Source: Smittium mucronatum
Lineage: Eukaryota; Kickxellomycota; Harpellomycetes; Harpellales; Legeriomycetaceae
Reading direction: 5' to 3'
DNA: 64,000 nucleotides
NCBI GenBank assembly: GCA_001953115.1
Contig: LSSL01000593.1
Location: 25,902-89,901 of the forward strand
Below the pieces are notes generated by a model that did no database searches, was not told the origin of the DNA, and saw only the letters and a program-made list of their open reading frames with translations. Below are positions 1 to 64,000 of this stretch, piece by piece. The translations under genes were made by a program, and so were the position numbers. How positions within the stretch are numbered: position 1 is the first letter of the stretch; each line of letters starts with the position of its first letter.

Positions 1-3000
1 TTTCTGTCAATTAATTTTTTTAATTAAATTGTCAAATTTCAGTGATAAATAAATTTTTATTGCCATATACATAATATTAGTATAGATAATTTTTTTTTTT
101 TAAAAGAATAAATTTATCATGCTGTTCAGGATTATTTAAGGCTTTAAAATAACTAATTTTTATCTTGAACTTTTAATAAATTGAAATATATCTAATTAAC
201 GCTTAACCTGAATATCTTTCATTTTAAGATATATAATATTGGACATTATTATATATAATGTAAAAAAATATGATAAAAATAACTTTTGATTAGTTAAATA
301 ATAATTTTTGAAAATGGTAAACTTCTTTTACATTTTTAGTTACTATATCTATAAAAAATATAATTTTAATAAATGAAAAATAATTTAAATAGTATTTATT
401 TATTTTTTCATTTCATTATAAATGTTACACTATATTAATATTCAAAAATTAATGATAAAAGATAACTAAATGATATTTTTTTGTTTTTATAAAATTGAAA
501 TTTTCAATAAATATGATATTTATTATAAAAACACATATTATTAGTAATTATATATATTATATTTTGAATAAAATTTTTGTAAATTTTTAATGTATTTTAA
601 TAATTTTAATTTGAAAATAAAAAAAACTATTCAAATCAAACAAATAAAAATATTTTAAAAAAGTGGGCTAATTCAAAAATATTTTTATAAAAATGTGTCG
701 AAAAATTGATTTAGTTAGACCGAATTTAATCGATTTTTTATAAAATTATGGGTCTTATATAAACTTTCATGATTTTGAATTAATAAGGCAAAAAATTTAT
801 TAATATGCATATAAATATTTGAATATACTGATTTTTTGATCATCTGGATTTTTAAATAAATAATTTCCACTATATAATTACTTTTTTCAAAATTAATTTT
901 AATTTTAATTTAATTTAATTTTTTTTTTATAAAAATTGGATTACATGAACTATACTGCAGTTCTCTAAAAATGCAAATTTGAGCCAATTATATTTTAATA
1001 AAAAACAATCCCCAATTTTCTCAAAATATTCAAAAAATTTGCAATAAATAAATCTAAAATTTATCATTAAAGTTTTTTTTTTAACTATAATCCATATTGT
1101 ATAAATTTGTTTTTATATTTTACCCTTTATTGATTTTTTTCAGAAATTGTGTATGAAAACGGTATTTATTTTTTATAGTAATAAAAAAATACTAAATATG
1201 AAATTTAAATAAGTTTTGGTTAATTTTTATAATAAATCTCTATTTATAAATATAGTCAAAAAATCGAAATTTAAACACCCATTTAGACTTTTTTTTTTGA
1301 AAATGATATATTCGAGTTTGTGAAATCTCGATAATTTTTTAGTAATCATCCTATAATGATATTTAATATTATTAAGGTTTTTTATTTTATTAAAATAATG
1401 AAATTTTTAAAAATATGGCTATTAAAACATAATTTATTCTTTTTAAAACCATTTATAATATGTCTACATTCAAAATTACCAAGCTAAAATTAAAACTGAA
1501 AAACGTGGATAATATTCAATTATAATTTTATATATTTAGTACTAAAAAAAATGCAGCACTAAAAAATTAAAAATTAAAGATATTTTATTTTCAACAATTA
1601 CTAAGTAAAAAAATATTAATAACATTTTAATTAATGATAAAAGGTTTTTTTTTTTGAGAAAAATAACTAATGTAAAAAAAATAATTATTAATATTTTTTC
1701 AACTTTTTTAACTAGTAGCTAATTAAACATGAACTTGATTCATTTTCACAAAATTATTATATATTTAAAAACGAAAAAAAAAATTTTTTTTATAGAAAAT
1801 TATATTGAAAATTTATTTATTTTACGGAACGATGGATTTTATTTCAAAATTTAAACAAAAATATCTGCAATTAATAATATAAAGTATACTTATAATGTAG
1901 TAATGACTAATATTTTTCGAAATTTTAATGCTAATATCATCGAATTATTTATTAAAACTTTATAAAATTAAATTATTATTTGTCAATAAAGCTTTTTTAG
2001 GATTTAAATATAAGTTTAAAAAAAAACTTATAAATTATAAATAATATTTTAACAATTTAATAATTTTTAACTGAAATTTCTCCACCACATCTGCAAATCC
2101 TCTTAAATTTTATAACTTCTGCAACATTAAATTTTTTTATAGCTGATTATAATTTTCTAACTTTGGTTACACAATAAATTATGTGTAATTTTTTAAAAAC
2201 CTTCTTTTTTTAAATGATAAAATTAATATCAAACTAAATATCAAATAGCTGAATATTTGATTTCTTGTGAAAAAATAACCAAGTATCGCTATAAAAAGAT
2301 TCAAAAAACTTAGTTAATTTTTATTTTTAATTCAAGTTTTCCTAATTCCAAATCTTATATAAAACTTATTTCTAACAGAGGATAAAATTAAAATATACTT
2401 AATTTAAACTTTTTTGTAGATTCTACTTGTTTTTTTGAGTTTTAAAATTTTTTGTTTTCAAATCTTGTATAAATCGACATTTTCCACAATTATAAAATCA
2501 CAAAAATATCTCATAATCCTATCAATTCTTTCAAAAAAAACTTGACATAAGAAAATGGAGTTTTAAATTTTTTTATTATTTCTTTTCAAGCGAAGTTAGT
2601 AAATTTTTAAGAGGTTAAAATTTATTCTATTTGAATCTACGTGTAAAAAATTGAACGGATATTTTTATTTGATTTCTTGTTGTAAAAATCAATAAATTAA
2701 TCAAATTAAATATTAATATAAAGCGTATATTTGAATAAAATTGGAAAATATTATGGAATTTTCTTATTTTTTTTATCTTTAAACCTCTATTTTTTTACTC
2801 GTTATAGTCCCATAATAGTTAAGAATTTATCATTTTATTGGATAAATATAGCTCCATTTTTTAGTATCATTTCGATGATAATATATTAAACTAAGACAAA
2901 TTGAGTTTAATCAAAATTTTAATGGGTGTGATCGTAAAAGATACACAAAACCCTGCAATTTTATCTACTCTATTTCTAAAATTAATTGATTTTTTTTAGA

Positions 3001-5882
3001 ATTATAGATTTTTTTTATGATTGGCTACAACATAGCGTTGTAAATAAGGTTAAAATAATCGAATTATGTTCATAATTTTTTTTTAAAAAAAGATGTACTG
3101 GATTTAAACAAAAAAAATAATCATAAAAAAATGTATCATTTTATTTAAAAATACATAAAAATCTTTAAATGGCCCATAAAGATTTTTCTCAAAAAACTCC
3201 TATTGAATTTTAAAAATAAATCTTCTATTTAAAATACTAGATAGCTTATAATTCGTTTTAAGCCTTTTATAGCTCTGCTGGTAGTAAAATAAAACAATAT
3301 AAATTGAATTATATATAAATTAAATTAAATTGTATATTTTCTAAGAAAAATTTATTTTCTCAAAATGATATAAAATTAATTATTTTCCTCCTCTTTATTA
3401 ATAGTTTCGGGAAAAAATTTAGTTATAAATCATTTATATTACAAAAGCGGGAATTTATTAGAGGGTGGTAGAAATAATATCTCTATATTTTTAAAAAAAA
3501 ATTTCTATATGAGCCAACAGAGAAAAAAATATCTTTAAGATTGTTTCTAATAGTCTTTGAATCCCTTAGAGTTTTTTTTCTTTTAAATAGGGGTATCATC
3601 TGATAGAGTGTAATTCCGGGAGTTATCTTTTTTATTTTAAACTGTACTTCTATTTTCGCTCTAATACATTCCGAATGGTTTCACCATACATGACATGATA
3701 AGTGGGAAATCTTATGATAACATTTAAAATAGTTCGATAATTATTCTTTCCATCACTATAAGATAATCTTTTTTTATTCACAGCCAAAATATTTATTATG
3801 AATTTTTTTTTAAGATTTTTGGATTGTACACTCCTGTAGTTGGAAAATACACTCTTATTCCGAAATTTTATCTTTTTTTCAGAAATTAATTTATCTTTTA
3901 ATAAGAAACATAATCTTTTAGCTATTTTTTTGTTCTACATTGATTCTCTTTGTTCTATTTCAATTAAATTTAAATTATAGGCTTGCATTTTTACTTATAT
4001 ATTTCTTCTAAGGCTAAGCTATATTATTTTTCAAATTAAATACTTATAAGATATTTATTTTAATTTTTATTTGGGGAACTTAAATATAGGATTAGCTTCT
4101 TTTTGAACTACATTTTTTATTAATTTTTTAATATTGATCGTAATCTTTATATCTTTTATTAATATATAATAAACATAATAGAACAAAGGTTCACAAATTA
4201 TATCACATTTTTTTATGTGTTCTCAGTATTTACGTATATTAATCTGGATTAAAAAGTATTTTTCATCTTTTTTTTAGGATAATATTTCTATATTATTATT
4301 TATTTTTGATAAAAGTTTTTTTATTTTATAATTTAGATAATAGGGTATACTGTTACTATTCAGTTTTTAAATTATATCCCCCTACCACCATATTTAATGG
4401 ATAAATTTTTTTGATTTTTTTTAAAATTATCCTTATCTATCAATATTTCAAGGAGCTCCTTCACATCTTCATATCCATCAATTAGTTTTTTTGACACTAT
4501 TCAATTTTAATTATTAATAATATTATATTTTTTAACGACATCATTACAGGTTTTATAACTAGTTTTATTTTTTCGTTGACACATTTAATAGTCAAATAAA
4601 ATCATTGTTTTTACGTAATTATACTTAAATTATCTATAATTTGGAAATTTTGTTATTTAAGATATGTATTAGTTTTCTTTTTTATTTTGAATAAGATTTT
4701 TTTTCAACATCTAATGGTATTTTATGTGCTTTGGAATATATAATAATAACAATAATAACAATTTTTTATATAGCATTATTTTACTCCTAATAGATGTCTT
4801 TTTTTTTAAACTGAATGTTTTATTGAGTAAAATTTCTTAGAATTTTTGAATTTTATTTCATCTAAATTAAATATAGTTTCCAAGACTAAAATAAATTTAC
4901 ATATACACTTTTTTCTTTGTCTAACTTTATTTATATTTTTTAAATTTAGAATTTAAAGTTACTGATAGATATTTGGGATTTAATATTAATTTCTTCGATT
5001 TTATTTTAGATTATGTATAAAAATAAGCTATCGATTCAAATTTTCTCTATTTCACTTTCTATTTATTCTAGAAATATGCATTATATTCGCTTTTTTTTTT
5101 TCAGAAATGAATACACTGTGATTTATTTATACAATTTTAGTGATTTTTACCCCCTCCCTTTTGTGTTAGAGCGCCACATTTTATTTTTATATGACTGGTT
5201 AGAAGCAACTAATTTTTACATCTTTTTTGGAGTTAAAGTGGTTATTTTTAAACTTCTAAATTTATTAAAATAAATAGCGTTAAAAAAACTCGCCATATAT
5301 TCTCTTTTTTCTAACAATAGTGGCTAGATTTTTTTAGTGTAATTTTGATTATTATTATTTTTCAGAGCAATATTTTAGTAGAGATTTTATCAAAGATAAA
5401 AAATTCTTTTTTAAGCCTGATTCTTTTTTTTCTTTTATAATTATTGCTTCCTTTTTTCCTTTGAGGAAGTATTTTTGTATATAATTTTTCAGCTACACGA
5501 GCTGAAGTTATCTTTTTATAATTTTTGAGTATTTTCAAAGTTTTTTATTTTCTTAAATGATTATTAATATTGATCCACCAATCATATAGAATTTTTTTTT
5601 AAAATCCATGTTTTTTTTTCAACATTTTTAGGAGGATATTTTAAATTATCTTCTTTTAAATTTTATAAGCAAGAAAATACTTTTTCTTCTAATTATTATT
5701 CGTAGAAAATTTTATTCATTTTATAATTTAGCTAAGCTAATATTTTTCTCAATCTCCTAAATTATATTGGAAGCCCCTCTCATATGGATTTTAAATTGTG
5801 AATAATCGATTTTTTTACAAGTCTTTCCTTTATAAACTAGCATGGGTAAAATTTGATATATTCTTTTTTTATTTATATACAT

Positions 5883-5901
5883 ACACACACACACACACAC
5901 A
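5883..5901. repeat. (AC)9 microsatellite
   Basis: A clean AC dinucleotide run of nine units in otherwise AT-only sequence. Confidence 0.9.
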
Positions 5902-8783
5902 TAATATTGCTTTTACTCTTTTTTATTAAAATTCTTGTTTCTATTTCATTGAATTTACGAAAGTGAAATAAATAAATCTTTAAAATATCTTTCCTCTCCT
6001 CCAATTTGGTCTATAAATGAATTTAATTTAATAAACTTGTTTCTTTTTAATCTCTTTTTTTATTATTATTAATCTATTGGTATATAATTTTTCTGAAATC
6101 TAAAAATCATTTTTTTTATAAAATACTATTCAATCAGAGAAATCAACTATCTTGATTATTATAAGCTATTAAAATAGATATAAAATCAAAATTCTCAATA
6201 TATATATATAATGATTTTAGAATCTTTTTTAAAAGTCAAATAAAAATATTTTATTTAGTAAAAAGGTATATTTATTTTTGGTTTTAGATTTTATTTATAA
6301 AAAAATCTAAAAATGGAAAATTCAAATTTAGTGAAGTGAAATTTTATTTATAAATATTTGATATTTTACCAATATTCCGCAATATTTTCAGAATAAATTC
6401 AATTTTTTAGAAAGTTATTATTTTTTACTATTAAAATTAGCGCAGTTTTTTACAAACCTCTTCTTTATGAATTAAGTTAAAGATGATTATAATACTTAAT
6501 TATGTTATTTTTTATAAAAATCCACTAAAAGTATTTCAATTTATCTCAATTATTTTATTCGGTAATGAAAGCATATACATATTTGTATGGCATATATTTT
6601 ATAAACTACTTTTTTTTAAAAAAACAACTCTTATTATCTATATTTTATCAAATAAATGTACTATAAATTTTTTCAAAGCTTTTTAAGAAAATCTTATTCT
6701 AGAAAATTTAATCTTGATTAACTTCGTATATAGATTATTATTTATAATTTTAAATTAAATTCACATTATTTTTTTGATAAAAAAACGAAAAAAACAGAAA
6801 TTTTCAAATTAATTATATTTTAATTTCCATAAAATATTATTTTTATTATCACCTCCAAATGATGAAAATTTATTAATTTGAAGTAAAAAATTGTAGCTAA
6901 CTCTCAAGCTTTTCCTAAAAATATATATATATATTTTTTAAAGCAGTATAACTCTTTCTCTAAAATGAGATTGACCTTTAAAATGAACGCTGGCTCTAAA
7001 AAGAAGCTAATAAAAATTATGTAAAACTCAAAAAAAAAAAGTATTGTAAATTTTCTTAAAAGCTATAAAAAAAATATTACTAAAATGTATCTTTAAAACA
7101 TTATCCTGAAGTAGAATTGATAACTTATGCGTTTATATAAGAAATTTCAAAAGAAAAAAAGAAAATTATATTTTTTTGAAGTTATTTATTCAGGAAAAAT
7201 CAAAAATACTTTTGAACTTTAAATACCTTCACTTAAACTGAGAGAGGGATGAAACCTATTAATTTCTAATAATAAGATAATTTTATTATATTTATAGGTA
7301 AAATAGAAGTAAGAACGAGCAATTAAAAAAACATCAAAACTAAAAATTTCATTATAACCAAAATCTTTGTAAAATAATAAAATTAGTTTATTTGACTATT
7401 TTATTATATTCAATTATACATTCTAAAAAACTCCTGGAAATAATACATTTTTTCAACAAAATAAAGCTAATATTTTTTTAACTATCATACTCTGTGAAAA
7501 ACATCACATTTTTCTATATAAATTGTATATAATGGCTATAAATATGGTGATAAAATCTACATTTCAGCAAAAAAACATAAATTACATAATATTTTACATT
7601 AGAAGAAATCCATAAAGAACCTTACATTATAAAAAAAATACATTTTTCCGGTTAAATAAGTTTTTTATTCATTAAAGCTAGCTTTATTTTTTAATTTGTG
7701 GAAGAATGTGTTAAAATTCATGGATTCGTGGGTTTATTTGATTTTACTTAAGACTTACACCAAAGATAATTATATAGATTTGGTAAAAAATCATCTATTT
7801 TTTAATAGTTTAATTTGGCCTTAAATCTAGGAATCGCTATTAATTTATTTCCAAATTATATTTAAAAAGGCACAAGAAATAGCGCAAAATATAAAAATAA
7901 AAGGGTTTTTTATTTGAATAATCCGCCTCCAACTTAAACAGAAATTTTGCACGAATATAGGCCCAATATATTAGTTAATTAGATATTTTTGATTTTTTAG
8001 AGAAGAATTAGAATATAGATGTAATCCTCCTTAATTTAAAACGATTATATATCACAATTAAAAGAATTATTTTTTTAAAAGTTTTTTTATAAATAAATCC
8101 ATTTTTTAAATTTATTTATATATTCTTATATTTTCCAATATTCTTTCAGTTTTTGAATTTTTTTGAAATAAACCAATTTTTAAATTCATTTTGCCGTTTT
8201 TATCTTTTCCGATATCCTTTCATTTTTTGAAATAAATCTTTTTTTTTTACTATTGGGATATTTTAGATGTTAATACGCACCTTATTTAAACTCAAAGATA
8301 AATTTTACCACAATTGAGATATATATTTTTTTGCATTTCAGCAAATATTTTTTAAGATTTTTTATGCACTTTTCTCCTCTACAATATTTTTTTTTACGTT
8401 TATGCCTCTTGTTGAGCCTTTCATCCGATTCATTAAATTTAAAATTTTATTAGATCTCACTTATCTGCATTGTTTGAAATTTTATAGGATTTAAGATCCT
8501 GAATTTTTATTTATTTGTTCATTTGCTTCTTTTTCCAGTATAATTAATTAGAAATTTTTAAAAAAAATTAGTCTGATAGTTCTTCTATCCAATTTTTTAT
8601 AAAAAGTTGATCTATACATGTTGATTTTTCTTATAAAAATTTCACAAAAAATAATTTTTATCTTTAAGTATTTTTTTAGGTGCACTTTTGCTCATTTTTT
8701 GAAAATATTTCCATAAAATATCCTTGATTAAATATATTGGTTATTTTTTTCAGCTTATTAAACCTTTTTTTATTTTCGTTTTC

Positions 8784-8796
8784 GGGGGGGGGGGGG
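8784..8796 (+). repeat. G13 homopolymer
   Basis: Thirteen consecutive G residues inside sequence that is almost devoid of G and C. It matches the style of the C11 run at 10160-10170 and the G11 run at 27543-27553. Confidence 0.9.
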
Positions 8797-10159
8797 TATA
8801 AATATGTTTTCTTTTTCAATAGTGTTATATCACCAATAATTATTATTTCTGTGTTTGGTTTTTGACTATCAATTAGTTTTTCTTTCTTGAATTCTAATAA
8901 AATCCTTTTTTATCTTTCATTTTTTGATGGGTAAAGGCTGATGATTTTTAATTTTTAATTTTCAGCTGAACCAATCCTGATAATTCTACCTTATAAATAG
9001 ATGATACTCATAAATAGAACAAAATCGCATATATTTTCATATCATATCTTGACCATAATATCATGAAATTGCATTTTTTTAATCCAAAAATTTATGTCCA
9101 ATTTTCTTTTTTAAATTTCTTGCAGTCAAAACGGATATTATTTCGCTATGCTTTTAAAGAAGGTAAATTTTTTGCGTTTTTTATCAAAAAAAAAGTTGTG
9201 ATGTTTATGTATAAGTTTACGTGTTTTTTTCCCCTGTTTTTTATGGTTTGGTATTTTTTTTTTCGGATAATATGTGTAAAATATCTAATTTATGATAATT
9301 TTATTTTAATATCAACTGAAAATTTCTTTTTCAAGTTTTTCTTATTTTTCGTAGATTTTATCAACTTTATTTTTACATATACTGTATACTACATCAACTA
9401 TAACCGATTTATATTGATCTATTCTGTTGTTCGATTAGGAGATACTCCTTTTTTTATTATATATATTCTTTTTGGTTTTTAATTAAAATCATTTCTAACG
9501 GTGTAGCTATAATATTTGAAAATGGGTATTAGATTTATATCCATAATTTTTAAGAAGTATTTTTTTCAAATTCTTCTATCTTCTGTACTAATTTTTTTTC
9601 TTTTTCTTTTTTTTAAAAATTTTCTTCGACTTATTATCAAAAATCTAGCTTTTTTTTTTACAAAATTATTCTTTCGATTTTTTTTGGTCTTTTTTAAAAA
9701 ACTTTATCTGTTAATATGACATTTAAAAAATAACTTCTAATATGAGACTCCTTTATAAATCGGTTTAGTACCAAAATATAATACTTATTTTTTGAGTTTG
9801 AGTTTGAATTTTTATATATTTATTTTTTCGACTTCATTAATCTCTGAACTATTATTAAAATTGAAAGATTTAATATTTTTTTTCAGTGTTATCGTATCAT
9901 GGTGCTCTCCTTTCTGAAACAGTAATAAATTTATTATAAAGGAATTTTACAAAAATGTAGAGCCAAATCAAAAAAATTGAATTGAAATAAAACTCCAAAT
10001 AACTGTTTTTGATTTGATAGTAGCGTATCTGAGCAAAAAAAACTGAAATTTTGCATAATCAAATTGTACCTTTGGTTTTCTTTTTTATTTATTTGATAAT
10101 AAAATTAAATTCAATATCTTAAACGCAAAATTTGTCCTAAATAGAAGGTATGCCTTGAA

Positions 10160-10170
10160 CCCCCCCCCCC
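10160..10170 (+). repeat. C11 homopolymer
   Basis: Eleven consecutive C residues in the AT desert; read on the minus strand it is a G11 run. Confidence 0.9.
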
Positions 10171-11019
10171 TTATTTTAAAATATCCCTCTATTTCTATAG
10201 ATAACTGATTTTCTCGGTTATAATGGCGCAGATATTTATTTGAGAGATCATATATTTTTTTTATTATGTATATACTCCAATTGGTCAAATTTCTAGAAAA
10301 ATTATTGGATTGAGTGAAAATACTTGCATTTTGGAAAAATCTAAATCAGATTTATCCTTCTATCCAAAAATTAAACAGCAATTTTTTCTGATAAATTACA
10401 GAAGGTATAGCTCAATAATCCCATCTACAAGATTCCTAAATTTGAACCTTTGATTATTTTAGGATCATGGTGCAAAACAAGTAAATACCTGGAGATTTTT
10501 ATTTTTCCGAATACAGATCGCCTTTGAATTAAAATTTAAAAATTTCGTAATTAGTTCTATAATTAATACTCATATATTTTCTATTTTCATACAATTTTTC
10601 CAATCCGGATTCACCGTTTTTAAATTTTTTCTCACTTTTTCTCCAACTGCGTTAGGAAAATTGTGATTTATTTTCAATTTTTTATAACACGTTAAATATT
10701 TCATTGTATTTCACCATTTTCATACTTATATTTATTCCTGTGGGAGGGAATATAATTATTTTTTTATATTTCAGTGAAGTTATGTAAAGCAAGTCACATA
10801 TTCTCAAAAGTAATTTGTATGGTAATTTGAATGTCTCTAAAAATTTTACGGCCACTACATAATTATGTTTTAACATTTTCAAATATTTCAAGTTTTCGAG
10901 GAGTCTGTTTTTTTTTCTTTATAAGCTATGGTTGTTCTTTTTGACTTTTGAAGATTTTTTTTTTTTGAAATTTGTAGTTTTAAAATAACTGGAACTTTTC
11001 CATGACCGAAAATTTAGAC

Positions 11020-12355
11020 CCATAAATCCGAAAATATAAAAAAACCCCCAAGTTTCACATTCATCCCCGAAAAATTATTTCACCGAATTTTACACCTCCA
11101 AAAAACACTTTTCACCACTAAATAATCTATTTCTTTTTTAATTGATCAAAGTCACATTATTTGTTATTGATCAAGTTTTGTGAAATATATATTAAAAGTC
11201 TTATCCCATGGTTAGCTGAAAAATAGAAGTTATAATTTATTTCATCCAGACGAAAAATTACACACCATTTAAGCATAAATCCCACCAATAAAAATTGGTT
11301 CGTTATTTACAAAAACATAAAAACATAATGATAACACTCTGAAAAAAAAATTAAAAATGATGGATATTCAAAGAAACTTACATCATAATTAATTAGAAAA
11401 AAAAAACAAACTTCACTTTTTGCAGTTATTTTCCTTTCTAAAGATTTAAATTTGATAGCAACTAATAATATATGTTCATTTATTATCGAGATATCATTGA
11501 AGCCGTATGAAAAAGTGACCCTTATAAAACTTGAGCTATATGTAAGTTATAAAATTAAGAATAGCCAATGTACACAAGAAATAGCTGTCCTAAAATCAAT
11601 TTTATTGAAAAATAGAAAAAATTCTTTATGGAGTCAAGATATTCAAAAAATCTTTCAAGTCATTTACATAAAGTTGTGCCTTATTAGAAAAATATAAAAT
11701 GCATCCTTTTCAAACCACGAAAAAAAATTTAATATACTTAAATACAATATTGAGTTTATATGGGAATAACGTATTTTTTCATTTATAACCGAAAAAAAGG
11801 CTTTTTCGAATCAAGTGCCAAAATAAAAAAAGATAAATTTATACGATAAAAGATATTTTTTCCCTTTGTAAAAACTGTTTTTATTCAAGTTTTTTATCAC
11901 TTAATTTGAATGAAAGGTAAAACAGCTTTATAAAAGCCAAAACCTATATTTTAAGGTTTCTTTAGATCTGTTATAACACGCCTAATTCGTAACTTTGATT
12001 TAAATGAACTTAAAAATGATTATATAACTCGAGTTTAGGTTTCAATTAATATTTAAACCCTCGTTATCCCCTGAAATGTAAATAATAGAAGGATTGCCGT
12101 TGAAAGTTAGATTATTTTCAAATTTTCATTCGATCTCCACAAGTTGGTAAAACTGCTTGATGTAAACCTTAGATTAAGCATATTAACTATAATATTTAAT
12201 ATAAAAAAAAAGCTTCTAAAAACCAACTTGGTCAATTTTAGGAGCAACAGATTATTTTGAGATAAAAAATGTTTTTTGGAGGTGGAAAATGCAGCGAAAT
12301 GCAGATTTCCCAGATGAATGTGTAATTAAGGATTATTTTTTATAATTTTGGGTTG
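11020..12355. mobile_element. Inverted-repeat (foldback or MITE-like) element, about 1.33 kb
   Basis: Diverged inverted arms of about 110 bp lie at roughly 11025-11135 and 12242-12352. The anchor is CCTCCAAAAAACA at 11095-11107 against its exact reverse complement at 12270-12282, and the match continues on both sides (for example CACATTCATC and AATAATCT in both arms). The interior has no ATG-initiated frame of note. The arms resemble those of the element at 40303-41590 in pattern (TCACAT, CATCACC, TTTTACA words), so the two may be one family. This is probably a non-autonomous DNA element; no target duplication was identified. Confidence 0.5.
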
Positions 12356-12420
12356 GTAGCTCTACATTTTAGATGAAAATGTGAATGGAAATGAAAATTG
12401 CTTTTTAATTTAATAAATCT

Positions 12421-12800
12421 GAAAAAGGAAATAAAAAATCGACATAGGTAACGTGTCCGCATCATCAAAGAATCGCCTATATGGCTGATTTTGAAATAAT
12501 AGAATATGCACAAATTGAAGATTGTTATGCGAATATGAAGAATTATAATCATAACAGTTTCAGCCAGTAATTAAATAGCTTTTTTTAGTGATGGGATTCA
12601 GATTTCGGGTTGTTTATATATGATTTCGGGTAAATATATATTTTTAACAATTATAATTCGCTATATTTGTTTTTTTAAACGGATAAAAAACAGCTTTAAT
12701 AAAACAAAAAAATGACTAAAAAGGAAATAGAAAACTCTTATAAATGAAACGCCTAGTGTGTCTAAGAATCTGCCATATGGGTGATTCGTTTTAAATCCAG
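12421..12800. repeat. Diverged direct repeats, about 295 bp period
   Basis: The segment at about 12421-12510 (AAAAAGGAAATA, then AAGAATC, TATGG, TGATT) recurs at about 12716-12800 with the same word order (AAAAAGGAAATAG, AAGAATCTGCCATATGG, TGATTC). A weaker third unit may lie near 13015-13060. No gene is seen in 12356-13337 apart from these repeats. Confidence 0.35.
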
Positions 12801-13337
12801 GTTTTTTTTCACTAAAGGAATCATTTAAGCTTTTTAACTGAATTATTATCCTTTCTAGCCAATAAGTTTATTTTTCTTAGCCTTCAATAATTAGGCTATT
12901 TACTCTATTGCCAATAGGAACAAATTAATTTTTTCTGAAGGATTTATTCACCAAAATAATGCAAGTTTTTGTTCATTCCTACATTTTTTAATCAGGAGTG
13001 TAGTAAAAATTTAAAAGTAAAGCGTCTGCTTCCAAAGAGAATCTCAAATATAAATATTTTAATTGTGAAATCCCACGTTTTCAATTTGTTGATTAACCAA
13101 AATTTTAATTCCATTTTTGTATTGACGGCCCTTAAATAAAAGGAGATTAAGTATTACTCTTCAGCGATTCTATAGTATTTAGTTTAAATTGTAACGCTTT
13201 ATGGCCAATGTTTATTAGTTCTGTTTTACGTTTGGGTTTGGATTAATTATATTGGCTATATTATAGTAATTGCCAAATAGATGTCTTCAAATTTCAGAAA
13301 GCTGAAATGCGCAAAATATTCTGGGGATAAAAGAGTC

Positions 13338-13399
13338 AAGAGAAAAAAGCAACATCTTACAATAAAATTCCGTGATACAAAAAAAGAGAAAAAAGCAAC
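13338..13399 (+). mobile_element. 30-bp retro-insertion flanked by a perfect 16-bp target site duplication
   Basis: The sequence AAGAGAAAAAAGCAAC occurs at 13338-13353 and again, identical, at 13384-13399. Between them sit exactly 30 bp (13354-13383) made of a CTTACAATAAAATTCC core, GTGATAC and an A-tail. The same core is the 3' terminus of the retrotransposon tails at 52022-52067, 57438-57472, 61490-62112 and 63839-64000. A 3' end fragment carrying AATAAA and poly(A), bounded by a long duplication, is the signature of target-primed reverse transcription by a LINE, here with extreme 5' truncation. Confidence 0.8.
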
Positions 13400-13420
13400 C
13401 AAAGATCATTGGGGATTCTC

Positions 13421-13701
13421 ATGACGCGTGGAATAATAAGTGGGGACTGCACCAAAGCCATCATAACTGGTGTTGTTTTGGTTGGTATTTCGGGGTTTGC
13501 GAGTCTAATTGCGCTAGTATTTTTTTCCACATTTGCTATGTGGCTCTTTACCCAAAGTAAAACTACGTTTTGTTGGCTAGTGCATATATAGTATTATTAA
13601 TTAAACCTCTTTAAATTGTAGCAAATAGAAATTCGCAAAGGGCTCTGAGTGATAATTGGAAAAAATCAAACGTATTGGTGTTCAATATTAATGGCCAATA
13701 A
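13421..13701 (+). CDS. Putative small two-exon membrane protein gene (weak)
   Basis: This is a candidate only; I do not recognise it. Exon 1 (13421-13556) starts at an ATG and encodes an N-terminal segment followed by a strongly hydrophobic stretch (roughly residues 14-43: valine, glycine, isoleucine and phenylalanine rich) that would be a membrane span. A GTAAAA donor at 13557 and a TTGTAG acceptor ending at 13621 would remove 65 nt. Exon 2 (13622-13701) then stays in frame and adds a polar tail ending at TAA, 71 residues in all. Without splicing the frame stops soon after exon 1. Composition is less AT-rich than the surroundings, and it lies 22 bp downstream of the retro-insertion and 340 bp before SUB2. 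It could be chance, or a relic. Confidence 0.3.
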
Positions 13702-14038
13702 TTTAATAGAAACAATACATGCGTTTCATATAGAAGAAATCACGAAGTAGGCCAATTGATACGAGTTATTCATCTGATTTGATTAATCCAATGGAGTGAA
13801 TAATAATGAGCCCAATGGCATCCTACATGCCGCAATGGGTGTCATCTTTTATAGGCATCAATATTTTTCGAACAACCCATTGTTTTGATTTCAAATTAAA
13901 AACTTTTTATTTCTCCATAAATTTATTCCATCACTATTGATCAAAGTCTTTTCAGCAGCTACACTCCTATCTATAGTATACCTCAAGAAAAGAGTTTTGT
14001 AGTTTAACTATTTAGCTTCATATATTTTTCTTCACAAA
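13702..14038 (+). promoter_or_regulatory. SUB2 upstream region
   Basis: No gene is seen. A TATA-like stretch (CTATAGTATA, 13971-13980) lies about 60 bp before the SUB2 start codon. The start context ACAAAATGGCTG has A at -3 and G at +4, which is favourable for initiation. Promoter assignment is inference. Confidence 0.35.
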
Positions 14039-15707
14039 ATGGCTGATCACGCTGACGATTTGATTGATTATGAGGATGATGAAGCTCTTCAACAAGAACT
14101 TGTCGAAAATGGAAATAAGGACCAGGATTCACTCAACTCGACCGAAAAGGCTGTAGATGGTAAAGATAAAAAAGGTAGTTATGTTGGTGTTCATTCCACA
14201 ACTTTCCGCGATTTTTTGTTGAAGCCTGAGTTGCTTCGGGCCATTGTCGATTGTGGTTTCGAACATCCTTCTGAGGTACAGCAGGAGTGCATTCCTCAGG
14301 CAATTTTAGGTCTTGATGTTTTGTGTCAAGCCAAATCCGGCTTGGGTAAGACAGCTGTATTTGTGCTAGCCACCTTACAACAACTTGAGCCTATAGATGG
14401 CGATGTTTCCGTTATCGTTATTTGCCATACCCGTGAATTAGCCTACCAGATCAAGAATGAGTATACTCGTTTTAGTAAATATATGCCTGCAGTACGCACT
14501 GAAGTCTTTTACGGTGGAACTCAGTACAAGAAAGATCAGGAACTTCTTAAGGATAAGGAAAGATGTCCTCATATCGTCGTTGGTACTCCCGGTCGTATTT
14601 TGGCTTTATGCAGGGATAAGTTCCTTCGCTCTGGAGCTATAAAGCATTTCATTTTAGACGAATGTGACAAAATGCTGGAACAACTCGGTAAGCTTTCTAA
14701 AGTTCTATTACTGCAACCCTCCCGGAATTCATGTTATGTTCAGGCATTCATTTTGTGGTTTATTTCCGTTTTTTACAATCTATTCGGACTTTTATGCCTC
14801 AAAAGATTTGGATCTCTAATTATTCTATGAACGTACCTATGATTTTCGAATTAAGGAGAGACATATGTTCAATTTTATTTCCAAAAATTCAGTATTTCAA
14901 TGATACTTGATGGCTTTATTGTCATTTATATCCCGATATTGAATTACAAAGATATGTCTCGTTCTTTCTGAGTTATGACGTATTTATCCACAATAATCAT
15001 TTTTGGCTAACTGGACTGGAATTATTACTTTTAACTAACTAGATATGAGAAGAGATATTCAAGATATTTTCAGAACCACTCCACAGAACAAGCAAACTAT
15101 GATGTTCAGCGCCACCCTTAGCAAGGAGATCAGACCAGTATGTAGGAAATTCTTGCACAATGCTTTGGAGATATTTGTAGACGACGAGACCAAGCTAACA
15201 CTTCATGGGCTTCAGCAGTACTATGTATCATTGACAGAGAACACAAAAAATAAACAGTTAAGCGATTTGTTGGACTCTTTGGATTTCAACCAAGTCGTGA
15301 TTTTTGTAAAATCCGCTTCAAGGGCTAATCAGCTAAACAAGCTGTTGATTGCATGTAATTTCCCTTCGGTATGCATTCATTCTCAGCTTAAGCAAGAGGA
15401 GAGAATAGCTAGATATAAAGCTTTCAAAGACTTTGATAAAAGAGTTATGGTTGCGACCGACATTTTTGGAAGAGGAATCGATATTGAGCGTGTTAATGTT
15501 GTTATCAACTATGATATGTCAGAAGACGCTGATTCGTACCTTCACAGAGTCGGTCGTGCTGGTCGTTTTGGTACCAAGGGCTTAGCTATTACATTCGTAT
15601 CCTCAGACGAAGATAAAAAGGTTTTGGAAAGTGTCCAAGAGAGATTCGAGGTGGATATCCCAGCACTGCCAGAGAAGATCGAATCAAGCACCTACATGAC
15701 GTCTTGA
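14039..15707 (+). CDS. SUB2: SUB2/UAP56 DECD-box RNA helicase (one intron)
   Basis: ATP-dependent RNA helicase of the TREX complex, acting in the nucleus in spliceosome assembly and mRNA export. The spliced product is 437 residues (yeast Sub2 is 446). Exon 1 is 14039-14687 and exon 2 is 15043-15707. The N-terminus has the family's acidic LIDYEDDE segment. Motifs run in order: Q-motif phenylalanine and glutamine near 74-82, Walker A AKSGLGKT at 98-105, TRELA at 131-135, TPGR at 183-186, the diagnostic DECD at 207-210, SAT at 239-241, [12 protein letters not shown] at 354-365 and HRVGRAGR at 384-391. All catalytic residues are present. The splice junction falls between [10 protein letters not shown] and DMRRD, restoring a block conserved in the family. 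Reading through the intron would stop at codon 264. The lactonase gene lies convergent downstream. Confidence 0.97.
14688..15042 (+). other. SUB2: SUB2 intron (355 nt)
   Basis: Donor GTAAGC follows CTCG, and acceptor CTAG precedes ATATGAGA. Phase 1 joins CTC-G with AT-ATG to give L-D-M. Two branch-site candidates fit: CTAAC at 15007-15011 and the TTAACTAAC just before the acceptor. The sequence contains in-frame stops and is more AT-rich than the exons. Confidence 0.95.
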
Positions 15708-16551
15708 TCTTTCCCCGTTGTATGTTATCCATTTTTCTTACACGTTTTCATCTTAGTTTTTTTTTTCTGTTGATGATTCTTTCAATGAGTTCATCTCAAA
15801 AGACTTCAGGCATATTTTTTGCTGAATAAAGAGATTTTTTTATTTTCCCGTTTATATTGTCTTAGTTTTGAATAAATATAATTTTGAGACACACGGCTTT
15901 GGATTTAGCTTGTTTCAACTAGTTTTTCAAATTCGAATAAGATTCCTTGTCATTAAATGTAATCCGGGATTTAGATCCAATAAGTACCTCTTTTTTCATT
16001 AATAAGTGAGCTCCCAAAGAATTCGAATCCAACAGTCTAAATAAAGTTTGATAGTTTTGGACTAAATCATGAAATAGTAGTTGATGGACTAATAAAACTT
16101 TTATTTGAAATTGCTCTACATAAATCTGAATAATTGTGCTTGTATTGTAGAACGTACCAAGTGTCTAAATGTACCATGGAATCGGATCCAGATAAGGTTA
16201 CCATGTATCTTTTGAAAAATACAAAAATAAAATAAAATGGAAATTCGTTATTGCCAACGCATTTAGTAGAACAAGCTTGTACTGATTTCTGTACAAGCTA
16301 ATATGAAAAAGAAGAAATTAATTCGTTTTTCAAAGATCGACCAGACATGACATGCTCACTAGATATGAAATACCATGTTTTTAGAAAAAAAAAAAAAAAG
16401 ATAACGAAAAAAACAGGTAGCAGTAAAAACCCATAGTAAATATGAATATTCCTTTTATTTATTGATACAAATAAGCAATGGCTTGATTTCAAAATATTGG
16501 ACACTTATAATGTAAAAAAACTCCGCGAAATCTGATATTGGGCAGGGACGT
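15708..16551. other. Convergent intergenic region, SUB2 and lactonase
   Basis: This holds the 3' flanks of the two convergent genes. SUB2's AATAAA lies on the plus strand, and the lactonase's AATAAA appears as TTTATT at about 16454-16463 for minus-strand transcripts. No additional gene is seen; the reading frame at 16298-16504 (minus) is in low-complexity A/T runs. Confidence 0.6.
15825..15830 (+). terminator. SUB2: SUB2 polyadenylation signal
   Basis: AATAAA about 118 bp after the SUB2 stop codon, followed by a T-rich tract; a second AATAAA lies near 15872. The assignment is by motif and position. Confidence 0.6.
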
Positions 16552-17340
16552 CTACAATTTGTGAGGGAAATCGCTAATAACGGCTCTGTCTAAGAGGGAG
16601 CTGGATTTATCGTCCATGAACCAATACAGGTTTCCGCGTCTTGGTTTAACCATTCCGGCGGGATATTTTGTAGAGTTTTCTTGCAAAATCTCTTTAACAA
16701 CTTGAGCTTTCTGGTCACCACAGTTGACGAAAGCCACATTATGGGCATCGTTAAGGACTGGGAGGGTGAGGGTGATACGGCTTGGGGGTGGCTTGGGAGA
16801 GTTATCAATGCTAGTTACCCAAACACCAGTTTCCTGGATCTGTGGGAATCCGGGGAACAAGGAGCAAGTGTGGCCGTCAGGACCCATACCCAAAAGCAAG
16901 AGATCGAATTGAGGATATCTAAGAGTCTCTTTTCCAACGAAAGCCTTTAATAGAGAATCCTCATAATCATTAGCAGCTTCCTCAGAACTTGAGACCAAAC
17001 TGGCATTAATGGGGAAGATGTTTTGAGGAGGCACGCAATTATCCTTAGGTAACTTGTCGAAGAATTCGTTCTTTACCAACAAATAGTTCGATTCAGCATC
17101 ATCGAGTGGAACACAACGCTCATCAGCAAAGAAAACAAGCCATTTGGTAAAATCAACCTTCTTGCTGTTAACCAAGTATTTGGAAACGGTCTTAGGCAAC
17201 GAACCACCAGAAAAGGCAATGGTGAAACGACCGGTCTCAGCAATATATTCTTGTGAAAGCTTCTCAATGTATAAACAAGTAGCTTCTGACACGCCATCGG
17301 TATCAGGGAAGCTGAAAACCTTCTGTTCGTAAGACTTCAT
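16552..17340 (-). CDS. 6-phosphogluconolactonase (SOL/PGLS family)
   Basis: Hydrolyses 6-phosphoglucono-delta-lactone to 6-phosphogluconate, the second step of the oxidative pentose phosphate pathway, in the cytosol. I place the start at the ATG at 17340-17338, giving 262 residues, close to the usual 240-270. The open frame extends 23 codons upstream, but only to a TTG, so the longer form is not accepted. Family blocks: FTIAFSGGSLPK at 39-50 (phosphosugar-binding loop), FADERCVPLDDAESNY at 71-86, and LLLGMGPDGHTCSLFPG at 148-164 with the conserved glycine, aspartate and histidine. Fungal relatives are yeast Sol3/Sol4. No intron is needed. It is convergent with SUB2, and base composition is far less AT-rich than the flanks. 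Confidence 0.95.
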   Translation of the reverse strand: MKSYEQKVFSFPDTDGVSEATCLYIEKLSQEYIAETGRFTIAFSGGSLPKTVSKYLVNSKKVDFTKWLVFFADERCVPLDDAESNYLLVKNEFFDKLPKDNCVPPQNIFPINASLVSSSEEAANDYEDSLLKAFVGKETLRYPQFDLLLLGMGPDGHTCSLFPGFPQIQETGVWVTSIDNSPKPPPSRITLTLPVLNDAHNVAFVNCGDQKAQVVKEILQENSTKYPAGMVKPRRGNLYWFMDDKSSSLLDRAVISDFPHKL

Positions 17341-17444
17341 ATTGGTATTATAAGGTGGCAGGGTGATAGAAATAAGACTCTTGGCGTTAAGTATAATGAA
17401 CTCTTTCAATATTCCTAGATTCGCGACTAATGACTCTGCTCACA

Positions 17445-17452
17445 CTTTTATA
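17445..17452 (-). promoter_or_regulatory. TATA box of the lactonase gene
   Basis: TATAAAAG on the minus strand about 105 bp upstream of the chosen ATG. It supports a short leader and the ATG start at 17340 over the upstream TTG. Confidence 0.6.
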
Positions 17453-18121
17453 CCCGTACAGCAAACTGGTTTGGGCTAGCACATTCTTATATACTCGCTT
17501 TCTATTCGCTAAATTATTTCGGACCAGTAGATAAGGATTGCCACTAATTGATCTAATATACTTGCCAATTCAGGGATTTTTTATGAAAGATCACAAACCT
17601 CCACTCCAGCTGCACATAGCTGCTGGGTCTTATGGATAACACCCAGCTTACCCCCTACTCCCACATGTGTGAGCTTTCTGTTCTCCTCAAATTCGCATTC
17701 TTATAATTTCATTTATTGGTCTTTTTTGTCCTAATCCATACTTATTGATCTACTGAGTTGCTGAGATCACCGCCAGACAGCCAGTAATATCTCTATCAGA
17801 TATTTTTCAATAGCCTCTAATCGATCATGTTTAGAAATAACATTTCAAAAAGTTCTTCTTTTCCCATATTCCCGCAGTTGTCTCGATGTGTGTCGAAGCT
17901 TCCAAGAGTTTCCACATTTAGAATTCCGTTTATTTCTACTTGGCGATTAATAGCATATACGAAGTTGAGGCTTTTCACCAAGATTAGCCCCACCAGGGCC
18001 AAAAATAAGAAAATAGCACATTTTTCCAAAAATATAAATACTCGATCTCGGCATACAACTACAATCGGAATGTGCCAATTAACGGGGATTTTCTGTTGCC
18101 ATTCCACAGAATCCTTATTAA
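17453..18121. other. Lactonase upstream region, no certain gene
   Basis: Moderate-GC sequence upstream of the lactonase. Overlapping frames occur on both strands at 17817-18195: the plus-strand frame of 122 codons starts with ATG at 17827, the minus one only with TTG. Neither shows a recognised domain. Both frames run into the MITE at 18122, so I do not call either as a gene. Confidence 0.4.
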
Positions 18122-18285
18122 CCCTTTCCGGGCCCAAATTTGTGCCTTGCCCCTATTTGCGTATATTTGAAATTACAATTGGTTCAAAAATATGATCTGT
18201 CCAATGGTATACAAACAAAATTAAACTAATAATAACATTGAGCGAAAAGTGGAAGCCACTTTTTGTACCATCGCCCCTGAAAAGG
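18122..18285. mobile_element. TTAA-flanked MITE, copy 1 (164 bp)
   Basis: Terminal inverted repeats begin CCCTTTCCGGGCC on the left and, reading the other strand, CCTTTTCAGGGGC on the right. Both sides are bordered by TTAA (18118-18121 and 18286-18289), the target duplication of piggyBac-type transposases. Left and right ends each align with those of the copy at 51404-51552, 33 kb away, so these are two copies of one family. There is no coding capacity; it would move only with a transposase in trans. Confidence 0.75.
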
Positions 18286-18289
18286 TTAA

Positions 18290-21200
18290 CACTGATTTAT
18301 CCAAAATCAATAAGGGCTAAATGTGAGATTCTTTTTTGAAAGCAAAAGCTTTACTAATAAGCTTTTATTACCCCCTCTCCCTAATACGGAAATTGGGGAT
18401 AAAATATTTTGATAATTTAATAAGCGAATTAATAGGCTAATTTTTATGTTAAATTGTTTTAATTGGCAGTGCAGAAAGTGCACTATTTATTCAGCACATA
18501 ATTCATTGATTTTATTGGGTGATACTGACAATAATCCTCATATAAAGCTCAAATTCTAACAGGCCAATGATGCCTTCAGTAAAAAAGGTCTAATTTCATT
18601 AATAATCCTCCAAATACAGGTATTTACCATTTATCTAGTGACTACACTGGTAAACCTCTTTAGATCAGTAAAAGTTTTTTGGTTAATGCACGCATATATG
18701 CTCTTAATAATTTGTTTAAATTGGTATTTTTACACATTTTCAATATTGAGGCCAATCAATCCCTGATTCTATTCTTGGCCGAACATAACACACCTTATTT
18801 TTTAATAAGTTATAAATAAGCTCTTTTTTGGGGTTAGACTAAAAGGCATACCTTTTTCTTTCTAGGCATTATATTACTTTTTTAAATGCACCGATTAAAT
18901 CCTATAAAGCTCCCATACACGCAATTCTACTAGGATATACGGCAAGTATTCGTTTCGGGCCATATCAAAAAAGAGCTATAAGGACCAATGAAGGTGATAT
19001 ATATATGGAATTACTTTTATGGAAATTCCTATTTCCGTTCATAAATTTTTGGTTAAATCAACTAAAATTGTATTTTAATTATATAAGTGGAAGTTCTAAT
19101 AAGGAAATAATGGAGCTCCTACAATTACATTCACAATCAAGGGTTTTATTAAATCAGCTTCGATTATTTAGTAAATTGGCAAAAAAGATAATAAGTGAAA
19201 TATAAATATTAATTCAAAAAGGGCTCAATTTGAAAAAAATTACTATTTATTTGAAAGGGGGTTGATTTGACAAGGCGATAAAAATTTTCAAACACAATAG
19301 TTTAAAAATATTAATTTATAGTAGTTAGGTTATATTATATCAAAGAAAAATAAATATAGAGTTAAGTAAAGCTATTTTAAATATCATAAAGAGACAAATA
19401 AAATAAGAAAAAATCACTGTATCCGAACCTTAAAGAAGAAAAAAACGCTTCATAAATAATTAAAATTCATCAAAATTTTGTTACAGTTCGTCCAATAAAT
19501 TTTTACTTGAATAGCATAAATATTTTTCGATACTGAAAATACCTAAATACACTAATTATTCAATTTATTCATCTTTTTTCATTTCTTTTCTTTAAAAACT
19601 ACTCTTAACAATATTTCTTAGTTGTAATAAAAACACAAAATAACCCAAAATAAAAAAAATAACACAAGTCAAAAACCAATCAAAAAAAAACAACTTGTCA
19701 CAATAATTCTCGACCAAATTTAATTTTTTTAATTAAAATAGTGAATTAATATTACTACAGAAAATTATAACAAATTTCAGGAATCTGCCGGAAATTTTTA
19801 GGAAATTTTTTAAGCCTCAAAAAACCGCATAAATTTGCGAAAGAATCGCTCTCAGACAAAAAAAAAAACCCTCGACATTTATATTAATTTTTCCTAATAA
19901 AATCCCAAAAATACTTTTTTCTTATCATATTTTTCATTAAAAGTAAAAAGTGCTAGCTAAATAAGGATATAAATTATAAAAATCAGATAAATTAATTTAT
20001 ATAATAATTAATTTAGTTCAATTTTTAATAATAAAATGCTCCGAATTTGAACACTTTCGGTTTTTATAGTGACAAGGGTTAAAAACTTGCCTTGTGGGAT
20101 ACATATCAAGCAGAAAAATCATTTAGCTTTATCCATAAGTCAAAGTGTCTCATCGGGATTTTTTTTTCGTTGAAAATAAACATAATTCATCACTTCAAAT
20201 GACATTGGTAATCCATACTACTTGATTGGTAACTTGAGGGGTCTTACAGTTGTTGGATTAAGTTTTTTCAATAAGCTCGAGTATTTATAAATAAAAAGGA
20301 TCTTATCATACTTAAGATGGTGGAGTTTTCTGCTGAGTCTTTTCTTTTCCTTTTTTTTTAGTCCATTTTTAATGCTCTCGATTCGAAAAATATAGGTGTA
20401 ATAAGGTTTTGCAATTAATGTTGTGCTGATCTGTAATAAAAAAAAAACCTTCGAGTTTTTATTTTTATCTAAATCCAGTTTGTGATAGTTAGAGATCACT
20501 TTGATGGGAGGTGGGTATATAAAAATAGAATTTGGTTACAATATGGCACAGCTCTTCTTAAATTTACGTGATAAATATTCAAATTAAACATAGGATTATT
20601 GGAACATGAATTATGAAGCTTTAAAGTTTAAATTTATTAAGTTTAAAAATATTAATACACCACCAATGAGCCAGTAAATTTTAGTTATGTAGTCGCTAGA
20701 GTGGCATGGGAGAGTTGGGCTTCATAGATTTATAAGTTTTAAAACGAATACACAGAAAGAAAAAAGTAAATTTTAATTTTAGAAATCGACAGAGCGTTAA
20801 ATAAATTCTAAATATGCAATTTAAGAGATCTTTTAATTAATATTATTAGAATAGGGCATATATTTTATGAGGAAAATTTAATTATTTGATATTATTTTAT
20901 CAATGATTTTACTAGACCTTTATCGCAATTTTTTAGCCAAAATTTTTTTTATACCATCAAGGTTATCCCATATTGAGCCATTTTTGTTCAAGTTGAATAA
21001 TGCTGTATCTTTTTACTCCATAACCAGAATTTCGCTTAATGTTTTTCTTTGTATAAATATTCAATTTTTTGAATTTTTTTGTGCCATATTTTCCGTATTA
21101 TCGCAGTTAATGATTATTCTACATTTATTCGCCTTCAGAATAACGATTATAAATAGCTCCTAATTTTAATATTAGTATATATTTAATATATTTAGCAGTT

Positions 21201-24200
21201 TCAAAACAAACTATGAAATAATTTATTTTAAGGCTAATTTTCTTATATTTTAATAATCTTTTACAAAAACAAGTGTGAATTTTGTACGAAATTAATATCC
21301 CCCACGTAGTTGAGAACCTTTAGCCGCATTTGAACCCCTTAAGCGTATTTCCCTTTAATCTTGATCTAAGCTATTAACAGAATCAGCCATTATTGACCAT
21401 TTGTTAAAATTTATTATCTATTTAATTTATTTATCCGATGACTATATGTGTGAAACAGTTAGATTGTAACCAAATCGGTTTATTTCAAATATCTTAATCT
21501 TAATCAGAATATAAGCAATTTTCAATATAATCAATTGAAAAGAAAATTTTCTATGAAATAAATTCAAATAGATAGCTTAATTTTTGTATTTTGAAGATAA
21601 AAGAAAAAGAATTGAAAAAGAATACAGTAGGCTATATAAAATAAAAAAACTTTTTTTTTTATAATATTTCATAATTTTATATCACAAATATGGTTCTTTG
21701 TCATATTCTTTGTAATTATAACCCCAATATCTATTGATTTTTCTTTTGATTTTTATACCGCAACTGCATTTGATATATACTTTTCATTTAAGATAGCGCT
21801 CAAATTTTCTTTTGTATTTGCTTTATCGGTTGATTTTGGAAATAATTTTTCATTCTCGATTGATAATTTTAAAAATTTGTGCTTGATTTTGAAGCTTAAA
21901 TTTTGAGGAATTATTTTTTCTTCTTCGATATATTGTATGATATACTAATATTTTAACTCAAAAAGCTCTAATATATTGAAAACTGAGCTTATTTCAGCAT
22001 ATATAGACACAAAAAATATTACCAATTAATTCTTATGGCGTACTAGGTGTCATTATTTTTTTAAATTTACCTGATGCTACAATCAATTAATTACTTTTAT
22101 TAATATTCAAAATAGATATTCGTTTTATTTTGAAATAATTAAAAAAACTTTTTTTAAATTCTTCATTAAAATATTATATCATTAGATTTATTTCAAATAA
22201 ATTTATAATTTAAACGGTGTCAGGACTATTGGTATACTATTAATTCACATACTGGACATTTCTTATACATTTTTACCAATAAATAGAGAGAATTAAATTT
22301 TAAATTTTTTGGTGCATAATTATAAGAAATACACACATTTCATTAGCCAATAAAATCTTAATCATGTAAAATGATGGGTAGGAGTAGAAGAAATGGTAGT
22401 ATGCAAATAGTCATTTCGCCAATTTAAACGTAAAAAATATGTAATTTTCAGAATTTTAAACCCATTTAACAATTTATTTGCTGTTTATAATATAAAAATA
22501 AAATATAAAATTTGATTAATATATCTAAGCTTAAAAAAAAGCAAAAATAAAGTTAATATAATAAAAAAACACTAATTATTTTTAAATCACTTAAATTTTT
22601 ATAAGAAGTCTACATCAATTAAAAAAATACCAATTTTTTTATGCCGAAATAATATCTATGTTATACAAGGCGTAATTTTAAAATGGTTTAAATAAAAATT
22701 TACTTATTTCACATTTCGTGTTTTGATATTCAAAAAATAATTTTAATAAGTTCACCAGATTAAAATCGTATTAACTCAAAATAAAAACAAAATAGAGAAT
22801 TAAATAAATGTAATATTGAAGTAAAAATATCTGAATACCACAGAAAAAGTTAAAGTGTTCAATAATAAAAAAAATTAAATCTAAATAACCTTAAATTAAT
22901 TTTCTGTGGAAATATATTCATTATAAGTAATAGTTTATCTATCGAGAAATAATAAGAATAAATCTTTATAAAATCTATGGGAGCAGTGCTATTGTACACA
23001 TTTTAGTTCATTTATCAAAATACGAGAATCAAGCAGTTGATAAGTCAAAATAATTACAAATCGATTTTATATTACTGTGAAAATTAATAAAAAGGGTTTA
23101 CTGGCGATATGAGTATATACAAATACTACAACGGAAAAATAATATGAAACTAATCCAAAAAAATACAATAAAAATTGTGCTCTTTCTGGTAAAAAAAGTA
23201 TCAAAAAAAATATTGAAATAAAGAAAGGAAGGTCTTATTCCATAGAGAATTTTTTCTTAAAAATTTTAAAAACATCAGATTTGATATGATAAAATTTATT
23301 CTGTTAGATGAAACCACTTCAAATATAAAAATAAATGATTATAATCGTAGCTAATCATATTTTAGAGGTAAAATGTAATCAAAGCTTAGAAACTGTGATA
23401 AAAAAGAGGTTTTCGTTTCTGAATATTCATATAATCATACTTAAATTAGATTTAAAGTTATCTAAAAAAAAGATTAATCACATGTTTTTTTCTTCTTATT
23501 TGCACAAATATTCGAATTTTAAACTATTTAAAGGTGATTTTTCTGTTGCTTTTGCCGGGGAAAATGGTATAAATCAATCATTCTTTTCCTATTTCAGTAG
23601 TTGTTGTAAGTCACGAAAATTGAAAGGTTCATATCCGGGCTTTGAAAAATTTGAATACAGAAGTGATTAAACTAAGTTTAAATCATTAAATTTAAAACCT
23701 AGTAGCGGAATATGTATATCAGATTAAATAGTCCATATCAGAGTTTTCAAATTAAATCCAGCAAAAAACTGCTGATTTAACGTTTTGAAAAATCCTTCTC
23801 TCTTAGTAGATAAATTTAAAATGGTATATAAAAGAAACAAAAATGCACCAAAAAAGGGTTTTAGGCTTTTGGTAATATTATTTATGTCTAAATGGATAAT
23901 TATATATATATATTTTTTGGAATTTTTAGAAAATTAGAAAAAAATCACTTCAAGAATAACAGAAATTGGTACGGAGAACATTTTTTGTATGTTACCTAAA
24001 AAAAAATGGAGATATTAAATATAAAAATTTATTAAAAGCATAATTTCATAAAAATTTCTATATGTTAAAATTTATTGATATAGATAAAGGAAAAATTGAA
24101 TAAACATGGAATTGTATTCTCCAGTTTTCGGAAAAAATATTTATAATGGAATTTAAATTTTAGAATTCGAAAAAGTAATTATTTTTTTATTTATAAATCT

Positions 24201-25881
24201 ACTGAAGGTATAAATTCTTTTTGGCTCAAAAAAAAAATTAGATAAATCAAAAATTAATCAAATAACTTGATTATTAAACTCAATGAACTTAAGAAGTTTC
24301 GGGAATTTGTAAATTTTTTCGAAAGATAATTTCATAGAATCGAATATTTGCTGTTCATGAACAGATTTTTTTTAATAAAATATAAGAACGCTTTTATTAA
24401 TTTAGTAATAAAAAAATAAAACACCAATATTTAGTCGATAAAACACTTCTCGGTGAAAGAAAAACAGCAGATATATTCGTTTTTTTTTATAAAATAAACA
24501 CTAAGCCTACAACTAGTATAGATACTGATGATTTGTAAAATACTTTATTATTTACCATTATATCTATAAAAATTGAACAAAAATATTAAAAAAACAACAA
24601 AAAAATCAGTAAACACATCTTATTTATAAAATGCAATGAAAATCTAATATATATGAATTAAAAAATATTTAACAATTTAAAGGGGGGAGAGAGGGAGAAA
24701 GGGAGAAAGGGGTGGGGAAAGAGTTATTAAATTTTTTTAGTACACTTACTATCATATTTCCAAGTTAATAAAGCGAATTTTGATTGTTTTTTTAATTATT
24801 TCAAAAAATAATCCATCGCGTATATGCATAAATCTTATATAAAAAACGTTAAAAAATATTGAAACACAGATTATGCTTTTTGTGTTCTAATTTTTATTTT
24901 TTCAAAAATTAAGATATTTTTAGTGAATTTCTTGGAAAAATTAACCCCGTGTAACATCAATATTGAATGGATTTATGAAAGTTGGTATTTTTTTAGTTTA
25001 TAAAGAACTTTTTTAAGAAATTAAATCTATTTAAAAAAAAAGGTCATTTTTTACATTTAATTAAGGTTAAATTTTAATTCATATTCTGAATTTAAAATAA
25101 AAATAAAAATGCATCAACTGTGGAAAACGCTAAAAAAATTGAATTTTCAATCTGAAATTAAAAATCAAATGCATTGAAAAAGAAATGAAAATTATTATTA
25201 ATATTAAATAACTAATTTTATAAATATACATCATACTTGAGAATATTGAGTATTTTGTGATATTATTAAATATCACCTTCTTTTTATATAGCTTACTGGA
25301 TTCTTTTTCGGTTTTTTCTAGTTATATTCAAAATATAAAAATTATTCCAACTATCTATTTGAGTTTATTTTATTATTTTATGGAAATTTTTATTTTCAAT
25401 CGAGTATATTGAAAATTACTTATAGATTCTGATTCAAATTACGATATTTTAAATAAAACAATTTATTCTAAACCAAAATTTTACTCACATATTCATTTGA
25501 TAAATGAATTAAATAAATAATAAATTTTAGCCAATGTTCGAAAATGGCCGATTAGGTTAAAGAATCGGATCACAAAGCTTAATTAAATCCACACAAGGGG
25601 TTCAAATACGGCTAAATTTGCTCAAATAAGTAAGGGTGAAGGGTTAAATTAAATAAATATACACATAAATCTTGAGAAATAATTATAAAATAAAAAATAT
25701 CTCAATTTATATATCATGAAAATTTAGGCGAGCTAACTCCTTTATTCCATATTGTCAGATTTGGAAGGAATTTTAGTTTTTCAAATATATTTTTTGGGGA
25801 TGTGGAAAAGTTTTTCCTAATGAAAAAAATCAAGCCCATTTGTAATATGTTTATGGATATAGCAAAATTATTTTGATAGTC
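18290..25881. other. AT-rich desert
   Basis: No confident gene. The best ATG-initiated frames are 19005-19205 (66 codons) and 23335-23670 (111 codons, plus), neither with recognisable motifs; the second is only borderline longer than expected by chance at this composition. A polypurine tract lies at 24679-24723. Confidence 0.6.
24679..24723 (+). repeat. 45-nt polypurine tract
   Basis: AGGGAGAAAGGG-type sequence with a single T (24713) in 45 nt, in an AT desert; it could form triplex or G-rich structures. Confidence 0.8.
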
Positions 25882-25960
25882 ACTTGTGATACTGTGATCT
25901 AATGGTAAGGATATTCTTATTTGGTAGTTGGAGGTTCTAGGTTTGAATCTCGGAACAAGT
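25882..25960 (+). pseudogene. tRNA-derived sequence (tRNA-Pro-like; SINE head or tRNA relic)
   Basis: Contains an A-box-like TGATCTAATGGTAAGG (25895-25910) and a B-box-like GGTTTGAATCT (25940-25950) at tRNA spacing, with a TTTGG segment between them that would place a UGG (Pro) anticodon. The T-arm is mostly paired (CTAGG/CTCGG). An ACTTGTG at 25882-25888 can pair with the ACAAGT at the 3' side, but the spacing to the D-arm is 5 nt too long. It is therefore not a functional tRNA as read. A further 60-100 bp of moderate-GC sequence follows, as in tRNA-derived SINEs. The minus-strand frame at 25714-26103 overlaps it and is probably spurious. Confidence 0.45.
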
Positions 25961-26498
25961 GTAAAACATCTGACCGTTGGTTCGGATGTCAAGTGAAATA
26001 GTATGATGGGAATAATGTGTGTATTTATATTATTTTTACCTTCTCGTCCATTATATTGGTAAGATTGGATGTATAATAATTTAGAAAATTTATTATTAAG
26101 CATTATAAATAGAAAAAAAATACGAAAAGGGGGGTCAGATTATTAAGCAGGAAAGATATGTGGTTCATAATATTGAAATAATATTAAATTGCAGAGGAGC
26201 TCAGGGCCTAAAACAAAATTATAATAAAGCGGCGCTTTACAGATATTTTAATATCATGAAATTTTCTTTTAATCATCTTAGAAACTAACCATTATACTTA
26301 TCCCAAACATGACATATTATTCTGCTATGAAATGCGCATTTCAGAATAAAAATTAAATAAGAAATCTATTACCAGTCCCTCTCAGACTCGGTAGCCTTAC
26401 TTACTGGATAACCGAGACAAAGGAATATTTGATATCCATTATTAGCCTTTTATCAAACAAAATTTTATATAAAATTATGATGATCATAATAATGAGAT
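25961..26498. other. Spacer between tRNA-like element and tRNA-Thr
   Basis: Possible SINE body up to about 26080, then AT-rich sequence. No gene seen. Confidence 0.5.
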
Positions 26499-26571
26499 TG
26501 CCTTCTACCAGAATCGAACTGGTGACCTTCTGCTTACTAGGCAGACGCTCTGCCATCTGAGCCAAGAAGGC
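26499..26571 (-). tRNA. tRNA-Thr(AGU)
   Basis: Full cloverleaf on the minus strand: acceptor GCCTTCT/AGAAGGC (7/7), D-stem GCTC/GAGC, anticodon stem TCTGC/GCAGA with loop CTAGTAA (anticodon AGT in DNA), T-stem ACCAG/CTGGT with loop TTCGATT, discriminator A. It is 73 nt including the discriminator, with no intron and no encoded CCA, as in eukaryotic nuclear tRNA genes. A TTTT tract about 25 nt downstream may terminate Pol III. It decodes ACU directly, and ACC through A34-to-inosine editing. Confidence 0.96.
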
Positions 26572-29500
26572 TGACGATTCTGAAATTTTTATAACTATTG
26601 TATTAAAATAAATATAACGCGTTTTGTTATATACTAATATTTATAAGCCAAATACACACATTAAATAGTTTAATATTAAAGTGTTAAAATTATTAAAATT
26701 ATCTTCTGTATATAAAAAATTTCTGTTAAGATTAAAATTTCACCATTATATTGGGGTTTATGAATTCATACCGCTCTATACTACTTTTCCATTTAATTCT
26801 AATTAATTCACGATTAAAAAAAAAAAAATTAATATTTTTTCTAATATATTAAAAAATTGTGAGATGATAAATTTAAAATTTTTGAATAATATTTAATAAA
26901 AGATTAAGTAATTAGTTTTTTTTACATCTGAAAATTGGGATTTTTAATATAAAAAAAGGCTGTAGTTTTAAAAAAAATAATAGCTAAAGGACCAAAAAAA
27001 CCAATCAATGCTATAACTTATAAAACTTATTTTTATATCCAAAATACTGCATTTTTTTAAAAAAAAATCATAATTTTAAATTTTGATAAAATCACAGATA
27101 TAAAGCGTTTTATTGATTTTTTAAAATAAATATTGAAATTTAATTTTCCAAGAAATGGATATATAATAAATGATATTTTTTTGAAAATTTTATCTGTAAA
27201 TATTATGATTTTTCGGTTATAAAAAATTAACATTTTAAATAAAAAATGAATTGAAACTTTATTTCCTTAATACGAATATTATACGAAAAAAATTATTAAA
27301 TAAATTTATTGAAATTAAATATATGTAAGTATTTAACAATTTTTTTTAAAATACCTTAAATAAGAATTAATCCATATTAAAGCGAAATAAAGCTCTTAAT
27401 TATACTAAAATAAAAATTCTCTAATTTATTCACTGATTTTATTCTATAATTAAAAAAAATTGTAAATGACTTCCAATATAAAAATCAATTATTTCTGTTA
27501 GAAAATTTGCCAAAAATCGATTAAATTTCCTTTTTCCAACCTGGGGGGGGGGGTGTTTTTGTTATATTTGTAGAAAATAATTTTATTTTATATCAAAAAC
27601 TGATATATAAAGTAAGGTATCGCTTAAGTCTCAATTTTAATACTGGGTTCAAAATTAGGAATTGAAATATATAAGAATTTAAGCTTTACCCAATAAAAAT
27701 GAATATTTTGAGTTTTTTTTATTCATCATATTTAAATATATATTATTGGTTCATTATTGAAAATTTTATATTAATAAAATATATTTGCATATAATTCACT
27801 TAAATTGGCTGAAATAAATCAGATTCGGTTAATAAAATTCCAATAAAAAGCTAATGCTTTTGTATCACGATTGTTTTTCTCTGTTTATTGATTAATATCT
27901 CTGTATTTTTGACCCCAAGAGTTCCTTTTGTGATGAATTAGTGCCAAATGCGCTATAAATTCAATATTTTTTCTATTGATATCCCCATTAGTTGCGTTAA
28001 AATAGGATAATGAAGATAATGGTAGTTTTGAGATTAATTGCATATTTGCTCATTCAAAAAGTGAAAGCATCTAAGAGAACCAATAGTTTTCATCTATTTA
28101 TACACCACTCTATAATTATGATGATAGAATAAGGCCTAAATAAAGGTCAAATGAAACAAATTATCACATAGAAATTTTGCCTTTAAATTTTATTAAAATA
28201 TTTTTTTGATTTTCAAACCGCCAATAATAAATTTATTGCTGAATTTTTTCCCTGAAGTGCGAAATTAGTGAATGCAGACTTAAGCGAGGCCTTAATATAC
28301 ATATAATATTTAGAAAAAGTTATATTTCAAATATTCTTGTGGTTAAATAATGGTTTTCATATTTTTTTAGATAAAAATTGGCGGGTTTTAGTATAGTAAA
28401 AAAATTAAAGTAATTAAAAAACTCAAACTCAACACATTCTTAACTATTTTTTTACATTATTCTATATTAAAAAAATCTCGCATCACAATAATTCTTTTTT
28501 ATTTTAAAACTTATAGGCGATATTTTCAGTTAATCCGATAACCTTACTTTTTTTCTGTGGATAATTATATTACTCAAACCATTTATTTAATTCTTTTATA
28601 GAAAATTTTCTTATGTTATTTTTTTTTTCGCCTGAAAATTTTTTTTGTACTAAAAAAAGAAGAAATTTTTTTGTTTCAAATTTCTTGAATAATGATTTTT
28701 TGTGAGTAAATTATGATTCTTTATATATGGGAGATTATTTGAAGGGCCAGACACTTCCTTATTAAATTTTTACTACATTAATATTATGTAAATCTTCCTA
28801 AAGTTAAAAAATTATTAATAATATGCAAATAAATAGTTCTTTACACCAAAAAAATATAATTATATATCCGTATGACAAATAAACAACAGGAAAAAATGAT
28901 CCTCTAAAACTGGTGCTAATAAAATGGGAATGATTTTTTACAATCCATGAGCATATAAATTCGTACAATTTTTGTAAAGGAAAAATATTATAAATTTCGG
29001 TAAAATAGAACTTTTATAATTTTCATGGCTTAGAATTTGAAACGAATTAGAAATTCATGGTAAATTGAACTGTTTTTTGAATTAGATTTCTGAAATTTCC
29101 GGTAATAGTAAATAAGTTTTGTTTTTCTAATTTATTGTTTAGAAAAAAGCAATTAATTGACTCGAAAAGAAATAGCTAACGTATAATTGACATTTTTTAA
29201 TTCTTAATGAATTTTTTTTATTCCAATGTGCTTACTTTAAGAATTTTATAGTTGATTTTCGCGACTTAAGAAAGCCTAAATATAACCCAAACCCAATTTT
29301 TTTTCAATTATTCTCTTTTAGCCCTTTAATTATGTCCAAAATTATCTATTATTGATTCTCATTATTATTATTATTTATAATCCATTTAATTCTTCAATTT
29401 CAATTTCAATCTCAAATCAAATAATCACAGTCAAAAATAACTTTCTTTTAATATGAAATTAGAAATTAATTTTAACCGTTCTCAGTACCCCTTTTTTAAT

Positions 29501-30672
29501 TAAATTTTTTCTAATTTTATTTGCATCAAGTTTTGATTCAGAATAAAATACAGTTAAATTTTTTTATTTGCTTTTCCCAATTTATATTATTCAATAGATT
29601 TTCAATTCTTCTAATGTGATCATTTTTAAGAATTTGTATAAATCTTGATAAATTTAACTCTTTCATATTACCCATATTAATATTTCGAGTTAATGAGTGA
29701 ATAAATAATATTTTACGATTTATTATTAAAACATAAAACTGTTAATGGTTCTTCTAATCCTCTCTCCGATTCAGGCTAAATGCGCCTATTCTATCTCCAA
29801 CTAAAATTTTACTGATCTGCACCCAATAATATTAGCTCGACCATATCAAAGGGTGCCGAAAATTCCTCTAAGATTTCACTTTTACCATGTTTCAGCCTAA
29901 ATACAACTTTAAATTCACTCTCATCACAATACTATTTTCCAAAAATTGGCTTAATAAAATTACCACCCAATTTAAAATTAAAATTATGAAATAAGTTAAT
30001 AAATTTCAAATTAAAATATTTATAAATAATATTAAGTTTTTATTATAGCGTATTCTAAAGTGTAAGAACTCAAATTTAAGCTTAATATCCAATAAAATTA
30101 TATAATATAAATCAATATACATTATATATAAAAAACAACGGGATTGTGTTGGCAAAATATGTATGATTATAATCTAATAAAAATTGCATTGGAAAAAATA
30201 TTCGGTCCCAAAACCATATTGACCATTACCTTTTATTTGTCTCTAACCGCTTTATAATCAAAAAATATTTCACTGAAAGTATGTATTGTTGTGATCATTA
30301 ATTCTGGTCTCAGTAGTTTTAATGTAAATATAATTAATTTATGCCTAAAATAATAAACATCTATGATATTATAACCACATCACCAGTCAAAATACACACT
30401 CATGGAAAAAAATAAACTGAAATAGAATTTTTATAACCTATTAGTTCTAAAAAATACCTTTTTACTGAAAGATAAACCCAAAATAAACAGAAAGGCCTGT
30501 TTTAAAGGTATACAGAGATAATATCTGAGAGAATTAAAGTCGGCATTGATTAAAGATAGTCAAAAAAATAAATTTAACATGCCAAAACAGTCGAAAATAG
30601 CTTAAGATAAAAAAATCTATAAATAGCTCAATTTAAACAAAAAAAGGTGATATATAAACACCCTTTAAAAAA
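26572..30672. other. AT-rich desert
   Basis: No gene found. It contains a G11 run (27543-27553) and short patches of lower AT (27890-28100, 29750-29900) without coding signal. Confidence 0.6.
27543..27553 (+). repeat. G11 homopolymer
   Basis: Eleven consecutive G residues in AT-rich sequence, the third such G/C run in the window. Confidence 0.9.
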
Positions 30673-31104
30673 CTAAATTTTTGAATTCGAAAAATCATTT
30701 GCCAATGTCCCCTGACTAAAATTATCCGGGATATGGGGCATTATTAGAGGTTGATTACATTGACTTTGAGAAAATATCATGAGACCAACTGTATCTGAAT
30801 GTGTCAAAATTTGAGGTATTGAATATTTAGCACCCCGTTTATCCTTGATTTTTATAAAATTTACTAAGTGATTTTGATAATGCTCTGGTGAAAGGATGTT
30901 GACTGGAAATCCAAAAATGCCATTATATGAGTTCCAAAATGACGTATATGATTTAAAAACATTGATTGAAATCCTGTTCAGCTGGACACTGTACTCCTTC
31001 TTGGTGTATATCCAAAATTTAACGTTGACTGAATTTCGATTCAGCGATCCTCCTCTGTCATTATCTGACTCTAAAACTGATATTAACACATTAATATAAA
31101 TCAT
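30673..31104 (-). CDS. Orphan ORF, 143 codons (hypothetical or relic)
   Basis: The longest ATG-initiated frame in the central desert, in a patch clearly less AT-rich than its surroundings. The composition is protein-like (mixed polar and aliphatic residues, prolines, histidines) and not the F/I/K bias of noise frames. I recognise no domain, signal peptide or membrane span. Moderate-GC sequence continues past the start to about 31460, so this may be an exon or fragment of a larger decayed gene or transposable element. A shorter plus-strand frame overlaps it in antisense (30896-31099). Confidence 0.35.
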   Translation of the reverse strand: MIYINVLISVLESDNDRGGSLNRNSVNVKFWIYTKKEYSVQLNRISINVFKSYTSFWNSYNGIFGFPVNILSPEHYQNHLVNFIKIKDKRGAKYSIPQILTHSDTVGLMIFSQSQCNQPLIMPHIPDNFSQGTLANDFSNSKI

Positions 31105-34100
31105 TTCTTTTGCTATTTAATTTTGGGATAGCCAACGTGGAAAAAATACTAAAAAAATATCTAAAAATATCGGGAAAAAATATAGTAAATTTTAATCAAT
31201 AAAATTGAAAAAATTCTAAAAAAATATCGAAGTACCATCCATGAATTTTTTTTTTCAAAATCACTAATTAAATCAACGAAAATACTATAAAAAAGCCCCT
31301 GAAATCTGAAATTAGGACCAAAGTCAGGTCATATATTCTCATTGTCAAAATAGTCCACGAACAGATCTTTTAGGAGGATTGATAGTCATTCTGAAACATA
31401 TTTATATTAGTGGCTCAGAATTTCAGACAGGTAGTCGAAATGCTTATATTTAACACCAGTTCTGGATTCTTTGAACAAAAATGCAAAGCATAAATCAGAA
31501 ATTGAGATTTTAGAATAAAACCCGGTTTTTTTCGATTTCAACACCCATTTTTTAAAAATTTTCTTTGAAGCCCATGATTATAATACAGTTTTCGGCCCCA
31601 ATACCGGCGGTAAAAATTTTAATAGTCTGATTTTGCTTTTTTTTTAATAAAACTTGATTTTCGAAAAAAATATTCTTTTTTATTTTGAGTAATAATTCTG
31701 GTTTTTCAGAAGATTGATCTTCTGAGCTTACAGATCTAATTTTTTGTAAGATTTTTTCTTCTTTTTACATATTAAACACATAAAAGTCATTTTTTTACTT
31801 TTTTTAAAAGAATTTGGGAAGAGGTGATAGAAATTGCTAATCCTCAATTTAATTTCATGATGATACTGAATTATTTTCTAGCATACTTTTAAATTTTGAA
31901 TTTTCTAAATATTTTATGGGAAAATCTGTGTATTTCCAATTTTTCTGCAAAAAACAGCATACATTAGATAAATATCGGTCTTATTTTTTAAGTTATTTTA
32001 TGATAAACTGTTCAATATTAGCAAGTACAATCGTAAGCAGTGGATATATATTTTTATTTCCAAAAAAATCAAAACATCTTCTTTCTGCCTTTTGTTTTTC
32101 ATCGTTATATTAGGAATTTCTAATATTAAATTCCATCTATCAGAGCTTTTTCCTGGAAATAAAATCGATTAAAAGCCTAAGTATTTTATTTTTGACCGAA
32201 GTGAGCCTCGAGTGTTTTATTTAGAGATATTTTAAGTTTATTCATAGTTGCTTAAAATTCGGACCCAGTTATTGAGCTAGACCTTTCCCCAATTCAATAA
32301 GGCTAAAAAAATATTCAAAAAACTCTTTTATTGAGTTACAATAAACCTTCATGGCATACTTGTAGAGCATTTTTGAACTTTTTCTGCTTCTTGAAGGGCT
32401 TAAATTTCATAATTTTTTATTTGATCTGTAAATTTAATGTGATATCCTATTGACTGAAATTATAATATTTATTATTATTTGTTGTTCGAAGAATGGAAAT
32501 TTGCTTTAAAAGTGTAAATGTGCTAAAGCTAAATAGTAACTTGCTAAAATATTATAGATTTTTCCTGATATAAAATTTCGTGTTAAATAGTATAAGAGAT
32601 GTAAAGGTAAAATCACACCGTTTGATTTAATAAATATATAAAAATCTTTTCTCAAAATTAGTTTTACACAACATAGATTTTTATTTTTTTATTTTTCAAA
32701 TTTTCAATTTTTTCCTCCAATATTTCGGTAATTCTAAGGCTTAAGCTTTTATGAAAAGGAGTATGACGAGAAACTACTTCTATATGAATATTGCATCACT
32801 TTTTTCCCATATATTTATATCCATTTCACAATTATCCGAATCGAGACATGAGCCCAGCGTTAATATATTTAAATAGAAACTAAGAATTTTTTTAAAGCTG
32901 AAAATTATTTCTTTTGATTTTTTGATTTTCAAAATACGTCATATCTATAATAATAAAGATTATTTGAAGTTAAAAAATAATCACATCACCCTTTTTTTGA
33001 GTAGCTGCGAAAGATGTACATACAGCAGGATAATTATTTTTAGCATCTTTTGTCGATTATATATACATTTTTATAAGCAGTTAGCTAGCAGTTCATTTAA
33101 AATTAAGGTGTTAAATTCTTAGTCTTATTCTTGAAAAAATTACAATAATAATTGTTACATGGTTATAATTATTATTAATTCAATATTGATTAGTTAATTT
33201 TCGTTAAAATTTAATGATAAAAAAAATATTTAGACACTCTTTACACAAGTCATTAAACAAATACTTACATTTCAAAGACTTAGAGAGTCAAAAAGCATTT
33301 TCGGATCATTTTTCTGGTTAATTTTACACTATATATTGCAATTATTATTTTTTCATCATCTTTTTTAACGATAATATAATTTTTATTTACATTCAGATAT
33401 TTTTTTTGGGAATATTTTCAATTAATAAATATTGATTAAGATATTCAAATAATTAAAATCAAGTTTTAAATTGGAATTGGCCTTATTAAACACATTTAAA
33501 TATAAAAGTGCTTATATCAAAATCGGTCACGAAATAAATTATCTTTAGAGCATTTCTATTTTAGAGCTGATATTAAGTACTTCAAACAAAAAAACTAAAA
33601 TTTCTGCATCTTCGATTTCTTCATGGCAATTTCGGTGTTAATACACCCCTATATTTCGTTATATTATTCTAATACCGAAAATATAATTTAAAGGATTTTT
33701 ATTATATTTGGGGTTTGTTAAAAGCATTAAGGCACTTTTATTCTGAAGTTGTTACTATTTTTGGCTTTACGAAGCTTATCGCTATTTTTTTTATCCTATG
33801 GTAGCCTTTTTAAAAGCCCGAGCCTTGCAAAAAGAGCTATTTCTCGCTGAAAAAGCCAGTTAAAATTGAAACTAAGGTATCTCTTTATTCTTTTAAAATT
33901 TTTTAAGAACAAAAAAATAGAATTGATTTTTTTATTATTAAATGTTAATTAAATTGGATTTATTGATAATGAAGGTTGTAATTAAATATAATATAAAAAT
34001 CGATCCTTAATTACACCCTTTTCAAAATTCTTTTGCTTCTTTATAGATGAATTTATATACGTAATGCCCATGCTATTAGCATACCAAATAATATTTATGA

Positions 34101-35035
34101 CAATAGTCTTAACCGTGAAATTTTCTTATACAGACTAAACGAAAGATGAAAAAGTATGGCTAATTTTATTCGCGTAAGAAATCAAAGGCAATAGTTGTGG
34201 CCGTTTCATTAATCATAATTCGAAAATGAGGCTTTCATTTGAATAAAAGGATTTTGAAAGATTATTTCTTAGCAATAAAAAAAATTATTAGACAAAGGAT
34301 ATATTAACATAACTTTTGAATAAAATATCTGATATGTATTTATTTGCAAGTTTGAAGGGTAAAAAAGAGGTATTTTGGTAAAGAAAATATGCATGTTTAT
34401 TTATGAAGAGATTCTTTCCTATCTTACCATGATATCTTTGAATCTTAGCTGAACCTTAAAATACTCAGAAAACTTAAAAAATCCTGTGAGATTGAGATTT
34501 TTCTGGTTAACCTGATTATACTTCTATTTTGTTAGCAATATTCTAAAAAAGGATTCATAATTGATTTTTTTTAAGACATATTTTAACTCAATCGGGCCAG
34601 AGAGATCTTGTTTCTCTTGCTGGAAATGGACTTCTAGGCCAAATAATTTTATTTAGTTTTGATGCTATTATATTGAGTTGAATACTGGATATGGAAGTGC
34701 AAAAATAAGCTGTAGTCATAATTAATTAAACTCTGGTGGCTTTTTGGGAGGAAAAAAGCCTTAAATTTCATTTAGTCTTTTTTTCAGAATATCTTTCTCG
34801 CTTCAGGTTATAAAAATATTAAAAAATGCCAATATATAGATATTTATTTGAAAAAAAAAATTATCCTGAATTTTTACTGTGAGTATACTAATTAATGTAA
34901 TTTTTTATAATTATATTATCTCTTCATTAAATAGACACCAAAATTATCACAAGGGTATATATTTTTTGTAAATCACGTTACATTTTTGGACATTTTTCCA
35001 ATATAAATTTTATGTTTAATTGGTTTTTTAAACAG
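31105..35035. other. AT-rich desert left of the large inverted repeat
   Basis: No gene found. A slightly higher-GC patch at 31300-31460 has no open frame of note. Confidence 0.6.
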
Positions 35036-36578
35036 TTTTTATATTGGACCAAAATATTCTGGAATATTATAAAAATATTTATTTATATATTTGCCACAAA
35101 TCAATATGAAATTTATAAAATGCCTTAGAATTAAAATTTTCAATTGACCATAATTTTTTATTTTAAAAAAATATGTTTAATGCGAACCATGCTATTTATT
35201 TTAAAAATTAAAAATTAAAAATTAAAAAAATATAAATGAGATAAAAAAATACTTGGTATAGATATTATTAAATATATATTTTTTCGATTTACTTGAAAAA
35301 ACCCCACCCTAAAGATAATTCTAAATCTAGAATGGAAAAAATAGTAGAAATATATCGATATCTTTGTAAAAAATAATCAATTATTTTATAAATTTACTAA
35401 TTGCCAATAATACTGAATAAAAAATAATCAATCACTCTATGATTTAGAGAATTGCCAAAAAATGATATAAATTATATAATTAAATAACTTACATAATTTA
35501 TGCCGTTTAATTGATTCAAAATTTTTTATAGTATATATATTATGTAATATTGATCTCCATGTGGCTGAAATCCGATACAGACGGATTTTATCCGATTTGT
35601 GTAGATTTAATCGCCCATGTGAATTTGGTTCATTTGGGTTGATTTTACTCCTATGCGAATTAAAAATTTCATCCTATTGGGATATCATATTTTTAATATG
35701 AAAAAATTAGCGAGTTGAACCAAATAAATCGCTTTTTTTTTTCTAATATGGATTTGGATTTCATTTATAAAAATTCCTTAAAATATTATTTTGACAAGTG
35801 AGTATTTTTTTAAAACTAACCCATTTTAATTCAGCGTAACACATCCCCTCCACCAATTTTCAGCATCAAGAACCGCAATAATACCTGTAAAGTTAAATAT
35901 AGGAACCTTATAATGTGCTTAAGACTCAGAATCGACAATTGACAGGATATCAAGATGATCAAAAAGCGGCAAATTTCGGATCATATCTTTCAAAAGATTA
36001 TAAAGAAGAGTTTTAACAGTTAAGCTCGCATGCTTTATTTTTTTAAAAAGGCGATATTGAATTAAAAAACTTTTTCAAAATTGAAGAAATTTATCTAAAG
36101 TATTTGAAATTTGGTAAGCATTTTTGTTATAATTTTATATTTTTGATTTGGGAAGCGAGATTTCGATCTTTAGCGGTATATAAATGGCAAATAAATCAGA
36201 AATTTATTTGGATAAGTTGACGAAATTTCTAGAATTTGCAAAAAAGGATAAGAAATAAAAATAAAAATGAGGTTAAGGTTAAGGTTAAGGGTAGGAGAAG
36301 AAGCCCAGTATTATATCCATGCTGGTATTTTTGAAAAGGTGTTAAGTCAGATAACATTTATAATTTAATTGTTTATTTATATAAATTCGATTTTTTTTGG
36401 AATTTAATATTATTCACCCGTTTATTTTACTTTTAAGAGGGGTTTTCTGATAATGATTTTAAATAAAGTTTTTTTGTTTTCTGTATCAATTTACAATCCA
36501 TAATAAAATAAAACACAATATAATTCATAAAAATTAAACTATATTGTGTTTGTTTTAAAGAATACAACTTTTGTTAAA
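35036..36578. repeat. Left arm of 1,543-bp inverted repeat
   Basis: The reverse complement recurs at 38474-40016. Position pairs sum to 75052 at both the inner and outer ends, so there is no net insertion or deletion between the arms. Every internal stretch I compared is identical. The outer boundary is sharp (G at 35035 against T at 40017), as is the inner one (36578/38474). The arm is AT-rich and non-coding, includes three GGTTAA units at 36271-36288 and ends in a small hairpin (36511-36551). No target duplication is visible next to the arms. Confidence 0.95.
36511..36551. repeat. Hairpin at inner edge of left arm
   Basis: AAACACAATATA and its exact reverse complement (36540-36551) with a 17-nt loop, 27 bp from the inner end of the arm. 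The same structure is mirrored at 38501-38541 in the right arm. Confidence 0.85.
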
Positions 36579-38473
36579 TTTACTTAATTTTGTATTATTT
36601 TTTTTTAGTCAATCTGTTTTTTTATTTATATGAGCCTAAAGCGATTTTCAACAATCTTATTTGAATTTTCAAAAATATAAAAAATAAAAAACAATTTCTA
36701 TTCACATTAATCAGAACTTATACCAAATTCAATTCTACACTCAAAAATATTCGCCAATCTAAATAAAAAATTTATTATTATGTAAAATTGTTTGTGAAAA
36801 TAGATTTAAATTTATCCAAAGCTAAAATTAAATATATCAAAAGGAAATATTTTACCAAAAACGGCACAGTTTTACATATAATATAATCCAATAGAACCTT
36901 AAAATATTTAGAAAAATAAAATTATTTCGATTTAATTAAGGGAATTCACTACGGCTTAGCACAACCGGGTGCTTAAACCCCCTGAAAAAATATATTAAAT
37001 ATATTTTACATACCCACTAAATATAATGTAAGAATTTTTGTTCAAACTTGCCCTAAATACAAAAAAATGAAATTTTTTGGTTTCAATATCTTCAGAAAGT
37101 GTTTTTGATAAAGTAGAACTTGGACTTATTAATATGAAAAGCTTCCCTAGAGGCGATTTAAATTACTTATTTTACGCAGTAGATCATTTAAAAATACTTT
37201 AATTTGGCGTCACCACTCAGAAAAAAATCATGCTATGAAGTGTTATCAACGCTGAAATTTTTCATTTATATTTTTTCCATTATACCAAAGCCGATCCAAG
37301 TTGATAATGAAAGATGATTTTTTAAGAGAGAATCCATTGAATTTTCAACAGTATTGACAGGAAATACTCCAGTTTTTATTGCCCCGAGAAACCTTTAAAC
37401 CAACGGGATGAAAAACAGACTCACTTAACTCTATATACCAGAATAAATGTTTTAATGGAGGATAAAGTAATTAGATAACAGTATAGGTGTTTTATTTCAT
37501 TTTTTAAAAAGTCTTATAAATTAATTAAAGAAAGTATTTTCTTATAAAAATTAAATCATTAAAATGAATTATTTTATAATTATATCTATTATTTAGATTG
37601 ATAACTTATTTTCTTATTTCATGGATTTATTTGACAGTAGAATTATAAAAATTCCACCTTCTAAAGCCTTTTTTTTATAGGAATCCTGCATAAGAATATT
37701 TTTTTTATCAGATAAATCTTGGATGGCCCAAATTAGAAAATTTGATAATATGTACAGAAGCTCATATGAATTTTTAAATATTGGAGTATCCAAAATCAAT
37801 AAACAGTTATTAAATAACCAATAAAATGATGCGTATCTCATCCTATCTCAAGATTTCAACATTCAAATGGAGCAAACCGATTCTGAATTCCGGAATAATA
37901 TTAGAAAATTTTGCTGGTTATGGAGAATAAATAGATCAAAGTATTGAATCATTAGAGTCAAAAAAGACTTTAATTTAATCGAAAAGAAACGAGGGGTTAA
38001 CAATGCAAATGGTGGCATCTGAAAATAATGAAAGGATAGCTATATATGAGATAGGTGACAAGTAAAAAAAAAGTTCCAAAAGAGGATCAAATAGAATAGG
38101 GAACATATTTTTATTAGGTGTAGTACTTGAATTCTTAAAGGAAATTTTAAAATCGGAACTGAATTCAGGAATTTGGAAAGAAATCTTCACAAGAAACATC
38201 TTCAAAAATTTGACTGTGGTAAAAAAATAACGGTAACGGCAATAAAAATCTGAAAAATGGAGACATTTAAAAAGGCTTCTGTGTAGATTTGCGCATTTAA
38301 ATTAAGTGCGCATACAAAAAGAGGTAATAGGGGGAATAAATCAAATTTATGAAGAGAGAGAAAAAATTCTCTGTCTTATTTCGTCTTGATAATATCATAC
38401 CTTTTAGAATTGCGATCAAAATCACACATGCAAAAGTATTGAATCGGTTTCAGATTTTTAATGAAAATTAAAT
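36579..38473. other. 1,895-bp unique core between the inverted arms
   Basis: Somewhat less AT-rich than the arms. It contains two consecutive minus-strand frames, about 37975-38205 (ATG at codon 3) and 37614-37841 (ATG, 75 codons). They could be pieces of one decayed gene, but neither shows a recognised transposase or other domain. A plus-strand patch at 37080-37320 looks coding-like but is broken by stops. If the whole 4.98-kb unit is a transposon, this is where a transposase would have been. Confidence 0.5.
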
Positions 38474-40016
38474 TTTAACAAAAGTTGTATTCTTTAAAAC
38501 AAACACAATATAGTTTAATTTTTATGAATTATATTGTGTTTTATTTTATTATGGATTGTAAATTGATACAGAAAACAAAAAAACTTTATTTAAAATCATT
38601 ATCAGAAAACCCCTCTTAAAAGTAAAATAAACGGGTGAATAATATTAAATTCCAAAAAAAATCGAATTTATATAAATAAACAATTAAATTATAAATGTTA
38701 TCTGACTTAACACCTTTTCAAAAATACCAGCATGGATATAATACTGGGCTTCTTCTCCTACCCTTAACCTTAACCTTAACCTCATTTTTATTTTTATTTC
38801 TTATCCTTTTTTGCAAATTCTAGAAATTTCGTCAACTTATCCAAATAAATTTCTGATTTATTTGCCATTTATATACCGCTAAAGATCGAAATCTCGCTTC
38901 CCAAATCAAAAATATAAAATTATAACAAAAATGCTTACCAAATTTCAAATACTTTAGATAAATTTCTTCAATTTTGAAAAAGTTTTTTAATTCAATATCG
39001 CCTTTTTAAAAAAATAAAGCATGCGAGCTTAACTGTTAAAACTCTTCTTTATAATCTTTTGAAAGATATGATCCGAAATTTGCCGCTTTTTGATCATCTT
39101 GATATCCTGTCAATTGTCGATTCTGAGTCTTAAGCACATTATAAGGTTCCTATATTTAACTTTACAGGTATTATTGCGGTTCTTGATGCTGAAAATTGGT
39201 GGAGGGGATGTGTTACGCTGAATTAAAATGGGTTAGTTTTAAAAAAATACTCACTTGTCAAAATAATATTTTAAGGAATTTTTATAAATGAAATCCAAAT
39301 CCATATTAGAAAAAAAAAAGCGATTTATTTGGTTCAACTCGCTAATTTTTTCATATTAAAAATATGATATCCCAATAGGATGAAATTTTTAATTCGCATA
39401 GGAGTAAAATCAACCCAAATGAACCAAATTCACATGGGCGATTAAATCTACACAAATCGGATAAAATCCGTCTGTATCGGATTTCAGCCACATGGAGATC
39501 AATATTACATAATATATATACTATAAAAAATTTTGAATCAATTAAACGGCATAAATTATGTAAGTTATTTAATTATATAATTTATATCATTTTTTGGCAA
39601 TTCTCTAAATCATAGAGTGATTGATTATTTTTTATTCAGTATTATTGGCAATTAGTAAATTTATAAAATAATTGATTATTTTTTACAAAGATATCGATAT
39701 ATTTCTACTATTTTTTCCATTCTAGATTTAGAATTATCTTTAGGGTGGGGTTTTTTCAAGTAAATCGAAAAAATATATATTTAATAATATCTATACCAAG
39801 TATTTTTTTATCTCATTTATATTTTTTTAATTTTTAATTTTTAATTTTTAAAATAAATAGCATGGTTCGCATTAAACATATTTTTTTAAAATAAAAAATT
39901 ATGGTCAATTGAAAATTTTAATTCTAAGGCATTTTATAAATTTCATATTGATTTGTGGCAAATATATAAATAAATATTTTTATAATATTCCAGAATATTT
40001 TGGTCCAATATAAAAA
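38474..40016. repeat. Right arm of 1,543-bp inverted repeat
   Basis: Reverse complement of 35036-36578; see the left arm. The hairpin is mirrored at 38501-38541 and the TTAACC units at about 38764-38781. Confidence 0.95.
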
Positions 40017-40302
40017 TTAATTATAATAAAACAATAAGCAGATCAACTGTATAAAGCTATTTAACTTTCGAAAAAATTCTGACAAAAAAATTAAATAATT
40101 TATGAAATATCCTGTAAGCTTATCTGTAAGCGGAATAAATTTTATTTTTCCTAAAATAAAATCAATTTTTTAAAATTTTAAATAAAACAATTATAATTTT
40201 AACCAAATTAAAAAATAAAAATTATGGCTGTCTTGAAAAATACTGAAAAATAATTAAACTAAATTAAAAATATTAAATTGATTTTTGGCTATTAATATTC
40301 AC

Positions 40303-41590
40303 CAAAATCATAACAAATCAAGCTGAATTTAAATTTGATCAACTCAAAATCTCACATCCATCACCAAAAGTACGTTTTACAAGCACTTTTCATCACCGAA
40401 ATCTTAAATCTATCACCAAAAAAAATTATCTTTTTTTTATTGGCCATTTTTTATTCACAAAAATATGCTTCAGTAGGGAAAATTTTTTGATGGCATTTAA
40501 AAACCCCGTGAAAATATTCTTTTTCATTTTATAATATTAAAGACTTTAAAAAATAAAGTAAATATTTAAAGATGGTTTAAGCTATCTTCTTTATAATGAA
40601 GCTTTCTAAACCTCTATGCATTACTCTCTAAACTTGGATAAAGATGTTTTTAAAGAAATTTCTAAACAAATAAGAATGTTTTTTCTTGAATTTTAAATTA
40701 TTTCAATTTATCAATATGTATCACAACAAACCTTATTAATTATATAGCATTCATTGAAAGAACATTTGAATATCCAAGCATTATAATTACGATTCTGTAG
40801 GCAAATAGGGCGCTTTATTAACATGTTATGTCATAATACATCTCTTTCCGTAAGCCTGGGGGATTAAACTCCTACATATATGTTTCTGTCCAATAAAATG
40901 TTTTTGGGTCGAGTTCTCTAATTTTTTTTCATTGATTTTTTTTCAAAAAAAGAAAAAAATTCATGTCAAATGATTTTGAAGAAATTTTAGATCTTGTTTG
41001 TTTCTTTTTACAAAAAATATATTGTATATAAACATCAAAAAAAATAAAAACTAACGGATTACAATTATGGGGTATAATTAGATTTAACGAAGCCATCTTA
41101 AAACATCTTAAACCATCTTAAACCATCAAATTCCACCTGTAAATCATGGGAATGGTTTAATTATTTAAGACTTTTTTATATTATGTTTAGCAACTTCTAT
41201 TGTTTAAAATTTTTGTTTCCGAAATTTCAAAATCTAATATAGAATCAATCTAAGGAAGAAATTATCAATTTTATGACCTGTTTAATTTATATTAATGATC
41301 TTAAATTCACCTTTGAATATATTTAATCGCATTATATTCTTTCAAATATTTAATATTATAAAATGAAAACGATTATTTGCACAGGTTTCTTAATTGCCAT
41401 CTAAAAGGTTTCCCCATTGGAGCATATTTTTGTGGAAAAAAAATGGCCAATAAAAAAAAGATAATTTTTTTTGGTGATGGAGTTAAGATTTCGGTGATGA
41501 AAAGTGCTTGTAAAAAGTATTTTTGGTGATGTATGTGAGATTTTGAGTAGATAGCATTTAAATTTGTCTTAATTGGTTATTATTATGAAT
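40303..41590. mobile_element. Inverted-repeat element, about 1.29 kb
   Basis: Inverted arms of about 240 bp (about 40303-40541 and 41349-41590) share long words, for example CTCAAAATCTCACAT (40343-40357) against its complement at 41533-41547, and CATTTTATAATATTAAA at the inner edge. Position pairs sum to 81890 at both ends. Identity is lower than in the neighbouring 1.5-kb repeat, so this is older. The 0.8-kb interior has no frame of note, which suggests a non-autonomous DNA element. The arms contain repeated ATCACCAAA words and resemble those of the element at 11020-12355. Confidence 0.7.
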
Positions 41591-44500
41591 TTATTTTAAT
41601 TTTTACCTTAAATTAATCTGATAACTTTAAAAAAATATTATTTTTTTCTAAAAATCCTATTAAAAATAAACATAAGAATCTGAAAACCCTTAAATATTAA
41701 TTTTATAGAATATTTTTTCTAAAAAAATTTCTTTAGTTCATTTATTTGATAATTTTTAATATTAAAAAACACATAAAATAACTTTAAAAAATGACCGAGT
41801 ATTCTTATTATTATTTTTTGCTAAGGTTATTTAGTAATTATAGATGAAATAATTATCCAAAACTTGGCTCAAATAGGATAATACTCTATTATGAATAATT
41901 TTCTAACTGTAAAATGATTTAATTTACTTTAAAAGATTACTTTTATATAATAATCTCTTTATTTAATTTTTCACTGTTTAGTTGAATATCTAATTTTCGA
42001 AACTCACTCGATCCTATTTTTCATAGCCTGTTATAAACTCGATTTGAAAAAAAAACAAAAAATTAATTAATTAGATAATTATATCTGTGTATAAACTTAT
42101 CGAATATTAAAATACAAGACTCCCTTTTATCTCTCGAAGACATTATGTTTACTTTTTTTATGTGGCAACTTTAATCCGATTAGGATATTTTAAGAATTAA
42201 ATTTCATCTTTTAAATTTTATGCTGGTTTTTATGGAATTTTATTTGAAATTAATAAAAATTAAATTGAACCAGCTACAGATAAAAATTGAGGATTTTAAA
42301 ATTTCAGAATTATATCTTTTAATTTCGAAAATTTAACTTTTTTTAAATATCATTCAGCCATTTGAAAAAAATTAAACCCTACCATTTATTTAAAAATAAT
42401 TGAGAGTTTAGGTTTTAAAAGAGGGTTTTTTGATCCAATTTCTTAGAAGAAATATAAAAATTTATTAAAAAAGATATTTATATATACATTATTAAGGTAC
42501 AACTATATTATAAAGAATTTCCGTAAAATTACATTAAATTATTTTATTGAAAGAATATTAAAAAAAACAAATTATCATTAGAGTATAATTTTTAAGATTT
42601 TAGTTTATTATCTTTCAAAATAAATATTTATAAAAAAAAAATTTTGCTAGTTTTTAACGAGTTAAAAAAATTTTTAAGATGGAAATATGAATGGTTGTTA
42701 TTTTGGTGCTAAAATATTACTAGATTTTTTTTTTTTTTGAAATAGATTTTATGGTTGATTTTTTTCAAAATTTTCAACGGGGTTTGATAAATTTTATAAT
42801 TTTAAGCGTAAAATATTCGGTTTTTATAGGCAAAGTTTTAAATTAGTAAATTTAAATTTTTCAGAATATTATTAAAAAAGCTGAATTTGATTTAAATTAA
42901 CACCAATCCTTACTTTAAAGCTCCGGTAATTTTTTAAAGATTTCAAACTTGGTTGTAAATTTTATTTCTTCGGAATATAAATTTTTTTGGGTTTTTTGCA
43001 TTATAATGATATTATAACGACTTTTGTTATAAATTTTATTCGAATCAAGAAAAATTTAAAATAAAAAAACTTAATTCTGCTCTCAATTTTAAAGATTTGA
43101 TGAATAGAGCGTAAAATCGATTATAAAAAACCCTTAAAGGATAAAAAATTCTAATCTAAAATTATAATTGATCCAATTAAAAAATCTATGTGCCTCTTTG
43201 GTTAAATCTATTTATATAAAAAAATGTTTTAAATTACTCGCTCCGCCTCTTTAAAATACCTGTAGCCACTGGGGTTTTTTAAATAGGATTTCTGGTTCCA
43301 TTTTTTATTTAAATTTTAATATAAGATATCATTAATCTAACTATAAATAATTCTGCTCTCGCTTCAATTATCTTTTTTAAATTATAAAATATATCAATAA
43401 AAAATTCTAGCTCTATTAAATAATCTTTTATCTGACTGAAATTAGCTATATCAGGGAAATAAATATTACTTTGGATAAAAATTGAGCCAATTTTACTAAT
43501 AAATAATTTATATAATTTTTTTATTACTAAAAATAAGTATGAAAATTTCCCAAGCGAACTTTTTTGCGAAAGAAAAAAAAATAAGAATCTTAAAAATCAT
43601 AAAAATAGGCTAGGGGTTTAAAATACATAAATCTACCAGGTTTTTTTAAAAAATTCCTTTTAGGGTTATTTAATAATTTATTAACAGGGTCTGTATATTT
43701 ATTTTATTTTATTTTATTTTTGGCTTTTAATATTTTCTGAAACTGAGAATTTTTATATTAGTATTATCTTTTAATTGAATATTTTTTTATCTTGAAAACT
43801 TTGCAGATTTTATGGTATTCTTTTCCGTAGAAATTTTTGCAGATCTCAACTTGTTTATTTGGACATATGGGGTATTTTTGAGATAAGAATTCTGGATTTT
43901 TGAATAATTCGGTTAATTAAACATGGATAAATTGGAGTCCGATTTTAAAAAGAGAAAAAAATTCGCCTAAAGAATTTTCAAATAAAAAATTAAGTTTTTA
44001 ATTTATCCATTTCATTTATTATTTAATTTTTTTGGTGGTAGTTCAAATTTAATTTCTCTTTTTCACAAATATCGAAATATTTTATTAAAAAAATTTGAAT
44101 TTTTATTTTTATATCAATGAACAGTTAAAATATTAATAAAAATATTTAACAAAAAAAAATAATTATGACATATATTCTTTTTAAATATTTTTGTTTTTCG
44201 AGATATTTAAACCGTTTTTTATTGGATATAATTACAGCTTTGCTTAACTTGATTATTTTTATTGATTTCTACCAGAACATAATTTATCCTAGTTTTTTGG
44301 AAGAATCGTTCACATAGATGATTTTATTTACAATTAATAGGCATTTTTATTAATAAAAATTGAGTTTGAAAAAATTTAAGGCAATTTTAATATATTTTTT
44401 ATTTCCAGCCTATCATTCGGAAAAAACAACTATTTTCTTTTTTTTTCCTCGTGAGATATTATTAAGCTAATGCATCATCTCAAAAGTAATTTCGATCAAA

Positions 44501-47223
44501 ATTTAATAATAATTATGGTTTCTAGTAATATTTCTGAATTTAAAGATGTATTCATAGTTGATAAAACCCCCAATTCTTATCCTTTTTGATAACCTTGGAG
44601 ATTCGAAAATCTTTTTATTTAAATTTAGACGATTTTTATATTCCGAAGATCGTATTTTGGTGCCATATTTGCGAATTTTTATATCATTTAAAAAGGTGGG
44701 TAAAGACTATACATGATTAAATACTCAGTATTTTTCGTACTTTAAATAATAAATGTGGAATAAAAATATGAAAGAATTATTAAACACACTTTCTAAAGCT
44801 ATTTTTCTTTACGGAAATAATTGTTTAATTTTCACTGGCTGTCGGAATTTCACTTTATACCTTTTTAAATAAAAAGATTGATAATCTATTAATAGATAAT
44901 ACATATATTCATTTATATTTTTGAAAAATAATTTTTTCTAATTTAGATATTACTTTTTCGGTTAAATTTATTCAGAAATATTACCTATTTTTCAGATTAT
45001 TATCAAAATTCGAGAAAGATAATTTTCAATTTTTTTAAGATAGTCAAGATGTTTGAATTATCTATTTCCCATACCTTATTCGGTACTTCGTACATTATTG
45101 GAGTTTAAATTTTAATTTCCTATAATTTTATTGGGTTTCAAAATTCTTGGGTGAAATAATATCAAAAAAAATACCTTTTCCAATTTTTTTCTGTATTGAT
45201 ACTCTAAGCTATGCATGTTTCAGGATATCTGAATCATTTTATATAATTTTTTTTGCTACCTTTTTACGATTTATTTTGATTATTATCGAGCACGTAGTGA
45301 GAATGAGTATATTTTTTAACTATAAATTTTGAAAATTTAATTTAATTTAATTTTACTTTTTATTTATATATTTTTTATCAATTTTCAGTCAAGCTTTATG
45401 AAATTTTTTTACTTTAGATATTTATAATCAATATCTTTTTTCTATTTCTACTCTTTTTTTAAAAAATTAAGATTTATTTAATATTCATCTTATACTTTGA
45501 AATTCAAAAACATATAACCTTGTAATATATTTTTTTGATTTTTTGATTTTCAAATAGGTGAGGTAGGTCAGAGCGTATGTCAAATTCTAACCGCCCTAAA
45601 ATATATCAAATAACCCTTCAATCCACTGATCAGCACTTGTTCAATGGAATTATATTTGATATAATTCAACTTATAAATTTTTTTGTTTAAATGGTGTGTT
45701 TTTTTTCTGATTTTTATTTTATTTTTTTCAATTAATTGAGATAACGGCTTCAATCTAATATTTATAATTTTTGAAAATGATCAGAATTTTACAAAATTTA
45801 ATTTGATTTAAAACTATGGATATATATAATTATTCCATTTATAATGAAGTTAATTTTTTTAGAAGCGAAATTTTCTTTTGATTGTTTATATATGTGTATA
45901 TACTCTAAAGGATAATTTATATACTATCTATTCTAGCTATTTATTTTTATTTTTTGCGGGATTTTTTCCTTTGTTGATATTTATATCATAAAAAATTCAT
46001 TTTTTCAAGGATTTTTTATGATAATATTGGATTTTTGTTATGGTAGAACATCTATTTTTTTATCTTAACCATCAGAAATACTAAACTACTCAATAGCCAT
46101 TTATGTATTTAATATTTGTTATAATCCATCGGGGATTTATATTTTCATCCAAATATTCAAGTATCATCGGTTCCTCCAAATCATTCATCTTTAAATCCGA
46201 CCTTTGTAAACATTATTTTGAGAATTGTGATACTTTCCACGCTATATAATTAAATTATGGCCAAAAAAGTCAAGTTTGTAGCATTGAAATCAAATATAAT
46301 AAATAGATACTTTCAGTTAACTTTATCCAATTTCCAAAAAAATTTCAGTGTTAAAAATGCTAAAAAAATATGATAGAATAAACATTTGCCATTTTGAAAT
46401 AACAAAAATCATATTGTGCAGCGAAATTTTATTAATTTCACAGCCTTCTCTTTGGGGGTTTTTTCAATTAAGTGTTTTGATGTTTTCACTAGATATTTAG
46501 ATACCTTACTCGGAAAATACCTAATCATAGTGGAAATATAAAAAATATCGTTTTTAATTCATTAAATTTATAACTTTCCAATATGGGCTGTATTTTTTAC
46601 CGCAAAGAAACCAGTGTAATGGCATTGCTTTTTAATTTATTGTCCTTAGCCTGAAGTATTAGTATCAGGTAAAAAACTTTAAGACTAATACCTTCTTCAC
46701 TTACTTTTATAATTTTAGATCATTTTAATTTCAAAAATATACTTTAAATCCATTGGAAAAATGATAAATAATAAATGGGTTTGCATCTAAAGACAATTTA
46801 ATACAAATTTTTGTATTTTATGCATCATTTTTCCAAAAAAAAATCCAAGAGAAGCAAAATGATTATATTTTCAATTAAACATATTTATGTATTTGAATAA
46901 ATGCTTATTTTTTACCTAGCTATTGAAAATAATCTTATATGAAAACTATACTTGATTGAAATAAGCAGATATGTTTAGTTCCGATTCTTTTTTCAAAAAC
47001 ATAATATATTGATTATAAGAATAATAAAATGATCTAATAATAAACACCAATATTATCTACAAATAAAGAGCCTTAAGCCGAGAAAAGAATCACTAAACTT
47101 CTAGTTTACACGAATCCGCCTTTGTTATAGAAATTTATAATTAGATATTGTACGATATGATTTATAGTTGTCTCCATACAGAAAGCATAAGTTGAATATA
47201 TATCGCAATGGTATTATTACAAT
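41591..47223. other. AT-rich desert
   Basis: No gene found. Parts, notably 43.6-46.2 kb, are T-rich on the plus strand, which lengthens noise frames such as 45147-45332. Confidence 0.6.
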
Positions 47224-47229
47224 TTTATT
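47224..47229 (-). terminator. RabGAP polyadenylation signal
   Basis: AATAAA on the minus strand about 30 bp after the RabGAP stop codon. Confidence 0.55.
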
Positions 47230-47258
47230 TTTATGGAAAAAAAATAATGATATGAAAT

Positions 47259-50200
47259 CTAATCAGATGATTCCGAGGGTTTTTTAGGATAAAAATCAAC
47301 GTTATTTTTGGAAAACCTTCGAATATCCAATCCTGAGGTAACCCTTGTGGCGTTACCCCTTTGAAGGTTGGGTTTTGTTTTGTTGATGTGATAATTGACA
47401 TTGGATACCACAGGAATAGTCTGAGATGTCCGAATTCTATTGTTTAATTCAATTTTAGGTGCTCTATTTTCGCTTGAATGTATTTTAAAAAGATTTCCGA
47501 GAGCCAAGTCGGCAGTGGGTAACCTAGACGTTCGCTTGGGTGATGCTTTAAGAGAATTTCTAGAAGGTTCCTGGCTAAATTTTGCACTAGGAAGCAAAGA
47601 GTATGACCTAGTGTTATTTGTGTAAGATGAGTTTAAATCCTCTAGTTTAGATTGGGCTTGAGATCCGTTTAAGTTGGTACCAATGGCATCGCTGATTTGG
47701 CTGTTTACTGTATTTTGGTTGAAAACGTTGGAGGTATCAAGTAATTTAAGAAGAATCTGTTTATCTATTGGGCTAACTTTTTTCTCAACATATTCAGACG
47801 CTGTCTCCATCATCCCCTTTAAAGAAAAGCACATATCCTCGCTATCAGCAAGCCTAAGCCGGGATTTAATCAATGCTGTTTCAGTCGAATCTAAACTCGA
47901 TTTGGAAGAAATCAGTTGCTCTAATAGATGATTTTTTTCAATCTCCATATTTTTAGCTGTTCTTTGCATTTCATCCAGCGAACTCTCTAGCTCCGCTCTA
48001 TCCAGCTTAACTCTAGCCAATTCAGATAAAATAAGCTCGTGTTCAGCCCTCAAAGAAGCTAGGGCGTGTAGATTAGTATCGGCAGTTACTCGGGCATCAT
48101 GAAGTTGTCTTCTTAAAGGTTCAACTATGTCTTCATCCTTTTTATTGATAGGGCCCTTTGAATTCATGGGATGTTGAAAAGAGTTTTCCTCTCTAAATTC
48201 AGCCAAATTTCCTGAATTAGCATCAGATCCAGCGAAACTAGAGTTATCTAAGTAAGGGGATCCTTTGCCACCGCTTCTATTAATAGAGTTGAGAGATCCG
48301 CGCCCTTGTATCATCTTACGGTCATCAGATGAATTATCAGATTCAGTAAATGAACAAGCTCGAGACTCAGAAACTCTTAGTGATGACGGGTTGTTTCCTG
48401 GATCTATAGTCGTATCAAATCCCGAAAGTGTTAAAAGATCAAAGCCTGTAGTTTGATCGGGTTCAAAATCAGATGAATTTGCGGATTGCTGACGCTGCAT
48501 ATCGTTTAACCATTGTCGAGCTCTTAATCTAGTTTCACTGGATACTGAATTACTTTTAGGTCTATGTTCAACAGAGTTCATCCAACTTAGATTGAAGAAG
48601 TTCATAATAGTATTGTTTGCTTTTGCTCTTCGAGATGGCAGGCTTGAAACTTCGGTTTGTGATTGATCAGAGCCACGGCTTAATGAGCTAGCTATCGGAG
48701 TAGTGCTCGCCACTGGTTTTCTAACCTTGCTTATTTTCTCATGATAATGTATAGATAATTCATTAAGTCTTGATGTTGTTACAACATTTGATAACAGGTT
48801 GGCCTCGTTTAGTACTACAAGAGGTTGGTCATCAGGACTACTTGATTTGTAAAGCCCATTGGTTAAAATACCTATCATTGATTCGAAATCATTTTTAGCT
48901 AATAATCTTTTTGCGTTGCGGCTGAGTAAAGTTATTCCAACCCTTATAATAGTTTCGGCTGCACCTTCGCAAAACAACACATCCATAACTCTAAGAACAA
49001 ATCCCAAAGGCAAAGCATAGGCAAATAAAGACAAAAACCAACTAGCAGCATACATGGCGGGATAGATGTTGTGCTCGATTAAATGGTTCCAAAGTTGAGG
49101 AAGAATTTCTGCAGATAGTGTACTAAATTGAAATAGGCGAAGGTGGAGACCATCCATATCTTCTGTGAACATTCCTCTCAGATCATAGGTCTCCATTAAT
49201 CTAACTAGAACGCAAAATGCTTCGCATTCACCCATGTTCATCATCAAAGGTCCTATAACAAACCCCAGCCCTTGACAATACCCAACTTCAGCGTCATATA
49301 ACGAGTACGCTTTAAGAATGTTGAAAAGCCGCTTTTGCCCATCACCACTTCCATCTTTAAAAACTTCTATATTTGGAAAGGTCCTGGGTAAATCCCTCAT
49401 AATAATTCGTTCATGTGGAGAATGTTCTTTTACTAGCTGATAGTACATGGTCTGCAAATAAGTTGATCTTCCATGAGAGAGACCCTGCCATACAACGCCA
49501 CGAAGTTTACTTGGAATTCCATTTCTAATTTTAGCAGAAATTAAATGAGGTGTTGTACGCTTAATACTGTTGACGTCATTTATGACGGCACTCCAGAACG
49601 CACCTTCTGGTTCTTGTGATAGATTATATTCCCAGGAATTTGCGACTAAATCTATGTCTTTCATGGATTTTGCTTGAAGTATAAAGTCGGGGGCTTTATT
49701 TTCACCGTAATCATCATCAGTATAAGTTGTATAACCAGTGGGGCTTACAGCAAAGCTTCCATTATTACTATCAATTTCATTTGTATTATATGGAACTGTG
49801 TTATTAATATCGGACTCACAAATCAAAGAATCCATGGGTGTTTTATCCAAATTTGCTCTTCTATTTAGTTTATGTAGGCTGGTATTAGAAGTGTGGCCTA
49901 TATCACTATCACTATCACTAGCACGACTAAAAGTTAAAATAGTGTCTTTGTCGTCGACTAAGATATTACTATTTGAGGGAGGAGAATTCAAGGGAAAATC
50001 AGAAGTTGATTTAGAGGAGAATCTCATTTTAGAGCCAGGAAGATCCCGTAATTCAAGAGATTTTTTTAGTCTAATCCCTCTACTGGAGGAAGGGTTCGAA
50101 GGCTTAGAATTTCCAGCCAAAGACCTTAAAATAGATTTGTTTGCTTTCAATTCATTATTCTGGATCACAACAGCCTTGGGATCCAAATCGAGCATCGCAT

Positions 50201-50493
50201 TAGCCAATTCAATCCTAGCTAAAACAAGATCTTCGTCTTCGGAGTCATCAGAGAATTCTAAAATTTTATTAGGGGAAAATCAGAATTTAAATTATCAGAA
50301 AAGAAAAAAATCAAAAAAAAAAAAAAAGTATATATATATGAGGTAATTTTGTACCCGAGTACTCTGAATCCGAACCAGAAGACTGATTAGAGTTATTATG
50401 AGTAACAATCACATTATTTTTGTTCGGAGAAATCGAACTTTCTATAACTTTTGGAAATGAATGTATCATTTCTGAGGAATTAGCATGATACAT
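47259..50493 (-). CDS. TBC-domain Rab GTPase-activating protein, Gyp5/Evi5-like (one intron)
   Basis: Predicted to stimulate GTP hydrolysis by a Rab in membrane traffic. Exon 1 is 50493-50355 and exon 2 is 50257-47259, giving 1,045 residues. The long frame of exon 2 opens only at a TTG; splicing to the upstream ATG exon joins S-E-F and exposes an acidic SDDSEDED segment at 49-56. Residues 64-290 are serine-rich and probably disordered. The TBC domain spans about 291-505, with RGVVW, the arginine finger in IMRDLPR (R338) and the glutamine finger in YCQG (Q375), so it should be catalytically active. A second disordered region follows, then a coiled coil at about 754-875 and a basic, serine-rich C-terminus. 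The TBC plus C-terminal coiled-coil order matches the Gyp5/Evi5 group; the Rab partner cannot be told. Confidence 0.93.
50258..50354 (-). other. RabGAP intron (97 nt)
   Basis: Donor GTACAA at 50354 and acceptor ATTTTAG ending at 50258, phase 1 (G plus AA gives E). A T13-type pyrimidine run lies mid-intron and a CTAAT branch candidate is close to the acceptor. It is inferred because exon 2 lacks an early ATG and stays open and acidic right up to the acceptor. Confidence 0.75.
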
Positions 50494-51403
50494 ATCTAAT
50501 TTCGACTTTATGAAAGATTGATAAGGGAGTATATTCCCTAACAATTGAAGGGAGCGAAGATTAGGCGGAAGGATATTTTAATGTATTATTCAAGAAACTT
50601 TAGCTGGTACCAGTGAGGACTTAAGAAAGGAGTGGTGACCTGAGGAGAAAAAGTGTATATTATGATGGGAAGAAGCAGGAATCTTAATGATATTGGATAT
50701 CTTTTAGATTTATTTCATAGTATACATCCTAAGAGGCATCCTAATTATAAAAAAAAAAAAGATTAATGTTTAGGCAAGATATTGAATTGATGACATAACT
50801 TAATAAAGTCCAAAACTGAACCAGTTGCATTTTTGTGTCTGATAGGCTAATCGCACACCTCCCATGTTTTCCAAAATAGAAGGTGCGGTTTGTGTCATAT
50901 GCCCTATTTCGGAAACACACTTCTGTTATGATTGGTGTGAATTGTCGCCATTGAAAGGGACTTGAGGCCTCCATTCGCCATCAACTAATGTTTGCATTTT
51001 GCCAACAGCAAAAACAGCCAACAAATGCAGGGCACTAATTAGATTTTTAGGTTTCAGAATATAGTTAGTTGTTTTTGAATTTCAAAACACCTTCGTATTG
51101 TGGGATAGGCAGGACACATTTTTTAACTGTTAGATTTATCAGAACCACTTTGAACAATACGGTTTGTTTAATCAAGTCTCAATATTATTCATTCTAATGA
51201 CTTGCTCTGCTAAAACATAATTTGTGTATACGGCTTTTTTGTCCTGTAAAACATATTTGCTTGTATCACATTGGCTACCATTCATTGAGAACTAACCATA
51301 CCAATCCAACTATTGTTGGACTGAGATCCACTGCAAGTAGTGGTGTTGCTCGAAAAAATATATACATTTTGTGACCAGATTTTACAATAAACACCGACAT
51401 TGA
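50494..51403. other. RabGAP upstream region
   Basis: Moderate-GC 5' flank. A 77-codon minus-strand ATG frame (50741-50974) has no recognised domain and I do not call it. No clear TATA box was identified. Confidence 0.45.
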
Positions 51404-51552
51404 CCCTTTTCGGGACCGAATTATCACCTCGCTCCTATTTATTCAATGAACGGCTTCAATTGGTCCAATTTGTTGATTTATCCAATAATGTACAAGCGCC
51501 AGAGTTGAATAGAAAAATAAAAGCCATTTTTGTGCCATTGGCTCTGAAGGGG
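51404..51552. mobile_element. TTAA-type MITE, copy 2 (149 bp)
   Basis: The left end CCCTTTTCGGGACCGAATT and the right end (other strand CCCCTTCAGAGCC, then GGCACAAAAATGGC) align with the two ends of the 18122-18285 copy in the same order. The flanks are TTGA and ATAA, each one change from TTAA. Confidence 0.65.
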
Positions 51553-51964
51553 ATAAAGCCATATAGATTTGTGATATTTCTATTTTAATAAAATGCTGTT
51601 TCCGTTTGGCGTTGAGAAAACTGGTCCAACTATAAAAAAAGTATTTGCAATATGATATTTCATTGACTAAATGCTGAATAGTATTTTTTTTGTCTTTAGA
51701 ATTGAAAAAATGAGTAGGCTGTTTTTCTATTTTGAAAAAATGTCTTTAATAGGATCCATTATTATTGGTAGCGTATCAAATATTTATTGATGCTGAAAAC
51801 AAAGAAATTAACGAGCTTTTGTCTAAAGAAAACAAGGCAAAGATGTATATCTACCATGCAAAAACGGGATGGTATCAATAAAATGAAATAATATAAAATG
51901 AGGAGGTTGTAAATAAATTATTCACATTTTCTTTTTACACGTAGTTTATGAATTATTCCTTTAG

Positions 51965-52326
51965 CTCATTCTGGGCCAAAAATGCGTTGGATTTCTGATT
52001 TTCATATACATAATTTTTTACTTTTTTTTTTTGTATCACGGAGTTTTATTGTAAGATAACGTCATTATAAATTTTTACTTGATCATTATAACAATAATGT
52101 CAATTATTAGAGCTGATAATAATAGTGATGATTTTCGCACTAAGAAAAATAATTGAATTTTATGTATCGTAGTTTCTGTAGGCATATTACGGTTCAAATT
52201 TAGGCGAAAAAAGAACGTTCAATTAAATTGCATTCTAGAAATTGGGTTATTTTTGTTATGATTAAAATGGATAGTTATTAGGCTTTAAAAGCAGGAGCCA
52301 CGTCCCATTTTTAGGCATGGAAAGGG
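51965..52326. mobile_element. TTAA-type MITE, copy 3, interrupted (about 362 bp)
   Basis: Ends CTCATTCTGGGCCAAAAATG (left) and, on the other strand, CCCTTTCCATGCCTAAAAATG (right) are inverted relative to each other; the flanks TTAG and CTAA are one change each from TTAA. The element is degraded and carries a retrotransposon tail at 52022-52067. Confidence 0.5.
52022..52067 (-). mobile_element. 5'-truncated retrotransposon 3' end
   Basis: On the minus strand this ends ...CTTACAATAAAACTCC-GTGATAC followed by A11. It matches the tail at 63839-64000 up to GTCATTA, then diverges. The flanks offer AATTTTTTACTT before and AATTTTTACTT after, an 11-12 bp possible target duplication with one T difference, but low in complexity. 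Confidence 0.6.
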
Positions 52327-53196
52327 CTAACCCTCAGATTTCAAAAGAACTATTTACTCTCAAATCCAAAATGAATATTCATAATGGTGGCGCTTTTTCC
52401 TTCTTCTTTTCAAGATAAAAATTATAAAACTGGGAAATTATTACCCCCTTCGATTCCCAGAACTTTCTTTGCAATGAATTCATAATAAGTATTCATTCAT
52501 GCAATATACTAAAGAAACTCGAGGATGAATTTTATAGTATTTTTTGACTTTTTCTCAATCAGTATTATTAAAATGGAATTTATTCTGTTTCCACTTTGAT
52601 TTTATTTTGAATAACTCTTTTTCTAGAAAAGATTGAATTTATTTTTATACCGAAAAATAGCTTGATTTTTTCTAATAAAATTTACTAAAAAAAATGGCAC
52701 TCTTTATCAATCCATCAGCGTTAGCTAATATAGCCCTTTTAATATCCTCTGAACTCAAAGATGTGTTGGGCTACTAATTAACCTCAAACCGATTCTAGCG
52801 AGTTATGAAGCCACTAGAGCGACCGATTAGAATCCGATGCCAAGTATTTAAAAAAGTTTTCACTGCTTTTTTTTAATAAAAATTCAAAAACTTTTAATCT
52901 CATGTATAAAAAAAGAGTTCCTATTCGCAAAAAGTGCTGCTTTTTATTTATCCATTAGAGAAGTTCAGCCAATATATATTCGCAATCGAATCAAGCTTTA
53001 TCACCTACTGAAGAATGAATACCATTGTTGTATCTTCAGCCCAGACAGGGTTAATGATTTAATAGCAGGCCATAAAGTATACAAATGGAAATAAGAAACT
53101 CAATTTCCAACACTTTATAATTCCTCAAGAGCAAATTTCATTTGCAGTTTCGATTGATACTATCGTATCTCTTTCTTTTTTCATTTGACCCTTTAA
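52327..53196. other. Gene-free spacer among MITEs
   Basis: No gene seen; intermediate base composition. Confidence 0.5.
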
Positions 53197-53510
53197 CCCT
53201 TTCAAGGCCGGTGGTGCAAAAATGTCTGATTTTTTAGCCAAATATACACTTTAAAACCCCAGATTTTGATAATTGGATTAGTTATATATATTATTGAATA
53301 GAAAACTCCGATTTTCATATATGAACCCTATACATTCTTGGGTCTAGAAAGAGTTATTTCCAAAAACACGCTGAATTCCCATTTGTGCAATAATTCAGCT
53401 TCTATTTGATGATAAATAATATTAACTCAATTACAGGAGAATATAGGAAATCGGATTTTATTGTTGACCGAAAAATCAACGCCATTTTTGCACCACCTGC
53501 CCGGAAAGGG
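53197..53510. mobile_element. TTAA-type MITE, copy 4 (314 bp)
   Basis: Terminal inverted repeats match at 25 of 28 positions (CCCTTTCAAGGCCGGTGG on the left, CCCTTTCCGGGCAGGTGG on the right, both continuing TGCAAAAATG). The left flank is TTAA (53193-53196), the right flank TCTA. There is no open frame inside. Confidence 0.7.
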
Positions 53511-53948
53511 TCTACACAATTAGAAAGGATGGTTATTGAGACATGTGTGGTTGATATTAAATATTAGCTTTTCTTCATGAATTCATATTACATTCTATTA
53601 TTGAACCATCTGCAAGTTAAATAGTCAAACCTAAAAACGTGTCTTTTCTCCTATTTGTGAATATTGATACCAATGGATGAAATTGTAAGGTACTTTATTA
53701 GGAGCCTCGAATACTTTTTTTTATTACCCCAAGTCTAGAAATCCAATCAACTTGTGTTGGTGCTAGATTACAAGTTTTTGACCAGTCCTGTAGATTGTTA
53801 ATAAGCATAGGTTATTTTACATCGTCATTATGAACAGAATGTTGATTTTATTAAGTGTCTAGTTTCGAAGCCTTTTTTTTCCTTTCAGAGCCCGAGTTTA
53901 ATGTATTTCTGAAAGCCAAGTATCAAGTAATGTAAATCTGTTGATTAA

Positions 53949-54109
53949 CCTCTTCAGGTCCCTAGGTGCAAAAATAGCATCTATTTTTTTCAATAAAATA
54001 TTTAATATCAAATCAACATTTTTAATTAGGTTAACCCTGTGTTACATCTATTATGAAATGCAAGGGTTTCTTGAAAATTAATCCAATACATTTTAGGGCC
54101 AGGGATGGG
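53949..54109. mobile_element. TTAA-type MITE, copy 5 (161 bp)
   Basis: The left end CCTCTTCAGGTCCC followed by TGCAAAAATAGC matches the right-type end of copies 1 and 2; the right end (other strand CCCATCCCTGGCCC) matches their left type, so this copy is in the opposite orientation. Flanks are TTAA on the left and CTAA on the right. Confidence 0.55.
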
Positions 54110-54398
54110 CTAAAACATTCTTAGTAATGGAACTCAAATCCTTTCTAAAAATTGCTTATGCATCAAACTAATTACTTTTTAGGGTATATTTTAGGAGCCT
54201 ATTAGTTTTTAGTGCGTAATCATTCCCACGCCTTTATCGACTCTTTACTACCCATTTATTCACAACTGATAAAAATGCCATTTATAATAATATTTGAATA
54301 AAAACTCTCTTACAAACAGCTACCCTATAATATTTAGTTTGAAAAACATAGCTCTCGACACCATCGCTTTCTTTATTGCCAACATTATGCGGTTTCAA

Positions 54399-54444
<46 letters not shown>

Positions 54445-56816
54445 GTTATTGTTATTATATATTGCATTTGCTTCTAATAATAGCCACCAATCATTCTATT
54501 AAAATCTAAAAATATTTTTTGATAAAAATAAATGTCTTTTAATAGTTAAGGATATATTATCATAAATTCATCTCCTAGACACTCATTGCAATAAATCAGT
54601 TTGTTTTAGCCCACTGATTTTGAAAGCCCCCATTTAGTATGAGTTTATCAAATGTACTCTCATTAATGGCGAAAGAATCTCTAATGCGTCATACAAATTG
54701 CAATTTAATTCGTATTTGCTCAATGATCTTTGGCTCAAATTTGCTAAAAATAAACTGTCGAAATGGCCAATAGTTTATCCAATAAATACATGTATTAGTA
54801 GCAAAACAATACGTTTAGTTCTCGACTATTTTTAAATCACAGCCCTTTTTTTGTCCGTTGATCACGAAAATGTAAATTGGCTTACCCAATCAACATTTAT
54901 CTCGATATATCTATTTTTATAAATTCAGGCCTTAAATTACAATGATGAAAATGTAAACAATTCAAACTATAAAAGATCAAAGTGGTACGAGGCTAAAAAA
55001 TTAATGTCTGGCTTCAAACCAATTAAAATAAAAGTATAGATTCTCAGCCCGTCTTAGTTCAAGGCAAAATAGCACAAACCATTATTCCCCTTTCAGTATC
55101 CAAAATACTGGGTATTATTTATAAAAAAAATTTGGTTTCTGATTGACAGTACTGACATTAATCTAATAGAACAGCGAGTAGCTTTATCTAAAAAATCATG
55201 GAAATTTACTTTAAAGTTGCGTCCCTGGAATAATAAAGAGCTAAGCCAATGAATTGGATATACCGCAAAGACTCGTTAATATTTACGACTTTGATTTTAT
55301 TGGTAGAAAATATATTGTTAATTCGAAAAATTGTGCTTTTCTTTTAAAGGCCTTCAATTAAAAAAATATCTCATGAAAAGTTATTCGCTATAAAATATTT
55401 ACATTTATAAAAAATAGGTTCCTATTGCCAAATCCACACACCTTACAAATGTTCATAGTCAAATCTTTAAACCACCATTCCTGTAAATAAATGAAAAACT
55501 AAAATTCTTTTTAGCCCTTTTAGGATCGGGACAAAAAAATGGCTACTAATCTTGTATCAATACAAACATTACTTGTAAATTCGTATTAGTAATTGATTAG
55601 CTAGTCCTAGTTTCCAAAAGGAAAATAATAGTCTTCTTCTATAGAACCTCAACCTATTTTTTATCTTGGAAATAATCCAAATCCGAGACTCTTTTTGGTA
55701 GCAAAAACTTCCTTAAGTTTTTGCCATCTTCTTGATTCCGAAAACCCCAAATTTACTGGGTAACTCGGGATTTAGACTCAAAAAAAAAATTCTAATAGGT
55801 GCCAAGGCTATTTGAATACTGGCACTTTTGTTAATTTTTTCTGTAAATTAAAACTCGAAAATAAACGTGTTTTCGAAAATGGATATTTTTAGCCTTTGGT
55901 TGTACGGATATCTATTTTTTATTAAACTTTTTTATTACCCCTCAAAATGCTGGAAATGTACCTGTCATAATCCCAGAAAGGTTTTATTCAAACAAAATTT
56001 TATCAAAATATATTTCTTGTTCAGTAATTTCATTTATAAAATAAAACAGTTGGCCTAAAAAACATATCTTTCCGGCGTTTTTTTTAATTATTCAAAGTCG
56101 GTGAACCACAACAATGATTTAGTTTATTATGCTAATTGCAACATTGTTCTGCTCCAGTATTTGGAGGATTAAATCGTCAAAGATCATATAGGAATTCTTA
56201 AAAAAAACAAACGGTAAAACCTGTAATAGTATCTAATTTACTTTTTAATAAAAACATTGATTAGTAATAAGCCACTTTTTATTCGATAAAATATTAAATG
56301 TGGCGAATATTAATCGGAAGAAATCTAATGTAAGCCAATTCGCCACAATTTTGAAATCTACATATTGCTAATAAGCCAATAGTATGTTGATGCAAAATAT
56401 TCCTATTAGTATTGTCGGGAAAAAGCTTTTGGTTTTGATATGAATCTCCCATATTAATTATCAGGTGTATCAATAATATTGTCACCTTTTCAGCATTGGC
56501 AAAATAATGAAAAATAATTAACTACAATGTGAATTTGTATCTTTATTGATTTGGTGGTGTATAATTCCCAATATAACTCAATGATATAAACAATAAAAAA
56601 TTATCATAATCACGAAAAAAAACTCACTACATTGACTGTACTCAAATCTAATGTGGACGATTTAAAAAAAACAGTAAATTTTATTCGGAATATAAATGAA
56701 CATAATAAAATTAGGTCAAATAACTTATTTGATATACTACAAACCTAAATAAATAATATATATTATAATTCAAGAAGAATTATCTGGTGCCTTAAATACC
56801 GTTTTGTCAAAAATTT
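54110..56816. other. Gene-free flank with an orphan MITE end
   Basis: No gene found. At 55511-55545 a TTAG followed by CCCTTTTAGGATCGGGAC and an A7 run then TGGC looks like a lone MITE end without a visible partner. ATG frames 55867-56058 and 56294-56485 have no motifs. Confidence 0.5.
54400..54444 (+). repeat. (ATT)15 microsatellite
   Basis: Fifteen perfect ATT units, followed by imperfect GTT/ATT units. It creates poly-Y and poly-I frames on both strands, which are not genes. Confidence 0.95.
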
Positions 56817-56889
56817 CGATCACGGTGGGACTCGAACCCACAATCTTCAGATCCGAAGTCTGACGCCTTATCCATTAGGCCACGCGACC
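56817..56889 (-). tRNA. tRNA-Arg(UCG)
   Basis: Full cloverleaf on the minus strand: acceptor GGTCGCG/CGTGATC (two G-U pairs), D-stem GCCT/AGGC, anticodon stem TCAGA/TCTGA with loop CTTCGGA (anticodon TCG in DNA), T-stem GTGGG/CCCAC with loop TTCGAGT, discriminator G. No intron, no encoded CCA. A T5 run begins 3 nt after the 3' end, a normal Pol III terminator. It reads CGA codons. Confidence 0.96.
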
Positions 56890-57437
56890 ATGATGTTAGT
56901 CACTCTTGTAATAATATTATTAAATGTAAACCTTTTATGTTGTTGCTTTCTCTTTATTTGTGAGTTTTTTAGCTTTTTGAAATCCTAAAAAAAATATTAC
57001 TTTCTTTATAGACCCCCCATTATTTGCGAATCACCAGTAATAAATAATTATTTAATACGATTATATTTTACTTCTTTTTACTCAAATGCACTTTTGAACC
57101 TGGTTTTATATTAAAGATTTCACAATTGATTAAATCAAAATTGAGTACAATATAGCTCACCCAACTTTTATTTAGCATGGATAAAAATATTTTTATTTTG
57201 CAGGAAATACTGTTTATTCAAATATACTGCTAAAATTTAACTTATTGGAAAGACAAGGTCTCCATTTCTTCATTTGAGGTTTCCTTTAATTGTGATATCG
57301 CTTAGAATAACCAAGTCCTCAAAGAAGCTTAATCCACTTCTATTATGGAAATTTTTAATTGAATAATATGTATTATTTATTCCATTTGTTACTGATATAT
57401 TAGATCTTGTAATTAATATTTATTCTTTCTTTCTTTC

Positions 57438-57472
57438 TTTTTTTTGTATCACGGAATTTTACTGAAAGATTA
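57438..57472 (-). mobile_element. 5'-truncated retrotransposon 3' end with A-rich tail
   Basis: On the minus strand it carries the same terminal GTAAAATTCC-GTGATAC core, then a poly(A) that grades into AAAG repeats (TTTC units at 57425-57440 on the plus strand). About 27 bp of the family tail is kept. A possible 7-bp duplication (TATTCTT) is weak. Confidence 0.55.
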
Positions 57473-58118
57473 AGATCTATTCTTGCATGATACTAAAATC
57501 AACTTCATTTAATGTTATTAAAATCTTTATTCAATATAAGTATTAAATTTCTCAGATTTTTTTTGGTATGCTCCGATTTTGTATAAGATTTTATAAAGAG
57601 TTATATCGAATCAATATCATATCAATATTTTGGTTGAATTAATAAACTCGGATGAAATTTAAGAATATTTAACGCTAAAAAAAAAGTTAAAGGGACTTAA
57701 AACAAACAAGTCAAAGAATATAAGCTCAAATCTTTTATCATAAACTTTCATTATTTATTCTTCATTAAAATATTCCTAATAATACTCTTTACCAATAATA
57801 GGATTAACCCTCCCCCCTCAAAGTCTTTGACATCACAGTTCAATAAATAAATTCGGATAAAAGCTATACTTAATCACTCCCGAAGATACAATATTGAGCT
57901 AAATTTATTGTTAGAATTAAAATTTTTCTTTTATTTCTAAAAGGGGATTGTTTTTCTAATAAATCTGAAAGCACTCTCCAATTAATACTTTCTCTTTTTT
58001 TTTACTCGTTTGAAAAGTTTTTTAGAATTCCTGCAAAATTTTCGTAAAACCTCTCATTATTCTCGAATTTTTTTCTCTCTTAAACCTCAAAGGAACTGTT
58101 TTTATATATTATACTACA

Positions 58119-58119
58119 A

Positions 58120-58142
<23 letters not shown>
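58119..58142. repeat. (AT)12 microsatellite
   Basis: Twelve perfect AT units followed by a T run. Confidence 0.9.
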
Positions 58143-58151
<9 letters not shown>

Positions 58152-61100
58152 TTTATTTAAATTTATGTTTCCTTTGCTATTCGCGATTAATTTTTTTCAG
58201 AAGAAGAATATATATTTAATAACAAGGAAAGCCTTTAGACATTTTTTTATCATATATTCAAAAAAATCTTAATATATTTATATTTATATTCTCGTGTAGA
58301 TAGTCATATAGTTATTTCGCAATGAGAGCATGACCACATATTCTTTATTTTTATTTACCTTTATTCCTTCTGAAATTTAATCTATTTGATTAATTTTTTA
58401 ATTTTAAATCAGCGACTGGATTTTATATTTACGCATTAGATTTAATATTATAAACCCATAAATAAATTTTCCTGAAATATCTATATGTAAATTTTAATAA
58501 ATAGAATCTATGGAAATTTCTTTTATAGAATCTTAATCGTGCCTTAAATTCTTGAAATTAAGTTATGATAATTTTTTTCAAAAAGTAACATTTTAGATGT
58601 ATAATGGGTATTTTGAAATAAAATTAGATGAAAAAAATATTTTAAAAAACGGTTTTTATAGAAATTATTTAGTTTGTACATGTTTAGATTTATGGATATT
58701 TTTTTCTGAATTTTTTTTTTCGCTAGCCCTTCATATGTGTATATAATTACTTAAATGAAAATGACCTTCTTATAAAAATTAAAAATCCATTTATTCGTGA
58801 AATTTAACTTTATTAAAACGTAGAATAATAAAATTAATAAAGTATTAAAAATATTTTTTTGGATATATTAATCATAAGTTGATTAAAATCAAAATAATAA
58901 ATAAATTTCGTCTATTTTTGGGTTCAAAATATTTATATATTTATTTAATATTATTCTATAATGGTTTTTGATATTATAGTAAATAATTATTTCGAAATTT
59001 TATATCATTGGAATTTTATAAAAGCGTATATTCGTATTTTTTGAAAGACTTTATTCGTTTTTGAATGGATCATTTTACGAAAGATTTGTATTTATAATTA
59101 CGGGTTTACTTTTTGTTAATATTCTATTAATATTGGAATGTATAAATATATTTATTTAAATATAAATAATCAGTTTAAAATGGTTTATATATCTATAATA
59201 TGATATAAAATCAAATTCTCCAAAAAATAAAGATAAATCTTCCATTATTCAGCGACCAGTGCCCAAAAAATAATTTTTGATATTTTTGGAAAAAAAATTT
59301 ACATAAATTAATTAGAAAAAAAATCCCTGAATAATTTTATCAAACAAATATTTGAAAAAAATATATATAAAATAAATTAAATTTTTAAAAATCAAGTCAT
59401 TAATTCTTTAAAATATTTTTTGATTTTATCTAAAAGCCTCAATAACCACCACTAAAATATATGTTCATTAGACGGTAAAAATAATTTTATAACTCAAAAT
59501 CGTAGCTCTGTAAACTTTTAGTTGATTAAATAGTTCAAATTGAATCTTTTGAGGCCCCTAACCAAAAAATCTTTTAATATATACACTGGATTAATAAATT
59601 AAAGATTAAATTTGGGCTTTCTATTGGAAATTTTTATGCAATATATTAAATTATTTTTTTTCAATCTTTTATTAGTTGAAATTATATATTAAAATTTTTA
59701 TTTTTTTTAAACTCTACTATACTGGGAAACATATTTTTTAAATAGACCCAAAAAAATTAATTATTTTCCTTTTTTTCTACTGAAGAAAATACAATAGTAT
59801 TATAATTTTTTTAAACGTGCTATTTAGGGGGTTTAAAGATATTTATCGAAAAAAAACCCCATGGATTTATTAATAATGATTTTTTTCTATATAAAAAATA
59901 AATTTTGCATTTATGACCCAACATTTCAAAAATTTATTTCAGTTTTATTGGATTTGAATCACCCAAAATATTGGGTATATTTACGATTGAAATCAAGAAA
60001 TATAAAATCAAATATAAAATATTGAGATGTAAGACATCATAAAAAATCTTTAAAAGGATATGATTTTATGCAAAAAAATAATAATTTAACAAGTATATAT
60101 GAGATTTGTAATCGTAAAAGTATATAATTTAAAAAAATAAAATATTATTTGATTATTCAAATTGTAAAATTTGGAGAAATAAATCAAGAATATTTAATTT
60201 TAAATATAATTAAAGAAGTAAAGAAAATAATATTCAACATGCGCAAATTGTGATATATTTATAAAACCATTATTTTATAAAATTTAACTGTAAAAATGTA
60301 CCGCGATATTCAATTTTTTATTTTTGGAAAAAATTATAAATTTTATACACTTTTTTTGTGTAATTATTGTTATTAAATATATTTAAATCGATAAAAGGCC
60401 AAAAAAATTGATAAATTAGCCATTAAAGCCGAAAAGTTTCGGTCAAAAAAATTTTTTATTAAAAAAAACTGATTTTTAAAATAATCTGGAATTTCATGAA
60501 ATATTCAATATGTCCAAAAAAAATTTTATACTTGTGATACAGGGATATTGTAAAATTTTTCGCGCTATTAAAATAACTTTTATTGAGGTTGATAAATGTG
60601 TAAATTGGTATATTTTTTCAATTTAATTAAACTGAAATTTTAAATTAGCCGACTTTAATTTTCTGGTGAAAAATATATTTATACAGAGAGTCATATAAAA
60701 GATATTGATATTTTTAAAAATCACATATTACTTATAATCTATTATTATTTTTTAAAAATTATTATAAATTTTATAATGGTAAATTTTTTAATTATTTAGT
60801 TTTAGTATTAATTTGTTCAGTCTGTTCTATAAAATTTATCAAATATACTTTAAAGTAGAAATTTCAGCTGCTGAAATTTATTCATCGGATCATTAAAAAA
60901 ATAAACCAAATATATTTTCATAATAACCTTTTAAGAAATTATATTTTGTCTATTTAAAATTATTTTGCTGATGAATTTCTTCTCTAGTTTTTTTACTACA
61001 TTATAAAAAATTTTACTTTTTCTAAAGCTGAACCTGGATCTCCAAAAATGGATATGTTTATATTATGATATATATGATAATAACGTAGATATAAAAAATA

Positions 61101-61489
61101 AGATACGACCTTTAACATATTAAAATGTGATTATAATTAAAAAGTAGTGTTTAACTTCTTTTATGATTTCGATCATGATTGGTTACTATATGAAATAAAA
61201 AAAGATTGAAATTATAATTTAATTTTTTTTAACTGCAAGCATTTCTATTAAATTTTTAATCGCTTATGAATAGACTTCGTAATTAACTCGGGACTCATTG
61301 ATATTTAATTATGCTCTTACAACATATTTTTTTATTATTTTAATCATAGTGCTCCAATTTAGCTTCATTATATCTAAGATACCAATAAATATGATTAAAA
61401 TGCGATTAGCTAATCATTTTTAGCCTTTATTTCTGAATAAAATGCTATCCACACGCCCATTGCCTTTATCAGGTTCTTTATTTTTTTTT

Positions 61490-62112
61490 CTCCTAAGAGA
61501 TAAATACCTTGCAGTGGTTTAGGGGCTTAATATTGTACTTTTCGAAGTACAATAGGCCAAAATTTCTCATAGAGTTGTACTATTCTTGTTTATGAGTATT
61601 GGAGACATCGAAAAACGATTAGGAGGACAGATACTCTAGAGGAGAGTCATCTAGAAACGGGAGGAACCGATCGTTTAGCACAGCTGAGACATATACTAGT
61701 TTGCAAGTCCAGCGTTCGACGGTCAGACGGATCTAAGAGTCTAATATCTATTTGCAGGAAAGCCATTTCGATCAATCCCACGTTTAGGTATGAGCCTGAT
61801 TTTATTAATCCTGTTAGAAGTAGGCTCTGAATAGGAGCTCAGTAGATTAAATGAACTATTTTTCTTTGACAAAGAGTTTAATTCTTGACTTAACGTAACC
61901 ACAGTCATCCAGCCTACTTGAAGCAATGTCAGGGGGGGTCTTTCGGTTAGTAGATTGAACCCTTGTTCCGTAGGTATTCAGCCAGTAGACCGACAGATGA
62001 GCTTATTGTAGTTAGTATAATAGTATTTTATATATTACTTTTTCTTTTTTTAATATTTTTTTAGTATATTTTTTAATGAATTATCTTACAATAAAATTAT
62101 GTGATAAATAAA
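61490..62112 (+). mobile_element. Non-LTR retrotransposon 3' region, plus copy
   Basis: Moderate-GC body (about 61490-62030) ending in an AT-rich 3' trailer with CTTACAATAAAATTATGTGA and an A-rich end. From 61957 to the end it is the inverted counterpart of 63839-64000. A plus-strand frame of about 80 codons runs from about 61572 to a TGA near 61830, with no recognised domain; it could be the end of the element's polyprotein. The minus-strand frame at 61741-61926 opens with TTG. The 5' boundary is not defined. Confidence 0.6.
61531..61554 (+). other. Perfect hairpin with TTCG tetraloop
   Basis: TATTGTACTT, then TTCG, then the exact reverse complement of the first ten bases. As RNA this is a 10-bp stem with a UUCG loop, a very stable class of tetraloop. 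It lies at the 5' side of the moderate-GC body of the plus retrotransposon copy. Confidence 0.85.
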
Positions 62113-63607
62113 GCTTTGTTTTTTTTTTGAAGATAAATCGAAAGTGACTTAAAATCAATTTAAATCTGGTGTTTTCTCCATAAATGCCGTGATAAAAAAA
62201 TTTATTTCCCGGTAAAAATGTAATATTGGGGTTTCAAGATCGATTAAGTTCCCATTGAAGCATCTGTATATTTATGGAAATTTCTTGAGGATAAGTTTTA
62301 AAATCGATTTAATTAATTTGATAAAATTTAAAATATTAAATTTCTTCACTCGATATTTTTTAGGATTTATTTCTTTTAAATTGGAATAAAACATAACAAA
62401 CCATGACTTTATATTTTAAATTTTGATATGAGAAGCAAGAAAAAAAGCAAATTGGATTCCAAATTATTTAAAAAGGAGATACTAGGAACAAGATTTCTTA
62501 ATTTCGGTACCGAAAATCTTAAAAAACCCATAATGAGTTACTTTAATCTTATAATATATTCTCAAGTTAATAATAAGTAGCTAAGTATATCCTATCGAAA
62601 TTTTATATTTTCCATCTAGAGCGGGATAAAGTGCAATTAAAACTGAATAGAGTCTTTTTTTAAAAATATTTTTTCAAAACCAAAAAAATAGTTAAGTTTT
62701 TATAAAAAAAACCCAACCAATTGGAACATTTTGGAAGTTCAAAAGCGCTAAGAATATAAATATTATTATCTTTTTTTTTTGAAAAAAATTAAATGCGATA
62801 GAATTCAATAATTTGAAATACAGCTAAATAGAAGTGTTTAAACCTTTTAAAACATATAAAGAACGACGCGTTTTTTTATTTTGGTAATATTTACTTATTT
62901 TTTTTTTGGATAAGATCTTATTTTTAGAATAAATGAGCATTCTGGGAACATGAGACATATTTTATAAAAATTTTATGATATATAACTTTCACTAGTATTT
63001 TAATTGTTTTTTTTTACAAAAAATTATATTATAAAACAGAGTTTTTTATTCGATTAATACACATAATTCTAAAATTACACAATTTTAAAGACTTTAAATG
63101 AAGTTTAAAACTACACGGAGATATTTTATTAAAAAATACTTAGGAATTACGAATACGAATTTTTAATTTTTTCCTATATAATCCAAATTTATTGTGTAAT
63201 AAGTGTGTTTTGGCTGTGTTATTTTATGGATTAATGTTTTTTATAATTAATATATATTTGTAGCATAAATTTATTTTTAATCAATTTTCGCGGATTTAAA
63301 ATATAATTGCTACCCGTTATAAAAATATTTTTTTTAATGAAAAATTTACTTTTATTAGGATTTATTTTACGAATAATGAAAGTGAATTCTATAGCTTAAC
63401 CCGAGGGAATAGTTTTAAAATAAATTTAATGGTTTTAATTAGGATCTAAATTTTTAATACCAGAAAAATTATTCTTTGATCATTATAATTGAAATTTTTT
63501 TATAGTTTATATTAAAATTTACATTTCGTTACTGTTTTTTTGTTTAAATCTAAAAAATGCTTTTCAATCTGGAAAATTTAGCGAATATTTATTTCAATTA
63601 AATAGGA

Positions 63608-63625
63608 ATATATATATATATATAT
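63608..63625. repeat. (AT)9 microsatellite
   Basis: Nine AT units. Confidence 0.85.
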
Positions 63626-63715
63626 GTAAAACATGTAAATATTCTATAAATAGTTTTATTAAAAAAAGAATATATTTTTTTTCTGACGATTAAAAAAGTG
63701 TAAAATAATTCATTT

Positions 63716-63739
63716 AATAATAATAATAATAATAATAAT
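63716..63739. repeat. (AAT)8 microsatellite
   Basis: Eight AAT units. Confidence 0.9.
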
Positions 63740-63838
63740 CAGCTTTCATAATTTATTCTTAATTTTAATGAGTAAAACAATAAATCTTGAATTCTCAAAG
63801 CAATTCATAATCTATAATACTATATATAGATTGAGAAA

Positions 63839-64000
63839 TTTTTTTTTAAGTATCACGGAATTTTATTGTAAGATAATGTCATTAAAAACTATACTAAAAA
63901 AATTTGAAAAAAAGAAAAAGACGTATAGAAAAGACTATTATCCTAACTACAATAAGCTCCTCTGCCGGACTACCGGCTGCGTACCTACGGGAAAAGGGTT
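63839..64000 (-). mobile_element. Non-LTR retrotransposon 3' end, minus copy, continuing past the window
   Basis: Read on the minus strand it runs from moderate-GC sequence (CGTAGGTACGCAGCCGGTAG region) through an AT trailer to CTTACAATAAAATTCC-GTGATAC and an A-tail with two T interruptions. It is intact at the 3' end, and the body would lie beyond position 64000. Over the aligned 68-bp moderate-GC part it differs from the plus copy at about ten sites, and at eight of these the plus copy has A or T in place of G or C, so this copy is probably the younger. Confidence 0.7.

Follow-up and report, generated by a model that had tools for sequence, protein, structure and literature searches.

A large perfect inverted repeat in Smittium mucronatum is very probably a dead integrase-type DNA transposon with arms homogenised by gene conversion

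The window analyzed here, 64,000 nucleotides of Smittium mucronatum (contig LSSL01000593.1, positions 25,902 to 89,901 of the forward strand), contains a large inverted repeat that is very probably a dead cut-and-paste-type DNA transposon with long terminal inverted repeats (TIRs), an rve and H2C2 transposase, and arms homogenised by gene conversion. An earlier note on this DNA had described 1,543-bp arms that were identical wherever compared, with position pairs summing to 75052 and no net gaps, and had called for a base-by-base alignment. This comparison revealed 0 mismatches over the full arm length after reverse-complementing one arm, and every pair of positions gives the same sum. The match ends precisely at 35036/40016 on the outer side and at 36578/38474 on the inner side, and the unique core, estimated earlier at about 1.9 kb, measures 1,895 bp. 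The GC content is 23% in the arms, 26% in the core, and 25% in the window, and the locus sits in an AT-rich stretch with few protein genes. As the only other inverted pairs of at least 80 nt listed by a repeat search of the window are short and diverged (253 nt at 86%, 122 nt at 86%, and 82 nt at 80%), a chance origin of the perfect 1,543-bp match can be ruled out. The inverted pair at 61958-62079 and 63879-64000 was also considered as a second element and rejected, because a dispersed repeat of ~160 bp, present there in both orientations, accounts for it. The features of the locus are listed in Table 1.

Table 1. Features of the inverted repeat and its core, in window coordinates
Feature	Position	Strand	Evidence
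Left arm: TIR plus 498-bp overshoot past the family's terminal motif	35036..36578	+	0/1543 mismatches versus right arm; relatives 66-77%
Outer 498 bp of left arm	35036..35533	+	No relative matched in contig search; read as flank absorbed into the inverted repeat
Terminal motif TATRTTTTATGTRATCTTGAT (2 mismatches)	35534..35554	+	498 bp inside the inverted repeat here; in C791/C1471 and C883 it sits where repeat gives way to flank
Two subterminal GGATTTRATC-like repeats, 20 bp apart	35583..35612	+	Pattern match
Unique core, 1,895 bp	36579..38473	+	Relatives' cores: 1864 bp (C791), ~1863 bp (C2874), 1821 bp (C883)
Decayed integrase-type DDE transposase	36719..37475	+	P0121 residues 10-267; frames +2, +3, +1, +3; at least 8 stops
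Remnant of transposase C-terminal part	38143..38325	+	Matches open stretch of C2874, E 1.8e-6
Right arm, exact reverse complement of left arm	38474..40016	-	Base-by-base comparison
Subterminal repeats, right arm	39440..39469	-	Pattern match
Terminal motif TATRTTTTATGTRATCTTGAT, right-arm copy	39498..39518	-	Same motif match

Where the earlier note had seen no transposase, the core proved to be a broken integrase-type transposase gene. A non-coding core had been considered, as the list of open reading frames and a Pfam scan of two core reading frames were blank, but it was dropped when the transposase emerged via relatives. In tblastn searches, P0121, a 273-aa protein of Smittium culicis, matched the window with an E value of 7e-31 and one further stretch with 3e-20. 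This protein, which may be partial and is called 'SCAN domain-containing protein 3' by its source, contains rve (E 8.4e-11) and Integrase_H2C2 (E 3.2e-8) domains. Its match in the window is interrupted by at least eight stops and three frameshifts and reads E-L-G-L-I-N where P0121 has E-I-D-L-I-D, with a glycine replacing what we take to be the first catalytic aspartate of this transposase family. P0121 also matched the cores of C2454, C2874, C883, C791, and C1278; all six cores are decayed, while the S. culicis relative is open over its 273 aa. Pfam rve was found above cut-off in an open 78-aa stretch of C2454 (E 9.9e-10) and in a read-through of that copy, and below cut-off in the C791 core piece; neither the C883 core piece nor the joined core frames of the window gave a Pfam match, and the homology of the window core rests on tblastn. 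No intact element was found among the copies read, which are smaller than those located at C1983:42395-48970 and C818:21614-26333.

Contig searches of this genome, whose assembly is fragmented (2,957 contigs), found arm or core matches on 45 contigs and an inverted arm pair in nine; the count of 45 omits 14 contigs matching only the first 374 query bases, and that of nine does not count C203 beside C1256. In one copy, on C1278, an arm is missing next to a different dispersed repeat. The earlier note had held that multiple copies with short target duplications would point to an ordinary long-TIR transposon: the copies exist, but no clear duplications were detected. Comparison of flanks detected no target-site duplication at the window copy (labelled C464), C791/C1471, C883, or C1371/C141. 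For the window copy, this agrees with what the note had reported, the longest word common to both flanks being 5 bp, a length reached or exceeded by 366 of 1,000 random flank pairs. TATATA occurs on both flanks of C883 and is of low complexity; a target-site duplication of such age, in TA-rich flanks, could be unrecognisable.

A strong contrast was observed between arm identity within and between loci. Four loci have the complete arm pair on a single contig, and identity between their arms is 98.5-100%: 1543/1543 in the window, one homopolymer base of difference in ~900 at C791, 855/857 at C883, where the two mismatches lie within the outermost 5 bp, and 473/479 aligned positions plus one gap at C2874 (7/480 differences), where four differences lie inside the arm and not at its ends. 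The C1371/C141 arms, which are found at the ends of two contigs, differ in their flanks, and were taken as one element, are identical at 898/906 positions; all but one of the 8 differences fall within the outermost 81 bp. Between loci, identity is 63-77% within the subfamily of the window and 63-84% for most loci, the best being 87% over ~550 bp (C2232). The exception is C2187, which is 100% identical to the C2874 left arm over 515 bp. Since the C2874 right arm differs from the left and does not fit this match, C2187 was dropped as the other flank of C2874 and could instead represent a redundant contig or a copy made recently.

The core offers an estimate of how far the arms should have diverged. 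At least 8 stops in ~255 aligned codons, with 4.6-6.6% of substitutions creating a stop, correspond to ~0.16-0.23 substitutions per site. Several hundred differences would thus be expected between independently decaying arms, and the window shows 0. Because none of the predicted differences is present, the most likely explanation is that the arms have been kept matched to each other at the locus itself, with gene conversion as the probable means. Divergence has brought the shorter inverted pairs of the window down to 80-86% identity; the four compared arm pairs of at least 480 bp stay alike. Homogenisation by gene conversion was one of three options left by the earlier note and fits best, whereas a very young structure misfits a core with this many stops and frameshifts. 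The third option, a chimeric or collapsed inverted repeat in the assembly, could draw on the fragmentation of the latter and on several contigs that end inside or beside arms, but we regard it as extremely improbable. True arm differences exist at other loci such as C883 and C2874, the same architecture recurs at loci whose cores are ~55-74% identical, and the arm ends continue into two different flanks on the outside and two distinct ends of the core on the inside, an arrangement requiring four separate junctions. Part of the arm identity in the window could nevertheless reflect assembly collapse.

Two scenarios in which the arms became identical recently were also weighed. A recent inverted segmental duplication at the window locus, or a fold-back repair re-creating the second arm, would explain in one event, with no continuing conversion, both the absence of differences over the arms and an arm end lying 498 bp beyond the terminal motif. 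However, the other three one-contig loci are also near-identical round a homologous core, and each would need an independent recent duplication; we consider this scenario unlikely. Similarly small is the chance that an already dead element was inserted recently in trans, its arms being made identical in transposition. The enzyme of an active relative can mobilise dead transposons, and C2187 could be such a recent copy, but no target duplication was found at four loci, the genome contig searches returned nothing nearly identical to the window element, and arm identity reaches well outside the terminal motif.

The terminal motif coincides with a sharp repeat/flank boundary in C791/C1471 and C883 and, in C2852 and C1278, with the limit of homology. 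Arm identity at the window locus continues past it, and the arm is 1,045 bp when measured from the motif. The subterminal pattern occurs at 135 sites in the genome versus 39 for a reversed-pattern control. Among the matches listed, 12 contigs have sites less than 1 kb from their start, and on 11 of these all such sites are on the minus strand, which is what breakage of contigs inside arms would produce; this strand bias has no control, and it becomes 8 of 9 contigs without C2852, which is one source of the pattern, and C1159 and C1741, which resemble 37-bp arrays. Both motifs are presumed to be transposase sites. In the preferred model, the core is the transposase gene and the arms are its TIRs, with a terminal motif and subterminal repeats spaced by 20 bp. 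The element would have decayed over a long time while its arms, being long, close together, and inverted, were repeatedly repaired from each other by intrachromatid gene conversion, remaining identical to each other and drifting from other copies. At the window locus, the tract being copied may have extended outward by 498 bp, crossing the original end and entering the flank, as would happen in one-ended (break-induced) copying. The alternative that the arms were homogenised when the element last transposed is less favored, since this overshoot points to a change made in place.

The earlier note could fit the structure to no common element family. TIRs bounding a gene that, in the past, encoded an rve-type DDE transposase, together with several genomic copies, now place it among integrase-type DNA transposons as a decayed member. 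Judging by published descriptions, available in part, the closest named kin appear to be Ginger2/Tdd and other Gypsy-integrase-like DNA transposons, the TIRs of which are ~40-300 bp (PMC2836005). Ginger2/Tdd elements share a Gypsy-integrase-like DDE transposase, a single gene between TIRs, and an overall size of ~3.8 kb (TDD-4 is 3,839 bp), but have TIRs of ~50-300 bp (TDD-4 260, TDD-5 297) versus 857-1,543 bp in the S. mucronatum family, and target-site duplications of 4-5 bp where none is clear at four TA-rich S. mucronatum loci (Bao et al. 2010, PMC2836005). Ginger1/GIN elements likewise use an integrase-type transposase, with Ginger1 TIRs of 40-270 bp, but here we saw neither of the features described for Ginger1, the CCGG/CCGT target duplications and the TGTNR ends (PMC2836005, PMC3424704). 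The Foldback-like Galileo of Drosophila has very long TIRs of variable length that are alike within a copy: in the parts of the reports available, GalileoN-1 and -2 TIRs are >99% identical within a copy and differ by ~7% between copies, far less than in the S. mucronatum family, while for GalileoN-4 and -5 the relation is inverted, an outcome ascribed by the authors to recombination between copies (PMC2775673, PMC4168063). Galileo also differs by its P-superfamily transposase and 7-bp target-site duplication.

The layout and identity pattern are also very similar to those of Candida tropicalis centromeres, in which inverted repeats surround a unique mid core and are homogenised within a locus and diverged between loci (in the accessible part of PMC4741521, mid cores share 63% and inverted repeats 82% identity when centromeres are compared, against 93% inside a single centromere). 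A centromere-like locus homogenised per chromosome, a reading raised by the first five loci, would suit the AT-rich, gene-poor setting and a genome that encodes a CENP-A-like H3 (C434:27237-27575) and CENP-C (C1354). It was dropped as highly improbable when weak core matches led to a far larger family and the core turned out to be a transposase. C. tropicalis centromeres are kinetochore sites present once per chromosome; here, the loci are many, although a telomere repeat search, with two overlapping matches on one contig only, gave no usable estimate of the chromosome number, and the C1278 copy with its lost arm also argues against a centromere. Smittium centromeres are not described in the available parts of PMC12611240 or PMC5954228, and a literature search returned nothing on them among the matches listed.

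With the dead transposon, an early-diverging group of fungi gains an integrase-type DNA transposon lineage whose TIRs are exceptionally long; a literature search for such elements in Harpellales returned, among the matches listed, none naming Smittium or Harpellales. Flawless inverted arms around a wrecked gene mean that perfect arm identity cannot be read as youth, and a genome with numerous old and independent mirror pairs would allow measurement of how fast inverted repeats convert each other, how long the converted tracts are, and how short an arm can be. More tentatively, the long terminal repeats of the family might act as self-repairing mirror pairs, with constant conversion that preserves their identity over very long periods, arms growing into host DNA, stable large palindromes at many loci, and possible host use. 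If so, such uses may include double-stranded RNA, fragile sites, or chromosome folding.

Base-by-base alignment of the arms upheld the coordinates, length and identity that the earlier note had given for the inverted repeat, with 0 mismatches over 1,543 bp. These arms are the sole perfect inverted pair of at least 80 nt among the matches listed for the window; two of the remaining three, of 253 and 122 nt, are 86% identical, and the third, of 82 nt, 80%. The surroundings are AT-rich with few protein genes, and the unrelated 253-nt pair nearby appears to be a small TIR element that has decayed. A dispersed repeat of ~160 bp also occurs in the window, and one of its copies stands where the relative on contig C1278 lost its left half.

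Features of the window and of other loci (positions without prefix are in the window; G000, S. mucronatum genome; C-numbers, its contigs; L-numbers, loci examined)
Feature	Position	Size	Remark
Left arm	35036-36578	1,543 bp	0 mismatches to reverse-complemented right arm
Right arm	38474-40016	1,543 bp	position pairs with left arm sum to 75052
Core between arms		1,895 bp	
Terminal motif	35534, mirror at 39518		498 bp inside the arm
Match to P0121	36719-37475		three stretches
C-terminal transposase piece	38143-38325		match E 1.8e-6
Second inverted pair	40303-40555, 41335-41587	253-nt arms	86%; 779 nt apart; 290 bp from main element
DEAD-box helicase and 6-phosphogluconolactonase region	14-17.4 kb		one side of element-bearing stretch
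RabGAP/TBC gene	47.3-50.2 kb		other side of element-bearing stretch; its protein matches one labelled S. mucronatum at 100% identity
tRNA-Thr	26.5 kb		
Dispersed repeat	61958-62112, 63845-64000; L014:2917-3085; L046:4586-4748	~160 bp	copies 82-96% alike
Dispersed repeat flanking the C2454 element	G000:C2454:7600-7973	~350 bp	also on 14 other contigs
Match to C2874 left arm	G000:C2187:14081-14595	515 bp	100%
Inverted subterminal pair	G000:C680:28626-28655 (+), 32297-32326 (-)		3.7 kb apart
Sites spaced by 37 bp	G000:C1159:812-915, C1741:389-455, C2146:17922-17988, C860:13164-13230		fit the GGATTTRATC pair pattern
Integrase-like fragment	L047:6528-6983 (minus strand)		E 1e-6 to P0121
CENP-C homologue	L072 (G000:C1354:37463-37690)		E 3.9e-18
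Diverged histone H3	L065 (G000:C434:27237-27575)		divergent N-terminus, long loop 1

Open stretches in the cores of relatives elsewhere in the genome read as an integrase core. A 78-aa stretch of C2454 passed Pfam rve (E 9.9e-10), while none of six other open stretches passed the cut-off in the same comparison. Reading through C2454 gave one protein match, P0121 of S. culicis (273 aa, rve and Integrase_H2C2 domains), and a second search round added S. angustum P0122 and P0123 (H2C2 only) and three unnamed proteins. The earlier note had seen no transposase, but P0121 matches the window core with E 7e-31 for two stretches (frames +2 and +3) and 3e-20 for one (frame +1), as well as the cores of C2454, C2874, C883, C791 and C1278. 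The best-frame stretches of the window contain 5, 1 and 2 stops (residues 10-126, ~130-173 and 174-245) with three frame changes, and the position that we take to be the first catalytic Asp reads Gly. Since the C2874 reading frame covers nearly its whole core, the core is, in essence, the transposase gene. An integrase-like fragment, perhaps from a Ty3/Gypsy element, lies upstream of the element on C791.

The genome searched for this Harpellales gut fungus (73.8 Mb, 2,957 contigs) is different from the published assembly listed in Table 1 of PMC5954228 (7,797 scaffolds, 102 Mb, 26% GC). Searches with the window arm and core returned relatives at 66-77% identity: C791 with C1471, C1278, C2852, and C1371 with C141. 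C791 carries both arms, with one homopolymer base differing in ~900 arm positions and the other differences falling beyond the inner arm end; by the exact arm end its core is 1,864 bp. C1471 was taken as the continuation of its right arm because it has the same variant and overlaps without difference (495/495). C1371 and C141 each stop within an arm and agree at 898/906 positions, with 7 of 8 differences within the outer 81 bp; their flanks differ, and they were read as the probable termini of a single element.

Two weak core hits, pursued with a profile search, gave C2874 (E 1e-24) and C2454 (E 3e-13), and these as queries yielded many further loci, with 40 of 51 candidates scored for C2454. 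C2874 has a ~1,863-bp core that shares 60% identity with the window core across 617 bp; its arms gave no match to the window arms at E 0.01. Those arms, one cut by the contig end, are 98.5% alike over 480 bp; four of the differences are internal to the arm, and the inner end accounts for three more positions. C883, read complete, has a 1,821-bp core between 857-bp arms whose two mismatches fall within the outer 5 bp. By our count over the window, C2874 and C2454 searches, at least 45 contigs have an arm or core match, leaving out 14 that match only the first 374 bases of the C2454 query because these form a separate dispersed repeat, to which such matches are confined. An inverted arm pair is present on at least nine contigs (C464, the window locus, and C791, C883, C2874, C1256, C818, C2262, C1556 and C1983). 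C203, with scores equal to those of C1256, apparently represents that element again and was left out of the count. Identities to the query were mostly 70-84% for C2874 and mostly 66-79% for C2454, with C2232 at 87% over ~550 bp. C2187 stood out from the other matches: since its perfect match to the C2874 left arm misfits the right arm, which differs, it represents either contig redundancy or a recent copy.

The motif TATRTTTTATGTRATCTTGAT, with 1-3 mismatches, marks the stop of the paired-arm match in C791/C1471 and C883; in C2852 and C1278 homology runs out at the same motif. Within 150 bp of this element end (forward strand, two mismatches allowed), GGATTTRATC occurs twice each in C464 and C791, three times each in C1278 and C2852, four times in C2454 and never in C883. 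For 140 pieces of the surrounding desert, the mean count was 0.13 and the highest 1. Genome-wide, the 20-bp-spaced pair was found 135 times versus 39 for the reversed control (three mismatches allowed). We infer a role for these terminal and subterminal motifs, and movement of the element. The search for other genomic copies proposed in the earlier note found them at many loci, but no target duplication showed at the four loci inspected, as the note had stated for the window copy. The subterminal pattern also occurs as an inverted pair on C680, possibly a further family member, and the 37-bp-spaced sites are perhaps a 37-bp tandem array.

In transposase type and overall size the element is like Ginger2/Tdd, but its TIR length is unlike that of this group, in which TDD-4 measures 3,839 bp with a 260-bp TIR (PMC2836005); on this comparison of type, size and TIR length, we did not assign it there. 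As in Galileo, TIRs are matched within copies while copies differ; Galileo TIRs are over 99% identical within a copy and about 7% different between copies for two copies, with two others the reverse (PMC2775673). The identity pattern also resembles that described for C. tropicalis centromeres (PMC4741521). A centromere reading of the inverted-repeat loci was dropped because of the copy number and the transposase core. S. mucronatum itself seems to have a CENP-A/CENP-C kinetochore, with a CENP-C homologue and a diverged H3 that, on our own reading of its sequence, appears CENP-A-like.

How long the window core has decayed was estimated by back-translating P0121 with local codon usage and applying random substitutions, of which 4.6% (equal) to 6.6% (AT-biased) made stops. 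With 8 stops in ~255 aligned codons, this share gives, by our own arithmetic, roughly 0.16-0.23 substitutions per site since loss of function. For arms that decay independently, several hundred differences over 1,543 sites would be expected, whereas there are none, and C791, C883 and C2874 likewise combine decayed cores with near-identical arms. Between loci, arm identity is 63-75% (five arms, pairwise alignment). The comparison of arms within a locus covered the four loci with both arms readable on one contig. Assembly collapse could have slightly overstated the exact identity at C464. The window arms keep matching for 498 bp beyond the terminal motif, which suggests that one-ended copying lengthened them after insertion. 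Arm differences lie mostly at the outer ends in C883 and C1371/C141, as would be expected where copied tracts run out, but not in C2874. A minimum length for arm-to-arm repair would be in line with the one case of the 253-bp pair, at 86% only 290 bp away. Most likely, the arms are kept alike by conversion between them, in place.
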